Below are positions 1 through 50,833 of a stretch of 50,833 nt of DNA, piece after piece. Below the pieces are notes generated by a model. The model had not been told where the DNA came from. It saw nothing but the letters and a program-made list of their open reading frames with translations, and searched no databases. The stretch covers positions 1-50,833 of the forward strand of contig NZ_RCNR01000033.1 in NCBI RefSeq assembly GCF_009725985.1, in the 5' to 3' direction. Every line of letters starts with the position of its first letter. The first letter of the stretch is position 1. The DNA comes from Zobellia amurskyensis (GTDB taxonomy: Bacteria; Bacteroidota; Bacteroidia; Flavobacteriales; Flavobacteriaceae). Position numbers and translations under genes: made by a program.

Positions 1-180
1 TCCGTTACTATACGGCTACCTAAGTTCAAGTTTCGACGTCTCTACGTCTACCGAACCTTAGACCAGATACGACTAGTAAAGTACTTTAACTTTAATACTA
101 AGTACTACCGTTAAACAAGAAATAAAACGTACCGAACTAAGTAGTCGGCGTTTTTTTTATTCTCTAAAGTACTATAACAT
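1..180. other. Segment with reversed (non-biological) sequence polarity
   Basis: I see no gene here. The dinucleotide content is unlike the rest of the window: TG occurs 0 times and CA 4 times, against GT 14 and AC 21; TA occurs 28 times and AT 7; CG 12 and GC 2. Reading the bases backwards without complementing them restores ordinary proportions. Neither inversion nor recombination can do this to DNA, because both keep 5'-3' polarity. The segment ends almost exactly at the stop codon of the next gene. It is therefore probably a data-handling or assembly artefact. The backward reading contains a 29-codon open stretch, but a stop lies just before it, so I claim no gene. Confidence 0.7.
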
Positions 181-1137
181 CTAGTTAGGTCTACTATAAG
201 CAACTTCAGGACTCTTTTCCTTATGCTGTTCAAACAAACGTTGCTGTTGCTTAACAGTAAGCGTGCTGCCATCCGGGCTCCATCCTGGAGGGCCGAAAAT
301 ATACATCAACTTATGAGAAAACTTTTTAGCCTTTTTTACATCCGCCCAAATATCTTTAAACTCATGTGTTAAAATCACAATTGGATTATATGATTTGGGC
401 GCATGAATAACCCCAAACTTCACTTCAACATCATCGTCCAACTCTTTCCAAGTGCCAAAAATCTTATCGAAGATATTCAAGAAACCACCATGATTCTTAT
501 CTAAATACTCCACATTTTGTGCATGGTGGACCTGATGCATTGTATGTGTGTTGAAAATCTTTTCGACCCACCCCATTTTAGGCACATACTGCGAATGCAG
601 CTGAAATTGCCAGAAAGATTCAATAGCCAAGGCAAAAATCACCACTTCCACCGGGAAACCTATAGCTGGCATCCACATATAAAAGAATGGCTTATACAAC
701 AGTGTAAACCAACCATTTCGTATAGCTGTACCCAGATTAAAATGATCTGAAGAATGATGCACAATATGTGCCGCCCAAAGTATCCTTACCTCATGGTTAG
801 CCCTGTGAAACCAATAATATGTAAAATCATCCGCCAATTGACACAATACAAAAACGTACCAAGCGTAACCAAATGACTCATAACCCATAATATTCGTTCG
901 CACACCATCAACTATTGGGTTAAAAAACTCATACGTATAGGTAAAAACCGTAATTAGAACGGTAATTTTAATAAGTGGCCCTAAAATTGCCGAACCAATT
1001 CCCATAGCGCCACTGGCCATAAAATCTTTCCACACATAAAGGTCTTTATCTCCATGGGTGTGGCTATAAGATATTTCTAGCAATATAAATGCTAAAAAGC
1101 ATGGTACGCCATAAACTAGGGGGTTCGTCAAGTCCAT
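181..1137 (-). CDS. Sterol desaturase / fatty acid hydroxylase family protein
   Basis: A 318-residue integral membrane di-iron oxygenase of the fatty acid hydroxylase superfamily (relatives of ERG3, plasmalogen and alkylglycerol monooxygenases). The histidine clusters that bind the two irons are visible: H111-x3-H115, H124-x2-H127-H128, H198-x2-H201-x2-H204-H205, and a later N-H-G-G at about 215-218. Hydrophobic segments lie at about 8-22, 48-68, 92-105 and 148-175. The likely reaction is O2-dependent hydroxylation or desaturation of a membrane lipid; the substrate cannot be told from sequence. The gene is transcribed alone, with a good -7 box 18-25 bases before the start. The stop codon touches the anomalous segment 1-180, so the native downstream sequence is uncertain, although the C-terminus has normal family length. 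Confidence 0.88.
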   Translation of the reverse strand: MDLTNPLVYGVPCFLAFILLEISYSHTHGDKDLYVWKDFMASGAMGIGSAILGPLIKITVLITVFTYTYEFFNPIVDGVRTNIMGYESFGYAWYVFVLCQLADDFTYYWFHRANHEVRILWAAHIVHHSSDHFNLGTAIRNGWFTLLYKPFFYMWMPAIGFPVEVVIFALAIESFWQFQLHSQYVPKMGWVEKIFNTHTMHQVHHAQNVEYLDKNHGGFLNIFDKIFGTWKELDDDVEVKFGVIHAPKSYNPIVILTHEFKDIWADVKKAKKFSHKLMYIFGPPGWSPDGSTLTVKQQQRLFEQHKEKSPEVAYSRPN

Positions 1138-1154
1138 ATTTAAACAATTTTTGG

Positions 1155-1162
1155 CAAAGATA
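1155..1162 (-). promoter_or_regulatory. Bacteroidota-type -7 promoter box for the desaturase gene
   Basis: On the minus strand this reads TATCTTTG, a perfect match to the Bacteroidota -7 consensus TAnnTTTG. It is placed so that transcription would begin about 10 bases before the ATG at 1137. No clear TTG -33 element is seen at the expected spacing. Confidence 0.5.
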
Positions 1163-1246
1163 GCATTAATAAGACCTAATCTACATTATGATCATTATTT
1201 AAGGCTATTGTAACATAACCAATACATATGCAACATCCTGAGGCAT

Positions 1247-1678
1247 TCAATTTTTTTTATTTCGAAGCAATGCATTCTGTTCTTGCATTAACTTTTCTAA
1301 ACTAGCCAACAACTCAATATTCTTTGGCGTTTCAACTTCCTTGTTTTCAGGGTCTTCCGCCTTTGTTTTAAACCTATGAAACCCTTTGATAACCACAAAT
1401 ATCGTTAGCGCTATAATCAAGAAATCTATCAAAGCCTCTAACATTTCACCATAACCTAGCGCTACCTCCTGTGCATCACCCAAAGCTTCACGAAGTATAT
1501 ATTTTTTACTACTCAGGTTAACATCGTCTGTCATTAATGACAGAGGCGGCATTATAATTTTTTTGACCAGCGTATTGATCACATTATTAAAAGCTGTACC
1601 AATAATAATACCAATGGCCATATCAATCATATTGCCTTTAATGGCAAAATTCTTGAACTCCTTTATAAAGTTTTTCAT
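1247..1678 (-). CDS. mscL: Large-conductance mechanosensitive channel MscL
   Basis: A 143-residue inner-membrane channel that opens on membrane tension and protects against osmotic downshock. It has the family layout: an amphipathic N-terminal helix (KNFIKEFKNFAIKGN), TM1 with the MIDMAIGIIIGTAFNNVINTL motif start at about 17-45, a short periplasmic loop carrying YILREALGDA, TM2 at about 82-102, and a charged C-terminal bundle that ends in MQEQNALLRNKKN. Length is usual for the family. It starts 15 bases downstream of the parC stop on the same strand, so it may be the last gene of a parE-parC-mscL transcription unit; the functional link is probably only positional. Confidence 0.96.
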   Translation of the reverse strand: MKNFIKEFKNFAIKGNMIDMAIGIIIGTAFNNVINTLVKKIIMPPLSLMTDDVNLSSKKYILREALGDAQEVALGYGEMLEALIDFLIIALTIFVVIKGFHRFKTKAEDPENKEVETPKNIELLASLEKLMQEQNALLRNKKN

Positions 1679-1693
1679 AATAGACTTTATGCT

Positions 1694-4444
1694 TTATTCG
1701 AACAAAGATGTCTGAACGTCTTCATCGTCACCCCCTTTATCAGACTTGTCACTCGCTCCTGGTTTTCCAAATTTAACGTTTGCAGAACCGCTTGTCTTAT
1801 TTACGTTTTCCTCACCAACAACCTCTATATCTTCGGTTTTTACAGGTTCAGGTTCTACATAAGGTAAAGGCTCCAACATATTGATTTCCAAAACCTTTTC
1901 CTTTGTTAATTGATTCCCCATTGCCCCTATTCCTTTCACAGAAATAAATTCTTCCAGGTTTACTTCCAAATTGTCTTTCCGATCTTGACCTCGCTTCTTT
2001 CCAAAGACCACTTCAACCATTGGCCTATAGTCCGTACTAATAATTTCAATATGGGATTTAGGATGATCAGTAAGCACATTTTCCTCTTTATCCGGGTGAT
2101 CGATCAAGAAACGCTTCACATAGAACAATTCTTTCTCACCCTCCCAATAAACGATCGAAAGTGGTTTTTTCGGAATCCATTTTTCAAGAACGACTACTTC
2201 TTCATCAAAATGAAGTGTCAGTTCCGGAATAACAGTTTTTACGAGTCCGTGCTGATTTACGATCAACAAACGGTCTTCACTTGTAAACTCTCCCAAAAAC
2301 TCTCCTCGGTCATCAATATTTAGCCGCTGAACGGTATCATCAAACCACAATTTTCTTGGCTTCAAGGTAGACAGCCCTTTCTCTTTTAACTCAATGCGTT
2401 TTACCGAGTATTTAGTAACAATATTGCCCTTAGAGCCACGCCCTTTAATCATAATATTGGCGAAGTCAATATCCCACTTCAATTTTTTAATACTACCAAC
2501 ATGACGGAGGTTTACCGTTACCACTTCTGCCTCACCATTAGGGTTTCCTGAGAAATAATGCACAAAAGTACCATCCGCACCACTACCCATTTCATAATGT
2601 TTATCTCTGGTAATACTAGTTACGTTAAAGCGTTTAATATAAGTTGCCCCGCCTTTACCGTCTCTATAAATCATATTATAAACGGTACGTTTATCCCTCT
2701 TCTTGAATACCGCTACATATATAATACCCTTGCCAACAAAAGTCTTTGAATCAACCTTAAAGACCATCATTTTACCATCTCGAGTAAAAGCAATAATATC
2801 ATCTATATCACTACAATCGGTCACATATTCATCACGTTTTAGAGACGTCCCCACAAAACCTTCTTCTCGGTTCACGTACAGCTTCGTGTTTCGAATAACC
2901 ACTTTGGTAGCCTCTATATCATCAAAAAGACGTATTTCTGATTTACGTTCACGACCTTTACCGTAAGTATCCTTCAGCCTCTGAAAATAAGCTATGGCAT
3001 AATCTACAAGGTGCTCCAAATGATGCTTGACCTCGGCGATTCTTTCTTCCAGATTATCAAGGAATTGCTGGGCCTTATCTAAATCGAATTTTGAAATACG
3101 TTTGATACGAATTTCAGTAAGACGAACAATATCTTCTTCTGTTACCGCGCGCCTCAAATGTTTGGTAAACGGAGCCAAACCTTTATCTATCGCAGCTATT
3201 ACACCTTCCCAAGTTTCCTCTTCTTCAATATCCCGATAAATTCGGTTTTCAATAAATATTCTTTCCAAAGATGCGAAGTGCCACTGCTCTTCAAGTTCCG
3301 AAAATTGAATCTCCAACTCTTGACGGAGCAACTCCACTGTTGCATCAGTAGACCGGCGTAACATTTCTATAACCCCAATAAAGAGTGGCTTATTATCTTC
3401 TATGATACAACCTAACGGAGAAATAGAAGATTCACAAGCCGTAAATGCATATAGCGCATCAATTGTTTTGTCAGGGGAAATGCCTGGAGGCAGATGCACC
3501 AAAATCTCTACTTCAGCAGCCGTATTATCTTCAATTTTTTTAATCTTTATCTTCCCTTTATCATTTGCTTTAAGGATAGAGTCTATTAAAGAAGAAGTGT
3601 TAGTACCATAAGGTATCTCACTTATAACCAGTGTAGTCTTAGAATGCTGTGCTATTTTGGCACGCACCCTTATCTTTCCTCCACGAAGCCCTTCATTATA
3701 ATTAGAAACATCTATAATTCCTGCGGTGGGAAAATCTGGAAACAATTTAAAACGTTGTCCTTTTAAATGCTTAATGGAAGCATCTATCAGCTCTATAAAG
3801 TTGTGTGGCATTATCTTGGTAGATAATCCAACCGCAATACCTTCTGCCCCTTGTGCCAGAAGCAATGGAAACTTAACCGGAAGGTTTACAGGTTCTTTCT
3901 TACGACCATCATAAGATTGCTGCCATTCGGTAATTTTAGGACTAAAAACTACTTCCAATGCAAATTTTGAAAGTCGAGCTTCAATATACCTTGACGCCGC
4001 TGCACGGTCTCCCGTTAGTATATTCCCCCAGTTTCCTTGAGTATCTATCAATAGGTCTTTTTGACCTATTTGCACCATAGCATCAGCAATACTGGCATCC
4101 CCATGAGGGTGATACTGCATAGTATGACCAACAACATTGGCCACCTTATTATAGCGTCCGTCATCCAAATCCTTAAGAGAGTGCATGATACGGCGTTGCA
4201 CCGGTTTAAAACCATCTTCGATTGCTGGCACAGCACGTTCCAGGATTACATAAGATGCGTAATCTAAAAACCAGTCTTTGTACATTCCCGTTACACGGGT
4301 AAGCGCATCGTCTTGAACTAGTTCTTCGCCATCGGCTGCCTCAAGACCTTCGGTCTGTTCTTGGTTCTCTTCGGCAGATTGCCCAGATTGGTCGTCTGGT
4401 GTATTCTGATTTTCAGCTTCGTTCAGTTCGTCATTTTCCTCCAT
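1694..4444 (-). CDS. parC: DNA topoisomerase IV (gyrase-like) subunit A
   Basis: A 916-residue DNA cleavage/rejoining subunit of a type IIA topoisomerase, working with the ParE subunit encoded just upstream. Residues 1-45 are an acidic Glu/Asp/Gln-rich extension not needed for catalysis. The winged-helix core begins near 50 (ALTRVTGMYKDWFLDYASYV) and the catalytic tyrosine is Y153 in AAASRYIEARL. A coiled-coil tower lies at about 430-500 and a beta-pinwheel-like C-terminal domain at about 540-830. The tail is low-complexity and acidic and ends in VQTSLFE, which resembles a sliding-clamp-binding peptide. Pairing with a ParE-type partner next door, rather than a GyrB, favours the topoisomerase IV name, but gyrA/parC names are interchangeable in much Bacteroidota annotation. 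Confidence 0.93.
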   Translation of the reverse strand: MEENDELNEAENQNTPDDQSGQSAEENQEQTEGLEAADGEELVQDDALTRVTGMYKDWFLDYASYVILERAVPAIEDGFKPVQRRIMHSLKDLDDGRYNKVANVVGHTMQYHPHGDASIADAMVQIGQKDLLIDTQGNWGNILTGDRAAASRYIEARLSKFALEVVFSPKITEWQQSYDGRKKEPVNLPVKFPLLLAQGAEGIAVGLSTKIMPHNFIELIDASIKHLKGQRFKLFPDFPTAGIIDVSNYNEGLRGGKIRVRAKIAQHSKTTLVISEIPYGTNTSSLIDSILKANDKGKIKIKKIEDNTAAEVEILVHLPPGISPDKTIDALYAFTACESSISPLGCIIEDNKPLFIGVIEMLRRSTDATVELLRQELEIQFSELEEQWHFASLERIFIENRIYRDIEEEETWEGVIAAIDKGLAPFTKHLRRAVTEEDIVRLTEIRIKRISKFDLDKAQQFLDNLEERIAEVKHHLEHLVDYAIAYFQRLKDTYGKGRERKSEIRLFDDIEATKVVIRNTKLYVNREEGFVGTSLKRDEYVTDCSDIDDIIAFTRDGKMMVFKVDSKTFVGKGIIYVAVFKKRDKRTVYNMIYRDGKGGATYIKRFNVTSITRDKHYEMGSGADGTFVHYFSGNPNGEAEVVTVNLRHVGSIKKLKWDIDFANIMIKGRGSKGNIVTKYSVKRIELKEKGLSTLKPRKLWFDDTVQRLNIDDRGEFLGEFTSEDRLLIVNQHGLVKTVIPELTLHFDEEVVVLEKWIPKKPLSIVYWEGEKELFYVKRFLIDHPDKEENVLTDHPKSHIEIISTDYRPMVEVVFGKKRGQDRKDNLEVNLEEFISVKGIGAMGNQLTKEKVLEINMLEPLPYVEPEPVKTEDIEVVGEENVNKTSGSANVKFGKPGASDKSDKGGDDEDVQTSLFE

Positions 4445-4469
4445 TCAGAAAAAATCGTATTTCGTTGGT

Positions 4470-6332
4470 TTATAATTTACTTTCTTCTATAAGGTCAACC
4501 TCTACTTTAAGGTTTTTAATAATGAATTCTTGTCGGTCAGGCGTATTCTTACCCATATAAAAGCTCAATAATTGCTCTATGGACATAGCCTTATCTAACA
4601 TTACCGGCTCCAACCGAATATCATCTCCAATAAAATGCTGGAACTCGTCAGGAGAAATTTCACCCAAACCCTTAAAGCGTGTAATTTCTGGTTTGCCGGA
4701 TAGTTTTACCATTGCTTCTTTTCGCTCCTCCTCACTATAACAATAAATAGTTTCCTTTTTATTCCGAACACGGAATAATGGGGTTTGCAGAATATACAAA
4801 TGGTTCTCTTTTATTAACTCCGGAAAGAATTGCAAAAAGAACGTAATTAACAACAATCTAATGTGCATACCATCAACATCCGCATCCGTTGCGATTACAA
4901 TATTATTGTACCGCAAATCCTCCATAGACTCCTCTATATTCAAAGCCGCTTGAAGCAGATTGAATTCTTCGTTCTCGTATACAATTTTTTTAGACAAGCC
5001 ATATGAATTTAAAGGCTTTCCCTTTAGACTAAAAACCGCTTGGGTATTCACATCACGAGATTTTGTAATAGAACCCGAAGCAGAATCACCCTCTGTAATA
5101 AAAAGGGTACTTTCTAAATTTCTATCTTTTTTGGTATCACCTAAATGAATACGGCAATCACGTAGTTTTTTATTATGAAGGTTTGCTTTCTTAGCTCTGT
5201 CCTTCGCCAATTTACGAATACCCGATAATTCTTTTCGCTCCCTTTCGGCTTGAAGGATTTTTCGCTGTAAAGCCTCCCTAGTGTCAGGGTTTTTATGTAA
5301 ATAATTATCAAGGTACTTTCCAACAAAGTCGTTTATATAAGTTCTTACCGTTGGCAAGTCACCACCCATATCCGTTGAACCCAATTTTGTCTTTGTTTGA
5401 CTTTCAAAAACAGGCTCCATAACCTTAATCGCTATAGCCGAAATAACGGACTTACGAATATCGGAAGATTCATAATTTTTCCCGTAGAACTCGCGAATGG
5501 TTTTTACCAAAGCTTCACGAAAAGCTGTTTGGTGCGTTCCACCCTGTGTAGTATTCTGCCCGTTTACAAACGAGTGGTATTCTTCACTATACTGAGTCTT
5601 ACTATGTGTAATAGCTATTTCAATATCATCACTTTTCAAATGGATAACAGGGTAAAGAAAATCTTCTGTATTGTTATTATCCTCCAATAAATCTTTTAGG
5701 CCATTTTCAGAGTAAAACTTTTCTCCATTAAAAACAATGGTAAGCCCGGGATTAAGGTACACGTAGTTTTTAAGCATGCGTTCCACATACTCGTTCCTGT
5801 ACTTAAATTTCTTAAAAATAGTCTCATCAGGAATAAAGGTCACTTTTGTACCTCTCCTTCGGGTGGTTTCTTCTAGTAATTCTTCATTCTGAAGCTCTCC
5901 TATCTGAAATTCAGCAGATTTTGACTTTCCGTCCCTAGTACTTTCTACGCGAAAAAAGCTTGACAATGCATTGACCGCTTTGGTACCCACACCGTTTAGA
6001 CCAACGGATTTCTTAAACGCTCGAGAATCATACTTACCTCCCGTGTTCATTTTAGAAACCACGTCCACTACTTTCCCCAGAGGAATACCACGGCCATAAT
6101 CCCGAACAATGACGCGCTCTCCCTGAATGGAAATTTCTACGGTCTTTCCCGCACCCATCACAAACTCATCAATACAGTTATCAATAGTCTCTTTTAGTAA
6201 AATATAGATTCCGTCATCCGCAGAAGAACCATCGCCCAACTTACCGATATACATACCGGGTCGTAGTCGAATATGTTCTTTCCAATCGAGTGAACGTATG
6301 TTATCTTCTGTATATTGGGTATCCTCAGACAT
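4470..6332 (-). CDS. parE: DNA topoisomerase IV subunit B (ATPase subunit)
   Basis: A 620-residue GHKL ATPase subunit that drives strand passage by topoisomerase IV. The ATP site shows E48 and N52 ([10 protein letters not shown]), D78-x-G80-R-G (the RDYGRGIP motif) and the 111-124 glycine lid ([14 protein letters not shown]). The transducer lysine region and GTHQ lie at 265-268. The TOPRIM domain has EGDSASG at 414-420 and DADVDGMH at 483-490, the Mg2+-binding acids. It lacks the long insert seen in many GyrB proteins, and its length fits ParE. The gene lies 25 bases upstream of parC on the same strand, so the two subunits are surely co-transcribed. Confidence 0.95.
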
Positions 6333-6592
6333 AAATCAGGGGTTTGGAGCTAAAGTACCGCTAAAGATAAGACGACAATTAAAAAGATAAAACCCCAAAC
6401 TGTTAAAGTAATTAACAATGGATTTATTCATATTGTTGATATATTCGCTTAATATGTCAAAATTCACTTAAATACGGAGCTAATTTGATCAAAAAATCGA
6501 AAGATTTGTAATCATCGGTGTTTTTTCAGACAAAAAGCATCTGTTGAAATGATTTGAAGCAAGCGTTTTTACACCATTTAACACTTCATATA
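6333..6592. other. Divergent intergenic region, parE / M20 amidohydrolase
   Basis: 260 bases between two divergent starts. No gene is visible. On the minus strand two -7-like elements, TATCTTTA and TACTTTAG, lie 40-15 bases before parE; each departs from TAnnTTTG. A GGGGTTT / AAACCCC inverted repeat (about 6338-6344 and about 6392-6400) spans the parE leader. I cannot place the plus-strand promoter with confidence. Confidence 0.4.
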
Positions 6593-7868
6593 ATGAATAA
6601 ACTATTATTATATCTGCTTTTTATAATTGGGTCTATTACTTTCTCCCTTGCCCAAAATTTTGAAAAGGAATATAATGCCATAGAAAGCAAAGTTATAAAC
6701 TGGAGAAGGGAAATACACCAAAATCCGGAACTATCTAACCGCGAATTCAATACAGCGGAAAAAATTGCGAAACATCTTACATCACTTGGAATAGAGGTGC
6801 AAACTGGTGTAGCACACACCGGAGTTGTAGGGATTTTGAAAGGAAAAAAAGCAGGTAAGGTCATAGCATTACGAGCAGATATAGACGCTCTGCCCGTTTT
6901 TGAACGGAACGACCTTCCCTTTAAATCTACAGTAACAACCGAGTACAAGGGAGAAAAAGTACCGGTTATGCATGCTTGTGGACACGATACACACACCGCT
7001 ATACTTATGGGCGTGGCTGAAATTCTCTCTAAACACACCGATAAAATAAACGGTACTATAAAATTTATTTTTCAACCTGCCGAAGAAGGTCCACCAGAAG
7101 GCGAAGAAGGAGGAGCTTTACTTATGGTAAAACAGGGTGTACTCAAAAACCCAGATGTAGATGCCATTTTTGGATTGCATATCAATTCACAAACACCAGT
7201 GGGCGTAATTCGCTATAAATCTGGAGGCATTATGGCAGCTGCACAGAAATTCATAATTAACGTAAAAGGAAAACAAAGCCATGGCGCAAGACCATGGTCC
7301 GGTGTTGACCCCATTTTAATTAGCGCCAAAATTATAGACGGCCTACAAACTATTATAAGTAGAGAGGTAGAGCTCACAAACGAAGCGGCAGTAATTACGG
7401 TTGGAAAAATAACAAGTGGAGTTAGGTTTAACATCATACCGGAAAGCGCTGAAATGATCGGCACCATCCGTACTTTAGATTACGATATGAAGACCCTCAT
7501 CAATACACGAATGCAAGAAATGGTCCCCACTATTGCCAAAGCATATGGAGGTGAAGCGACTATTGAGATAAGTGATGCTACAGACATCACCTACAATGAC
7601 CCCGACCTTGTTACCCAAATGCTACCAACTCTTAACAAAGTAGCTGGAGAGAACAATGTACAAACACAAAAAGCCGTTACTGGTGCTGAGGATTTCTCAT
7701 ATTTTCAAAAAGAAGTCCCTGGTTTTTTTCTTCTTTTTAGGAGGAATGACCCCAGGAAACAAAGCATCATTTCCCCATCATACGCCAGATTTTATTATAG
7801 ATGACAGCGGTCTGTTATTAGGAGTCAAGGCTTTAACAGAAATGAGTATTGATTTCCTTAATCAATAA
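6593..7868 (+). pseudogene. M20 family secreted amidohydrolase, interrupted by a single-base frameshift
   Basis: A peptidase-M20D-type amidohydrolase (N-acyl-amino-acid, hippurate or IAA-amino-acid hydrolase relatives). The start chosen is the ATG at 6593, which opens a signal peptide (MNKLLLYLLFIIGSITFSLA-Q, about 20 residues). A longer frame beginning at 6554 would bury it. Metal ligands are C129 and H131 in HACGHDTH, E164/E165 in QPAEEGP and H196 in GLHIN. GAEDFSYF follows near 365. After EVPGFF the frame goes wrong at a run of seven T (7713-7719) and ends at 7804 with unrelated residues. The next frame continues perfectly with LGGMTPGNKASFPHHTPDF and ends FLNQ at 7868. Six T instead of seven would restore one intact protein of about 424 residues. 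It may be a sequencing error, a recent mutation or slippage. Confidence 0.85.
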
Positions 7869-7920
7869 TAGATTAATCATCTTCAATTAAATTATTAGTT
7901 TAAATACCTTCAACTTATAT

Positions 7921-9495
7921 ATGGATCAAATAATTTCAATTTTTCAGAGTATTTCTTGGTGGATATGGATTTTAATTTTCCTTTTGATAGTCGCATTAAG
8001 AGATGTATTTTTTCAACGATCACATACCATCTCTCACAACTTTCCTATAGTAGGTCATTTACGCTATTGGCTCGAAAGCATAGGCCCGGAAATGCGTCAA
8101 TATTTTGTTGCGAACAATCGCGAAGAACTTCCTTTTAACCGTATCGAAAGAGGGTGGATTTATGCTTCGGCGAAAAAAGAAAATAATTACGAAGGATTTG
8201 GTACCGACCGTGACATCTATGCACATCAACATATTTTTGTAAAGAATCAAATGATGGCCTATAAGGTATCTGAAGACCACATAAATACAAGGGATAAAAC
8301 CTTCGTCCCATGTGCTAAGGTAATGGGTTCCTTTAATCAAAGAAGAAAGCCGTTTCGCCCTAGTTCCATTATAAATATTTCCGCTATGAGTTTTGGCTCA
8401 TTATCGGCTGCAGCCGTAGAAGCCATGAACAAAGGAGTAGCCAAAGCAGGTGCGTATCACAATACAGGTGAAGGCGGACTTTCTAAATACCACAAACAAG
8501 GAGGCGATGTTATTTTTCATTTTGGAACAGGTTATTTTGGCGTTCGTACACCGGACGGAAATTTCTCTATGGAGAAAATGAAAAAACTCGTTGCCGAAAA
8601 TCCGACTATAAAGGCAATAGAAATTAAATTGTCCCAAGGAGCCAAACCAGGAAAAGGCGGTGTACTGCCTGGTGCAAAAATAACACCCGAACTGGCTGAA
8701 ATTAGAGGAGTAGAAGTTGGTAAGGATGTAATCTCCCCTGCAACCCACAAGGCTTTTAACAATGTAAAGGAGTTACTAGAACTAATTGAGAATATTGCCG
8801 ATGAAACAGGATTACCAGTGGGCGTTAAAGGGGCTATTGGGAAATTAGAACAATGGGAAGAATTGGCCGATCTGATGGAAAAAACAGGAAAAGGTCCTGA
8901 TTTCATTACCGTAGATGGCGGTGAAGGCGGAACAGGCGCCGCCCCTCCTTCATTTGCCGATCACGTATCGCTACCATGGGTATACGGCTTTTCCAGTCTT
9001 TACAAAGTCTTCCTAAAGAGAAAGCTCACCGAACGCATTGTTTTTATAGGTAGTGGAAAATTAGGTTTCCCCGCCAAAGCGGCAATGGCATTTGCCATGG
9101 GGGTTGATTGTATTAATGTTGCCCGCGAAGCCATGATGAGTATTGGCTGTATACAAGCCCAAGTCTGCCACACCAACCGATGCCCTGCAGGAGTAGCCAC
9201 ACAAAGCAAATGGTTACAGAAAGGTATAGATGTACCCTTAAAATCCGACCGCTTGGCACAGTATTTCATGACCTTTAGAAAAGAACTTTTGGAAATAACA
9301 CATGCGTCCGGATACGAGCACCCTTGCCAATATACTATGGACGACATTCAGCTGAACGTTGATGACAATGACCTAAACCGCAGTTTAGCATCTTCCTATG
9401 GCTATAATAAAGCTAAGGTGCCTTTTGAGAGCATGCAAAAATTACACGATTGTATTCACTTGGGAGGAAAGCATTGTGAAAACAGCAAAGAATAA
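7921..9495 (+). CDS. Membrane-anchored FMN-binding glutamate synthase-like protein
   Basis: A 524-residue protein made of one N-terminal membrane helix (about 12-28, ISWWIWILIFLLIVALRDV) and a GltB central/FMN-type TIM barrel, without the amidotransferase domain of bacterial GOGAT. The 3Fe-4S ligands are C410, C416 and C421 (C-x5-C-x4-C in CIQAQVCHTNRCPAG). FMN-site residues lie in AMSFGSLS (about 157-164), GEGGLSKYH, KLSQGAKPGKGG, TVDGGEGGTGAAP and FIGSGKLGFP. The family resembles archaeal-type stand-alone glutamate synthase modules, but the electron donor and whether it makes glutamate are unknown. It follows the M20 gene by 52 bases. Confidence 0.85.
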   Translation: MDQIISIFQSISWWIWILIFLLIVALRDVFFQRSHTISHNFPIVGHLRYWLESIGPEMRQYFVANNREELPFNRIERGWIYASAKKENNYEGFGTDRDIYAHQHIFVKNQMMAYKVSEDHINTRDKTFVPCAKVMGSFNQRRKPFRPSSIINISAMSFGSLSAAAVEAMNKGVAKAGAYHNTGEGGLSKYHKQGGDVIFHFGTGYFGVRTPDGNFSMEKMKKLVAENPTIKAIEIKLSQGAKPGKGGVLPGAKITPELAEIRGVEVGKDVISPATHKAFNNVKELLELIENIADETGLPVGVKGAIGKLEQWEELADLMEKTGKGPDFITVDGGEGGTGAAPPSFADHVSLPWVYGFSSLYKVFLKRKLTERIVFIGSGKLGFPAKAAMAFAMGVDCINVAREAMMSIGCIQAQVCHTNRCPAGVATQSKWLQKGIDVPLKSDRLAQYFMTFRKELLEITHASGYEHPCQYTMDDIQLNVDDNDLNRSLASSYGYNKAKVPFESMQKLHDCIHLGGKHCENSKE

Positions 9496-9562
9496 TATAC
9501 ATTTGTTTATAACTATGTAATATTTCCAAATCATATAATAAGAATTTTAATCCGAGTAATTT

Positions 9563-10333
9563 ATGAAACACCCCCTACTTACCCTTGTCCTTATCGTTTT
9601 CTCTTGCCTTTCTATGCAAGCACAACGTAAAAGCGACCTTTTAGAAGAAATAGCCCAGTTAAAAATGAAAATGGATTCTATAAATGACGAGGTTGTTGAT
9701 GCCAGAAAGAACGAAAAAGTAGCCGTAACTAAAGCTGAATCATTTGAAACACAAGTAACGGAACTTCAAAACGCCAACAATACGTTGATGAAGAACTTGA
9801 ACAGTTTTGCCGAGGTTTCAAATAAAAATTCGAATATGGTAACTACTGCCATGGCTAGCCTAGAAGCTAAAGAAAATCAACTCAAAGTAATAAAGAACAC
9901 TATTGCAACCAATGATTCTACAACTATAGTTGTACTCACGAACGTGAAACAAACTATGGGAGAAAATGCTAAAATAGGGGTTTCTGAAGGAGCTGTTGTT
10001 GTTTCTTCGGATTTATCAAGCCTATATGGTAGTGATACAGGAACAGCATTAACCGCAGAGGGAGAAGCTTGGGTTGAGAAAATTGCGAATATCTTAATTG
10101 CCAACCCTAGTACTTCGGCAACTATTGAAGGTCTTAGTATGACAGGAGACTTAGCTACCCCTGCCAAGCAAAGCATGGCAATAGCAACTGTTCTTCAAAG
10201 CAAATTTGCAATCGCCGCTGAGCGCATGACCGCCATAGGAAGAGACGGAAATCTAAAAGAAGGCGTTCAAGTCAATATTCACCCTGACTTCAACAAATTC
10301 TATTTAATGGTCAGAGAGCAAATGAAGAACTAA
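9563..10333 (+). CDS. Secreted coiled-coil protein with degenerate OmpA-like domain
   Basis: 256 residues. A signal peptide (MKHPLLTLVLIVFSCLSMQA) is followed by a coiled coil at about 22-115 and a C-terminal part at about 140-256 that has the rhythm of an OmpA/MotB domain: AEGEAWVEKIANILIANPS, then ATIEGLSMTGD, then AIATVLQSKF and AERMTAIGRDG. The two residues that normally hold diaminopimelate, the Asp of G-H-T-D and the Arg of the following helix, are not present in the matching places (GLSMTGD; PAKQSMA). It may thus no longer bind peptidoglycan in the usual way. A palindrome begins at its stop codon. Function unknown; a periplasmic or outer-membrane-associated structural role is inferred. 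Confidence 0.75.
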   Translation: MKHPLLTLVLIVFSCLSMQAQRKSDLLEEIAQLKMKMDSINDEVVDARKNEKVAVTKAESFETQVTELQNANNTLMKNLNSFAEVSNKNSNMVTTAMASLEAKENQLKVIKNTIATNDSTTIVVLTNVKQTMGENAKIGVSEGAVVVSSDLSSLYGSDTGTALTAEGEAWVEKIANILIANPSTSATIEGLSMTGDLATPAKQSMAIATVLQSKFAIAAERMTAIGRDGNLKEGVQVNIHPDFNKFYLMVREQMKN

Positions 10334-10362
10334 AAATTATACGAAAAATCGTATAATTTTTG
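10333..10362 (+). terminator. AT-rich stem-loop at the stop codon, likely terminator
   Basis: A perfect 12-bp stem (AAAATTATACGA / TCGTATAATTTT) with an AAAA loop begins on the last base of the TAA stop of the OmpA-like gene. It ends in four to five T. The stem is A/T-rich, so termination may be weak, but the perfect pairing is not by chance. Confidence 0.6.
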
Positions 10363-10408
10363 ATAAAATCCTCCGTTCTAGTATCCACATAACCAAATAC
10401 CAAAAAAA

Positions 10409-10930
10409 ATGTCTGGAGAAGGAATTTTACAAATGTTCGGCTTTTTATTGCCTGCAGTAGTCACAGGAGTCGTTGCCTTTTACTTTTTTAAGTTGCACAC
10501 CAAGAATGAAGATGGGCGCAGGCGTTTTCTGTTACACAAAGATTCTCAAAAAAATACTATACCAGTGCGTTTACAAGCATACGAACGCATGGCCCTTTTT
10601 CTTGAACGAATAGCCATACCTAGCCTGGTTGTTAGAGTTGCGCCAAAGTCATCGGATAAAAACGCGTATGAAAGCCTTTTGATAAAAAGCGTTGAAAACG
10701 AATTTGAACACAATTTGTCTCAGCAAATTTATATGACCGATGAGTGCTGGAACGTTATAAAGGCCGCTAAAAGCGCTACGGTTCAAATGATTCGTAAAGC
10801 AGCTATGAGCGAAACCGATTCCGCGGATAAATTACGTGAAGACATCCTAACGGAAACCATGGAAAAACAATCACCATCTTCAACAGCATTATCCTATATC
10901 AAAAGAGAAATAGGTTACCTCTGGCAATAA
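10409..10930 (+). CDS. Membrane-anchored protein of unknown function, conserved in Bacteroidota
   Basis: 173 residues. One N-terminal membrane helix (about 8-27, FGFLLPAVVTGVVAFYFF) is followed by a charged, soluble, mostly helical domain (ERMALFLERIAIPSLVVRV, then a segment rich in Glu/Asn, then MTDECWNVIKAAKSATVQMIRKAA). I recognise this as a short uncharacterised family frequent in flavobacteria but know no function. With one N-terminal helix and no signal cleavage site, the bulk should face the cytoplasm. It is separated from the upstream gene by a stem-loop and ends before a bidirectional terminator. Confidence 0.75.
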   Translation: MSGEGILQMFGFLLPAVVTGVVAFYFFKLHTKNEDGRRRFLLHKDSQKNTIPVRLQAYERMALFLERIAIPSLVVRVAPKSSDKNAYESLLIKSVENEFEHNLSQQIYMTDECWNVIKAAKSATVQMIRKAAMSETDSADKLREDILTETMEKQSPSSTALSYIKREIGYLWQ

Positions 10931-10968
10931 CAGAGTAACCAAAATTATTAAACTCAACTAGTTTAGAT

Positions 10969-11010
10969 AAAACCGTGCCGACTTTACATAGTCCGTGCGG
11001 TTTTTATTTT
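10969..11010 (+). terminator. Bidirectional terminator between convergent genes
   Basis: AAACCG at 10970 pairs with CGGTTT before a TTTTTATTTT tail; an inner GAC/GTC continues the stem after a 4x4 internal loop. Placed between the end of the plus-strand gene at 10930 and the minus-strand patatin stop at 11009. Confidence 0.7.
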
Positions 11011-11929
11011 ATAACACCTCTCCTTTTTCAGGTTCTATCTGATTCAGCTCTGTGTTTTTATACTTGGCGAAGTTATAGCCACTCTCCCACCAAACCGTCA
11101 TTTTTTCCTTATCAAAGATCAAGGAATTTGTAGTAAGCACAGTTGGCGTGTAATAAAAGTTGATAATGGCATTATTATGTTTTGCCACATATTTACCGAT
11201 CCTAATATTTTGATGCTCTATACGATCAAGCATATATTCAAACATTGTAGTCAACAATGAAAATGCATTTCTTGATGGCAAACGATTTAAATGACTTACT
11301 TCGGTTTGCAAAACAATCACGTCCACTTCTGTAGCCCCTCGTTTTATAGCCTCTTCTATGGGAACCATATTTCCTAATCCACCATCAGCATATTCACAAC
11401 CATTTTTTCGAACCAAACTCATGAAAGGCGTATAGTTGCAGGAAATCCATATCCACTCACAAAACTCATCATAAGTGCAATCATTAATACTTTTATACTC
11501 TACTTGATTTAACGAAAGGTTGGACACCGTTGCTATAATTTCTTTTGGTCCGTTCTTTAAATTCTCAAATTCCTCTATGGTTAAGGTATTTTTTATAAGT
11601 TTTAAAAGGTTTCTACTTTCACCAAAGGTCTTTCTTCCTTTGTAAAAATTCCTCAACACGTTCCAATGGTCAATTCCAATAGTATGTACACCATGTTTCT
11701 TTTGGATGGTAAAAGGGCAATTACTAAAAATACTATGTTGATTTACATTCGTATAAACCTCCTTAATTTTTTCGATTTTCTGAAGTGCGAGGTGAGAAAT
11801 AAGCAAACTACCCGTAGATGTCCCCAAATACAAGTCGTATTTAAAGTGAAGCTCCTCCATAAGGTATTGCGCAACCCCACCGGCAAAAGCTCCTTTACTA
11901 CCCCCACCTGATATGACCAATGCCCTCAT
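11009..11929 (-). CDS. Patatin-like phospholipase
   Basis: A 306-residue patatin-family lipid acyl hydrolase. The oxyanion-hole glycines are in ISGGGSKGAF (residues 7-15). The nucleophile S38 is in GTSTG, and the dyad partner D182 is in YADGGLGN. No signal peptide is present, so it is probably cytoplasmic or membrane-associated and acts on acyl-lipids. Its ATG lies two bases after the stop of the M1 peptidase gene upstream, so translation of the two is probably coupled; whether that has functional meaning is unclear. Confidence 0.9.
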   Translation of the reverse strand: MRALVISGGGSKGAFAGGVAQYLMEELHFKYDLYLGTSTGSLLISHLALQKIEKIKEVYTNVNQHSIFSNCPFTIQKKHGVHTIGIDHWNVLRNFYKGRKTFGESRNLLKLIKNTLTIEEFENLKNGPKEIIATVSNLSLNQVEYKSINDCTYDEFCEWIWISCNYTPFMSLVRKNGCEYADGGLGNMVPIEEAIKRGATEVDVIVLQTEVSHLNRLPSRNAFSLLTTMFEYMLDRIEHQNIRIGKYVAKHNNAIINFYYTPTVLTTNSLIFDKEKMTVWWESGYNFAKYKNTELNQIEPEKGEVL

Positions 11930-11931
11930 TA

Positions 11932-13992
11932 TTAGTTTAGTTTTGTATTTATATAACGTGATTCCTCAGCATTTAGTTTCTCTATCAATTTAAGGATACG
12001 AGCTTTATAAGCTACGTCTTCAAAAAGTTGGTCTATTAAATTTCTTGAAAATTTCTTAAACTGCCATGAATGGTGATCAGTAGCGTAAATAAGATTCAGA
12101 AGACCCTCATCTGTAAAACCTATTTCACGCAAGTATTGAAAAGCAGACAATCTAATTTCCCATCCATATTCCGGCGAGGTATAATTACTTAATTCAGCAA
12201 AATATTTTGTGGTGTTTTGCGCTTCATAATCATTTGTTGCAACGGCAAGCAGCAACCACAATAATCTTACATTTTTATTGGGCATGCCAATAACGCCCTT
12301 GGTAATATCTAAATATGCTTTTTGATTTTCTGGAAAAGTTGACCATAGTTTGTACAAAGCTAATTCTTGGGTTACATAGCTTTTGTCTGTCAATAATTTT
12401 TCAACTTCTTCCTTTTTATCTATTGGAATCTCTTGTATAAGCTTAATCCCTTTTTGCCGAATTTCTAAATGAGGACTTTCAATTAATAACATTTCCAATC
12501 CGTCATCTGCTATCTCTTTCGCAAATTTATCTATTAATGCTTTCTTATACTGTATGGGCTGATTATCATTTAACCAATAACCAAGGTTTTTATCAGAATG
12601 GTCAGAAGCAAAAAAGGTATGAATAGATTCTTTCCTGCCTATTAAAAACTTTTTGGCTTCCTCCCATGGAAATTCCGTGGACAACAACCATGTGGTTCTA
12701 AAATCATCTAATTTTAGACCGGACACCAGTTCAATTTCATTTATAAAATCATCAATAGTTACATTTTTAAACTGATGTTTATTCAAATACGCTTTAACTC
12801 CCTTTTTAAAAGAATTGTCGCCTATTTTATCTCTCAATATCACCAAAGCCCACGCTCCCTTTTCATAGAAAGTAGCACTACTCGCTTTTGGATCTACCAA
12901 AGCCTGCCCTTCTCCACTATCTGAAATATCATGGAGTTCCTTGGCTGTTTCAAACAGTTTCCAGTAAAAATGGTCATCGCCAAAAATTTCCTTTTCAGCT
13001 AAATAAGCATAATATGTAGCAAACCCTTCATGCAACCAATGATGGTTTCCATCTTTTTCCGTGACCAAATTACCGAACCATTGATGCGCTAACTCATGGG
13101 CATTGACGTTTACAAAGTTTTTATCTGCAAAAGCAATGGAGTCAATGACATATCCATCAGAAAAAATGGTTGCCGCGGTGTTCTCCATTCCAGCATACAA
13201 AAAATCCCTAACAGGAATCTGTTTGTAATTCTGCCAAGGATAAGGCACTTCTATTTCCCTTTCTAGGAAATCAAAAATATCTTTTGTGTAACGGTACGTG
13301 GGCTCTACTCTTAGACTATCTTGAGGGTAATAATAATTCTTAATAGGTACACCACCAGATGAAACCAATTCTTGCTTGCTGTAATTACCGATTGCAAAAG
13401 CCAACAAATAGCTGCTCATAGGCTTTTTCATATCAAAAAACCATACAGGATTATCATCCATCTCTAATGGCGTAATACCTAATTTTCCATTAGCTATTAC
13501 ACTGTAGTTTTTGTTCACCTGAATAACCAAATCAAACACTACTTTTTCATTCATATCGTCAAAACTTGGCAACCAATGACTGGTATATTTGCCCTGTCCT
13601 TGTGTCCAGATTTGCTCGTTCCCCTCTACACCATCACCCCAACCTGAAAAATAAACGGTCTGTTTCGGTTTGGCTATATATTCCAACATGAGTTTATGAG
13701 AGGTATCCTTTTTGAACTTTTTATAAATAGATATGGTATTGTCCGTTTGGTTAAAGTCAATTTTTTTTCCATCAAGCTCAACTTTTGAGAACGTCATAGC
13801 TTTAGCATCAAGAAAAACGGAATCAACACTTTGCAGGACATTAAACCGATAGACCACACCTCCCTTAACCTCTTTGTTTAAAGGAACAGGTTCAATATAT
13901 ACATCGGCATGAGTAAAGTCTACTTTATCTTGATGTTGTCCAAAGCAAACAAACATCGAACTAAAAAAAAAGAGTACAAAAAGGTTCTTCAT
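11932..13992 (-). CDS. M1 family aminopeptidase (secreted)
   Basis: A 686-residue gluzincin aminopeptidase of family M1. It has a signal peptide (MKNLFVLFFFSSMFVCFG), a beta-rich N-terminal domain, the substrate-binding GMEN motif (YAGMENTAATIF, near 268), and the zinc site H299-E300-x2-H303 with E322 in LHEGFATYY as third ligand. A HEAT-like helical C-terminus runs from about 480 onward. It probably removes N-terminal residues from peptides in the periplasm. It leads a two-gene unit with the patatin gene, and a -7 box lies 26-33 bases upstream of its start. Confidence 0.93.
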   Translation of the reverse strand: MKNLFVLFFFSSMFVCFGQHQDKVDFTHADVYIEPVPLNKEVKGGVVYRFNVLQSVDSVFLDAKAMTFSKVELDGKKIDFNQTDNTISIYKKFKKDTSHKLMLEYIAKPKQTVYFSGWGDGVEGNEQIWTQGQGKYTSHWLPSFDDMNEKVVFDLVIQVNKNYSVIANGKLGITPLEMDDNPVWFFDMKKPMSSYLLAFAIGNYSKQELVSSGGVPIKNYYYPQDSLRVEPTYRYTKDIFDFLEREIEVPYPWQNYKQIPVRDFLYAGMENTAATIFSDGYVIDSIAFADKNFVNVNAHELAHQWFGNLVTEKDGNHHWLHEGFATYYAYLAEKEIFGDDHFYWKLFETAKELHDISDSGEGQALVDPKASSATFYEKGAWALVILRDKIGDNSFKKGVKAYLNKHQFKNVTIDDFINEIELVSGLKLDDFRTTWLLSTEFPWEEAKKFLIGRKESIHTFFASDHSDKNLGYWLNDNQPIQYKKALIDKFAKEIADDGLEMLLIESPHLEIRQKGIKLIQEIPIDKKEEVEKLLTDKSYVTQELALYKLWSTFPENQKAYLDITKGVIGMPNKNVRLLWLLLAVATNDYEAQNTTKYFAELSNYTSPEYGWEIRLSAFQYLREIGFTDEGLLNLIYATDHHSWQFKKFSRNLIDQLFEDVAYKARILKLIEKLNAEESRYINTKLN

Positions 13993-14017
13993 GAAGTTTT
14001 ACAAACAAATAGTACAC

Positions 14018-14044
14018 CAAATTTAACGTTTTAGTTTGTCGCAA
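14018..14044 (-). promoter_or_regulatory. Bacteroidota-type promoter for the M1 peptidase
   Basis: On the minus strand TTG (14044-14042), a 16-base spacer and TAAATTTG (14025-14018), a full match to the -33/-7 consensus though with a slightly short spacer. Transcription would start just upstream of the ATG at 13992. Confidence 0.5.
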
Positions 14045-14070
14045 TTGTACCTATCGCCTAATTTAGTCGC

Positions 14071-16176
14071 ATGAACGCTAATTCACTTCAGACTCCTATA
14101 GTATATCTAAAAGGTGTAGGGCCCAATAGGGCCGAAACGCTACAGTCTGAACTGGGCATACATACGTTTCAGGATTTATTGAACCTTTTCCCTAACAGAT
14201 ATATAGACAAGACCCACTATTATAAGATAGGGCAATTGCAACGTAGCAATGCAGATGTACAGATTATTGGTAAGATTGTCCACCTTAAAACTGTAGAACA
14301 AAAGAAAGGTAAACGCCTTGTTGCGAGCTTTGTTGACGATACCGGGGAAATGGAACTAGTTTGGTTTAGAGGCCAAAAATGGATCAGAGAAAACATAAAG
14401 CTGAATACACCTTATGTCATTTTTGGAAAATGTAATTGGTTCAATGGCAAATTTTCCATGCCACACCCAGAAATGGAACTTTTAAAAGACCATGAACAAG
14501 GGCTTAAAGTGGTCATGCAACCTGTTTACCCTTCCACTGAAAAACTAAGTAACAAAGGTATTTCCAACAGAGTAATAAGCAAATTAGTCCAGCAAATTTT
14601 TGTTGAATCCAAAGGAAGATTTACAGAAACACTCTCTGAGAAATTATTATTTGAATTAAAGCTACTGCCCAAAAGCGAATCGCTTTTTAACATACATTTT
14701 CCGAAAAACCAAGAGCTCTTAGCTAAAGCCCAATTCAGACTAAAATTTGAAGAACTCTTCTATATTCAAATGCAGCTGATAGCAAAGAATATGCTTCACA
14801 AGCAGAAAATAAAAGGGTTCAATTTTGACCAAGTAGGCACAATCTTTAATGAATTTTACAAAAGCCACTTACCTTTTGAACTTACAGGCGCCCAAAAAAG
14901 AGTAATAAAAGAAATAAGAGGTGATTTAGGCAGTAATGCCCAAATGAACCGATTACTTCAAGGTGATGTAGGTTCCGGAAAAACCATAGTTGCGGTTATG
15001 GCTATGCTGCTAGCTATTGACAATGGTTTTCAAGCCTGTTTAATGGCGCCAACTGAAATCTTGGCCAACCAACATTACACCGGTATCTCAGAACTTCTGG
15101 AAGGTACGGGCATTACGTGTTCTCTTTTAACTGGTTCCGTAAAAAAATCGGCCCGCAAACCCATTCATGAACAACTGGAGAGCGGGGAACTTCAAATTCT
15201 TATTGGTACTCACGCGCTTCTGGAAGATAAGGTCAAATTTAAAAATTTAGGCTTGGCCATAGTGGATGAGCAACACCGTTTTGGCGTAGCACAACGCTCT
15301 AGACTATGGCACAAAAACGACATTCCGCCCCATATTTTGGTGATGACGGCAACCCCTATTCCACGAACATTGGCCATGAGCCTATATGGCGATTTAGATG
15401 TTTCTACCATTGATGAACTTCCTCCGGGAAGAAAACCGATTAAAACTGTACACAGGTTTGACAGCAACCGTTTAAAGGTATTTCAATTTATACGGGACGA
15501 AATAAAGAAGGGGCGCCAGATTTACATCGTTTATCCTCTTATACAAGAATCGGAAGCGCTAGACTATAAGGATTTAATGGACGGTTATGAAAGTATTGCA
15601 CGCGACTTTCCCCTACCCGATTTTCAAATATCCATAGTACACGGTCAAATGAAACCAGCAGACAAAGATTATGAGATGGAACGCTTCGTTAAAGGTGAAA
15701 CACAAATCATGGTAGCCACTACCGTTATTGAAGTTGGCGTAAACGTGCCCAATGCATCCGTAATGATTATAGAAAGTGCGGAGCGTTTTGGCTTATCCCA
15801 ACTGCACCAACTTAGAGGTCGTGTGGGTCGCGGTGCCGACCAGAGTTACTGTATTCTTATGACCGGCAACAAATTATCCACAGAAGCCAAAACCAGACTA
15901 CAAACAATGGTACACACCAATGATGGTTTCGAGATTGCAGAAGTTGATTTAAAATTACGAGGGCCAGGTGATATTATGGGTACCCAGCAAAGCGGTGTTC
16001 TAAATTTAAAGATAGCTGATATCGTAAAAGACAACGATATTCTAAAGACTGCACGATATCATGCCATGCAACTTCTTAAAGACGATTCTTCCCTTGAGAA
16101 ACCAGAAAATCTGGTTATTAGGCATGCTTATTCTCAACTTGTGAAGTATAAGAATATTTGGAATTATATAAGTTGA
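14071..16176 (+). CDS. recG: ATP-dependent DNA helicase RecG
   Basis: A 701-residue superfamily-2 helicase that remodels stalled replication forks and branched DNA. An N-terminal wedge/OB-fold domain (about 60-160, VQIIGKIVHLKTVEQKKGK) precedes the motor. Walker A is GDVGSGKT at 298-305, the DExx box is D399-E-Q-H402, and motif III is TATPIPRTLAM. The second motor domain carries TTVIEVGVNVPNA, and motif VI lies in SQLHQLRGRVGRG. Length matches the family. It is transcribed divergently from the M1 peptidase. Confidence 0.97.
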   Translation: MNANSLQTPIVYLKGVGPNRAETLQSELGIHTFQDLLNLFPNRYIDKTHYYKIGQLQRSNADVQIIGKIVHLKTVEQKKGKRLVASFVDDTGEMELVWFRGQKWIRENIKLNTPYVIFGKCNWFNGKFSMPHPEMELLKDHEQGLKVVMQPVYPSTEKLSNKGISNRVISKLVQQIFVESKGRFTETLSEKLLFELKLLPKSESLFNIHFPKNQELLAKAQFRLKFEELFYIQMQLIAKNMLHKQKIKGFNFDQVGTIFNEFYKSHLPFELTGAQKRVIKEIRGDLGSNAQMNRLLQGDVGSGKTIVAVMAMLLAIDNGFQACLMAPTEILANQHYTGISELLEGTGITCSLLTGSVKKSARKPIHEQLESGELQILIGTHALLEDKVKFKNLGLAIVDEQHRFGVAQRSRLWHKNDIPPHILVMTATPIPRTLAMSLYGDLDVSTIDELPPGRKPIKTVHRFDSNRLKVFQFIRDEIKKGRQIYIVYPLIQESEALDYKDLMDGYESIARDFPLPDFQISIVHGQMKPADKDYEMERFVKGETQIMVATTVIEVGVNVPNASVMIIESAERFGLSQLHQLRGRVGRGADQSYCILMTGNKLSTEAKTRLQTMVHTNDGFEIAEVDLKLRGPGDIMGTQQSGVLNLKIADIVKDNDILKTARYHAMQLLKDDSSLEKPENLVIRHAYSQLVKYKNIWNYIS

Positions 16177-16225
16177 ACATCGTAATTTTCAACCGTAATA
16201 ATTTCTTAACAACGCCCACTTTCAT

Positions 16226-16233
16226 TAGATTTG
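16226..16233 (+). promoter_or_regulatory. Bacteroidota-type -7 box upstream of leuC
   Basis: TAGATTTG matches TAnnTTTG and lies 22 bases before the leuC ATG at 16255. No TTG is found at the expected -33 distance. No leader hairpin occurs here, unlike the ilv operon. Confidence 0.45.
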
Positions 16234-16254
16234 TGTGCTTAGAATTTAAATAAA

Positions 16255-17670
16255 ATGAATACAAAAAAAACATTATTCGATAAAGTTTGGGATTCACATG
16301 TGGTTCAACACATAGAGAACGGACCTGACGTATTGTTTATAGACCGCCATTTGGTGCATGAAGTAACGAGTCCCGTTGCTTTTTTAGGTTTAAAAAACAG
16401 AGGCATAAAAGTGCTACACCCTGAAAAAACCTTTGCTACGGCAGATCACAACACGCCTACTATCAACCAACATCTACCTGTTGAAGACCCACTTTCTGCA
16501 AACCAATTGCGCATGTTAGAGGAGAATTCAAATGAATTTGGTATTTCATACTGGGGTCTTGGCCATGAAAAAAATGGTATTGTACACGTTGTTGGTCCGG
16601 AATATGGTATCACACAACCTGGTGCTACAATTGTTTGTGGAGATTCTCATACTTCTACACATGGTGCTTTTGGAGCTATCGCTTTTGGTATTGGTACCTC
16701 AGAAGTAGAAATGGTTTTGGCTACGCAATGCATTATGCAGACCAAACCTAAAAGCATGCGAATTAATGTTGAAGGCAGCTTGAACAGAGGGGTTACTCCT
16801 AAAGATGTTGCTCTTTATATCATCTCTCAATTAACTACTTCTGGCGCTACAGGCTATTTTGTTGAGTACGCTGGTCAGGTTTTTCGCGATATGACCATGG
16901 AAGGTCGTATGACTGTTTGTAACCTTAGTATTGAAATGGGTGCCCGTGGAGGTATGATCGCTCCTGACGAGAAGACATTTGAATATGTTAAAGGAAGAGA
17001 GTTTACTCCAGCCGGTGAAGCATGGGACAAAGCTATGGCGTACTGGGAAACGTTACCAACAGAAGAAGGTGCAGAATTCGATAAAGAAATTACTTTTAAC
17101 GCATCCAACATAGAACCGATGATTACCTACGGTACAAACCCAGGAATGGGCATCGGAATTTCTAATGGAATTCCGCAAGCAGATGCTGTAGAGGGTGGTG
17201 TTGCTACATATAAAAAATCGTTACAGTACATGAACTTCAATGAAGGCGATAGTATGATGGGTAAACCTATCGATTTCGTTTTCTTGGGAAGCTGTACTAA
17301 CGGAAGAATTGAAGATTTTAGATTATTTACTTCTTTGGTAAAAGGACGTTCAAAAGCGCCAAATGTTACGGCATGGTTAGTACCTGGCTCGCACAGAGTA
17401 GAAAAAGCTATAAAAGACGAAGGTCTGTTGGCTATTCTTAACGAAGCTGGTTTTGAACTTCGCGAACCTGGTTGTTCTGCTTGTTTAGCAATGAACGATG
17501 ATAAAGTACCTGCTGGCAAATATGCGGTAAGTACTTCCAACAGGAACTTTGAAGGTAGACAAGGGCCTGGATCAAGAACTCTATTAGCTAGTCCTTTAGT
17601 TGCCGCTGCAGCCGCAGTTACAGGAAAAGTAACAGACCCAAGGGAGCTCATGGAACTTGAAACTGCCTAA
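16255..17670 (+). CDS. leuC: 3-isopropylmalate dehydratase large subunit
   Basis: A 471-residue aconitase-family subunit. With LeuD it isomerises 2-isopropylmalate to 3-isopropylmalate in leucine synthesis. The 4Fe-4S ligands are C347 (GSCTNGR), C407 and C410 ([11 protein letters not shown]). Other signatures are [14 protein letters not shown] near 127-140 and [11 protein letters not shown]. First gene of the plus-strand leu cluster, 39 bases before leuD. Confidence 0.97.
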
Positions 17671-17709
17671 GCTTATTTACATCTAAATTCTGAATTACAA
17701 TTTGAAATT

Positions 17710-18306
17710 ATGGCATACGATAAATTCAATATATTAAAATCATCGGCAGTACCACTTCCTATAGAGAATGTGGATACCGATCAAATTATACCTGCAAGAT
17801 TTTTAAAAGCAACTGAACGTAAAGGTTTTGGCGATAATCTTTTTAGAGATTGGCGTTATAACGGTGACGGTACGGAGAAAAAAGATTTTGTTCTTAACAA
17901 CCCTACCTATAACGGTAAAATTCTAGTTGGAGGAAAAAACTTTGGTTCTGGTTCTTCTCGCGAGCATGCTGCTTGGGCTGTGTATGATTACGGATTCCGT
18001 GTTGTGGTTTCTAGTTTTTTTGCCGATATCTTTAGAAACAACTGCTTGAACATTGGTGTACTACCTGTTCAAGTAAGTGCTGAATTTCTAGATAAAATCT
18101 TAAAAGCTATTGAAGCCGATCCAAAAGCTGCTTTTGAAGTAAGCTTACCAGAGCAAACCATTACTATTGAAGGTAGTGGGGAGTCTGAGTCTTTTGAAAT
18201 TAACGTTTACAAAAAAGCGAACATGTTAAATGGTTTTGACGATATAGACTACCTATTGAATATTTCAGACGAAATTAAAGAATTCGCTTCCGATAGGCCT
18301 TTATAA
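17710..18306 (+). CDS. leuD: 3-isopropylmalate dehydratase small subunit
   Basis: A 198-residue swivelling-domain partner of LeuC. Signatures: VDTDQIIPARFLK near 21-33 and the substrate loop NFGSGSSREHAAWA near 77-90. Length and motifs are typical. A rho-independent terminator follows within the 128-base gap to the next leu gene, which may reduce expression of the distal pair. Confidence 0.97.
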   Translation: MAYDKFNILKSSAVPLPIENVDTDQIIPARFLKATERKGFGDNLFRDWRYNGDGTEKKDFVLNNPTYNGKILVGGKNFGSGSSREHAAWAVYDYGFRVVVSSFFADIFRNNCLNIGVLPVQVSAEFLDKILKAIEADPKAAFEVSLPEQTITIEGSGESESFEINVYKKANMLNGFDDIDYLLNISDEIKEFASDRPL

Positions 18307-18333
18307 GCCATAAATATGGAAGAATAAGGAGAT

Positions 18334-18377
18334 AACAATCTGTTGGATACAACTTCAGCAGATTGTTTTTCCTTTTT
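18334..18377 (+). terminator. Intra-cluster terminator between leuD and leuA
   Basis: AACAATCTG (18334-18342) pairs with CAGATTGTT (18359-18367), followed by a TTTTTCCTTTTT tract. A 9-bp stem with a 16-base loop and a U-rich tail is a good intrinsic terminator, yet it lies between two genes of the same pathway. I see no leader ORF with leucine codons before it, so simple partial termination (polarity) is more likely than attenuation. Confidence 0.65.
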
Positions 18378-18434
18378 CATTACCTGCTACAAAATCAATT
18401 TTAAAAATACTGTTCTAAAGAAACTCTGTATCAA

Positions 18435-19949
18435 ATGAAAAGAAAGCTGGAAATTATGGATACCACCCTTCGGGACGGGGAACAAACCTCGGGAGTATCT
18501 TTTTCGGTTTCGGAAAAACTAACGTTGGCCAAATTACTTTTAGGAGAATTAAAAGTAGACCGCATAGAAGTGGCTTCTGCACGGGTATCGGATGGCGAAC
18601 TAGAATCCGTTAAGCAAATAGCAGAGTGGGCTTCTTCAGAAAAATGTATTGACAAGGTAGAGGTTCTTACCTTTGTTGATGGGGGAGTTTCAATAGAATG
18701 GATGAAAAAGGCAGGTGCCAAGGTTCAGAATTTGCTCACCAAAGGTTCATTGAACCATCTCACCCACCAGCTTAAAAAAACACCGGAAGAACACTTTTCC
18801 GATATTGAAAAAACAATTGCACTTGCCGCTAAAAATAATATCGAGACCAATGTCTATCTAGAAGATTGGAGTAATGGTATGCGAAATTCTAAGGAATACG
18901 TCTTTCAATACCTCGATTTTTTAACTCAGCAACCCGTAAAGCGGGTACTACTTCCAGATACATTAGGTGTGCTTACACACACTGAAACTTACGATTATAT
19001 TTCAGAAATTGTTGCGCGCTATCCTAAAACACATTTTGACTTTCATGGTCATAATGATTACGACCTTGGGGTAGCCAATGTCATGGAAGCTGTTAAAGCC
19101 GGCTGCCATGGTCTTCACCTTACCGTTAACGGAATGGGAGAACGAGCTGGTAATGCCCCAATGGCTAGTGTAGTTGCAGTGATAAAAGATTTTTTAACCG
19201 ATGTAGAAATCAATGTAAGCGAGTCTTCATTATACAAAGTAAGTAAACTAGTATCTGCTTTTACCGGTGTGGGCATACCGTACAACAAACCTATTGTAGG
19301 TGATAATGTTTTTACACAAACTGCCGGAATACATGCTGACGGAGATAGCAAGAACAATCTTTATTTTAATGACTTATTACCAGAACGTTTTGGTAGAAAG
19401 CGCAAGTACGCTTTAGGAAAAACATCCGGAAAGGCCAACATTCAAAAGAACCTTCAGGAGCTTGGACTTACGCTAAATGACGAGGAACTTAAAAAGGTCA
19501 CCCAACGAATTATTGAGTTAGGCGATAAAAAAGAGAGAGTTACAAAAGAGGACCTCCCTTATATTATTTCTGATATTTTAGATAGTGGCAACCACCAACA
19601 AAAGGTTTTCATAAGGTCCTATGTACTTACTCACTCCATGGGGTTGAGACCATCAACCACGGTTTCATTAGAAATAAATGGAGAACTTTCGGAAGCACAT
19701 GCACAGGGAGACGGACAGTACGATGCTTTTATGAACGCTCTACGTAAACTATATGTTTCCAAAAAAATAGAATTACCTAATTTGATTGATTACGCCGTTA
19801 GAATACCACCAGGAAGTAATTCCGATGCACTTTGTGAAACCATTATTACATGGCAAAACAAAAGCGAAGAATTTACAACCAGAGGTTTGGATTCCGATCA
19901 AACGGTATCTGCCATTAAGGCAACAGAAAAGATGCTTAATATTATATAA
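18435..19949 (+). CDS. leuA: 2-isopropylmalate synthase family protein (LeuA-type; citramalate synthase possible)
   Basis: A 504-residue DRE-TIM metallolyase. The DTTLRDGEQ motif is at 9-17, the metal-binding FHGHNDYDLG lies at about 200, and NGMGERAGN follows. The C-terminal LeuA regulatory domain at about 385-504 contains LTHSMGLRPSTTVSLE and GSNSDALCETI. In the catalytic half it resembles CimA/second-type LeuA proteins more than E. coli LeuA. Its place between leuD and leuB and the presence of ilvA nearby (so citramalate is not needed for isoleucine) make the leucine role most likely. It should condense acetyl-CoA with 2-oxoisovalerate and be inhibited by leucine through the C-terminal domain. 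Confidence 0.75.
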   Translation: MKRKLEIMDTTLRDGEQTSGVSFSVSEKLTLAKLLLGELKVDRIEVASARVSDGELESVKQIAEWASSEKCIDKVEVLTFVDGGVSIEWMKKAGAKVQNLLTKGSLNHLTHQLKKTPEEHFSDIEKTIALAAKNNIETNVYLEDWSNGMRNSKEYVFQYLDFLTQQPVKRVLLPDTLGVLTHTETYDYISEIVARYPKTHFDFHGHNDYDLGVANVMEAVKAGCHGLHLTVNGMGERAGNAPMASVVAVIKDFLTDVEINVSESSLYKVSKLVSAFTGVGIPYNKPIVGDNVFTQTAGIHADGDSKNNLYFNDLLPERFGRKRKYALGKTSGKANIQKNLQELGLTLNDEELKKVTQRIIELGDKKERVTKEDLPYIISDILDSGNHQQKVFIRSYVLTHSMGLRPSTTVSLEINGELSEAHAQGDGQYDAFMNALRKLYVSKKIELPNLIDYAVRIPPGSNSDALCETIITWQNKSEEFTTRGLDSDQTVSAIKATEKMLNII

Positions 19950-19966
19950 ATAGAATCAATACGATA

Positions 19967-21022
19967 ATGAAACTAGACATTGCACTATTGGCCGGAGATG
20001 GAATCGGCCCCGAAGTTATTGACCAAGCCGTTAAAGTTTGCGACGCTATCGCAACCAAATATAAGCATGAAATTAGCTGGAAACCTGCATTAACAGGTGC
20101 TGCTGCTATTGATGCTGTTGGTGAACCTTACCCAGATGACACTCACGAAATTTGCGCTAATGCAGATGCCGTTCTTTTTGGGGCTATTGGCCACCCAAGA
20201 TTTGACAATGACCCTTCTGCAAAAGTTCGCCCAGAGCAAGGTTTATTGAAAATGAGACAAAAATTAGGTCTTTTTGCCAATGTACGTCCAACTTTTACAT
20301 TCCCTTCTTTAATTGACAAGTCGCCTTTAAAGCGTGAGCGCATTGAAGGTACCGATTTGATTATTCTTCGAGAACTAACAGGTGGTGTATATTTTGGAGA
20401 ACGTGGAAGAAAAGATGATGGTAACACCGCTTTTGATACCATGACCTATACTCGCGCAGAAATTCAGCGTTTGGCAAAAAAAGGATTTGAAATGGCAATG
20501 ACTCGCTCAAAACGACTTTGCTGTGTTGATAAGGCTAACGTTCTGGAATCTTCCCGCTTATGGAGAGAAACTGTACAAGCCATGGAAAAGGACTACCCAG
20601 AAGTTGAGGTTTCTTATGAATTTGTTGATGCCGTTGCCATGAGATTGGTACAATGGCCAAAAGGGTATGATGTAATCATCACCGAAAACCTTTTTGGAGA
20701 TATTTTAACCGATGAGGCTTCTGTGATCTCAGGATCAATGGGCCTAATGCCTTCTGCTTCTGTTGGTGAGAAAACAAAATTGTACGAGCCTATTCACGGT
20801 TCATACCCACAAGCAGCAGGAAAAGACATTGCCAACCCATTGGCAACCGTACTTTCAGCAGCTATGATGTTTGAAGATTTTGGTCTTCAACAAGAAGCGG
20901 AGGATATCCGTCGTGTAGTAAACAAATCTTTAGCGGAAGGCATTGTTACCGAAGACCTTTCGGAAGATGCCAAATCTTACAAGACAAGCGAAGTTGGCGA
21001 TTGGTTGGCCAAGAACGTTTAA
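19967..21022 (+). CDS. leuB: 3-isopropylmalate dehydrogenase
   Basis: A 351-residue NAD-dependent beta-decarboxylating dehydrogenase that turns 3-isopropylmalate into 2-oxoisocaproate. It starts with ALLAGDGIGPEV; the substrate-specific ELTGGVYFGERG lies near 140-151, the active-site Tyr/Lys region follows, and metal-binding aspartates lie in NLFGDILTDEAS near 245. Seventeen bases after leuA, the last gene of the cluster, followed at once by a strong terminator. Confidence 0.97.
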   Translation: MKLDIALLAGDGIGPEVIDQAVKVCDAIATKYKHEISWKPALTGAAAIDAVGEPYPDDTHEICANADAVLFGAIGHPRFDNDPSAKVRPEQGLLKMRQKLGLFANVRPTFTFPSLIDKSPLKRERIEGTDLIILRELTGGVYFGERGRKDDGNTAFDTMTYTRAEIQRLAKKGFEMAMTRSKRLCCVDKANVLESSRLWRETVQAMEKDYPEVEVSYEFVDAVAMRLVQWPKGYDVIITENLFGDILTDEASVISGSMGLMPSASVGEKTKLYEPIHGSYPQAAGKDIANPLATVLSAAMMFEDFGLQQEAEDIRRVVNKSLAEGIVTEDLSEDAKSYKTSEVGDWLAKNV

Positions 21023-21040
21023 TAATATATTCTAATCAGT

Positions 21041-21076
21041 AAAAAACCTCCCAAGTTAACTTGGGAGGTTTTTTTA
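21041..21076 (+). terminator. Strong bidirectional terminator after leuB
   Basis: A perfect 17-bp palindrome (arms AAAAAACCTCCCAAGTT and AACTTGGGAGGTTTTTT) with a run of T on both strands lies between convergent leuB and the MFS gene. A clear intrinsic terminator for both. Confidence 0.9.
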
Positions 21077-21131
21077 TATCATTTAAACTGTGATTCGACT
21101 CTCACTTGTTAGGTGAATTTCCATCTTACAT

Positions 21132-22331
21132 TTAGCTATTATAAGCCAATTTTCTATATTTATTTGCTCTTTGCCTTCTATATACAAGAATACCTATAGC
21201 TATTGCAACACCAGTTCCTGCCAGCATAGCACCTACAATTCCAGAATAAACAACACTATATCCATATGCTATTGGCAAACCGGCCAAATAGGCTCCAGAA
21301 GCATTCCCCATATTAAAGGCACTTTGATTCATAGATGACCCCAGCATTTCATTTCCTCTAGATGTATTTATTATCGCCATCTGTATAGGTGTAGAAACCG
21401 TAAAAGAAGCCAACCCCATCAAGAAAGTCATAATCAATAAAATCTGTGGGTTTGTTGCAACTACCGCATTGATAATTAATAAAAGCACCATAAAACTCAA
21501 ACTTATAGCTACTGCTTTCAAAGGCACAAACCACTCAGCCATTTTTGCTCCTAAGAAATTACCGACCACCATACCAAGACCAGCCAAAATCATGGCATAA
21601 CTGACCATGTTTTCTCCCATTCCGGCAATATCCGTTACCAAAGGAGCTATATAGCTATACCAAGCGAAAAAGCCTCCTGTACCTATAGTAGTTAATGCGA
21701 TAAGAGCCCATAATTCGCCATTTCTCAAACCTTTATTCTCATTTGATCGCGCTTTGGGAAGGTCTGGTTCTATTTTTGGCATCCAAAAAAGCACACTTAA
21801 AATCGCCATAAATCCAACAATTCCCACCATAAAGAAAGATAAACTCCAATCATAATGGTGTCCTATATAAGTTCCGGTTGGCACACCAATAACATTTGCA
21901 ATGGTCAACCCTGAGAACATTACGGCAATTGCTTGAGCAGATTTTCCTGCTTTCACCAATTTACCGGCAACTACAGCACCTATACCAAAAAAGGCCCCAT
22001 GTGGTAGTCCGGATAGAAACCGAGTAATTAATAAGGTAGTGTAGTTATCCGAAAAACCGGAAAGCGTATTAAATACGGTAAACCAACCCATTAATAATAA
22101 TAGAACGGTACGTGAATTTAACTTACCCCCTACTTTTGTTAATAAGGGAGCACCAACAACTACACCTAACGCGTATGCTGCTATTGAATGACCTGCCTGG
22201 GGAATTGAAATATTTAAACCTTTGGCTACATCTGGAAGAATTCCCATTATAACGAATTCCGTCAACCCAATACCAAAACCTCCTATCGCTAAAGCTATTA
22301 GCGCTTTTCTATTTGCTGTGTTTGTTTTCAT
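21132..22331 (-). CDS. MFS transporter, AraJ/DHA1-like
   Basis: A 399-residue major facilitator with 12 predicted membrane helices. The start is taken as the ATG at 22331 (MKTNTANRKALIALAIGGFG); a longer reading uses a GTG three codons earlier. The first helix has the DHA1 signature GFGIGLTEFVIMG, and the helix 2-3 loop has GGKLNSRTVLL. GLPHGAFFGIGAVVAGK is characteristic of AraJ/YdhP-type sugar or drug efflux proteins. Substrate unknown. It lies between the converging leu and ilv clusters; export of branched-chain amino acids would fit that place, but this is only inference. Confidence 0.85.
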   Translation of the reverse strand: MKTNTANRKALIALAIGGFGIGLTEFVIMGILPDVAKGLNISIPQAGHSIAAYALGVVVGAPLLTKVGGKLNSRTVLLLLMGWFTVFNTLSGFSDNYTTLLITRFLSGLPHGAFFGIGAVVAGKLVKAGKSAQAIAVMFSGLTIANVIGVPTGTYIGHHYDWSLSFFMVGIVGFMAILSVLFWMPKIEPDLPKARSNENKGLRNGELWALIALTTIGTGGFFAWYSYIAPLVTDIAGMGENMVSYAMILAGLGMVVGNFLGAKMAEWFVPLKAVAISLSFMVLLLIINAVVATNPQILLIMTFLMGLASFTVSTPIQMAIINTSRGNEMLGSSMNQSAFNMGNASGAYLAGLPIAYGYSVVYSGIVGAMLAGTGVAIAIGILVYRRQRANKYRKLAYNS

Positions 22332-22485
22332 AGCACACACCTTTTTAATTAAACAAAATTTATTTGTAAGATTTGGAGCTTACATTAAAAATCAATAAAA
22401 ATTTTAAACAAAGTTATGGCGAGAAAATCAATTAAAAATATGCGCGATTATCATATTTATGTTCATAATTACCCTTAAAAAATAA

Positions 22486-22505
22486 TACCCCTATAAATAG
22501 GGGTA
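22486..22505 (-). terminator. Inverted repeat downstream of gapN, terminator or operator
   Basis: TACCCCTAT-AA-ATAGGGGTA is a perfect 9-bp inverted repeat with a two-base spacer. On the minus strand it is followed by TATTATTTTTT, so it can end the gapN transcript 104 bases past its stop. It also lies about 155 bases before the MFS start, and its CCCC/GGGG arms look like an operator of CsoR-type regulators; no such regulator is encoded nearby. Confidence 0.5.
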
Positions 22506-22608
22506 AAATCTTATACTTTAAACATATGTTAGCGTTTCAGGAGAAACCTTGAAAGATGTACAAAGCTATGATTGAAACCTTTGTGCTTTCGTAGTTTAAC
22601 GGGGTAGA

Positions 22609-24189
22609 TTACAAAATATAATCCGTACTTACGAAGTTAGACAGCTTGGCTTCTAACAACTGCAGAACAGTCTCATTATTCAAATCGTTATCCTTAAAGG
22701 CCACAAAAGTTCTAATAGAAAAAGAACGTAGGGCATCATGAACACTTAAAGTTGCTTGTGCAGAATCTTTTCTTCCCGTAAACGGATACACATCTGGCCC
22801 ACGTTGACAAGAACTATTCAAGTTTACTCTACAAACCAAATTAACCAAGGTGTCTATTAATGGAGAAAGTGCGTATACATCTTTACCAAAAAGGCTCACT
22901 TGCTGACCGTAGTTACTTTCGGCCATATCGTTTAAAGGCTCTTCTATATCAGAAAATGAAACAACTGGAACAACTGGTCCAAACTGCTCTTCCTGATAGA
23001 CCCTCATATCTTTGCTTACCGGGTATAAAACTGCCGGCCAGATATAATTATCAAATTGCTTCCCTCCTTTTTTATTTTTTATTTTCGCTCCTTTCTCAAT
23101 AGCATCATCTATCAACTCTTGAATATAAGCTGGTTTTCCAGGCTCAGGAAGCGGAGTCAACTTCACCCCTTCTTCCCAAGGATTTGCAAATTTCAACTCA
23201 TCTACTCGTTGTGAATAGCGTTTTAAAAATTCATCTTTAACATCTTCATGTACGTAAATCACTTTTAACGCCGTACAACGTTGACCGTTAAAGGATAGCG
23301 TACCAGCAATACATTCGTCTATAGTCAAATCCAGATCGGCATCAGGAAGTATAATTGCTGGATTCTTTGCCTCCAACCCTAACACCAAGCGTAAGCGATT
23401 ACTTTTAGGATGCTGTTCTTGTAAAGCATTGGCGGATTTACTGTTTCCTATTAAGGCAAGTACATCAACTTTACCAGTTTGCATGATAGGTGCAGCCACG
23501 GCCCTACCTCTACCGAACAGAATATTTACCACACCTTTAGGAAAGCTACTTTGAAAAGCCTCCAATAGTGGCGTAATCAATAAAACACCGTGTTTGGCCG
23601 GTTTAAACACCGTTGTATTCCCCATTATGATCGCCGGAATAAGCAAAGCAAAAGTCTCGTTTAAAGGGTAGTTGTATGGCCCCAAACAAAGCACAACACC
23701 TAATGGCCCTCTTCTTATATGCGCATAAACGCCATCGTGCTTCTGAAATTTAGCTGAATTACGATCTAACTCCTTATATTCTTCAATAGTATCATTAATA
23801 TAATCAACCGTACGATCAAACTCCTTTTGACTATCCGGTAATGATTTACCGATTTCCCACATCAAAAGTTTGACTATAATATCTCGCTTAGTCTTCATTT
23901 GACGCACAAAATTTTCCATGCACTCAATACGATCTTTTACGTGCATTGTTGGCCAGACCCCTTGCCCTCTATTAAAAGCTTTCATGGCCGAGTCTAAAGC
24001 ATCTAAAGCTTCAGGTTCGCCCATATCCGGAATACTACCTAATAAGGTTGGCTTATATTCTTCGGTAGATGATATGGTAGAAAAAACCTCTGTTGTATTT
24101 CCGTTCCATGTCTTCAACTCGCCATTCACCAAATATTTTCTTTGGTCTATTGTCTGGTTAATCTGGTATTCTTCGGGTATTGCTTTCAT
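22609..24189 (-). CDS. gapN: NADP-dependent glyceraldehyde-3-phosphate dehydrogenase (GapN-type aldehyde dehydrogenase)
   Basis: A 526-residue aldehyde dehydrogenase of the GapN subgroup, which oxidises glyceraldehyde-3-phosphate to 3-phosphoglycerate without ATP and yields NADPH. The catalytic cysteine is C305 in [10 protein letters not shown]. The general-base region is [18 protein letters not shown]. The nucleotide/oxyanion asparagine is in [10 protein letters not shown], and a conserved E-E-Q-F-G-P-V near 395 supports the family. The NGQRCTALK motif and [18 protein letters not shown] near the C-terminus favour GapN over generic aldehyde dehydrogenases. It lies just downstream of ilvA but has its own 149-base gap; linkage to the ilv operon is not required. 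Confidence 0.8.
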
Positions 24190-24305
24190 TTTTACAGTGG
24201 TTTATAGTCATTGGTTTTAAAACTACAGAACGTAGTCATAACGAAAATACACAATTAACAAATCAGAGTTAATTTTTGAGAAAATTAAATAAAGGTGGTT
24301 TATAG

Positions 24306-24331
24306 CAATTTCATAAAAGAGAGCGAAATTG
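24306..24331 (-). terminator. Weak stem-loop downstream of ilvA
   Basis: CAATTTC and GAAATTG form a 7-bp stem with a 12-base loop about ten bases after the ilvA stop. The U tract on the minus strand is poor, so it may be a processing or weak termination signal at the end of the ilv operon. Confidence 0.35.
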
Positions 24332-24338
24332 TGAAACC

Positions 24339-25589
24339 CTAAACCAAATATTGAAAAAGATCTGGCTTATCATTCAAATAATCCCCATAAAAATTATTGG
24401 CTTTCATTCGCTCAACCAAAGGCTGGAGATCTTCAGGACTTTTTAATTCAATACCAACAATAGCTGGAGCATTCTCTCTACTAGATTTTTTAGAATATTC
24501 AAAATGGGTAATATCATCATCAGGACCCAAAATCTCCGCTACAAATTCTTTTAAAGCACCAGGTCTTTGCGGGAACCTAACTATAAAATAGTGCTTAAGC
24601 TGACCGTAAAGCAATGCTCGTTCCTTAATTTCCGCAGTTCTAGTAATATCATTATTACTTCCACTAAGAATACAAACTACATTTTTGCCTTTTATTTCTT
24701 CCGCAAATCCATCCAAAGCAGAAATAGTCAATGCACCAGCAGGCTCAACAACTATAGCATCTCTATTGTAAAGATCCAAAATAGTCTGACACACTTTACC
24801 CTCTGCAACAGTTACCATGTCATGGAGTCCGTTTTTACAAATGTCAAAAGTAAGGTCTCCAACTTTCTGCACTGCAGCACCATCAATAAACTTATCTATT
24901 TTAGAAAGTTCAGTATTATTGTTGTTCCTTATAGACGTTTTCATAGAGGGAGCACCTTCCGGCTCTACCCCTATAATTTTGGTGTTTGGAGATAATTCTT
25001 TAAACACCCCTATCAAGCCTGAAGCCAATCCACCACCACCAATAGCAGCAAAGATGTAATCTATAGGTTCCTTAAATTGCTCCAACAGCTCTAGACCTAC
25101 CGTACCTTGACCTTCTATTACCTTGGGGTCGTCAAAAGGGTGAATAAATGTTTTTGAACTGTTCTCACAGAATGCCTTTGCACTTTTTGAAGAATCGTCA
25201 AAAGTATCTCCTTCCAGTACTACCGTTACCCATTCACCACCAAACATTTTGGTCTGTTCAATTTTCTGTTTGGGAGTTACGGACGGCATATATATAGTCC
25301 CGTTTATTTTTAAGTGGTTACAAGCAAAGGCCACACCTTGGGCATGATTTCCCGCACTGGCACAAACAATACCACTCTCTCTTTCTTTTTCTGAAAGCGA
25401 ACTAATTTTATTAAAAGCTCCACGGATTTTATAGGAACGCACCCGATGCAAGTCTTCTCTTTTAAGAAGAATGTTGGCATCAAACACTTTTGACAAGCGT
25501 ATGCTGGTCATAAGCGGTGTAACCGTTGCTACTTGAGCAATAGTACTGGCCGCCTTTTTTATATCCGATATATTGGGAAAATATGCCAT
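24339..25589 (-). CDS. ilvA: Threonine deaminase (threonine ammonia-lyase)
   Basis: A 416-residue PLP enzyme that converts threonine to 2-oxobutyrate, the first step to isoleucine. The PLP lysine is K54 in RVRSYKIRGAF. The phosphate-binding glycines are in AAIGGGGLASGL, and SAGNHAQGVAF also fits. The C-terminal part (about 330-416, HYFIVRFPQRPGALKEFV) is a single ACT-like regulatory domain, the shorter form of the family, so feedback by isoleucine and valine is likely. It is the last gene of the ilv operon; its start codon is overlapped by the U run of a hairpin, see 25593-25657. Confidence 0.95.
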   Translation of the reverse strand: MAYFPNISDIKKAASTIAQVATVTPLMTSIRLSKVFDANILLKREDLHRVRSYKIRGAFNKISSLSEKERESGIVCASAGNHAQGVAFACNHLKINGTIYMPSVTPKQKIEQTKMFGGEWVTVVLEGDTFDDSSKSAKAFCENSSKTFIHPFDDPKVIEGQGTVGLELLEQFKEPIDYIFAAIGGGGLASGLIGVFKELSPNTKIIGVEPEGAPSMKTSIRNNNNTELSKIDKFIDGAAVQKVGDLTFDICKNGLHDMVTVAEGKVCQTILDLYNRDAIVVEPAGALTISALDGFAEEIKGKNVVCILSGSNNDITRTAEIKERALLYGQLKHYFIVRFPQRPGALKEFVAEILGPDDDITHFEYSKKSSRENAPAIVGIELKSPEDLQPLVERMKANNFYGDYLNDKPDLFQYLV

Positions 25590-25592
25590 ATT

Positions 25593-25657
25593 AAAAAACC
25601 CTGTCTAGAGTTTTAACTTTCCGTTGTTCTGGAAGACTAAAAAAACCGGACAGGGTT
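25593..25657 (-). promoter_or_regulatory. Terminator-like hairpin abutting the ilvA start codon
   Basis: In the ilvC-ilvA gap, minus-strand AACCCTGTC (25657-25649) pairs with GACAGGGTT (25605-25597), a 9-bp stem closing a 43-base loop that contains a small TTCC/GGAA hairpin. Six T (25598-25593) follow, ending three bases before the ilvA ATG. It could terminate part of the transcripts before ilvA or hold its start region. No leader ORF is present in this gap. Confidence 0.5.
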
Positions 25658-25667
25658 GTTTTATTAA

Positions 25668-27143
25668 TTATACAATCGGCTTCATTGCCGTCATAGAAGC
25701 ACGAAGTCTTGCTCCTACAATTTCTACTGGGTGATCACGAAGTACTTTATTCACCGTAATCAATTTAGCGTTATCAACACCATTTCCTTTACCACCAGCA
25801 TATGCCTTACCGATTACGTCCGTATCAATATTTTTCATGAAATCAGTCAATAAAGGCTTACATGCATGATCAAACAAGTAACAACCGTACTCAGCAGTAT
25901 CAGAAATTACACGGTTCATTTCGAACAATTTCTTTCTTGCAATAGTATTAGCAATTAATGGAGTTTCATGTAAAGACTCGTAGTAAGCAGACTCACCGAT
26001 GATTCCCGACTCTGTCATACTTTCAAAAGCCAATTCAACACCAGCTCTAACCATAGCGATCATCAACACGCCATTGTCATAAAACTCTTGTTCAGAAATG
26101 TTATCATCACCTGCCGGAGTTTTTTCAAAAGCGGTTTCGCCTGTTGCAGCACGCCAAGTCAATAAGTTTTTATCATCATTGGCCCAATCTTCCATCATTG
26201 TTTTTGAGAAATGACCAGTCATAATATCATCCATATGCTTTTGGAAAAGCGGACGCATAATATCTTTCAATTCTTCTGAAAGTTCAAAAGCTTTGATTTT
26301 TGCAGGATTTGACAAACGGTCCATCATATTAGTGATACCACCGTATTTCATTCCTTCGGTAATGGTTTCCCATCCGTATTGAATCAATTTAGAAGCATAA
26401 CCAGCGTCTATACCTTTCTCTATCATTTTATCGAAACAAAGGATACTTCCAGTTTGCAACAATCCACAAAGGATAGTTTGCTCACCCATTAAATCCGATT
26501 TTACTTCGGCAACAAAAGAAGACTCAAGAACACCGGCTCTATGCCCACCTGTACCGGCAGCATATGCTTTAGCTTGCTCCAAACCTTTTCCTTCTGGATC
26601 ATTCTCTGGGTGAACCGCTATTAGAGTTGGCACACCAAAACCTCTTTTATATTCTTCACGAACCTCAGAACCTGGACTCTTTGGCGCTACCATTATAACC
26701 GTAAGATCCTCACGAACCTGAGTACCCTCTTCAACAATATTAAAACCGTGAGAATAGGATAATGTAGCTCCTTTTTTCATTAACGGCATTACCGCATTAA
26801 CCACAGCAGTATGTTGCTTATCCGGAGTAAGGTTAATAACTACATCGGCACTAGGAATCAATTCCTCATACGTGCCAACAGTAAATCCGTTTTCACTAGC
26901 ATTTAAAAACGATTGTCTTTTTTCTTTAATTGCAGCATCACGCAAGGTATAGGCGATATCCAAACCTGAATCACGCATATTCAACCCTTGGTTCAAACCT
27001 TGGGCTCCACAACCAACTATAACTATTTTTTTTCCTTTTAAAGCTGATACACCATCGGCGAATTCTGAAGCTTCCATGAACCTACATTTGCCCAATTGCG
27101 TCAGTTGATCTCTTAATGATAGTGTATTAAAGTAATTTGCCAT
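25668..27143 (-). CDS. ilvC: Ketol-acid reductoisomerase (class II, long form)
   Basis: A 491-residue NADPH enzyme that converts acetolactate or acetohydroxybutyrate to the dihydroxy acids. The Rossmann motif is [18 protein letters not shown] at about 42-59. The family signatures HGFNIVEEG and [12 protein letters not shown] follow, and [11 protein letters not shown] marks the first knotted C-terminal domain. Its length, with a duplicated C-terminal domain, is the plant/E. coli type rather than the short 330-residue type. Third enzyme in the ilv order, 95 bases after ilvN. Confidence 0.97.
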
Positions 27144-27238
27144 TTTTCAATCGTGTTTTTCAAATTCTATCCAAAGTTATTCTAAAAATAGACTAAGACC
27201 AGAATCCTTTATTAAATTAATTATTGATTTCTATTTAG

Positions 27239-27769
27239 TTATTTATCTTGATAAAACTCATTAAGCAAAGCGGTAATGGGCATTTCTTCTTTTGAAACCG
27301 AAATACGACCAGTACGCACAAATTGCATGATACCAAAAGGTTTCAATTGGTCGTACATCTCGTTGATTTCGTTTCTACGACCTGATTTTGCAATTACAAA
27401 AAAGTCTCGGGCAACAGTTACTATTTGTGAATTGTTATCCTTAATAATATTCTGAATCTGTCTTTCGTCAAAAAGCAGGTTAGAAGCTATTTTAAACAAA
27501 ACCGATTCTTGATAAATGGTTTCTTCATCTGTATGATAAAACGCTTTTATCACCTCAATTTGCTTCTCTATTTGGCCCACGATATTACGAGTCCATTTTT
27601 CCGTAGTATAAACAACAATAGTGAATTTAGAAACGCCCTCAATTTCTGATTTTGAAACGTTTAAACTCTCTATATTAATGTGTCTCTTTAAGAATATTCC
27701 AGAGATTCTATTCAGTAAACCTACATTGTTTTCAGAATATACCGATATAGTAAACCATTCTTTTTCCAT
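27239..27769 (-). CDS. ilvN: Acetolactate synthase small (regulatory) subunit
   Basis: 176 residues. An N-terminal ACT domain (about 4-75, FTISVYSENNVGLLNRISGIF) binds valine and carries feedback control of IlvB. The C-terminal ALS-small domain is at about 85-165 (VARDFFVIAKSGRRNEI). It is separated from ilvB by a methyltransferase gene, which is unusual; the two subunits are normally adjacent. Confidence 0.94.
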   Translation of the reverse strand: MEKEWFTISVYSENNVGLLNRISGIFLKRHINIESLNVSKSEIEGVSKFTIVVYTTEKWTRNIVGQIEKQIEVIKAFYHTDEETIYQESVLFKIASNLLFDERQIQNIIKDNNSQIVTVARDFFVIAKSGRRNEINEMYDQLKPFGIMQFVRTGRISVSKEEMPITALLNEFYQDK

Positions 27770-27909
27770 TGTTCAATTTAATAGGGTTTTATCGAGCGCA
27801 GCCGATAACAAACATTGTATTTTTTAACCTCTCAACTGCACCTGAGAGCGGATTTCCTTATTAAAAGACAACCCATTATTCTTTTACATTCACCTCCAAA
27901 AGGTATTGT

Positions 27910-28491
27910 CTAGCTATTTTTAACAGCAATAATTAACCCTGTAGACCAGTTTAATTTGGTTAACGTAAAGTCTGCTCTTTTCTCTAAATAAGCTACCAAA
28001 CGCTCCACATTATCTTCATGTCCTTCCGGCCAATTGGGCTGAGCGGTCATATCATCTATCACATAAAAACCACCAACCTTTACAAAATCCAAAACTTCAT
28101 CAATCTCACTGTATTTCCCTGGCCAAGCATCTGCAAAGATCAAATCAAATTTTCCTCCTGAATAATTCTTAATCCATTCCGAACCATCTTCACAATATAG
28201 CTTCACCCTTTTATCCGCCTCAAAATAGTCTTTGACTATAGCAATCAGCTTAGGGTCATTATCAACTGAAATCAATTCAGATTCTGCATCCATACCATCT
28301 ACCATCCATGACAGGCTCAAGCCTATACCAGTACCCAGTTCCAAAAATTTACCTTTTGGTTTTGAAGCCATAAGTGTTTTCAACAAGGTACCTATGTACA
28401 CATCCGAAGGCATGGTAAAACCAATTTCTGCCGACTTCTGCTCAATTTGCTGATGGATTTTTGGTTTGTCCTGTATATTGGAATCTATCAC
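27910..28491 (-). CDS. Class I SAM-dependent O-methyltransferase-like protein inside the ilv operon
   Basis: 193 residues with a Rossmann-type methyltransferase fold. Motif I is FLELGTGIGLSLSWM at about 49-63, the acidic motif II residue is in LISVDNDP, and motif IV is FDLIFADAWPGKY. VGGFYVIDDM marks the following strand. It resembles the O-methyltransferase/methyltransferase-24 group (catechol or CoA-ester type). The reading frame opens with GTG at 28491; no upstream in-frame ATG exists, and a later ATG (residue 24) would cut the N-terminal helix. It lies 48 bases after ilvB and 140 before ilvN on the same strand and so must be co-transcribed. Substrate unknown. Confidence 0.8.
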   Translation of the reverse strand: MIDSNIQDKPKIHQQIEQKSAEIGFTMPSDVYIGTLLKTLMASKPKGKFLELGTGIGLSLSWMVDGMDAESELISVDNDPKLIAIVKDYFEADKRVKLYCEDGSEWIKNYSGGKFDLIFADAWPGKYSEIDEVLDFVKVGGFYVIDDMTAQPNWPEGHEDNVERLVAYLEKRADFTLTKLNWSTGLIIAVKNS

Positions 28492-28539
28492 TTCTTTTGT
28501 TTAGATGGTTGTATTACGGAGTTCCTTAGCTTTAACCAA

Positions 28540-30273
28540 TTACTTTAGACGAACTTCGGAAACCGAGGCTCCAGAAGGAATCATCGGAAATACGTTATCT
28601 TCTTTCTCCACTTTCACTTCTAAGAAATAAGGCTCTTTAGAAGCAATCATTTCCTTAATTGCAATTTTCAGGTCTTCTCGAGTACTCACTCTTTTCGCTT
28701 CAATACTATACCCTTCTGCAATTTTCACAAAATCAGGATTAACCATTACTGTTGAAGCGTATCTTCTATCAAAGAACAACTCTTGCCATTGGCGTACCAT
28801 ACCTAAGTGATCATTATTCAACACCACTATCTTAACAGGTACTTTATGCTGAAAAATTACACCCAACTCCTGAATGGTCATTTGATAACCACCATCTCCT
28901 ATAATAGCTACTACTTCACGCTCCATAGCACCCATTTTGGCACCAATAGCAGCTGGAAGAGCAAAACCCATAGTACCAAGACCTCCTGAGGTTATGTTAC
29001 TTTTACTCTGCTTGAATTTAGCATAGCGACAACCGATCATCTGGTGCTGCCCAACATCCGTAACAATAACGGCTTTTTGCTCAGATTCAACATTTATCCG
29101 TTCGATAACCTCACCCATAGTCAACCCTTCTTTAGTGGGGTGAATATCATTGTTGATTACCTGCTCAAATTCTATTTTATAATATTCCTTGAACTCATTG
29201 TGCCAAGCCTCGTGCTTATTTTCATTGATCATTGGCAACAATAGACCCAAAGTATCTTTTGAATTACCCAAGACAGCTACATCTGCATGTACGTTCTTGT
29301 TGATTTCCGCCTTGTCTATCTCAAAATGGATGACTTTAGCTTGTTTTGCATAAGTATCCAAACTGCCCGTTACACGATCATCAAAACGCATACCGATAGC
29401 AATTAAGACATCACACTCGTTCGTTAACATGTTTGGCGCATAATTACCATGCATACCCACCATACCTACATTCAATGGGTGCTCACTATCTAAAGCCGAA
29501 GCTCCCATAATGGTCCAAGCTGCAGGAACTCCAGACTTTTCCACCAAAGCTTTAAGCTCTTCTTCGGCCTTACCCAAAATAACACCTTGACCCCAAACAA
29601 TCAGCGGTTTTTTAGCGTTATTAATAAGTTCTGCCGCCGCTTCTATAGCTGGAACACTTGGTTTAGGTTCCGGGTTATAACTACGTACAGCTGTGCACTT
29701 TTCATAACTAAATTCAAACTCATCAATCTGAGCATTTTTAGTAATATCTACCAAAACCGGACCTGGTCTTCCTGACCTAGCAATGTAGAATGCTTTTGCC
29801 ATTATCTCTGGAATTTCAGAAGCCTCGGTTATCTGATAATTCCATTTTGTAACTGGCGTAGAGATTCCGATAATATCGGTTTCTTGAAAAGCATCCGATC
29901 CTAATAAATGACGTGTAACCTGACCGGTAATACACACCATTGGCGTAGAATCTATTTGTGCATCTGCCAGTCCTGTAACAAGGTTTGTAGCCCCTGGGCC
30001 AGATGTAGCCATAGCAACACCTACCCTACCGGAAACTCTAGCATACCCCTGAGCGGCATGAGTAGCTCCTTGCTCATGACGGGTTAAAATGTGAGTAAGT
30101 TTATCCTGAAATTTATATAACTCATCGTAAACCGGCATAATGGCACCACCCGGGTAACCATATAGCAAATCTACACCCTCAGCCAATAAACAATGTATAA
30201 TGGCTTCTGCACCACTAATTTTAAGCTTTGTTTTCTTTGGGTTCACTTCCGTTTTTATTTTAACTGTTTCCAT
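28540..30273 (-). CDS. ilvB: Acetolactate synthase large (catalytic) subunit
   Basis: A 577-residue ThDP- and FAD-dependent enzyme that condenses two pyruvates, or pyruvate with 2-oxobutyrate. The ThDP-activating glutamate is in RHEQGATHAAQGYARVSGR near 67. The FAD/linker domain contains VIAIGMRFDDRVTGSLD. The ThDP-binding motif GDGGYQM...NNDHLGMVRQWQ lies at about 455-490. Length is typical for anabolic AHAS. Second gene of the operon, 87 bases after ilvD; the gap holds two hairpins. Confidence 0.96.
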   Translation of the reverse strand: METVKIKTEVNPKKTKLKISGAEAIIHCLLAEGVDLLYGYPGGAIMPVYDELYKFQDKLTHILTRHEQGATHAAQGYARVSGRVGVAMATSGPGATNLVTGLADAQIDSTPMVCITGQVTRHLLGSDAFQETDIIGISTPVTKWNYQITEASEIPEIMAKAFYIARSGRPGPVLVDITKNAQIDEFEFSYEKCTAVRSYNPEPKPSVPAIEAAAELINNAKKPLIVWGQGVILGKAEEELKALVEKSGVPAAWTIMGASALDSEHPLNVGMVGMHGNYAPNMLTNECDVLIAIGMRFDDRVTGSLDTYAKQAKVIHFEIDKAEINKNVHADVAVLGNSKDTLGLLLPMINENKHEAWHNEFKEYYKIEFEQVINNDIHPTKEGLTMGEVIERINVESEQKAVIVTDVGQHQMIGCRYAKFKQSKSNITSGGLGTMGFALPAAIGAKMGAMEREVVAIIGDGGYQMTIQELGVIFQHKVPVKIVVLNNDHLGMVRQWQELFFDRRYASTVMVNPDFVKIAEGYSIEAKRVSTREDLKIAIKEMIASKEPYFLEVKVEKEDNVFPMIPSGASVSEVRLK

Positions 30274-30302
30274 AGGTCTTCATTCCTTATAATAGCTAAT
30301 TT

Positions 30303-30348
30303 GCAGAGACCTCTCTGCTTGTGGTTTCTCATCGTATTTCAAGAAACC
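30303..30348 (-). repeat. Two tandem stem-loops between ilvD and ilvB
   Basis: GGTTTCT (30323-30329) pairs with AGAAACC (30342-30348), and GCAGAG (30303-30308) with CTCTGC (30313-30318). Neither is followed by a U tract on the minus strand, so they are more likely mRNA processing or stability elements than terminators. Confidence 0.5.
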
Positions 30349-30360
30349 CTTTCATGTTCA

Positions 30361-32037
30361 TTAAAACTCATCGGTTACACAACCTTGCGCAGCAGATGAA
30401 ACTGAACGTGCGTATTTGTACAACACTCCCTTTTTAAACTTCAATTCAGGCTGGACCCAAGATTCTTTTCTTTTGGCCAATACTTCGTCCGAAACCTCTA
30501 CATTAATAGAATTCGTCTCGGCATCAATCGTAATAATATCACCATCTTCGATCAAAGCTATATTACCACCATCTTGCGCTTCTGGAGAAATATGTCCAAC
30601 AACGAAACCGTGCGTACCTCCTGAGAAGCGACCGTCTGTTATTAGAGCTACATCCTTACCTAGTCCCGCACCCATAATAGCTGCCGTAGGCTTAAGCATT
30701 TCAGGCATACCCGGGCCCCCTTTTGGACCTTCGTAACGAATGACCACAACATCTCCTTTTTTCACTAAACCGGTACGGATACCATCATTGGCCGCATATT
30801 CGCCATTAAAAACTTTTGCAGTTCCTTTGAACAACAAACCTTCTTTACCCGTAATTTTTGCTACAGAGCCATTTTCAGCAAGGTTACCATACAACATACG
30901 TAAGTGACCCGTTGCTTTAATAGGATTATCTAAAGGCATAATTACATCTTGCCCTTCCTCTAAATCCGGAACATCTTTAAGGTTTTCCGCCAAAGTGTTT
31001 CCGGTCACTGTCAAACAATCGCCATGTAGCAATCCGTTTTTCAGAAGGTATTTCAATACTGCTGGAATTCCACCAACTCGGTGAACGTCTTCCATTAGAT
31101 ACTTGCCACTCGGCTTTAAATCGGCTATAAATGGAGTTGTATCACTAATATGTTGGAAATCTTGTAATGTAAACTCAATATCAGCAGCTCTTGCTATTGC
31201 CAAGAAATGTAATACCGCATTAGTAGAACCTCCCATAATAGTCACTAAACGAATAGCGTTTTCTAGGGATTTACGGGTAACAATATCCAAAGGCTTAATA
31301 TCCTTTTCAATAAGTATGCGCATTTGCTTACCTGCAGCTATACACTCTTCTTCCTTATTACTACTAATAGCAGGGTTTGAAGAATTATAAGGCATGGACA
31401 TACCCAGAGCCTCTATTGCAGATGCCATAGTATTTGCGGTATACATACCACCACATGCACCCGCACCTGGAATTGATTTTTTAATAATACTTCTGTATTC
31501 GGGTTCTTCCATAGTACCCGCAACTTTCTCGCCCCATGCTTCAAAAGCAGAAACGATATCTAATTTTTTACTATTGTGACACCCTGAAGCAATTGTACCA
31601 CCATATACCAAAATTGAAGGACGGTTAAGGCGCAACATAGCCATAAGAGCGCCAGGCATATTTTTATCACAACCCACTACCGTTACAAGACCATCATAAG
31701 ACATACCCTGAACAACAGTTTCCATAGAGTCTGCAATAATATCTCTTGACGGAAGCGAAAAACGCATACCAGGAGTTCCCATAGAAATTCCATCACTAAC
31801 ACCAATAGTATTAAAAATAAGACCAACGGTTTCTTTTGAGTTGACACCTTCTTTCACCAATTTGGCCAAATCGTTCAAGTGCATGTTACAAGGATTGCCC
31901 TCATAACCGGTACTTGCGATACCAATTAATGGTTTACTAAAATCTTCATCTTTGAAACCTATTGCATAAAGCATTGCTTGTGCAGCTGGTTGTGTTGAAT
32001 CTTGTGTTACGTTTTTACTGTATTTATTCAGTTCCAT
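30361..32037 (-). CDS. ilvD: Dihydroxy-acid dehydratase
   Basis: A 558-residue Fe-S dehydratase that makes 2-oxoisovalerate and 3-methyl-2-oxovalerate. Cluster-binding cysteines are in [11 protein letters not shown] (about 50), [10 protein letters not shown] (about 122) and [17 protein letters not shown] (about 195). The C-terminal signature [22 protein letters not shown] is complete. First structural gene of the ilv operon. It is preceded by a leader of about 370 bases with an attenuator, and a second possible -7 box (TACCTTTG on minus, 32088-32095) lies 51 bases upstream. Confidence 0.97.
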
Positions 32038-32283
32038 TAAGCGTTATATAATTGGTTGTTCAGTTTACAATATGTACTCTCTATATTCAAAGGTATTCTT
32101 TTCTTTATTTCAGCATTTCAGGTGTGGCTTTCGTATCTAAATCCAAGAGTTTAAAAAATTATACAAAACCCTAATAAACAGACTTTTAACTGCTTATTTT
32201 TATCATATTCAATTCGTCATTTTTCACTTAAATAACATAGTTTTCAAAGTTCGAATAAGACACATTGTCATATAAAACCTTTA

Positions 32284-32329
32284 AAAACAAAAAAAGGCCT
32301 GTATCAAACGAATTAGATACAGGCCTTTC
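32284..32329 (-). terminator. ilv attenuator terminator hairpin
   Basis: On the minus strand AAAGGCCTGTATC-type arms (32328-32316 and 32305-32293) form a perfect 13-bp stem with a 10-base loop, followed by TTTTTTTGTTTTT. It stands 20 bases after the stop of a branched-chain-rich leader ORF and 247 bases before ilvD. The 5' part of its first arm, CTGTATC (32322-32316), can instead pair with GATGCAG (32350-32344), giving an antiterminator of seven pairs including one G-U. Confidence 0.8.
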
Positions 32330-32348
32330 TAAACTATGAAAATCTGCA

Positions 32349-32405
32349 TCATTCTCTTTTGAGAATGACCTTAATAACCACAGTTGTATGAGTTTTGATT
32401 TTCAT
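32349..32405 (-). CDS. ilv operon leader peptide (attenuation), 18 residues
   Basis: A short ORF, M-K-I-K-T-H-T-T-V-V-I-K-V-I-L-K-R-E-stop. Nine of the 18 residues are Thr, Val, Ile or Leu (T5, T7, T8, V9, V10, I11, V13, I14, L15), or ten with I3: exactly the amino acids that the downstream operon makes or uses as precursor. The last control codons GTC-ATT-CTC and the sequence after them form a 7-bp hairpin (CATTCTC / GAGAATG, 32367-32350). A stalled ribosome here would free downstream RNA to pair as antiterminator. It starts 70 bases after the pxpC stop. A one-mismatch -7 box TAATATTG (32418-32411) with TTG 20 bases before lies just ahead, so the mRNA may be nearly leaderless. Confidence 0.75.
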   Translation of the reverse strand: MKIKTHTTVVIKVILKRE

Positions 32406-32474
32406 TAGAACAATATTAGACAAAATGTTGCAGCGGGACAATAAATTATTCGTAGAAATACACCATTATAATTA

Positions 32475-33314
32475 TCAATTCAATTTGAATTCTACCTCAT
32501 CTCCATATTTCTTTTGCGCAAGTACGGAAATAGCTCTATCCGATAGCTGAAGAATACGGGGGTACCCTCCTGTTGTCTGACCATCTTTCATTAAAACGAT
32601 CAGTTTACCAGATGGTGTTAGCTGCACAGTACCCGGAAGCGTGGCCGATGTAATCATAGAGGTTTGAATCCCCTCTATTTTTTCCTCTAGCTGATAGGCC
32701 ATTCTATTATTTTCATTGGATATACTAAATTTCTTAGCGAACAACATCTCTAGTTGTCTATCCGAAAGATTCTCGTATTCGGGCCCTTGAGAAACCTTGA
32801 GATTAGTTTCATCTAAGAATGAATCTACCTTTAGCTTACTGATTTTAGGTTCAAAATGAGCGCATGCTTCATACTCCAATGTATCTCCATCAGCAAGGTG
32901 ATTCTTTTTTGTTATGGAAGAAAAGAGTGAGCGACTACCCAAAACCAATGGGGTCTTAAAACCACCTTTAACCGCTAAATAACTCCGAAACCCTTTTTCC
33001 AATTTACCATAAGAGAGAATATCTCCTTTCCTTACCTTAAGAACTTCATAGTTTTCAATAGGTTTATTATTCAACGTTACGGAAAGCAACGCTCCACCCA
33101 TGGTTATAAAAGTTTCTTCCTCGAACATTACGGTTGGCCCTGTCATAGTAATTTCTAGTACAGCCGCGTTCTCATCATTATCTAAAAGTTGATTTGTTTT
33201 TTTTGCCGAAAACCCATCCATAAATCCGGCAACGGGCACGCCCTTATTCAAATATCCGTACCTGCCGATATCCTGAACCGCCGTAAAAAGTCCCGATTTA
33301 AGAATTTTAAGCAT
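32475..33314 (-). CDS. pxpC: 5-oxoprolinase subunit PxpC (biotin-dependent carboxyltransferase-like)
   Basis: A 279-residue cyclophilin-like protein of the KipA/AHS2 family. With PxpA and PxpB it hydrolyses 5-oxoproline to glutamate using ATP. Signatures: SGLFTAVQDIGRYGYLNKGVP near 7-27, GSRSLFSS, QVSQGPEYENL-like segments, and the C-terminal MKDGQTTGGYPRILQLSD. It overlaps the pxpB end by 8 bases. The ilv leader follows 70 bases downstream on the same strand. Confidence 0.92.
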   Translation of the reverse strand: MLKILKSGLFTAVQDIGRYGYLNKGVPVAGFMDGFSAKKTNQLLDNDENAAVLEITMTGPTVMFEEETFITMGGALLSVTLNNKPIENYEVLKVRKGDILSYGKLEKGFRSYLAVKGGFKTPLVLGSRSLFSSITKKNHLADGDTLEYEACAHFEPKISKLKVDSFLDETNLKVSQGPEYENLSDRQLEMLFAKKFSISNENNRMAYQLEEKIEGIQTSMITSATLPGTVQLTPSGKLIVLMKDGQTTGGYPRILQLSDRAISVLAQKKYGDEVEFKLN

Positions 33315-34044
33315 CTAATACGGTTTTTTTAAGTTTGTAAATGCCGACTTCACTTTCAATTTTATGCAAATCATATTCCGCCCTGGTTATTTTATAAAAC
33401 TGAACTTGATCCCCTACACTTACAAAGCACGGTTCCTTTGCCTTAGGATCAAACATAGGTACAGAACAGTTCCCTATTATATTCCATCCTCCTGGGGAGT
33501 CCTGGGGATAGATACCCGTTTGCTTACCCGCTAAACCAACTGAACCCCGCAAAACCTTTGAGCGCGGCTGTGACCTTCTATTAAACTCCAATACCTCTGG
33601 TAGCCCACCTAAATAAGTAAACCCGGGTAGAAATCCTATTCCAAAGACCGTATACACATGTGATGTATGAAGGCTCACAATTTCATTGATAGACATTGCA
33701 GATTTTTGAGAAATTTCGTTCAGATCAATACCAAAATCTTCATCATAACAAACAGGGAGATTCCATAAAATTTTCTGCCGCTTGACTACTTTAATATCTT
33801 CCTTATACCAATTGAGCAATTTGGTTTTTAACTGATCAAAAGCAATCGGCTCTTGCCTATATATGAGTGTAACCGAATTATAAGCCGGCACAATTTCCCA
33901 TTCTTCATCCTTTAAACAGCATTCTTTAAGGTATTGGGTAAATTGAAGTATATCTTCTAAAATAGCTACATCTACCCTACCAGGCCATTCTACAAGTATA
34001 GCATGAATACCAAAAGGTCTTATTGAAATTGAATAACTGTTCAC
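33307..34044 (-). CDS. pxpB: 5-oxoprolinase subunit PxpB (KipI-like)
   Basis: A 245-residue AHS1/KipI-family subunit. Typical features are GIGFLPGFTYLGGLPE (near 135-150), RGSVGLAGKQTGIYP and SPGGWNIIG. The N-terminal half (about 1-90) is the KipI N-domain. Together with PxpC it forms the ATP-dependent part of the oxoprolinase. Its start overlaps the stop of pxpA by four bases, which shows translational coupling. Confidence 0.92.
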   Translation of the reverse strand: MNSYSISIRPFGIHAILVEWPGRVDVAILEDILQFTQYLKECCLKDEEWEIVPAYNSVTLIYRQEPIAFDQLKTKLLNWYKEDIKVVKRQKILWNLPVCYDEDFGIDLNEISQKSAMSINEIVSLHTSHVYTVFGIGFLPGFTYLGGLPEVLEFNRRSQPRSKVLRGSVGLAGKQTGIYPQDSPGGWNIIGNCSVPMFDPKAKEPCFVSVGDQVQFYKITRAEYDLHKIESEVGIYKLKKTVLDA

Positions 34045-34784
34045 TTTTTAATAAATATATTATAATTGGGTAATTCTTTAGTAAGATACAATACTATTTC
34101 TAATGCCGATGGTGTATCTCCATGAACACAAAAGGTATCCGCCAAAATTGACAAATCTTCCCCCCTAATAGTCGTCACCTTTTTTAAGTTCACTATTCTT
34201 ACCACATGCTCTAGCACCTGCGTTTTATCGGTTAACAAAGCTTTTGGCTCACTTCTGGACACCAAACTTAAATCAGTATTATAATTCCTGTCGGCAAATG
34301 CCTCATATTTCACCTTAAAACCTTTATCGGATGCCTTTCTCGCTATTTCCGAAGCATAGGGTGCATAAATATAAACCTCATTCTTATATTTTTCTATCGC
34401 TTCTAGAAAACAAAGCGCCAAAGATGCATTCTTAACTATGTCGTTATAAAGTGCTCCGTGAGGCTTAATATGATTCAGTTTTACATTTTGTTCATTTATT
34501 ACGCCCAAAAGACTATCAACCTGGCATCTTATACTTCCTATAAGCTCCTTATCATCTATTTCTATAGAAATTCGCCCAAAATTAAATGCATCGGGATACG
34601 AAGGGTGCGCTCCTATGGACACATTATTCCTTTTAGCCAACTTAACAACTTCAGTCATGGTATTCTTATTACCCGTATGACCACCACAGGCTATATTGCA
34701 AGAAGAAAGCATAGGCAATAATTCTTCTTCATTACCAACACCCTCACCAACATCACAGTTCAAATCAATATACTTATTCGTCAT
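34041..34784 (-). CDS. pxpA: 5-oxoprolinase subunit PxpA (LamB/YcsF family)
   Basis: About 247 residues. The family starts with a short lead into DLNCDVGEG, so the ATG at 34784 (MTNKYIDLNCDVGEGVG) is chosen over one ten codons earlier at 34814. Further signatures are ACGGHTGNKNTMTEVV, GAHPSYPDAFNFGR, HIKPHGALYND and ADTFCVHGDTPSA. It supplies the metal-binding hydrolase subunit of the three-part enzyme. First gene of pxpABC; a 15-base imperfect direct repeat lies about 140-170 bases upstream, in the region shared with the divergent gene at 35066. Confidence 0.92.
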   Translation of the reverse strand: MTNKYIDLNCDVGEGVGNEEELLPMLSSCNIACGGHTGNKNTMTEVVKLAKRNNVSIGAHPSYPDAFNFGRISIEIDDKELIGSIRCQVDSLLGVINEQNVKLNHIKPHGALYNDIVKNASLALCFLEAIEKYKNEVYIYAPYASEIARKASDKGFKVKYEAFADRNYNTDLSLVSRSEPKALLTDKTQVLEHVVRIVNLKKVTTIRGEDLSILADTFCVHGDTPSALEIVLYLTKELPNYNIFIKK

Positions 34785-34921
34785 TTTGAAATTTAGAATT
34801 TCTAAAATACTCATAAACTTTTAGACTTCTTGTCAGAAAACACCTTATCTTGACCAAGAATAGAGCCATTAAACTATCCTTCGCAGGCCCTCGTTTCACC
34901 ACAGTTTTAACATTTTTTAAT

Positions 34922-34955
34922 GCCGTTTATCTAAAAAAATGCAGTTCATCTAAAA
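34922..34955. repeat. Imperfect direct repeat in a divergent promoter region
   Basis: GCCGTTTATCTAAAA (34922-34936) and GCAGTTCATCTAAAA (34941-34955) match at 13 of 15 bases with a period of 19. Such tandem half-sites at about two helix turns are typical of response-regulator binding sites, and the GC[C/A]GTTnAT core is near the LytTR half-site. The spacing is a little shorter than LytTR sites usually have. It lies between pxpA (minus) and the zinc-ribbon gene (plus). Confidence 0.55.
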
Positions 34956-35065
34956 CAAGGGTGCCGTATGTCGAATCTATATAATATCCAGAAAAATTAC
35001 GGGTTATTATTATCCCAAATCGAACCTCCCCCTCATTTTTATCGGGGCCAAATTGACCTACTGAA

Positions 35066-35509
35066 ATGAATTGTTTAGAATGTAATAAAGCGCTTGGCTA
35101 TACAGACCACAAACACTCAATGGATACCTTAGGTGTTGAGTTGTGTAGTGAACATAGACCAAGGATGACAAAGTTGATAGAAACAAACAAAACACCCCGC
35201 GAAGCCATACAATTATACTATGGCCTAAAAGAAGCGGGCATCCCCTCTATGCTAGAATGGTGGGATGGCTCAAAGTCTATAGACATTGCTATCTCTAGGG
35301 TAAAACTCAATATTGAAATTGATACCGAGTACCACATGATGACTCACGAACAAGCCATTAATGACCTAGAAGAAGCCATGCATTCTTTCAAAAACGGTTT
35401 TACGACCATACGAATACCACACGTTCTTATAAAATATTATCTTAAAGAAACCGTTACAAATATTCTAGGGATAATGGAAGGCTTGCGTGTACATATCAAA
35501 GCGATATAA
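35066..35509 (+). CDS. Zinc-ribbon protein with a DUF559-like PD-(D/E)XK nuclease-fold domain
   Basis: 147 residues. The N-terminus has a C3-x2-C6 ... C27-x2-H30 pattern that could bind zinc. After a helical linker (about 32-60) the C-terminus has the order seen in DUF559/Vsr-like nuclease folds: a strand with D73 (SIDIAI), a strand with E84-I-D86 (LNIEIDTEYH), H90, a long helix (QAINDLEEAM), a strand FTTIRIP, and a last helix. D73, E84 and D86 would be the metal site. The family match is by eye and the lysine of the motif is replaced as in DUF559. No modification or restriction partner is encoded beside it. A nucleic-acid role is inferred. Confidence 0.6.
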   Translation: MNCLECNKALGYTDHKHSMDTLGVELCSEHRPRMTKLIETNKTPREAIQLYYGLKEAGIPSMLEWWDGSKSIDIAISRVKLNIEIDTEYHMMTHEQAINDLEEAMHSFKNGFTTIRIPHVLIKYYLKETVTNILGIMEGLRVHIKAI

Positions 35510-35527
35510 ACTTAAAACCTCATTGCC

Positions 35528-36091
35528 ATGTCAAATAATACAAAGATTTTAAAGACTCCGTTGAGAATTTCAATCGCAATTTTGTTGTTGGGCATGCTAT
35601 CGCGTATTTTCCATTGGCCGTATGCATCAGAGACTATTTTCATAGCATTTACGGCTATTCTTATATTATACTCCATTCGTTTCTGGAGAAAGGAAACCAA
35701 ACTATTTATTGACATTGTAAAAATGGTAATGGTTACAAGCTGGGCCCTTAACGGGCTTTTTAGAGTCGTTGACCTACCTTTTACCTTACTCTTTCAAATA
35801 CTTATAGCCATTTCATTTATTACTTGGTTTATCATGGAAGGTACAGCCTATTTTCTAGATGAAGACCGTAGACAAAAAAACAGTATGGCACGGGTTCTAT
35901 GGAATTTGGCCATGGTTGTAGGCGCTTTGTCAATTATAGTAGGAAGCTTATTGAATATGCTGAACGAATCATACGCCATTCCGCTTCTCGCAGTGGGAAT
36001 CACCATTATAGTTGCTTACATTTTAAAAGATGTTTTTGCTGCAGGCAATAAAGGCAAAGAAGACCATGGAAACGGCGAATTTCAGCTATAA
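35528..36091 (+). CDS. GldL-like multi-pass membrane protein of unknown function
   Basis: 187 residues with five or six hydrophobic helices (about 12-30, 35-50, 62-80, 84-103, 124-142, 150-168). The first carries LGMLSRIFHWPYA, which resembles the N-terminal G-x2-F-K-x-x-H-W-P-G motif of the gliding/type IX secretion motor protein GldL. The rest of GldL (cytoplasmic tail) is missing, so it is not GldL itself. It follows the zinc-ribbon gene by 18 bases and they are probably co-transcribed. Function unknown. Confidence 0.7.
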   Translation: MSNNTKILKTPLRISIAILLLGMLSRIFHWPYASETIFIAFTAILILYSIRFWRKETKLFIDIVKMVMVTSWALNGLFRVVDLPFTLLFQILIAISFITWFIMEGTAYFLDEDRRQKNSMARVLWNLAMVVGALSIIVGSLLNMLNESYAIPLLAVGITIIVAYILKDVFAAGNKGKEDHGNGEFQL

Positions 36092-36498
36092 CCATACTCT
36101 AACTGAGCACATAGTTTTGTCCCACCAGAGGATTCATAATACCGTCTCCACATAAGCATAGAACGTACTGTATTTTCCTACATTTCATAATATAGCAATC
36201 GTATACATTCTTAATAGCGATAAGCACTATAGTTATACTTCTCTATTTTTAGATTCCTACTTTTCCTTTTTTTGGCGATTAACCTCAACTGAGTCTACCA
36301 AGACTCAATTTTACAGTCCTAAACCACAAGATGTACGGTTTAAATAAAAGGATTAGGTGTTTTTAAGCTTATTCCGTTTATAGAACTATGATTACCACTT
36401 ACCGATATTCTTGTTTTCAATCGAATTTAATACCCTTTGCCCGATAGATATGAGTACCAATGGTGTGTGATTGCGTTTTATATACAAACCCAATTCTT
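36092..36498. other. Intergenic stretch without a recognisable gene
   Basis: 407 bases. The only structure I see is a 7-bp hairpin TGAGTCT (36290-36296) / AGACTCA (36301-36307) followed by ATTTTA, a possible weak terminator for the upstream pair. Composition is ordinary for this genome. No tRNA or RNA gene is recognised. Confidence 0.5.
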
Positions 36499-36600
36499 AT
36501 GAAAGAAAAAACTACTCTTAACGATTACCTTGTTTACGCTTTCTGCGCCTTTTGTTTTCTATGGTCTCTGTATGTGATATTTTACACGACTGTCACTTAA
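36499..36600 (+). CDS. Putative 33-residue single-helix membrane microprotein
   Basis: A small ORF that begins MKEKTTLNDYLVYAF and has one hydrophobic helix rich in Phe, Cys, Leu and Tyr at about 10-30. The charged N-terminus before the helix is typical of real small membrane proteins. It shares the pattern MK-(charged)-L-(N/T)-(D)Y-x-AF with the second small ORF 200 bases downstream. No family is recognised; reality is likely but unproven. Confidence 0.5.
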   Translation: MKEKTTLNDYLVYAFCAFCFLWSLYVIFYTTVT

Positions 36601-36742
36601 ATCCACTGAGAATAAGGAATAACACACCAATAGGCCTTAGGCGTTGATTTATTTTATTACTAAAAATACCTACTCTAGAAATAAAAATCATCAAATACCA
36701 CAGGTATCTGATATAAATAACCCAAAAAATGTGGGGTTTTTC

Positions 36743-36776
36743 TTTGTTTTATTATGCGTGTATACTTTTAAATTTG
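36743..36776 (+). promoter_or_regulatory. Promoter candidate for the second microprotein
   Basis: TTTG (36743-36746), a 22-base spacer and TAAATTTG (36769-36776), a full -7 match. The start codon follows 24 bases later. The spacer is about two to three bases longer than usual. A small hairpin AACCC/GGGTT precedes it. Confidence 0.4.
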
Positions 36777-36800
36777 TGAAGGAACAACACAATAATATTT

Positions 36801-36899
36801 ATGAAAACACGAGACAAACTCACCTACGCCTATGTCGCATTTAATGTCATTTTTATAATTGTAATGGCTATTTTCCTATACAAGAACCATCCTTTTTAG
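36801..36899 (+). CDS. Putative 32-residue single-helix membrane microprotein
   Basis: A small ORF that begins MKTRDKLTYAYVAFNV, with one hydrophobic helix at about 9-26 (FIIVMAIFLY) and a short KNHPF tail. It has its own -7 box 24 bases upstream and a strong terminator 34 bases downstream, so this 170-base interval looks like a complete tiny transcription unit. No family is recognised. Confidence 0.55.
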   Translation: MKTRDKLTYAYVAFNVIFIIVMAIFLYKNHPF

Positions 36900-36932
36900 A
36901 AATTCATTAAAATTTCAAACTTAGATTGCCTT

Positions 36933-36969
36933 AGCTCCTTTCTTTTATAAAAGACAGGGGCTTTTTATT
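36933..36969 (+). terminator. Strong terminator after the microprotein ORF
   Basis: AGCTCCT (36933-36939) pairs with AGGGGCT (36956-36962, one G-U); inside it the perfect palindrome TCTTTTATAAAAGA (36941-36954) extends the stem. TTTTTATTATTTT follows. The U tract is only on the plus strand, so it serves the small ORF rather than the convergent comM gene. Confidence 0.75.
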
Positions 36970-36972
36970 ATT

Positions 36973-38508
36973 TTACCCCAGCCAGCCTTCCCTATCTAAA
37001 CTACGATATTGAATAGCTTCTCCTATATGGGACCCGTTTACCGCTTCTACCCCTTCTAAATCAGCAATCGTGCGCCCCACTTTTAAAATACGGTCATAGG
37101 CACGCGCAGACAGATTTAAACGCTCCATGGCATTCTTAAGCAATTCTTTTGAAGCGTCATCTAATCTACAGAATTCACGAATCTGCTTGGTATTCATTTG
37201 AGCATTGTAATGCACATTAGGTAATTCGGCAAAGCGTTTGGTCTGTACTTCCCTAGCAGCGGTTACCCGTTTCCTGATTTCCACACTGCTTTCTCCTTTT
37301 CGGTCCTCGGACAGCTTTTCAAAAGGAACCGGCGTCACTTCAATATGTATATCTATACGGTCTAATAAGGGCCCGGATATCTTACTCAAATAGCGTTGCA
37401 TTTCCGCAGGAGAAGAAGTAACTGGTGCATCAGGGTCATTAAAATATCCTCCCGGACTAGGGTTCATACTAGCCACTAACATAAAACTACTGGGATAGGT
37501 AACGGTAAATCGTGCTCTGGCAATAGTAACCTCTCGGTCTTCCATTGGTTGGCGCATTACTTCCAAAACCCTACGCTCAAACTCCGGCAGTTCATCTAAA
37601 AACAAAACTCCGTTGTGCGATAATGATATCTCCCCTGGTTGTGGGTAACTCCCCCCTCCGACCAATGCAGCAGAACTTATGGTGTGATGTGGATTTCTGA
37701 ACGGACGCTGACTCATCAGTCCCATATTCTTTATTTTACCCACTACACTATGAATCTTAGTAGTTTCTAGCGCCTCGTGCAAAGTCATTGGTGGCAAAAT
37801 AGAAGGCAATCGTTTAGCAAGCATAGTTTTCCCTGCTCCCGGAGGACCAACCAAAATAATATTATGCCCGCCTGCCGCTGCAATTTCCATGGACCGCTTG
37901 ATACTTTCCTGACCTTTTACATCTGCAAAATCAAATTCCGGGAAATCCAGGGTTTTATAGAATTCTTCACGTGTATTAATGATGGTTTGCTCCAAAGGCG
38001 TTCCATTATCAAAAAATTCTATTACCTCACTTATATTCTCGACCCCAAAAACCTTTAAATCAGAAACTATTGCAGCTTCCTTTGCATTTTCTTTAGGCAA
38101 AATAAACCCTTCAAAACCTTCTTCTTGCGCCTTAATAGCAATAGGCAATGCTCCTTTTATAGGATGAAGGCTACCATCTAAAGAAAGCTCACCCATGATG
38201 ATGTACTTTTCTACATTCTCTGACTTAATCTGTCCTGAGGCGGTTAGAATTCCGATAGCCAAGGTTAGGTCATATGCAGAACCTTCTTTCCGAAGGTCCG
38301 CAGGGGCCAGATTCAAAGTTATTTTCTTTCCAGGAATTTTATATCCGTTATTTAATAGTGCCGCCGCAATACGATAGTTACTTTCCTTTATTGCATTGTC
38401 CGGCAATCCTACCAAGTGGTAACCAACACCTTTATCTACATTGACTTCAACTGTGATAGTTGTTGCATCTACGCCGAAAACGGCACTTCCAAAAACTTTG
38501 GTGAGCAT
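36973..38508 (-). CDS. comM: YifB/ComM family Mg-chelatase-like AAA+ ATPase
   Basis: 511 residues. An N-terminal ChlI-like S5-fold domain (about 20-145) precedes the AAA+ module. Walker A is GPPGAGKTML (221-230), Walker B is VLFLDELPEF (301-310), and an insert with NPHHTISSAALVGGG follows the chelatase pattern. A C-terminal Mg-chelatase helical domain follows (LSARAYDRILKVGRTIADL). In naturally competent bacteria ComM is a helicase that helps branch migration during transformation; the family is much wider than competence. Transcribed alone after the penicillin acylase gene. Confidence 0.92.
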   Translation of the reverse strand: MLTKVFGSAVFGVDATTITVEVNVDKGVGYHLVGLPDNAIKESNYRIAAALLNNGYKIPGKKITLNLAPADLRKEGSAYDLTLAIGILTASGQIKSENVEKYIIMGELSLDGSLHPIKGALPIAIKAQEEGFEGFILPKENAKEAAIVSDLKVFGVENISEVIEFFDNGTPLEQTIINTREEFYKTLDFPEFDFADVKGQESIKRSMEIAAAGGHNIILVGPPGAGKTMLAKRLPSILPPMTLHEALETTKIHSVVGKIKNMGLMSQRPFRNPHHTISSAALVGGGSYPQPGEISLSHNGVLFLDELPEFERRVLEVMRQPMEDREVTIARARFTVTYPSSFMLVASMNPSPGGYFNDPDAPVTSSPAEMQRYLSKISGPLLDRIDIHIEVTPVPFEKLSEDRKGESSVEIRKRVTAAREVQTKRFAELPNVHYNAQMNTKQIREFCRLDDASKELLKNAMERLNLSARAYDRILKVGRTIADLEGVEAVNGSHIGEAIQYRSLDREGWLG

Positions 38509-38541
38509 ATTCGTTATCTATTTAAATTCTATAGTTGGGTT

Positions 38542-40944
38542 TTATTCTTTTCCATTCATTGGTTTCAACGTAAGCTGTGACTTTGATTTGGATAGTATTT
38601 CCTCCTTATTGAGCATCATCTTACGAAACTCCCCATTCACATACATCTCTGCTTGGTCTTTATAATGAGTACTAAACGGATTTCCCGATTGTCCCGTAGG
38701 AAGGATACTCATACTATTCTCTACATCCGAAAAATCTATCACCCTTCTAGTGGATGGCCCGGAACTCACCTTGTTAAATCCGCCCTCTGTGTATGGAAAA
38801 TACGTGTTGTTAATAACCTCCCGTGTTCCATTAATAGGAAAAGGCCCCACATTGAAAAAAGACTTAAGTGCCTCAACCTGCCCAATGGGATGCCCATGCT
38901 CTAAAGTATGCACTCTTCCCCAAATCCATTGAGCGGTATCATTGCCCAGTTGGTCTTCCAGAGCTTCCACAGCTTCCTTGAAAGAAGTGGTAACAATATC
39001 AAATTGACTTTCAACTGTCTCCGGTGTACTTATATTGTCCCACCAAATGGAAGCCTCATTACCAACTATAGGCGCAATGGTCCGCTTTATAAAGTGTGTG
39101 TTCAAAATTTCCTCGAACAGTGTTTCCCCTAATTCGTCCTTAAATGTATTCTGCAGTATAAAATACATCCACCTATGATATACCGTTGCCGCTGTACTTT
39201 CAGTGGGGTAATCGCCTTTCCAAACTTTGAGGTTATCCAGAATTTGCAAATCACTATCGTTAAGGCCCTCAACATTCACCTTTTTAAGCAATTGGGATAC
39301 TATTTCAACATTTACAGGTGAGGTATTATCGGTTATCATATCTCCCACAGCTTCCTTGTCCCAATCGTCTTTACCCTCCAACAATTCCTCAATTCTTCGA
39401 CCTCTATTTTCAGGTAAATAATAACCAGGGTACAACATTCCAGAAATAGAATCCGGTTGGTTGTTAGCCGAATATACATAGTGCCAAGGCGGATTTATAG
39501 CATGTGGATTTTTACTGAAATCTAAATATTCTTTTTCGACCGGAAGACCTTTCCCCTCCTCATACACAAATTTGGTATTTACACTGTCCGGAATTTCATA
39601 GAGCTTGGCAGCGGCCCACCACGCCACATTATCATCGGCATCGCCATAAACAATACCAAGACCGGGCGCATGAAGGTCCTCTAAGGCTTGCTCAAAATCA
39701 TCCAACCCCTTAGCATGGGACATACTATAAAGTGAATTGAGTAATTTATTTTCCACTTTTGTAAATATCCACCACATAGAAATGGGTCTTTCGCCCGTAA
39801 TCTGATCGGCAATACCATTTAAAATAGGACCACGATGTGTTTTTTTATAAGAAAATTGGACATCGTCAGAATCCTTTACTTTTATTGTTTTGGATATGAC
39901 CTCGTAATCCTTCCAACCATCACCATCTTTATATTTTCTTGGATCAGTTGGATGTTTTTTCTCGTAATAAAAGTCCACATCATCATTCTCAAACATGGTC
40001 ATACCATAGGCTAGCTTTCGGTTATGGCCCAATATAGGATAAGGAACCCCGGCCAAATGATAGCCGTACTTCTCATAATTTGGAGTACTTACATGGGCCT
40101 CGTACCAAACCGATGGTTGCGAATACCCAATATGCGGGTCGTTCGCGAAGATTACTTTCCCGTTTTTGGTTTTTTCTGGAGCAATTGCCCAACCATTACT
40201 TCCTTCAAATAGTGGAATAGACAGTTTTTCCAGAGAAGACATTACCTCAGAAATGGATTTACGTATGGAATCGTTTTTAGTATTGGGATAGTTTTTTATC
40301 CATAATGTAGTAGTATCACTATGGACTGCTAGGTCCTTTAAATACTCAAACCCCAATTTATCTTTTATTTTGCTCAATAACGGGTCCGTTTTGTGAGCCA
40401 TGGCAAAGCTGAAAGCCATATACCCTAAGGTATTGTAGACATCTTTTAGTTCAAACGGTTTTTTTTCTATACCTGTTAAGTAAAACTCTACAGGAGTGGG
40501 ACCTTCTTTTACAAATTCATTTACGCCGTCCAAGTATGCTTGCGACAACTGTACTGCTGCATCCGATGGATTAAGGTTAGTTATGGTTTTAGAAGAATAA
40601 TCATCTATACCCAATGCTATAAAGAACTTATCCGTACCCAACAAGTCTTTTCCGAACACCTCTGACAGCCCCCCTTTTCCTATACGCCGCAAAAGCTCCA
40701 TTTGCCACAATCTATCCTGAGCATGAACATAACCTAGCGCCTTAAAAGCGTCTGCGTCATTTTCGGCATAAATATGTGGAATACCATAGTTGTCATAATA
40801 TATCTGTACTTCCTTAGAAAGACCTTGAAGCGACTTTTCACCATCGTAATCTGGTTTTAGGTGATAGGTAAAACTTCCTATAATAACAGCTAACACACCA
40901 ACAAGAGCAAGAAAACCCCACCCTAAGCGCTTAAATTTTCCCAT
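38542..40944 (-). CDS. Penicillin acylase family protein
   Basis: An 800-residue N-terminal-nucleophile hydrolase precursor. One N-terminal helix (about 8-27) is a signal anchor. The alpha chain is followed by the autocatalytic cleavage site before S249 in EGSNGWAIAPEKT, the nucleophile after maturation. FANDPHIGYSQPSVWYEAHV and the C-terminal Asn region fit the family. Members cleave amide bonds of acyl compounds such as penicillins or acyl-homoserine lactones; substrate unknown here. It lies 33 bases upstream of comM and may be co-transcribed with it. Confidence 0.92.
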   Translation of the reverse strand: MGKFKRLGWGFLALVGVLAVIIGSFTYHLKPDYDGEKSLQGLSKEVQIYYDNYGIPHIYAENDADAFKALGYVHAQDRLWQMELLRRIGKGGLSEVFGKDLLGTDKFFIALGIDDYSSKTITNLNPSDAAVQLSQAYLDGVNEFVKEGPTPVEFYLTGIEKKPFELKDVYNTLGYMAFSFAMAHKTDPLLSKIKDKLGFEYLKDLAVHSDTTTLWIKNYPNTKNDSIRKSISEVMSSLEKLSIPLFEGSNGWAIAPEKTKNGKVIFANDPHIGYSQPSVWYEAHVSTPNYEKYGYHLAGVPYPILGHNRKLAYGMTMFENDDVDFYYEKKHPTDPRKYKDGDGWKDYEVISKTIKVKDSDDVQFSYKKTHRGPILNGIADQITGERPISMWWIFTKVENKLLNSLYSMSHAKGLDDFEQALEDLHAPGLGIVYGDADDNVAWWAAAKLYEIPDSVNTKFVYEEGKGLPVEKEYLDFSKNPHAINPPWHYVYSANNQPDSISGMLYPGYYLPENRGRRIEELLEGKDDWDKEAVGDMITDNTSPVNVEIVSQLLKKVNVEGLNDSDLQILDNLKVWKGDYPTESTAATVYHRWMYFILQNTFKDELGETLFEEILNTHFIKRTIAPIVGNEASIWWDNISTPETVESQFDIVTTSFKEAVEALEDQLGNDTAQWIWGRVHTLEHGHPIGQVEALKSFFNVGPFPINGTREVINNTYFPYTEGGFNKVSSGPSTRRVIDFSDVENSMSILPTGQSGNPFSTHYKDQAEMYVNGEFRKMMLNKEEILSKSKSQLTLKPMNGKE

Positions 40945-41192
40945 TCAAGTCTAAGTTTTGACCTAATATAAGAATTATTTATAAGGAGCTCATAAATAGC
41001 AGATGCCATGCATAAAAGAGTCTATTAACAACCCGCCTTCATTAAATTTTTTTTTAATGAGCTACAGAGACATACCCACGTACCCCTATACATTTAAACT
41101 AGTCAAAAAAAGTAAGAAAAAACTACAAATTTATTAAGTAATAAAATCTGAAAATTTCTATTTTTAATTAAAATAACCCTAAAAGATACTTT

Positions 41193-42407
41193 ATGAAAAA
41201 TGCTTACCTAAAACTTGCTGGAACCATCATTGGTGCCGGTCTTTTTCTTGTTTCATGTACTAAAGATGAATTTGAGCTAAGCCCGGAAGACAGCCTTAAA
41301 CCTTTAACATCAAAAATTGGTATTCCAAAATCAAACCTGAATTTTGAGGCTCCTTCGTTAATTAAAAAACTACCTGAAAAGTCAATGTTCCATGACGTTC
41401 CTTTTAATTTAGCTTCTATTGTTGAACCCAGTAAATGTACTTTAACTCCCTTAGACGATGTAATTGCCGCTTCGGTTTCCAGCAATCTGGATTCCATTGG
41501 TCTTGACTGGTATGATTTATACGCCGAAATGAATTTTCTTTCTACCATTACGGATGACAGCGAACAATATTTTGGTGCGGACGGAGAAGACACCCAAAAA
41601 GTAAAGAACATAACCAAAAGTCTAGAAAGGTTTTGGTTTATGCCACATGAAATAGAGGTACGCGGGCAACACAAAAGCACGCTAGAAGATTATGACAAAA
41701 TAGTGGACATTCTTATGTTCTGGTACGAAAGACCTGCTTCGGAGGCTAACGCTCTCGCCTATTATTTTACAAATTTCGTAAATGTAGAAAGTACCTTTCT
41801 AACAGAAACACCTTTGATAGCTGCAGATGGATTTGCGATTGCCCTAGATGGTGCCTTTGGACAGAACGACCTTATCGTAATCGGTGATGGCATAGTGGAC
41901 CTGCTAGAGCAAACAGGCATTAGACGAAATGTTATTTGGAATGGAATTATGGCCCATGAATGGGCGCACCACATGCAATTCAACAATCAAGATAAATGGT
42001 ATCCTAACGGAGCTGCAGATAATGCTCCCGAAGCGACTAGAACCACAGAACTAGAAGCTGATTTCTTCACGGGGTATTATGTAACCCACAAAAAAGGCGG
42101 AACCCAAAACTGGAGACGGACCCAACAATTTCTTGAACTTTTCTTTAATATAGGTGATTGCAGTTTTACAAGTGATGGTCACCACGGTACACCTTTGCAG
42201 CGAATGGAAGCAGCAAGAAGAGGTTATCTACTAGCTAGAAGAATCCAAAATAAAGGCAAGGTGTTGACCGCTAACCAAGTTCATAATAGATTTCTAAATC
42301 AACTGGATAAAATTATAGGTGATGTACCTTCTAGAGTGATTGAATCTACCGAAGATGAAATTGAAGATGAGTTTCAATTTGACGTTCAACCGGATGCGCT
42401 TCAATAA
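41193..42407 (+). CDS. Lipoprotein with neutral-zinc-metalloprotease-like motif
   Basis: 404 residues. A lipobox (GAGLFLVSC) gives acylation at C22, and the mature part starts TKDEFELSPED. The zinc-site motif H255-E-W-A-H259-H is followed by E286-L-E288-A-D290 in TTELEADFFTGYY, the order found in YpfJ-type neutral zinc metallopeptidases. The rest is not recognised. Outer-membrane or periplasmic protease activity is inferred from the motif. It is monocistronic, with an AT-rich upstream region and a strong terminator downstream. No clear TAnnTTTG is visible before the start. Confidence 0.8.
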   Translation: MKNAYLKLAGTIIGAGLFLVSCTKDEFELSPEDSLKPLTSKIGIPKSNLNFEAPSLIKKLPEKSMFHDVPFNLASIVEPSKCTLTPLDDVIAASVSSNLDSIGLDWYDLYAEMNFLSTITDDSEQYFGADGEDTQKVKNITKSLERFWFMPHEIEVRGQHKSTLEDYDKIVDILMFWYERPASEANALAYYFTNFVNVESTFLTETPLIAADGFAIALDGAFGQNDLIVIGDGIVDLLEQTGIRRNVIWNGIMAHEWAHHMQFNNQDKWYPNGAADNAPEATRTTELEADFFTGYYVTHKKGGTQNWRRTQQFLELFFNIGDCSFTSDGHHGTPLQRMEAARRGYLLARRIQNKGKVLTANQVHNRFLNQLDKIIGDVPSRVIESTEDEIEDEFQFDVQPDALQ

Positions 42408-42429
42408 GAATAAACACTAACCAGATATT

Positions 42430-42467
42430 AGGGAGTTTCAACAGGATTTGGAACTCCCTTTATTTTT
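42430..42467 (+). terminator. Terminator after the lipoprotein gene
   Basis: AGGGAGTT (42430-42437) pairs with AACTCCCT (42452-42459), with a loop of 14 bases and a TTATTTTT tail. It separates the convergent lipoprotein and dsbD genes. Confidence 0.8.
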
Positions 42468-42482
42468 GTGACGGGATATAAC

Positions 42483-44450
42483 CTAGTTATTTTTAAAATT
42501 CACCAAGCCCTCCCTTAACCATTCCCTATATACATCACTATCCGTATACTGCACAGCGGTATTTAGAATTTCTAAATTTGGTGACATTAAAACGTAGTAA
42601 GGCTGAGAAGCCGCGTTAAAATTAACCGTCTGAAAAGTACCCCATTTCTGCCCTACCGTCTCAATATGTTTTACACGGCCGGTATCATATTTAAAATCGA
42701 ATTGCTCTGATTTCGGAAGTTCTTTTCGGTCATCTACGTATAATGAAATAAGAACGTAATCTTCCTTTAAAATAGCATACACATCAGGTTCGCTCCAAAC
42801 ATTCTCTTCCATCTTTCTACAGTTCACACAAGCCCAACCCGTAAAATCCAATAGAATAGGCTTATTGACCTTCTTTGCGTGCGCTACGCCTTCATCAAAA
42901 TCCTTATAACAATCTATTCCCAACGGACAATCGCTTTCGGTTTCAAAAACACTGTAAAATGCCGGTGGCGGAAAACCGCTTAAAAGCTTAAGACTAGAAA
43001 CTCCCAAAAGTCCCAAAACGATATAGATAGAAAAAGCGGCACTGACCAATCCCATAACTTTTCTTCCCGCAGAGAGCTTTTGTTTAGGTCCGTCATGCGG
43101 AAATCTAAATATCCCAAAAAGATAAAGGGCGAGTAATACAAACAGCACTACCCATATACCCAAGAATATTTCACGTTTTAAGATGCCCCAGTTCCCAACA
43201 AGGTCTGCATTGGAAAGGAATTTAAGCGCCAACGCCAGTTCCAGAAAGCCTAACACCACTTTAACCGTGGTCATCCATCCACCGGATTTTGGCAGTGAAT
43301 TCAACCACGCAGGAAACAGCGCGAAAAGAGCGAACGGAAGAGCCAATGCCACACCAAAACCGGTCATGCCCGCCGAAAGATTCATTGCCACATCACCCTC
43401 CTCTAGAACAGTGCTTCCTAGAAGTCCACCTAAAATTGGGCCTGTACAAGAAAATGAAACAATAGCCAATGTAACCGCCATAAAGAAAATACCGATTACA
43501 CCTCCTATTTTGGAAGAAGCGGCATCCATCTTATTCGCCCAAGAACTAGGCAACGTCAATTCATAATACCCGAAAAAAGAGAATGAAAAGAATACAAAAA
43601 TCAGGAAAAAAGCAATGTTCAGCCAAATGTTAGTAGCTATGGTATTCAATATCTGCGAGTCTACCGAGTCAAAAATATGGAAAGGCAAACTGAGCAAAAA
43701 GTATATTAAAACGATAAAAAATCCATACAACAGTGCATTTATAATGCCTTTGGATTTCTTTTGCGAGTGTTTGGTAAAAAACGATACGGTAAGCGGAATC
43801 ATTGGGAAAACACAAGGCGTCAACAAAGCTATCAATCCACCTAAGAATCCCAAGCCAAAAATCATCCAAAGACTTGAACTTGTCCCTCCCCCTTTATGGG
43901 TACTTCCCAAAAGTTCTTTGTTCTTTAAATCGATTTTTAAAGCCGAACTCAAAACTTTACTATGTTCATCTATGGTTTTTTCTTCCTTTACGGCCGTCCC
44001 TCCATCAAGAACAAAACTAAAATCCGCATCCACCGGAATACAAACCTCCTTACAAACTTGGTAGAAGAAGTTGATGTCAATCTGGTTTACATCTGGTTTT
44101 AGCAGTTTTATCTTTTGAGTAAAAACGGCCGTTTCCTTAAAATAGGTTTCGTCTACCTCAAAAATATCGCTGTACTCAACAATGGTTTCGCTCTCTAAAG
44201 TTTCTCCAACAAGTTCATAGTTTTCGCCTGCATTTTTATAACTGAATTCACTGGGCAATGACCCGCCTTCAGAAGTAAATTGAGAATACACATGCCACCC
44301 CTCCGCAATGTCTCCTTTCAGAATCAACTCATAATCCGTATCGCTTATTTTTTTTACTTCTTGCGACCATTTCACGGGATTATCGTTATCCTGAGAAAAA
44401 AGTCCTAAAGAACTAAAAAACAATGCAATAAATACCGTTATATACCTCAT
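42483..44450 (-). CDS. dsbD: Thiol:disulfide interchange protein DsbD
   Basis: A 655-residue transmembrane reductant shuttle. A signal peptide (MRYITVFIALFFSSLGLFS) precedes a periplasmic DsbD-alpha domain (about 25-165) with the cysteine pair C133 and C137. A membrane core follows with C213 (LLTPCVFPMIP) and a second cysteine in VSFSCTGPILGG. The C-terminal thioredoxin domain has C541-V-N-C544 (FTGWACVNCRKM). Electrons pass from cytoplasmic thioredoxin through the membrane to periplasmic partners. The start overlaps the stop of tilS by one base (TAATG), so translation is coupled. Confidence 0.94.
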   Translation of the reverse strand: MRYITVFIALFFSSLGLFSQDNDNPVKWSQEVKKISDTDYELILKGDIAEGWHVYSQFTSEGGSLPSEFSYKNAGENYELVGETLESETIVEYSDIFEVDETYFKETAVFTQKIKLLKPDVNQIDINFFYQVCKEVCIPVDADFSFVLDGGTAVKEEKTIDEHSKVLSSALKIDLKNKELLGSTHKGGGTSSSLWMIFGLGFLGGLIALLTPCVFPMIPLTVSFFTKHSQKKSKGIINALLYGFFIVLIYFLLSLPFHIFDSVDSQILNTIATNIWLNIAFFLIFVFFSFSFFGYYELTLPSSWANKMDAASSKIGGVIGIFFMAVTLAIVSFSCTGPILGGLLGSTVLEEGDVAMNLSAGMTGFGVALALPFALFALFPAWLNSLPKSGGWMTTVKVVLGFLELALALKFLSNADLVGNWGILKREIFLGIWVVLFVLLALYLFGIFRFPHDGPKQKLSAGRKVMGLVSAAFSIYIVLGLLGVSSLKLLSGFPPPAFYSVFETESDCPLGIDCYKDFDEGVAHAKKVNKPILLDFTGWACVNCRKMEENVWSEPDVYAILKEDYVLISLYVDDRKELPKSEQFDFKYDTGRVKHIETVGQKWGTFQTVNFNAASQPYYVLMSPNLEILNTAVQYTDSDVYREWLREGLVNFKNN

Positions 44451-45760
44451 TAATTTAATGTGAATTTTAAAATATCACTTGTATCTTCATTTACCTTAAA
44501 ACGCTCATCTGCCCGTCTGCCTATAACCCAAACCACATCTTCACCGGAGCAGAGCAACCACTGGCGTTCCTTAGAAACAACATCTACTTTTTCGTCCTTA
44601 AAAAATTTGGAAAGCTTTTTCTTCCCTTGCATTCCTATAGGGTAAAAGTAGTCGCCATTTTTCCATTTCCTTATCGTTAATGGATACTTTAACGCTTTTT
44701 TAGCTACGTACAGTGTGTTCTGGTTCTTTTCCGATAATTCATTTACCGATTCAATTTTTATACTAATGGGCTCCACAATTTCAGCTTGACCCTCTTGAAC
44801 ACTATAACAATCTTCAGCATCCGTGTCCTTTTGAATTTCTGTCAGCAATAAAAACTCCCTATCCTTTAGCAACCGGTGAGTTTTAGAATGAATTTCCTTG
44901 CCGCTCATAGCCGATACTAAATTTTCCACATCGTTCCATTCCGTAAATCCATACGCTTTAAACAAAGCGTGCATATAGACGGAAACTGGCTTCAAATCCA
45001 ATAAAGCCTGTACAGAAATCCGCACAACACCCTCCTTTTCTTGAAACAAACGCGACTTCAATTCCAAAATATGGGCATCAACAAGCACCGCACTCTCGGA
45101 AAGATATTGTTGTGTTTTGGTAAAATTCTTTAAAAAAGAAGGGTTTAAATCCTTTAGCAACGGCACAATTTTATGTCGGATTTTATTCCGAAGATATTTG
45201 GTATCCGCATTGCTGGCGTCCTCTCTCCACTTTAAGTTTTGCGACTCCGCATATTCCAAAATCTGACTTCTAGAAAAGCGAAGAAGTGGTCTTGACAAGG
45301 TGTCTGTTTTTTCCGGAATCCCAGACAAGCCATCAATACCCGTTCCTCTGGAAAGGTTGATTAAAAACGTTTCCAAACTATCATCTACGTGATGGGCCGT
45401 GACCAAGGTTTTAATATCATTTTCATGCATGACTTCTGCAAACCAACGATACCTAAGTTCCCTTGCACCAACTTGAACTGAAACTTTATTATTTTTAACA
45501 TAACCAATTGTATCAAAATTGGTTACAAAAAATTTAATACCATTACTTAATGCTATTCCCTGTACAAATTTCTCGTCCCCGTTACTGGCCCCTCCCCTTA
45601 GGTTAAAATTGCAGTGTGCAATGGCAAAATCCAATTTAGACTTAACGCATAAATCTACCAAAACCACACTGTCCAGACCTCCACTACAGGCAAGTAAAAA
45701 CTTACCTTGCACAAGGTTTTGAAAATTAGCTTCAATATGTTTTTGAAATTCTTCTAACAC
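44450..45760 (-). CDS. tilS: tRNA(Ile)-lysidine synthase
   Basis: 436 residues. It converts C34 of the CAU-anticodon tRNA-Ile to lysidine, using ATP. The PP-loop is SGGLDSVVLVD (26-36). HCNFNLRGGASNGDEKFV and TAHHVDDSLETFLINLSRGTGIDGLSGI are the family's catalytic-loop signatures. C-terminal TilS substrate-binding domains follow (KNGDYFYPIGMQGKKKLSKFF). An essential gene in most bacteria. Stop-start overlap with dsbD. Confidence 0.95.
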   Translation of the reverse strand: MLEEFQKHIEANFQNLVQGKFLLACSGGLDSVVLVDLCVKSKLDFAIAHCNFNLRGGASNGDEKFVQGIALSNGIKFFVTNFDTIGYVKNNKVSVQVGARELRYRWFAEVMHENDIKTLVTAHHVDDSLETFLINLSRGTGIDGLSGIPEKTDTLSRPLLRFSRSQILEYAESQNLKWREDASNADTKYLRNKIRHKIVPLLKDLNPSFLKNFTKTQQYLSESAVLVDAHILELKSRLFQEKEGVVRISVQALLDLKPVSVYMHALFKAYGFTEWNDVENLVSAMSGKEIHSKTHRLLKDREFLLLTEIQKDTDAEDCYSVQEGQAEIVEPISIKIESVNELSEKNQNTLYVAKKALKYPLTIRKWKNGDYFYPIGMQGKKKLSKFFKDEKVDVVSKERQWLLCSGEDVVWVIGRRADERFKVNEDTSDILKFTLN

Positions 45761-45819
45761 GATATAAAGGTAAGCAAGAATTAGAATTTGGAGGTTACAA
45801 TGAGCATCTTTAAACAGGC

Positions 45820-47115
45820 TTAGCCCTCAAGCACTTCTCTCATAGCTTTTGCCTTCAGCAAACATTCCTCATACTCTTTTTCGGGAACGGCCTTCGCCGT
45901 TATAGCGCCTCCCACAGAATAGGAAACGTATTTTTTGGTTGCATTGTAAAGAATACTCCTGATGACAACATTAAAATCAAAATCACCGTCAGGCGTAAAA
46001 TACCCCACGGCACCACTGTACAATCCTCGTTTAAAAGCCTCTAATTCTTCAATTATTTTCATGGCCGATACCTTTGGAGCCCCTGTCATACTCCCCATAG
46101 GAAAGGATTCTTTAATTACATCAACAGGATTGGCCACTAACGGAACCTGGGCGACCACGGTAGAGATCATTTGATGCACCTGTTGAAACGTATAGACCTC
46201 ACACAGCTCTTCGACCACCACACTGCCTTTTAGAGCACTTTTAGACAAGTCGTTACGGACCAAATCTACAATCATTATATTTTCAGCCCTTTCTTTGGGG
46301 TCGGTTTTAAGGGCATTCACCAGCTTATCATCTTCCTCCGGCTGTTCGGCTCGTTTAGAAGTCCCTTTTATAGGCTGAGATATTAACTTCCCTCCTTCTT
46401 TACGCAAATAACGCTCTGGAGAAGCCGAAATTAAATAATTATCATATACCCTTAGAAATGAAGCAAACGGTGCCTCCGATATCTTATTTAGCTTCTGATA
46501 GGTCTTATAAGGACTGATTTGGGTGTCTTCTGCGTAAAACTCTTGACAGAAATTAGCCTCGTAGATATCACCCCGGTGAATGTGAGATAACATTTTTCTA
46601 ACCTGCCGATAATATTCATCCTTAAAAACACGAAGTTTTATCTTGATGTTTTCCGTAACCGTAACACTTTCTATTTCACTGGCACCACCAGAAATTGAGT
46701 CAAAATCTGATTGAATTTCATCATCCACCATCATCAAGTACTCAAAAACCACAGTATCTCCTGTTATTTTGATGATTTTTTTAGGCTGAAAGAAAAATAG
46801 CTCTGCAAAATCTAGCCCATCATAATTCTTAGACGACAATCGCTCCACATCATTTTTCAGATCATAGGAAAGATACCCGAATATATAGTCTTTTGCCTGA
46901 CCTTGAAATTCCCTTAGCTTTTCAAAAGCCTGATAACTATCCGTTTTAATGGTCGTTAAGGCATCTACCGCCAGCAAAGCATCAAATGAACTGTATGCAT
47001 TGGCATGGCCATTGCCCTCCAACCAAACAATTTCTTCAAACTGTTGAGACCAGAGCAATAGCTTCTCCTTAAATGTTCCGATATCAGATACGGTGAATGA
47101 AGCAGAAATACGCAA
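45820..47115 (-). CDS. pabB: Aminodeoxychorismate synthase component I (anthranilate synthase I family)
   Basis: 431 residues of the chorismate-utilising fold; PabB makes 4-amino-4-deoxychorismate for folate. Signatures: HIHRGDIYEANFCQEF, LISQPIKGTSKRA, VDLVRNDLSKSA, FPMGSMTGAPKVSAMK, YSGAVGYF and the C-terminal GGAITAKAVPEKEYEE. The KGT instead of T-I-A motif near 250 favours PabB over TrpE. The frame has no ATG; the only plausible start is TTG at 47115, 12 bases after the stop of the FMN reductase gene upstream. Confidence 0.85.
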   Translation of the reverse strand: MRISASFTVSDIGTFKEKLLLWSQQFEEIVWLEGNGHANAYSSFDALLAVDALTTIKTDSYQAFEKLREFQGQAKDYIFGYLSYDLKNDVERLSSKNYDGLDFAELFFFQPKKIIKITGDTVVFEYLMMVDDEIQSDFDSISGGASEIESVTVTENIKIKLRVFKDEYYRQVRKMLSHIHRGDIYEANFCQEFYAEDTQISPYKTYQKLNKISEAPFASFLRVYDNYLISASPERYLRKEGGKLISQPIKGTSKRAEQPEEDDKLVNALKTDPKERAENIMIVDLVRNDLSKSALKGSVVVEELCEVYTFQQVHQMISTVVAQVPLVANPVDVIKESFPMGSMTGAPKVSAMKIIEELEAFKRGLYSGAVGYFTPDGDFDFNVVIRSILYNATKKYVSYSVGGAITAKAVPEKEYEECLLKAKAMREVLEG

Positions 47116-47127
47116 ATGAAGGTTGCT

Positions 47128-47661
47128 TTAAAGTTTACTTAAAAATTGGTCTACCGCTGCACGGTGGACTTTAGCAAGCTCAGTATTCGTTACACCTTCC
47201 CCTTTCTTAAAATTCTCTTGAAAAGACGGTAATGAAAAGGTGGCGACCACTTGCGCACCAAACCTAGGCAAAACTTTTTCCGTAGTTTCCAAAGCCGTCA
47301 TTCCCCCTCTTTGTCCTCCAGAAGTGGACATTAACAATACAGGCTTACCATCTAGAAACTTGCGTTCAACACGAGATAACCAATCGGTTAAATTTTTAAA
47401 ATAAGCTGAAGGACCACTGTTATGCTCGTTAACGGATACAATAATACCATCCGCCTTAACCATATCATTCTTTAGCTCAACTAATGAATTTGAATACCCG
47501 TTTTCTCTCTCTAGATCTTCACTGAACATCGGAAAAGGAAAATTAACCATGTTCAATAACTGAATTTCATTGCCATCAATAAGAGAAACTGTATGTTTCA
47601 CCAATTCATAATTAATGGATTTTGAAGAATTACTCCCTGCAAATGCTAATATCGTAGCCAT
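47128..47661 (-). CDS. NADPH-dependent FMN reductase-like protein
   Basis: 177 residues from the ATG at 47661 (MATILAFAGSNSSKSIN); a longer frame would start with TTG. A flavodoxin-like NAD(P)H:FMN reductase fold. FMN-phosphate loop GSNSSKSIN at 9-17, the NEHNSGPSAYFKNLTDWLS segment, and STSGGQRGG near 111-119. These enzymes reduce flavins, quinones or azo dyes. First gene of a minus-strand unit FMN reductase-pabB-tilS-dsbD. Confidence 0.88.
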   Translation of the reverse strand: MATILAFAGSNSSKSINYELVKHTVSLIDGNEIQLLNMVNFPFPMFSEDLERENGYSNSLVELKNDMVKADGIIVSVNEHNSGPSAYFKNLTDWLSRVERKFLDGKPVLLMSTSGGQRGGMTALETTEKVLPRFGAQVVATFSLPSFQENFKKGEGVTNTELAKVHRAAVDQFLSKL

Positions 47662-47705
47662 AGTCAATAGTTAGATGTGTTTTAGCGAAAATATAGCAAA
47701 TAGAG

Positions 47706-47734
47706 TTGAATTGCGAGTATTTTATCTAATTTTG
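47706..47734 (+). promoter_or_regulatory. Bacteroidota-type promoter for the acyltransferase gene
   Basis: TTG (47706-47708), 18-base spacer and TAATTTTG (47727-47734), a full match to the -33/-7 consensus with good spacing. It lies about 148 bases before the chosen start, leaving a leader of about 140 bases. Confidence 0.6.
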
Positions 47735-47881
47735 CCCCGCAAACATCCAAACTCACTGTATTACAAGTATATAAGACATCTGTTTTTGTTAATTGAATTG
47801 CAACACCAGTGAACTAGAGGTACTAAAATGTAAAGTTTTGAGTTTTAATGATGCTTTTGCCAATTATTGATATTATCACCA

Positions 47882-49066
47882 GTGGAAAACAAGACAACAA
47901 GATTATATTTTATTGATGCCATGCGGGCATGGGCCATTCTAATGATGCTACAAGGGCATTTTATAGATGGGCTTCTTGATACCGCCTTTAGAGACGGAAC
48001 AAACACCGCATTCTCTATATGGAAGTACTTTAGAGGCATCACCGCTCCTGTCTTTTTCACAGTTTCTGGATTTATATTCACTTACCTCTTAATCAAAGGA
48101 GACAAGACCGGACTTCAAAACCCTAGGATAAAAAAAGGAGTAAGACGAGGCCTAGAACTACTGTTTATCGGCTACCTATTACGAATGAACCTTTTTGGTC
48201 TTTTACAAGGGAAGATTTACGATTCTTTCTATTTGATAGATGTACTACATTGTATTGGGCTTTCTTTACTGGGTATTATTGCTATATATCTTTTAGCTCA
48301 AAAGCAAAAGAAATTTGTTTTCCCAACAGTGCTTTTAAGTATTACTGTACTGCTTTTTATTTTTGAACCTACATATAAGGCTTGGAGCTTCTCATACCTC
48401 CCTGATGCTTTTGCCAATTACCTAACAAAAAGCAACGGTTCGGTTTTTACTATTTTACCATGGTTTGGTTATGCTTCATTTGGGGCTTTTTTGTCTGTTG
48501 TTTTTACGAAATACAAAGATTTCAAATATTTGTATTTTGTGGCCATACCCGCTTTTACCGCAATAGGAGCAACACTTATCGCCTATTCATCTGATTGGTT
48601 TTTATTAATTTCCAAAATAACAGACTTACAGCTATTTGCGAACATTTACTTCAATAATTACTTGTTTATAAGATTAGGCGATGTACTACTTGTTTTTAGT
48701 GTATTTATGCTATTAAGAGGACTGCTAAAACATAGCACGGTACTTAAATTAGGACAAAGCACACTAACAATTTATATCGTTCATTTTATAATACTATATG
48801 GTTCCTTTACAGGGCTGGGGTTATATCGCTTTTTTCATCATTCCCTTACACCTGCCGTCGCCATTTCCGGAGCCTTAGTCTTTATGGTTATATGTACCTA
48901 TTCCGCTCTGAAGTATGAAGAAAACAAAGAACTGATAAAACTAAGAATTGCAACCACACTAAGATTGGTCTTTGTCAAAATAGAGATTATCTCTCTTAAT
49001 ATATTTCAACTTTCAAAAAGTCGATTTTTTAGATTATTAAGAAGAGTTGGTTTGGCAAAAAATTAA
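47882..49066 (+). CDS. HGSNAT-like multi-pass acyltransferase (DUF1624-type)
   Basis: About 394 residues with roughly ten membrane helices. RLYFIDAMRAWAILMMLQGHFIDG near the N-terminus and the FRGITAPVFFTVSGFIFTYLL segment match heparan-alpha-glucosaminide N-acetyltransferase-like proteins, which move acetyl groups across a membrane to sugars. The histidine in MLQGHF is the likely catalytic one. The ORF has no ATG: GTG at 47882 (VENKTTRLYF) or TTG at 47867; an in-frame stop just upstream rules out anything longer. I prefer GTG. Monocistronic with its own promoter and terminator. Confidence 0.78.
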   Translation: MENKTTRLYFIDAMRAWAILMMLQGHFIDGLLDTAFRDGTNTAFSIWKYFRGITAPVFFTVSGFIFTYLLIKGDKTGLQNPRIKKGVRRGLELLFIGYLLRMNLFGLLQGKIYDSFYLIDVLHCIGLSLLGIIAIYLLAQKQKKFVFPTVLLSITVLLFIFEPTYKAWSFSYLPDAFANYLTKSNGSVFTILPWFGYASFGAFLSVVFTKYKDFKYLYFVAIPAFTAIGATLIAYSSDWFLLISKITDLQLFANIYFNNYLFIRLGDVLLVFSVFMLLRGLLKHSTVLKLGQSTLTIYIVHFIILYGSFTGLGLYRFFHHSLTPAVAISGALVFMVICTYSALKYEENKELIKLRIATTLRLVFVKIEIISLNIFQLSKSRFFRLLRRVGLAKN

Positions 49067-49096
49067 TTTCCGCCATTACTCATAAAAATAGGACAT

Positions 49097-49129
49097 AAAA
49101 AACCCGAGCTATTAACTCGGATTTTTTTT
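49097..49129 (+). terminator. Terminator between convergent acyltransferase and aldo/keto reductase genes
   Basis: CCGAG/CTCGG with a 7-base loop is flanked by A and T runs that extend the stem past one C-A mismatch (about 49097-49129). Works on both strands. Confidence 0.75.
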
Positions 49130-49192
49130 GACTTCCCAAACCTATTCTATTTTTCAACCGCAAAACATTACGTTAAACAGTTTGATGGTAAA

Positions 49193-50203
49193 TTAAGAAT
49201 TTGCGTTGATCACCTTCATCTCTTCATCCGTGAATGCCAAATTATCCAAGGCCTTCACATTCTCTTTTAATTGACTGGCAGAGCTTGCTCCTACCAATAC
49301 TGAAGTTATGGCCGGTCTGCTCAAGAGCCAAGCAATAGCCATTTGAGATAGCTTTTGACCTCGTTCTTCCGCAAGAGCCGCCAAGTTTTTAATCTTACCC
49401 AGATTATTCTCTACTTGTTCCCTATCTAGATACGTCAGACTCTTTGCAGCCCTAGAATCATCCGGTATACCATTCACATATTTATTAGTAAGCATTCCCT
49501 GCGCCAAAGGTGAAAAAGCAATACACCCTACTCCATTATCCTCTAAAGTATCTAGAAGTCCGTCTTCTACCCATCTATCAAAAATTGAATATCTGGCCTG
49601 GTGCAATACAAATGGAACTCTCAATTCTTTTAATAACGCAGCAGCTTCCTCCGTTTCTTTAGGCTGATAGTTAGAAATACCCACATAAAGAGCTTTTCCT
49701 TGACGAACAATATCCGCAAGAGCAACCATAGTTTCTTCTAGAGGAGTATCCGGGTCTGGTCTATGGTGATAAAAAATATCAACATAATCCAAGCCCATTC
49801 TCGTTAAGCTTTGGTCTATGCTGGCCATTAGATACTTTCTAGAACCCATATTCCCGTAAGGACCAGGCCACATATCAAACCCTGCTTTAGAGGCTATGAA
49901 CAACTCATCTCTATAACTTTTAAAGTCTTTCTTAAAAAGCATTCCAAAATTTTCTTCTGCCGAACCATATGGAGGACCATAGTTATTGGCTAAATCAAAA
50001 TGGGTAATACCTAGGTCGAATGCGGTTCTTAGAATTTCTCTGGCGGTATGCTGATTATCTATAAAACCGAAGTTATGCCACAAACCAAGGGAAATAGCGG
50101 GTAGTAAAACACCACTCTTTCCACAACGATTATATTTCATTGTGTCATACCTCTTAGAATCTGCAACGTATTCCGTAATACCGGACTTGTCGTTTATTTG
50201 CAT
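49193..50203 (-). CDS. Aldo/keto reductase (YghZ/MgrA-like)
   Basis: A 336-residue TIM-barrel NADPH oxidoreductase. The catalytic tetrad is recognisable: Asp in THFDLANNYGPPYGSAEENFG, Tyr within it, Lys in FIASKAGFDMWPGPYG, and His in DIFYHHRPDPDTP. The GPYGNMGSRKYL segment and GCIAFSPLAQGMLTNKY are typical of the subgroup that includes L-glyceraldehyde 3-phosphate reductase. A detoxifying reductase for methylglyoxal or related aldehydes is likely. Confidence 0.9.
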   Translation of the reverse strand: MQINDKSGITEYVADSKRYDTMKYNRCGKSGVLLPAISLGLWHNFGFIDNQHTAREILRTAFDLGITHFDLANNYGPPYGSAEENFGMLFKKDFKSYRDELFIASKAGFDMWPGPYGNMGSRKYLMASIDQSLTRMGLDYVDIFYHHRPDPDTPLEETMVALADIVRQGKALYVGISNYQPKETEEAAALLKELRVPFVLHQARYSIFDRWVEDGLLDTLEDNGVGCIAFSPLAQGMLTNKYVNGIPDDSRAAKSLTYLDREQVENNLGKIKNLAALAEERGQKLSQMAIAWLLSRPAITSVLVGASSASQLKENVKALDNLAFTDEEMKVINANS

Positions 50204-50406
50204 TGAAAAGTTTTTTAATTACTAAAACCTAAAGCTACATAGAAATTACGAATAGAGATATCACAGCTCAGAACCAGATCCAGAAAAATAGTATCGCGTT
50301 TTCACATCCAAAACAAAAGGTTATTAGGACTGAATCAAAATAAACGGTAAAACATAAACCCTTGAAAGGATTCTACTATTTTTACCCCTTCAACTAAAAA
50401 CAAAAC

Positions 50407-50634
50407 ATGAGCGATAAAAAGTTTACCCCCGTTAAATTGGCATTGGAAAAAGATAAGAGATATGCATGGTGTACCTGTGGGCATTCAGAAACGAATGTAT
50501 TTTGTGATGGTTCCCATAAACAACATGAGAAAGCCGGTTCTTTAGTTTTTCAAGTTGATGAAGATAAAGACGCTAGAATTTGCACCTGCAAGCTCACGAG
50601 CAACCCGCCTTATTGCGATGGAAGCCATAAATAA
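50407..50634 (+). CDS. Double CDGSH iron-sulfur domain protein
   Basis: 75 residues with two CDGSH [2Fe-2S] sites: C22-x-C24-x8-C33-D-G-S-H37 and C59-x-C61-x8-C70-D-G-S-H74. Each binds a redox-active cluster by three Cys and one His. Bacterial double-CDGSH proteins are small soluble proteins of unclear function in redox or Fe-S homeostasis. Monocistronic. Confidence 0.92.
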   Translation: MSDKKFTPVKLALEKDKRYAWCTCGHSETNVFCDGSHKQHEKAGSLVFQVDEDKDARICTCKLTSNPPYCDGSHK

Positions 50635-50833
50635 CAAAAAAAATCCCGTCTAATTAGGCGGACAATAGTTTTTAACGCGGTCTCATCGGTAAAATAAAAC
50701 TCAAAATTTAATTTGTAAGTCTTTTTCAAAGCACCGGTCTGCTCATTATTAGATGCCGACATGCCAATTACCTTATATCCATTTTTTATGGCCTTATCCG
50801 TAAATTTCTTAACCTCAGAATCACATCTTTATT
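50610..50833 (-). pseudogene. 3' end of a DoxX/BT_3928-type gene, apparently truncated
   Basis: A minus-strand frame open at the right edge reads KKFTDKAIKNGYKVIGMSAS, then NFEFYFTDETALKTIVR. This is the C-terminal thioredoxin-like part of the flavobacterial DoxX-type family. In that family about 25-30 more residues follow (starting SNPG). Here homology stops after TIVR and the frame runs LIRRDFFCYLWLPSQ-stop, reading through an intrinsic terminator (50642-50664) and 25 bases into the antisense of the CDGSH gene. The sequence is therefore likely a deletion-truncated gene; the rest lies outside the window. Confidence 0.6.
50636..50664 (-). terminator. Terminator hairpin of the minus-strand partial gene
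   Basis: CCGCCTAATTAGACGG is an almost perfect palindrome (one G-U), followed on the minus strand by GATTTTTTTTG. A good intrinsic terminator, but located inside the open frame of the truncated gene. Confidence 0.7.

What the first reader, a model, noticed from the sequence alone, without database searches (positions are those of the whole stretch)
32284..32405. Leader-peptide attenuator in front of the ilv operon
An 18-codon ORF has clustered Thr, Val, Ile and Leu codons (T7 T8 V9 V10 I11 V13 I14 L15). The control codons sit inside one arm of a 7-bp hairpin (32350-32367). Twenty bases after the stop comes a 13-bp terminator with a U run, and the sequence just after the first hairpin (GATGCAG, 32350-32344) can pair with the first terminator arm (CTGTATC, 32322-32316) as an antiterminator. 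This is the full set of parts of ribosome-stalling attenuation as known from the ilv and thr operons of enterobacteria. It is easily missed because the ORF is so short. In a phylum that barely uses Shine-Dalgarno sites the coupling may work differently; the likely promoter lies so close that the leader mRNA may be leaderless.
Basis: partly seen in the sequence, partly recalled or inferred. Interest (0 to 1): 0.75.

Follow-up and report, generated by a model that had tools for sequence, protein, structure and literature searches.

The report
Ribosome-stalling switch before isoleucine-valine genes
In a marine Zobellia-type bacterium, a tiny gene rich in isoleucine and valine codons and three competing RNA hairpins most likely let ribosomes report amino acid shortage and switch on the isoleucine-valine genes; the principle is long known, but here the tiny gene seems to start almost at the RNA's first base, and a number of relatives carry two such switches in a row.

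Summary
The window is from Zobellia (Flavobacteriaceae). The 18-codon ORF (32405-32349, minus strand), the hairpin over its last codons and stop, the antiterminator arm and the terminator are all there. ORF and terminator are kept in 9 of 9 Zobellia genomes. Such units were found in 61 of 152 regions before ilvD, against 4 of 152 on the opposite strand and 0 of 760 shuffles. Hairpin 1:2 and terminator covary; the antiterminator keeps pairing through wobble changes only. Ribosome-stalling attenuation is well supported, untested by experiment. Control codons are Ile and Val; Thr and Leu are not enriched. A -7 box 5 nt before the ATG suggests a nearly leaderless mRNA. The same genome has his and trp leaders. 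It is a new member of a known kind: Rfam holds Bacteroid-trp, and attenuation clues are published for F. psychrophilum. Beyond the claim: two attenuators in series in 20 of 81 unit-bearing loci, three in one genome, and a promoter-like box between attenuator and ilvD that could bypass it.

The parts
32439..32441 (-). TTG, possible -33 element of P1, 20 nt before the -7 box
   Evidence: sequence; weak on its own
32411..32418 (-). TAATATTG, -7 box of promoter P1 (5 of 6 positions of TAnnTTTG); predicted transcript start near 32406, one base before the ATG
   Evidence: numbering -12 to -5 from PMC9723704 (passage); start not measured
32349..32405 (-). leader ORF MKIKTHTTVVIKVILKRE, stop TGA 32351-32349
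   Evidence: present in 9 of 9 Zobellia genomes
32361..32369 (-). arm 1, codons V13 I14 L15 (GTCATTCTC)
32348..32356 (-). arm 2 of hairpin 1:2 (GAGAATGAT), overlapping the stop codon
32344..32350 (-). antiterminator arm 2' (GATGCAG)
32316..32328 (-). arm 3 (AAAGGCCTGTATC); its CTGTATC (32322-32316) can pair with arm 2' or with arm 4
32289..32305 (-). arm 4 (GATACAGGCCTTT) and the run of T: intrinsic terminator
32201..32213 (-). conserved box ATTGAATATGATA upstream of P2, also in some loci without an attenuator
32135..32146 (-). conserved box TTGGATTTAGAT
32088..32095 (-). TACCTTTG, exact TAnnTTTG: second promoter-like site P2, downstream of the attenuator
30361..32037 (-). ilvD, first gene after the leader
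   Evidence: TIGR00110 over its cut-off
24339..30273 (-). ilvB (30273-28540), methyltransferase-like gene (28491-27910), ilvN (27769-27239), ilvC (27143-25668), ilvA (25589-24339)
   Evidence: that they form one transcription unit is inferred from order and strand

Best explanation
It is a ribosome-mediated transcription attenuator of the ilvD-B-(methyltransferase)-N-C-A genes. Transcription starts at P1, at or one base before the leader ATG, so the leader is translated as a nearly leaderless mRNA right behind RNA polymerase. With enough charged Ile- and Val-tRNA the ribosome reaches the stop codon and covers arm 2', arm 3 pairs with arm 4 and transcription ends near 32289. When Ile or Val is short the ribosome stalls around V10, I11, V13 or I14, hides arm 1 and leaves arm 2' free to pair with arm 3; the terminator cannot form and polymerase goes on to ilvD. 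Without translation hairpin 1:2 should favour termination. Shown: the parts, their conservation and covariation, the codon bias, the predicted folds. Inferred: the transcript start, stalling, coupling, and termination itself.
For: Parts and fold. ORF and terminator in 9 of 9 Zobellia genomes. Units in 61 of 152 regions against 4 of 152 opposite strand and 0 of 760 shuffles at the strict setting. On 31 rows: hairpin 1:2 93.9% of cells paired, 30 cells changed on both sides (9.0 in shuffles, 0 of 500 as high); terminator 97.8%, 22 such cells (6.3, 0 of 500); antiterminator 216 of 217 cells paired, 27 of them by a wobble change. On all 41 rows: 92.1, 97.6 and 98.3%. With arm 1 hidden the antiterminator is the predicted fold in 42 of 42 units whose arms were located (of 47); with the leader free, in 13 of 42. 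Ile 4.1-fold and Val 2.2-fold enriched, Leu 0.57, Thr 0.64, though the search counted T, V, I, L alike. Terminator class C has a different, matching arm 2/arm 3 pair. his and trp leaders in the same genome, HHH and WWW kept in 9 of 9 Zobellia genomes.
Against: No RNA or translation data. 61 of 155 loci searched showed no unit. Two of the shuffle measures are weak: pairs changed on both sides in hairpin 1:2 (5 against 3.3; 33 of 500 as high) and pair types in the terminator (134 of 500). The antiterminator has no two-sided change, so shuffles cannot test it; for class B, arm 2 fits other class B arm 3s no better (11.7) than class A ones (11.9), and five units had only 4-bp matches. 3 of 41 class A rows break one or two antiterminator pairs. 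In 13 of 42 units, L005, L009 and L010 of Zobellia among them, the free leader is also predicted to form the antiterminator. P2 could transcribe ilvD past the attenuator. The 42 of 42 is partly by construction, since arms were found by sequence pattern.
Confidence: 0.93

Rival explanations
1. The hairpin is only the terminator of the upstream genes on the same strand (carboxyltransferase and LamB/YcsF families; pxp/kip-type by recall), and the ORF is chance.
For: The upstream gene ends at 32475 on the same strand, 146 nt before the terminator.
Against: A chance ORF would not keep V13 I14 in 9 of 9 Zobellia genomes or recur family-wide, nor show a covarying hairpin over its stop codon, nor stand before ilvE in loci where ilvE comes first. 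A double role as upstream terminator is not excluded.
Confidence: 0.03
2. Leader control that does not depend on tRNA charging: the peptide or the short RNA acts in trans, or a ligand or protein binds the RNA.
For: A trp attenuator RNA that starts at the ATG of its leader ORF, and its peptide, act in trans in Sinorhizobium meliloti (PMC7298713, passages).
Against: Peptide sequences vary widely while Ile/Val content is kept. No Rfam family reaches its cut-off at this site; best are trpB 26.3 against 59 and Thr_leader 24.8 against 55 bits.
Confidence: 0.03
3. The attenuator is real but matters little, because most ilv transcripts start at P2, downstream of it (not exclusive of the best explanation).
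For: Exact TAnnTTTG 15-110 nt before ilvD in 34 of 72 loci with a unit and 31 of 66 labelled without, shuffles 6.5% and 8.7%; 16 of 34 and 8 of 31 lie at 49-50 nt.
Against: The attenuator parts are clearly under selection. P2 is a motif match only.
Confidence: 0.25

Closest known systems
Enterobacterial ilvGMEDA and thr operon attenuators (recalled)
   Same: Short leader ORF with codons of end products, mutually exclusive 1:2, 2:3 and 3:4 hairpins, intrinsic terminator
   Different: Probable leaderless start, Ile/Val without Leu enrichment; Rfam Thr_leader scores 24.8 bits against a cut-off of 55
Rfam RF01692 Bacteroid-trp leader
   Same: Leader-peptide RNA of Bacteroidetes; the trp leader of this very genome matches it, 51.8 bits against a cut-off of 49; also a table row in PMC2864571
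   Different: Tryptophan, not Ile/Val; the ilv unit reaches no Rfam cut-off
Attenuation clues upstream of amino acid operons in Flavobacterium psychrophilum (PMC9723704, passages)
   Same: Same family of bacteria, leader-peptide attenuation suggested from RNA-seq
   Different: 'ilv' does not occur in its main text; its supplementary Table S7 could not be read here
Sinorhizobium meliloti trpL (PMC7298713, passages)
   Same: Attenuator RNA whose 5' end is the leader ATG
   Different: Other phylum and amino acid
Tandem attenuators of Salmonella mgtCBR (PMC3641672, passages)
   Same: Two attenuators in one leader
   Different: Two different signals there; here both leaders carry Ile/Val codons and each has a terminator

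Membership tests
Ribosome-mediated leader-peptide transcription attenuator | short ORF with clustered codons of the end product | tested here: met
   Ile 29.4% and Val 15.1% of leader residues in 101 units against 7.1% and 6.9% in 11 window proteins; in the window itself 3 Ile and 3 Val of 18 codons
Ribosome-mediated leader-peptide transcription attenuator | intrinsic terminator before the first structural gene | tested here: met
   termination itself not measured
Ribosome-mediated leader-peptide transcription attenuator | antiterminator that excludes the terminator | tested here: met
   99.5% of cells paired on 31 rows, 98.3% on 41, wobble changes only; different matching arms in class C, weak for class B
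Ribosome-mediated leader-peptide transcription attenuator | hairpin 1:2 overlapping control codons and stop | tested here: met
   covariation score 0.507 against 0.321 in shuffles, 0 of 500 as high
Ribosome-mediated leader-peptide transcription attenuator | translation of the leader and response to tRNA charging | not testable with these tools
   needs ribosome profiling and reporter assays
Leaderless mRNA | transcript starts at or within a few bases of the start codon | tested here: inconclusive
   -7 box match of 5-6 of 6 within 1-12 nt of the ATG in 69 of 81 first units, 24% in shuffles, 1 of 20 later units; a promoter match, not a mapped start
Rfam Thr_leader RF00506 | score over the curated cut-off | tested here: not met
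   24.8 bits against 55

The most novel reading that the evidence does not exclude
Flavobacteriaceae run a family-wide type of attenuator suited to a phylum that hardly uses Shine-Dalgarno sites: the leader is read as a nearly leaderless mRNA from a promoter whose -7 box sits about 5-10 nt before the ATG, and a number of lineages stack two, once three, same-signal Ile/Val attenuators in series. In the stacks only the first unit has its own promoter-like box; the second leader usually starts a few to some thirty nt after the first terminator. Such stacks would sharpen the response and cut leakage, since polymerase must pass two checkpoints that both need stalled ribosomes.
Probability: 0.6. Interest if true: 0.68.

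Novelty: new member of a known kind. Interest (0 to 1): 0.5.

Why it matters
Ribosome-mediated attenuation needs a ribosome close behind polymerase from the first codons. Finding it conserved, for ilv and within Zobellia also for his and trp, in bacteria that hardly use Shine-Dalgarno sites makes two questions directly testable there: whether transcription and translation are coupled, and how translation starts on mRNAs with almost no 5' leader. The tandem arrays offer a natural test of what a second, same-signal checkpoint adds.

Tried and rejected
Rejected: Thr as a control amino acid (0.64-fold). Rejected: a known riboswitch or Rfam leader at this site. No leader of this kind was seen before the two homoserine dehydrogenase genes or in window 15801-16330 before leuC. 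The RNA model R1 has one strong hit in the window's genome, the ilv site (88 bits); its others there are the mirror match on the opposite strand (44 bits) and a weak one on another contig (35 bits) that shows no such unit.

Weak or led nowhere: class-wide search. Of 119 Bacteroidia genomes 23, the own included, had an ilvD match at 1e-150; of the 23 fetched loci two, in one genus of the same family, show a clear unit and a third a weak candidate. One Saprospiraceae MAG locus (L079) has a unit. Spread beyond Flavobacteriaceae is therefore poorly known. Class B antiterminators scored weakly; in some the ORF runs past the usual stop and my search stretch was short, so this is unsettled. In the IlvD tree starred branches force at least 5 changes of the label 'tandem', but 'none' labels include false negatives and duplicates, so no history is claimed.

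Rows dropped or set aside: L056 (same record as L003). Three loci with under 400 nt upstream. Ten of 41 class A rows left out of alignment A1 by hand: L005, L006, L007, L008, L010 (near copies) and L127, L130, L150, L154, L176 (irregular spacing); one search counts all 41. One search looked only 900 nt upstream, so class A units before ilvE are not in A1. In one search, 5 of 47 class A units had no locatable arms, and one labelled class A (L042, first unit) is a class B unit caught by my pattern. Two family genomes with ilvD (G141, G190) were not fetched. In 21 loci the ilvD start was taken from the match position. The 155 loci hold some species twice. In one search the 66 loci labelled without a unit include copies of unit-bearing ones (L136, L155). 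In one search, where a second or third residue is Met, the later ATG was used.

Papers: nine searches listed no paper on an ilv attenuator or on same-signal tandem leader-peptide attenuators in Bacteroidetes; searches list 30 of 112 and 15 of 30 hits, and most subscription journals are not held. A 2004 paper by Vitreschak et al., recalled as covering Bacteroidetes/Chlorobi, was not found under the DOI I tried. Lopatovskaya et al. 2010 was seen only as a reference title. Either may already predict this site.

Full report
What is there. The window is from a Zobellia (Flavobacteriaceae): a genome of the same genus (G006) has its ilvD on a contig of the same length (644008) as one of Zobellia russellii KMM 3677, 98% identical to the window's IlvD in both. 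On the minus strand, 311 nt before ilvD, lies an 18-codon ORF, MKIKTHTTVVIKVILKRE (32405-32349). About 20 nt after its stop begins an intrinsic terminator (32328-32316 with 32305-32293, then T to 32289). Arm 1 (32369-32361, codons V13 I14 L15) pairs with 32356-32348 across the stop codon; GATGCAG (32350-32344) can instead pair with CTGTATC (32322-32316) inside the terminator. The 122-nt stretch folds at -42.7 kcal/mol against -19.9 for shuffles, z -7.2. The genes that follow are ilvD, ilvB, a methyltransferase-like gene, ilvN, ilvC and ilvA.

Is it more than chance? All 9 of 9 Zobellia genomes have the ORF (18 codons; in two an extra in-frame ATG precedes it) and the terminator, with V13 I14 unchanged; the hairpin arms line up. 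A search for short ORFs with clustered T/V/I/L codons followed by a terminator found a unit in 61 of 152 upstream regions at the strict setting, against 4 of 152 on the opposite strand and 0 of 760 dinucleotide shuffles; at the loosest setting 78, 11 and 7. Where ilvE comes before ilvD, units stand before ilvE. In 61 of 155 loci no unit was found; model R1 gave one partial hit among these, four hold under 450 nt of upstream DNA, and in a few ilvE comes first and the DNA held may stop short.

Structure. I aligned 31 of 41 distinct units of the window's class (terminator arm CTGTATC). Hairpin 1:2: 93.9% of cells paired, 30 cells changed on both sides against 9.0 in shuffles, covariation 0.507 against 0.321, 0 of 500 as high for both; the number of pairs with such changes, 5, was reached in 33 of 500. 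Terminator: 97.8%, 22 two-sided cells against 6.3, 0 of 500; pair types 134 of 500. Antiterminator: 216 of 217 cells paired, 27 through a one-sided wobble change, none through a two-sided change, so shuffling cannot test it; slid versions pair in 18-47% of cells. On all 41 rows: 92.1, 97.6 and 98.3%. Further support comes from class C, where both arms differ (AAGGGAT with ATCCCTT; own score 15.4, against 12.6 with class A and 12.1 with class B arms). Class B (GGGAA with TTCCC) is weaker: own 14.1, but 11.7 with other class B arms and 11.9 with class A. Over 47 units the mean score was 16.8 against 11.7 (sd 0.34) after shuffling arm 2.

Which amino acids. In 101 distinct units Ile is 29.4% of leader residues (4.1 times the window's proteins) and Val 15.1% (2.2 times); Leu is 0.57 and Thr 0.64 times background, though the search counted T, V, I and L alike. 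Geometry agrees if the ribosome covers about 12 nt ahead of its A site (recalled, not computed by a call): stalls at V10 to I14 hide arm 1 in part or whole and leave GATGCAG free, stalls at Thr 7-8 do not reach arm 1, a ribosome at the stop covers GATGCAG. With arm 1 hidden the antiterminator is the predicted fold in 42 of 42 units with located arms (of 47); with the leader free in 13 of 42 (window stretch).

Start of the transcript. In Flavobacterium psychrophilum the sigma-A box TAnnTTTG lies at -12 to -5 (PMC9723704, passage). Here TAATATTG (32418-32411) would put the start at about 32406, one base before the ATG. A match of at least 5 of 6 lies within 1-12 nt of the ATG in 69 of 81 first units; 24% in shuffles; 21 of 81 in the same sequences 16-27 nt upstream; 1 of 20 later units. 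The spacing is 5 nt in 17 of 25 single class A units, nine of these being Zobellia, and 8-10 nt in 32 of 43 other first or single units. The trp leader has TATATTTG 5 nt before its ATG. Leaderless mRNAs were only 5.5% of the 890 examined in F. psychrophilum, and 5' UTRs under 10 nt about 3.7% in Bacteroides thetaiotaomicron (PMC7366714, passage), so this would be an unusual feature. It is a prediction from promoter matches.

Not alone in the genome. A leader MKNRTTHHHIHTHAQAR stands before hisG and MNRNNTNTWWWNNSRQIS before a trpE-like gene (chorismate-binding family), each with a terminator. HHH and WWW are kept in 9 of 9 Zobellia genomes. The trp leader matches Rfam RF01692 Bacteroid-trp, so leader-peptide RNAs in Bacteroidetes are already catalogued; the ilv unit reaches no Rfam cut-off.

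Tandem units. Of 81 loci with at least one distinct unit, 20 have two: 16 a non-CTGTATC unit first and a CTGTATC unit second, and the second ATG is 4-31 nt after the first terminator in 16 of 20. A few more appear under a looser rule (L032, L123, L150, L207). One genome (G218) has three before ilvE; the last two are near copies that differ in the peptide (MTTYTNSIIISIIIRSTE, MPTYTNSIIISIIIRSIE). Salmonella mgtCBR has tandem attenuators for two different signals (PMC3641672, passages); my searches listed no same-signal tandem leader-peptide attenuators.

A bypass. Between terminator and ilvD lies a second promoter-like box, TACCTTTG (32095-32088). An exact TAnnTTTG is found 15-110 nt before ilvD in 34 of 72 loci with a unit and 31 of 66 labelled without (that label includes some copies of unit-bearing loci), against 6.5 and 8.7% in shuffles, with 16 of 34 and 8 of 31 at 49-50 nt. 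Upstream of it ATTGAATATGATA (32213-32201) and TTGGATTTAGAT (32146-32135) recur at nearly fixed distances, also in loci where no unit was found (L051, L052, L072, L146, L148). So the attenuator would govern transcripts from P1 only; P2 may give a basal or separately regulated supply.

Verdict. In this window it is a new member of a known kind; the family-wide nearly leaderless and tandem design is the more novel part and awaits experiment.

Noticed in passing
window 32213-32088: Promoter-like box P2 with two further conserved boxes between attenuator and ilvD, present also in some loci without an attenuator; may be a separately regulated promoter.
   Followed up: partly
L209 54-390 (G218): Three tandem Ile-rich leaders with terminators before ilvE; the last two are near copies.
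   Followed up: partly
L192 (own genome C57), L193 (own genome C37): his (HHHIHTH) and trp (WWW) leader peptides with terminators before hisG and a trpE-like gene; the trp one matches Rfam RF01692.
   Followed up: yes
window 27910-28491: O-methyltransferase-like gene between ilvB and ilvN.
   Followed up: partly
window 16255-21022: leuC- and leuD-type genes (named from recall), then a synthase closer to citramalate synthase CimA (690 bits, below its cut-off of 950) than to LeuA (282 against 598.7), then a leuB-type gene: possibly a citramalate route to isoleucine.
   Followed up: no
L030 2111-2170, L046 891-949, L208 1514-1572: SAM-II riboswitch matches near the ilv loci of three relatives.
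   Followed up: no
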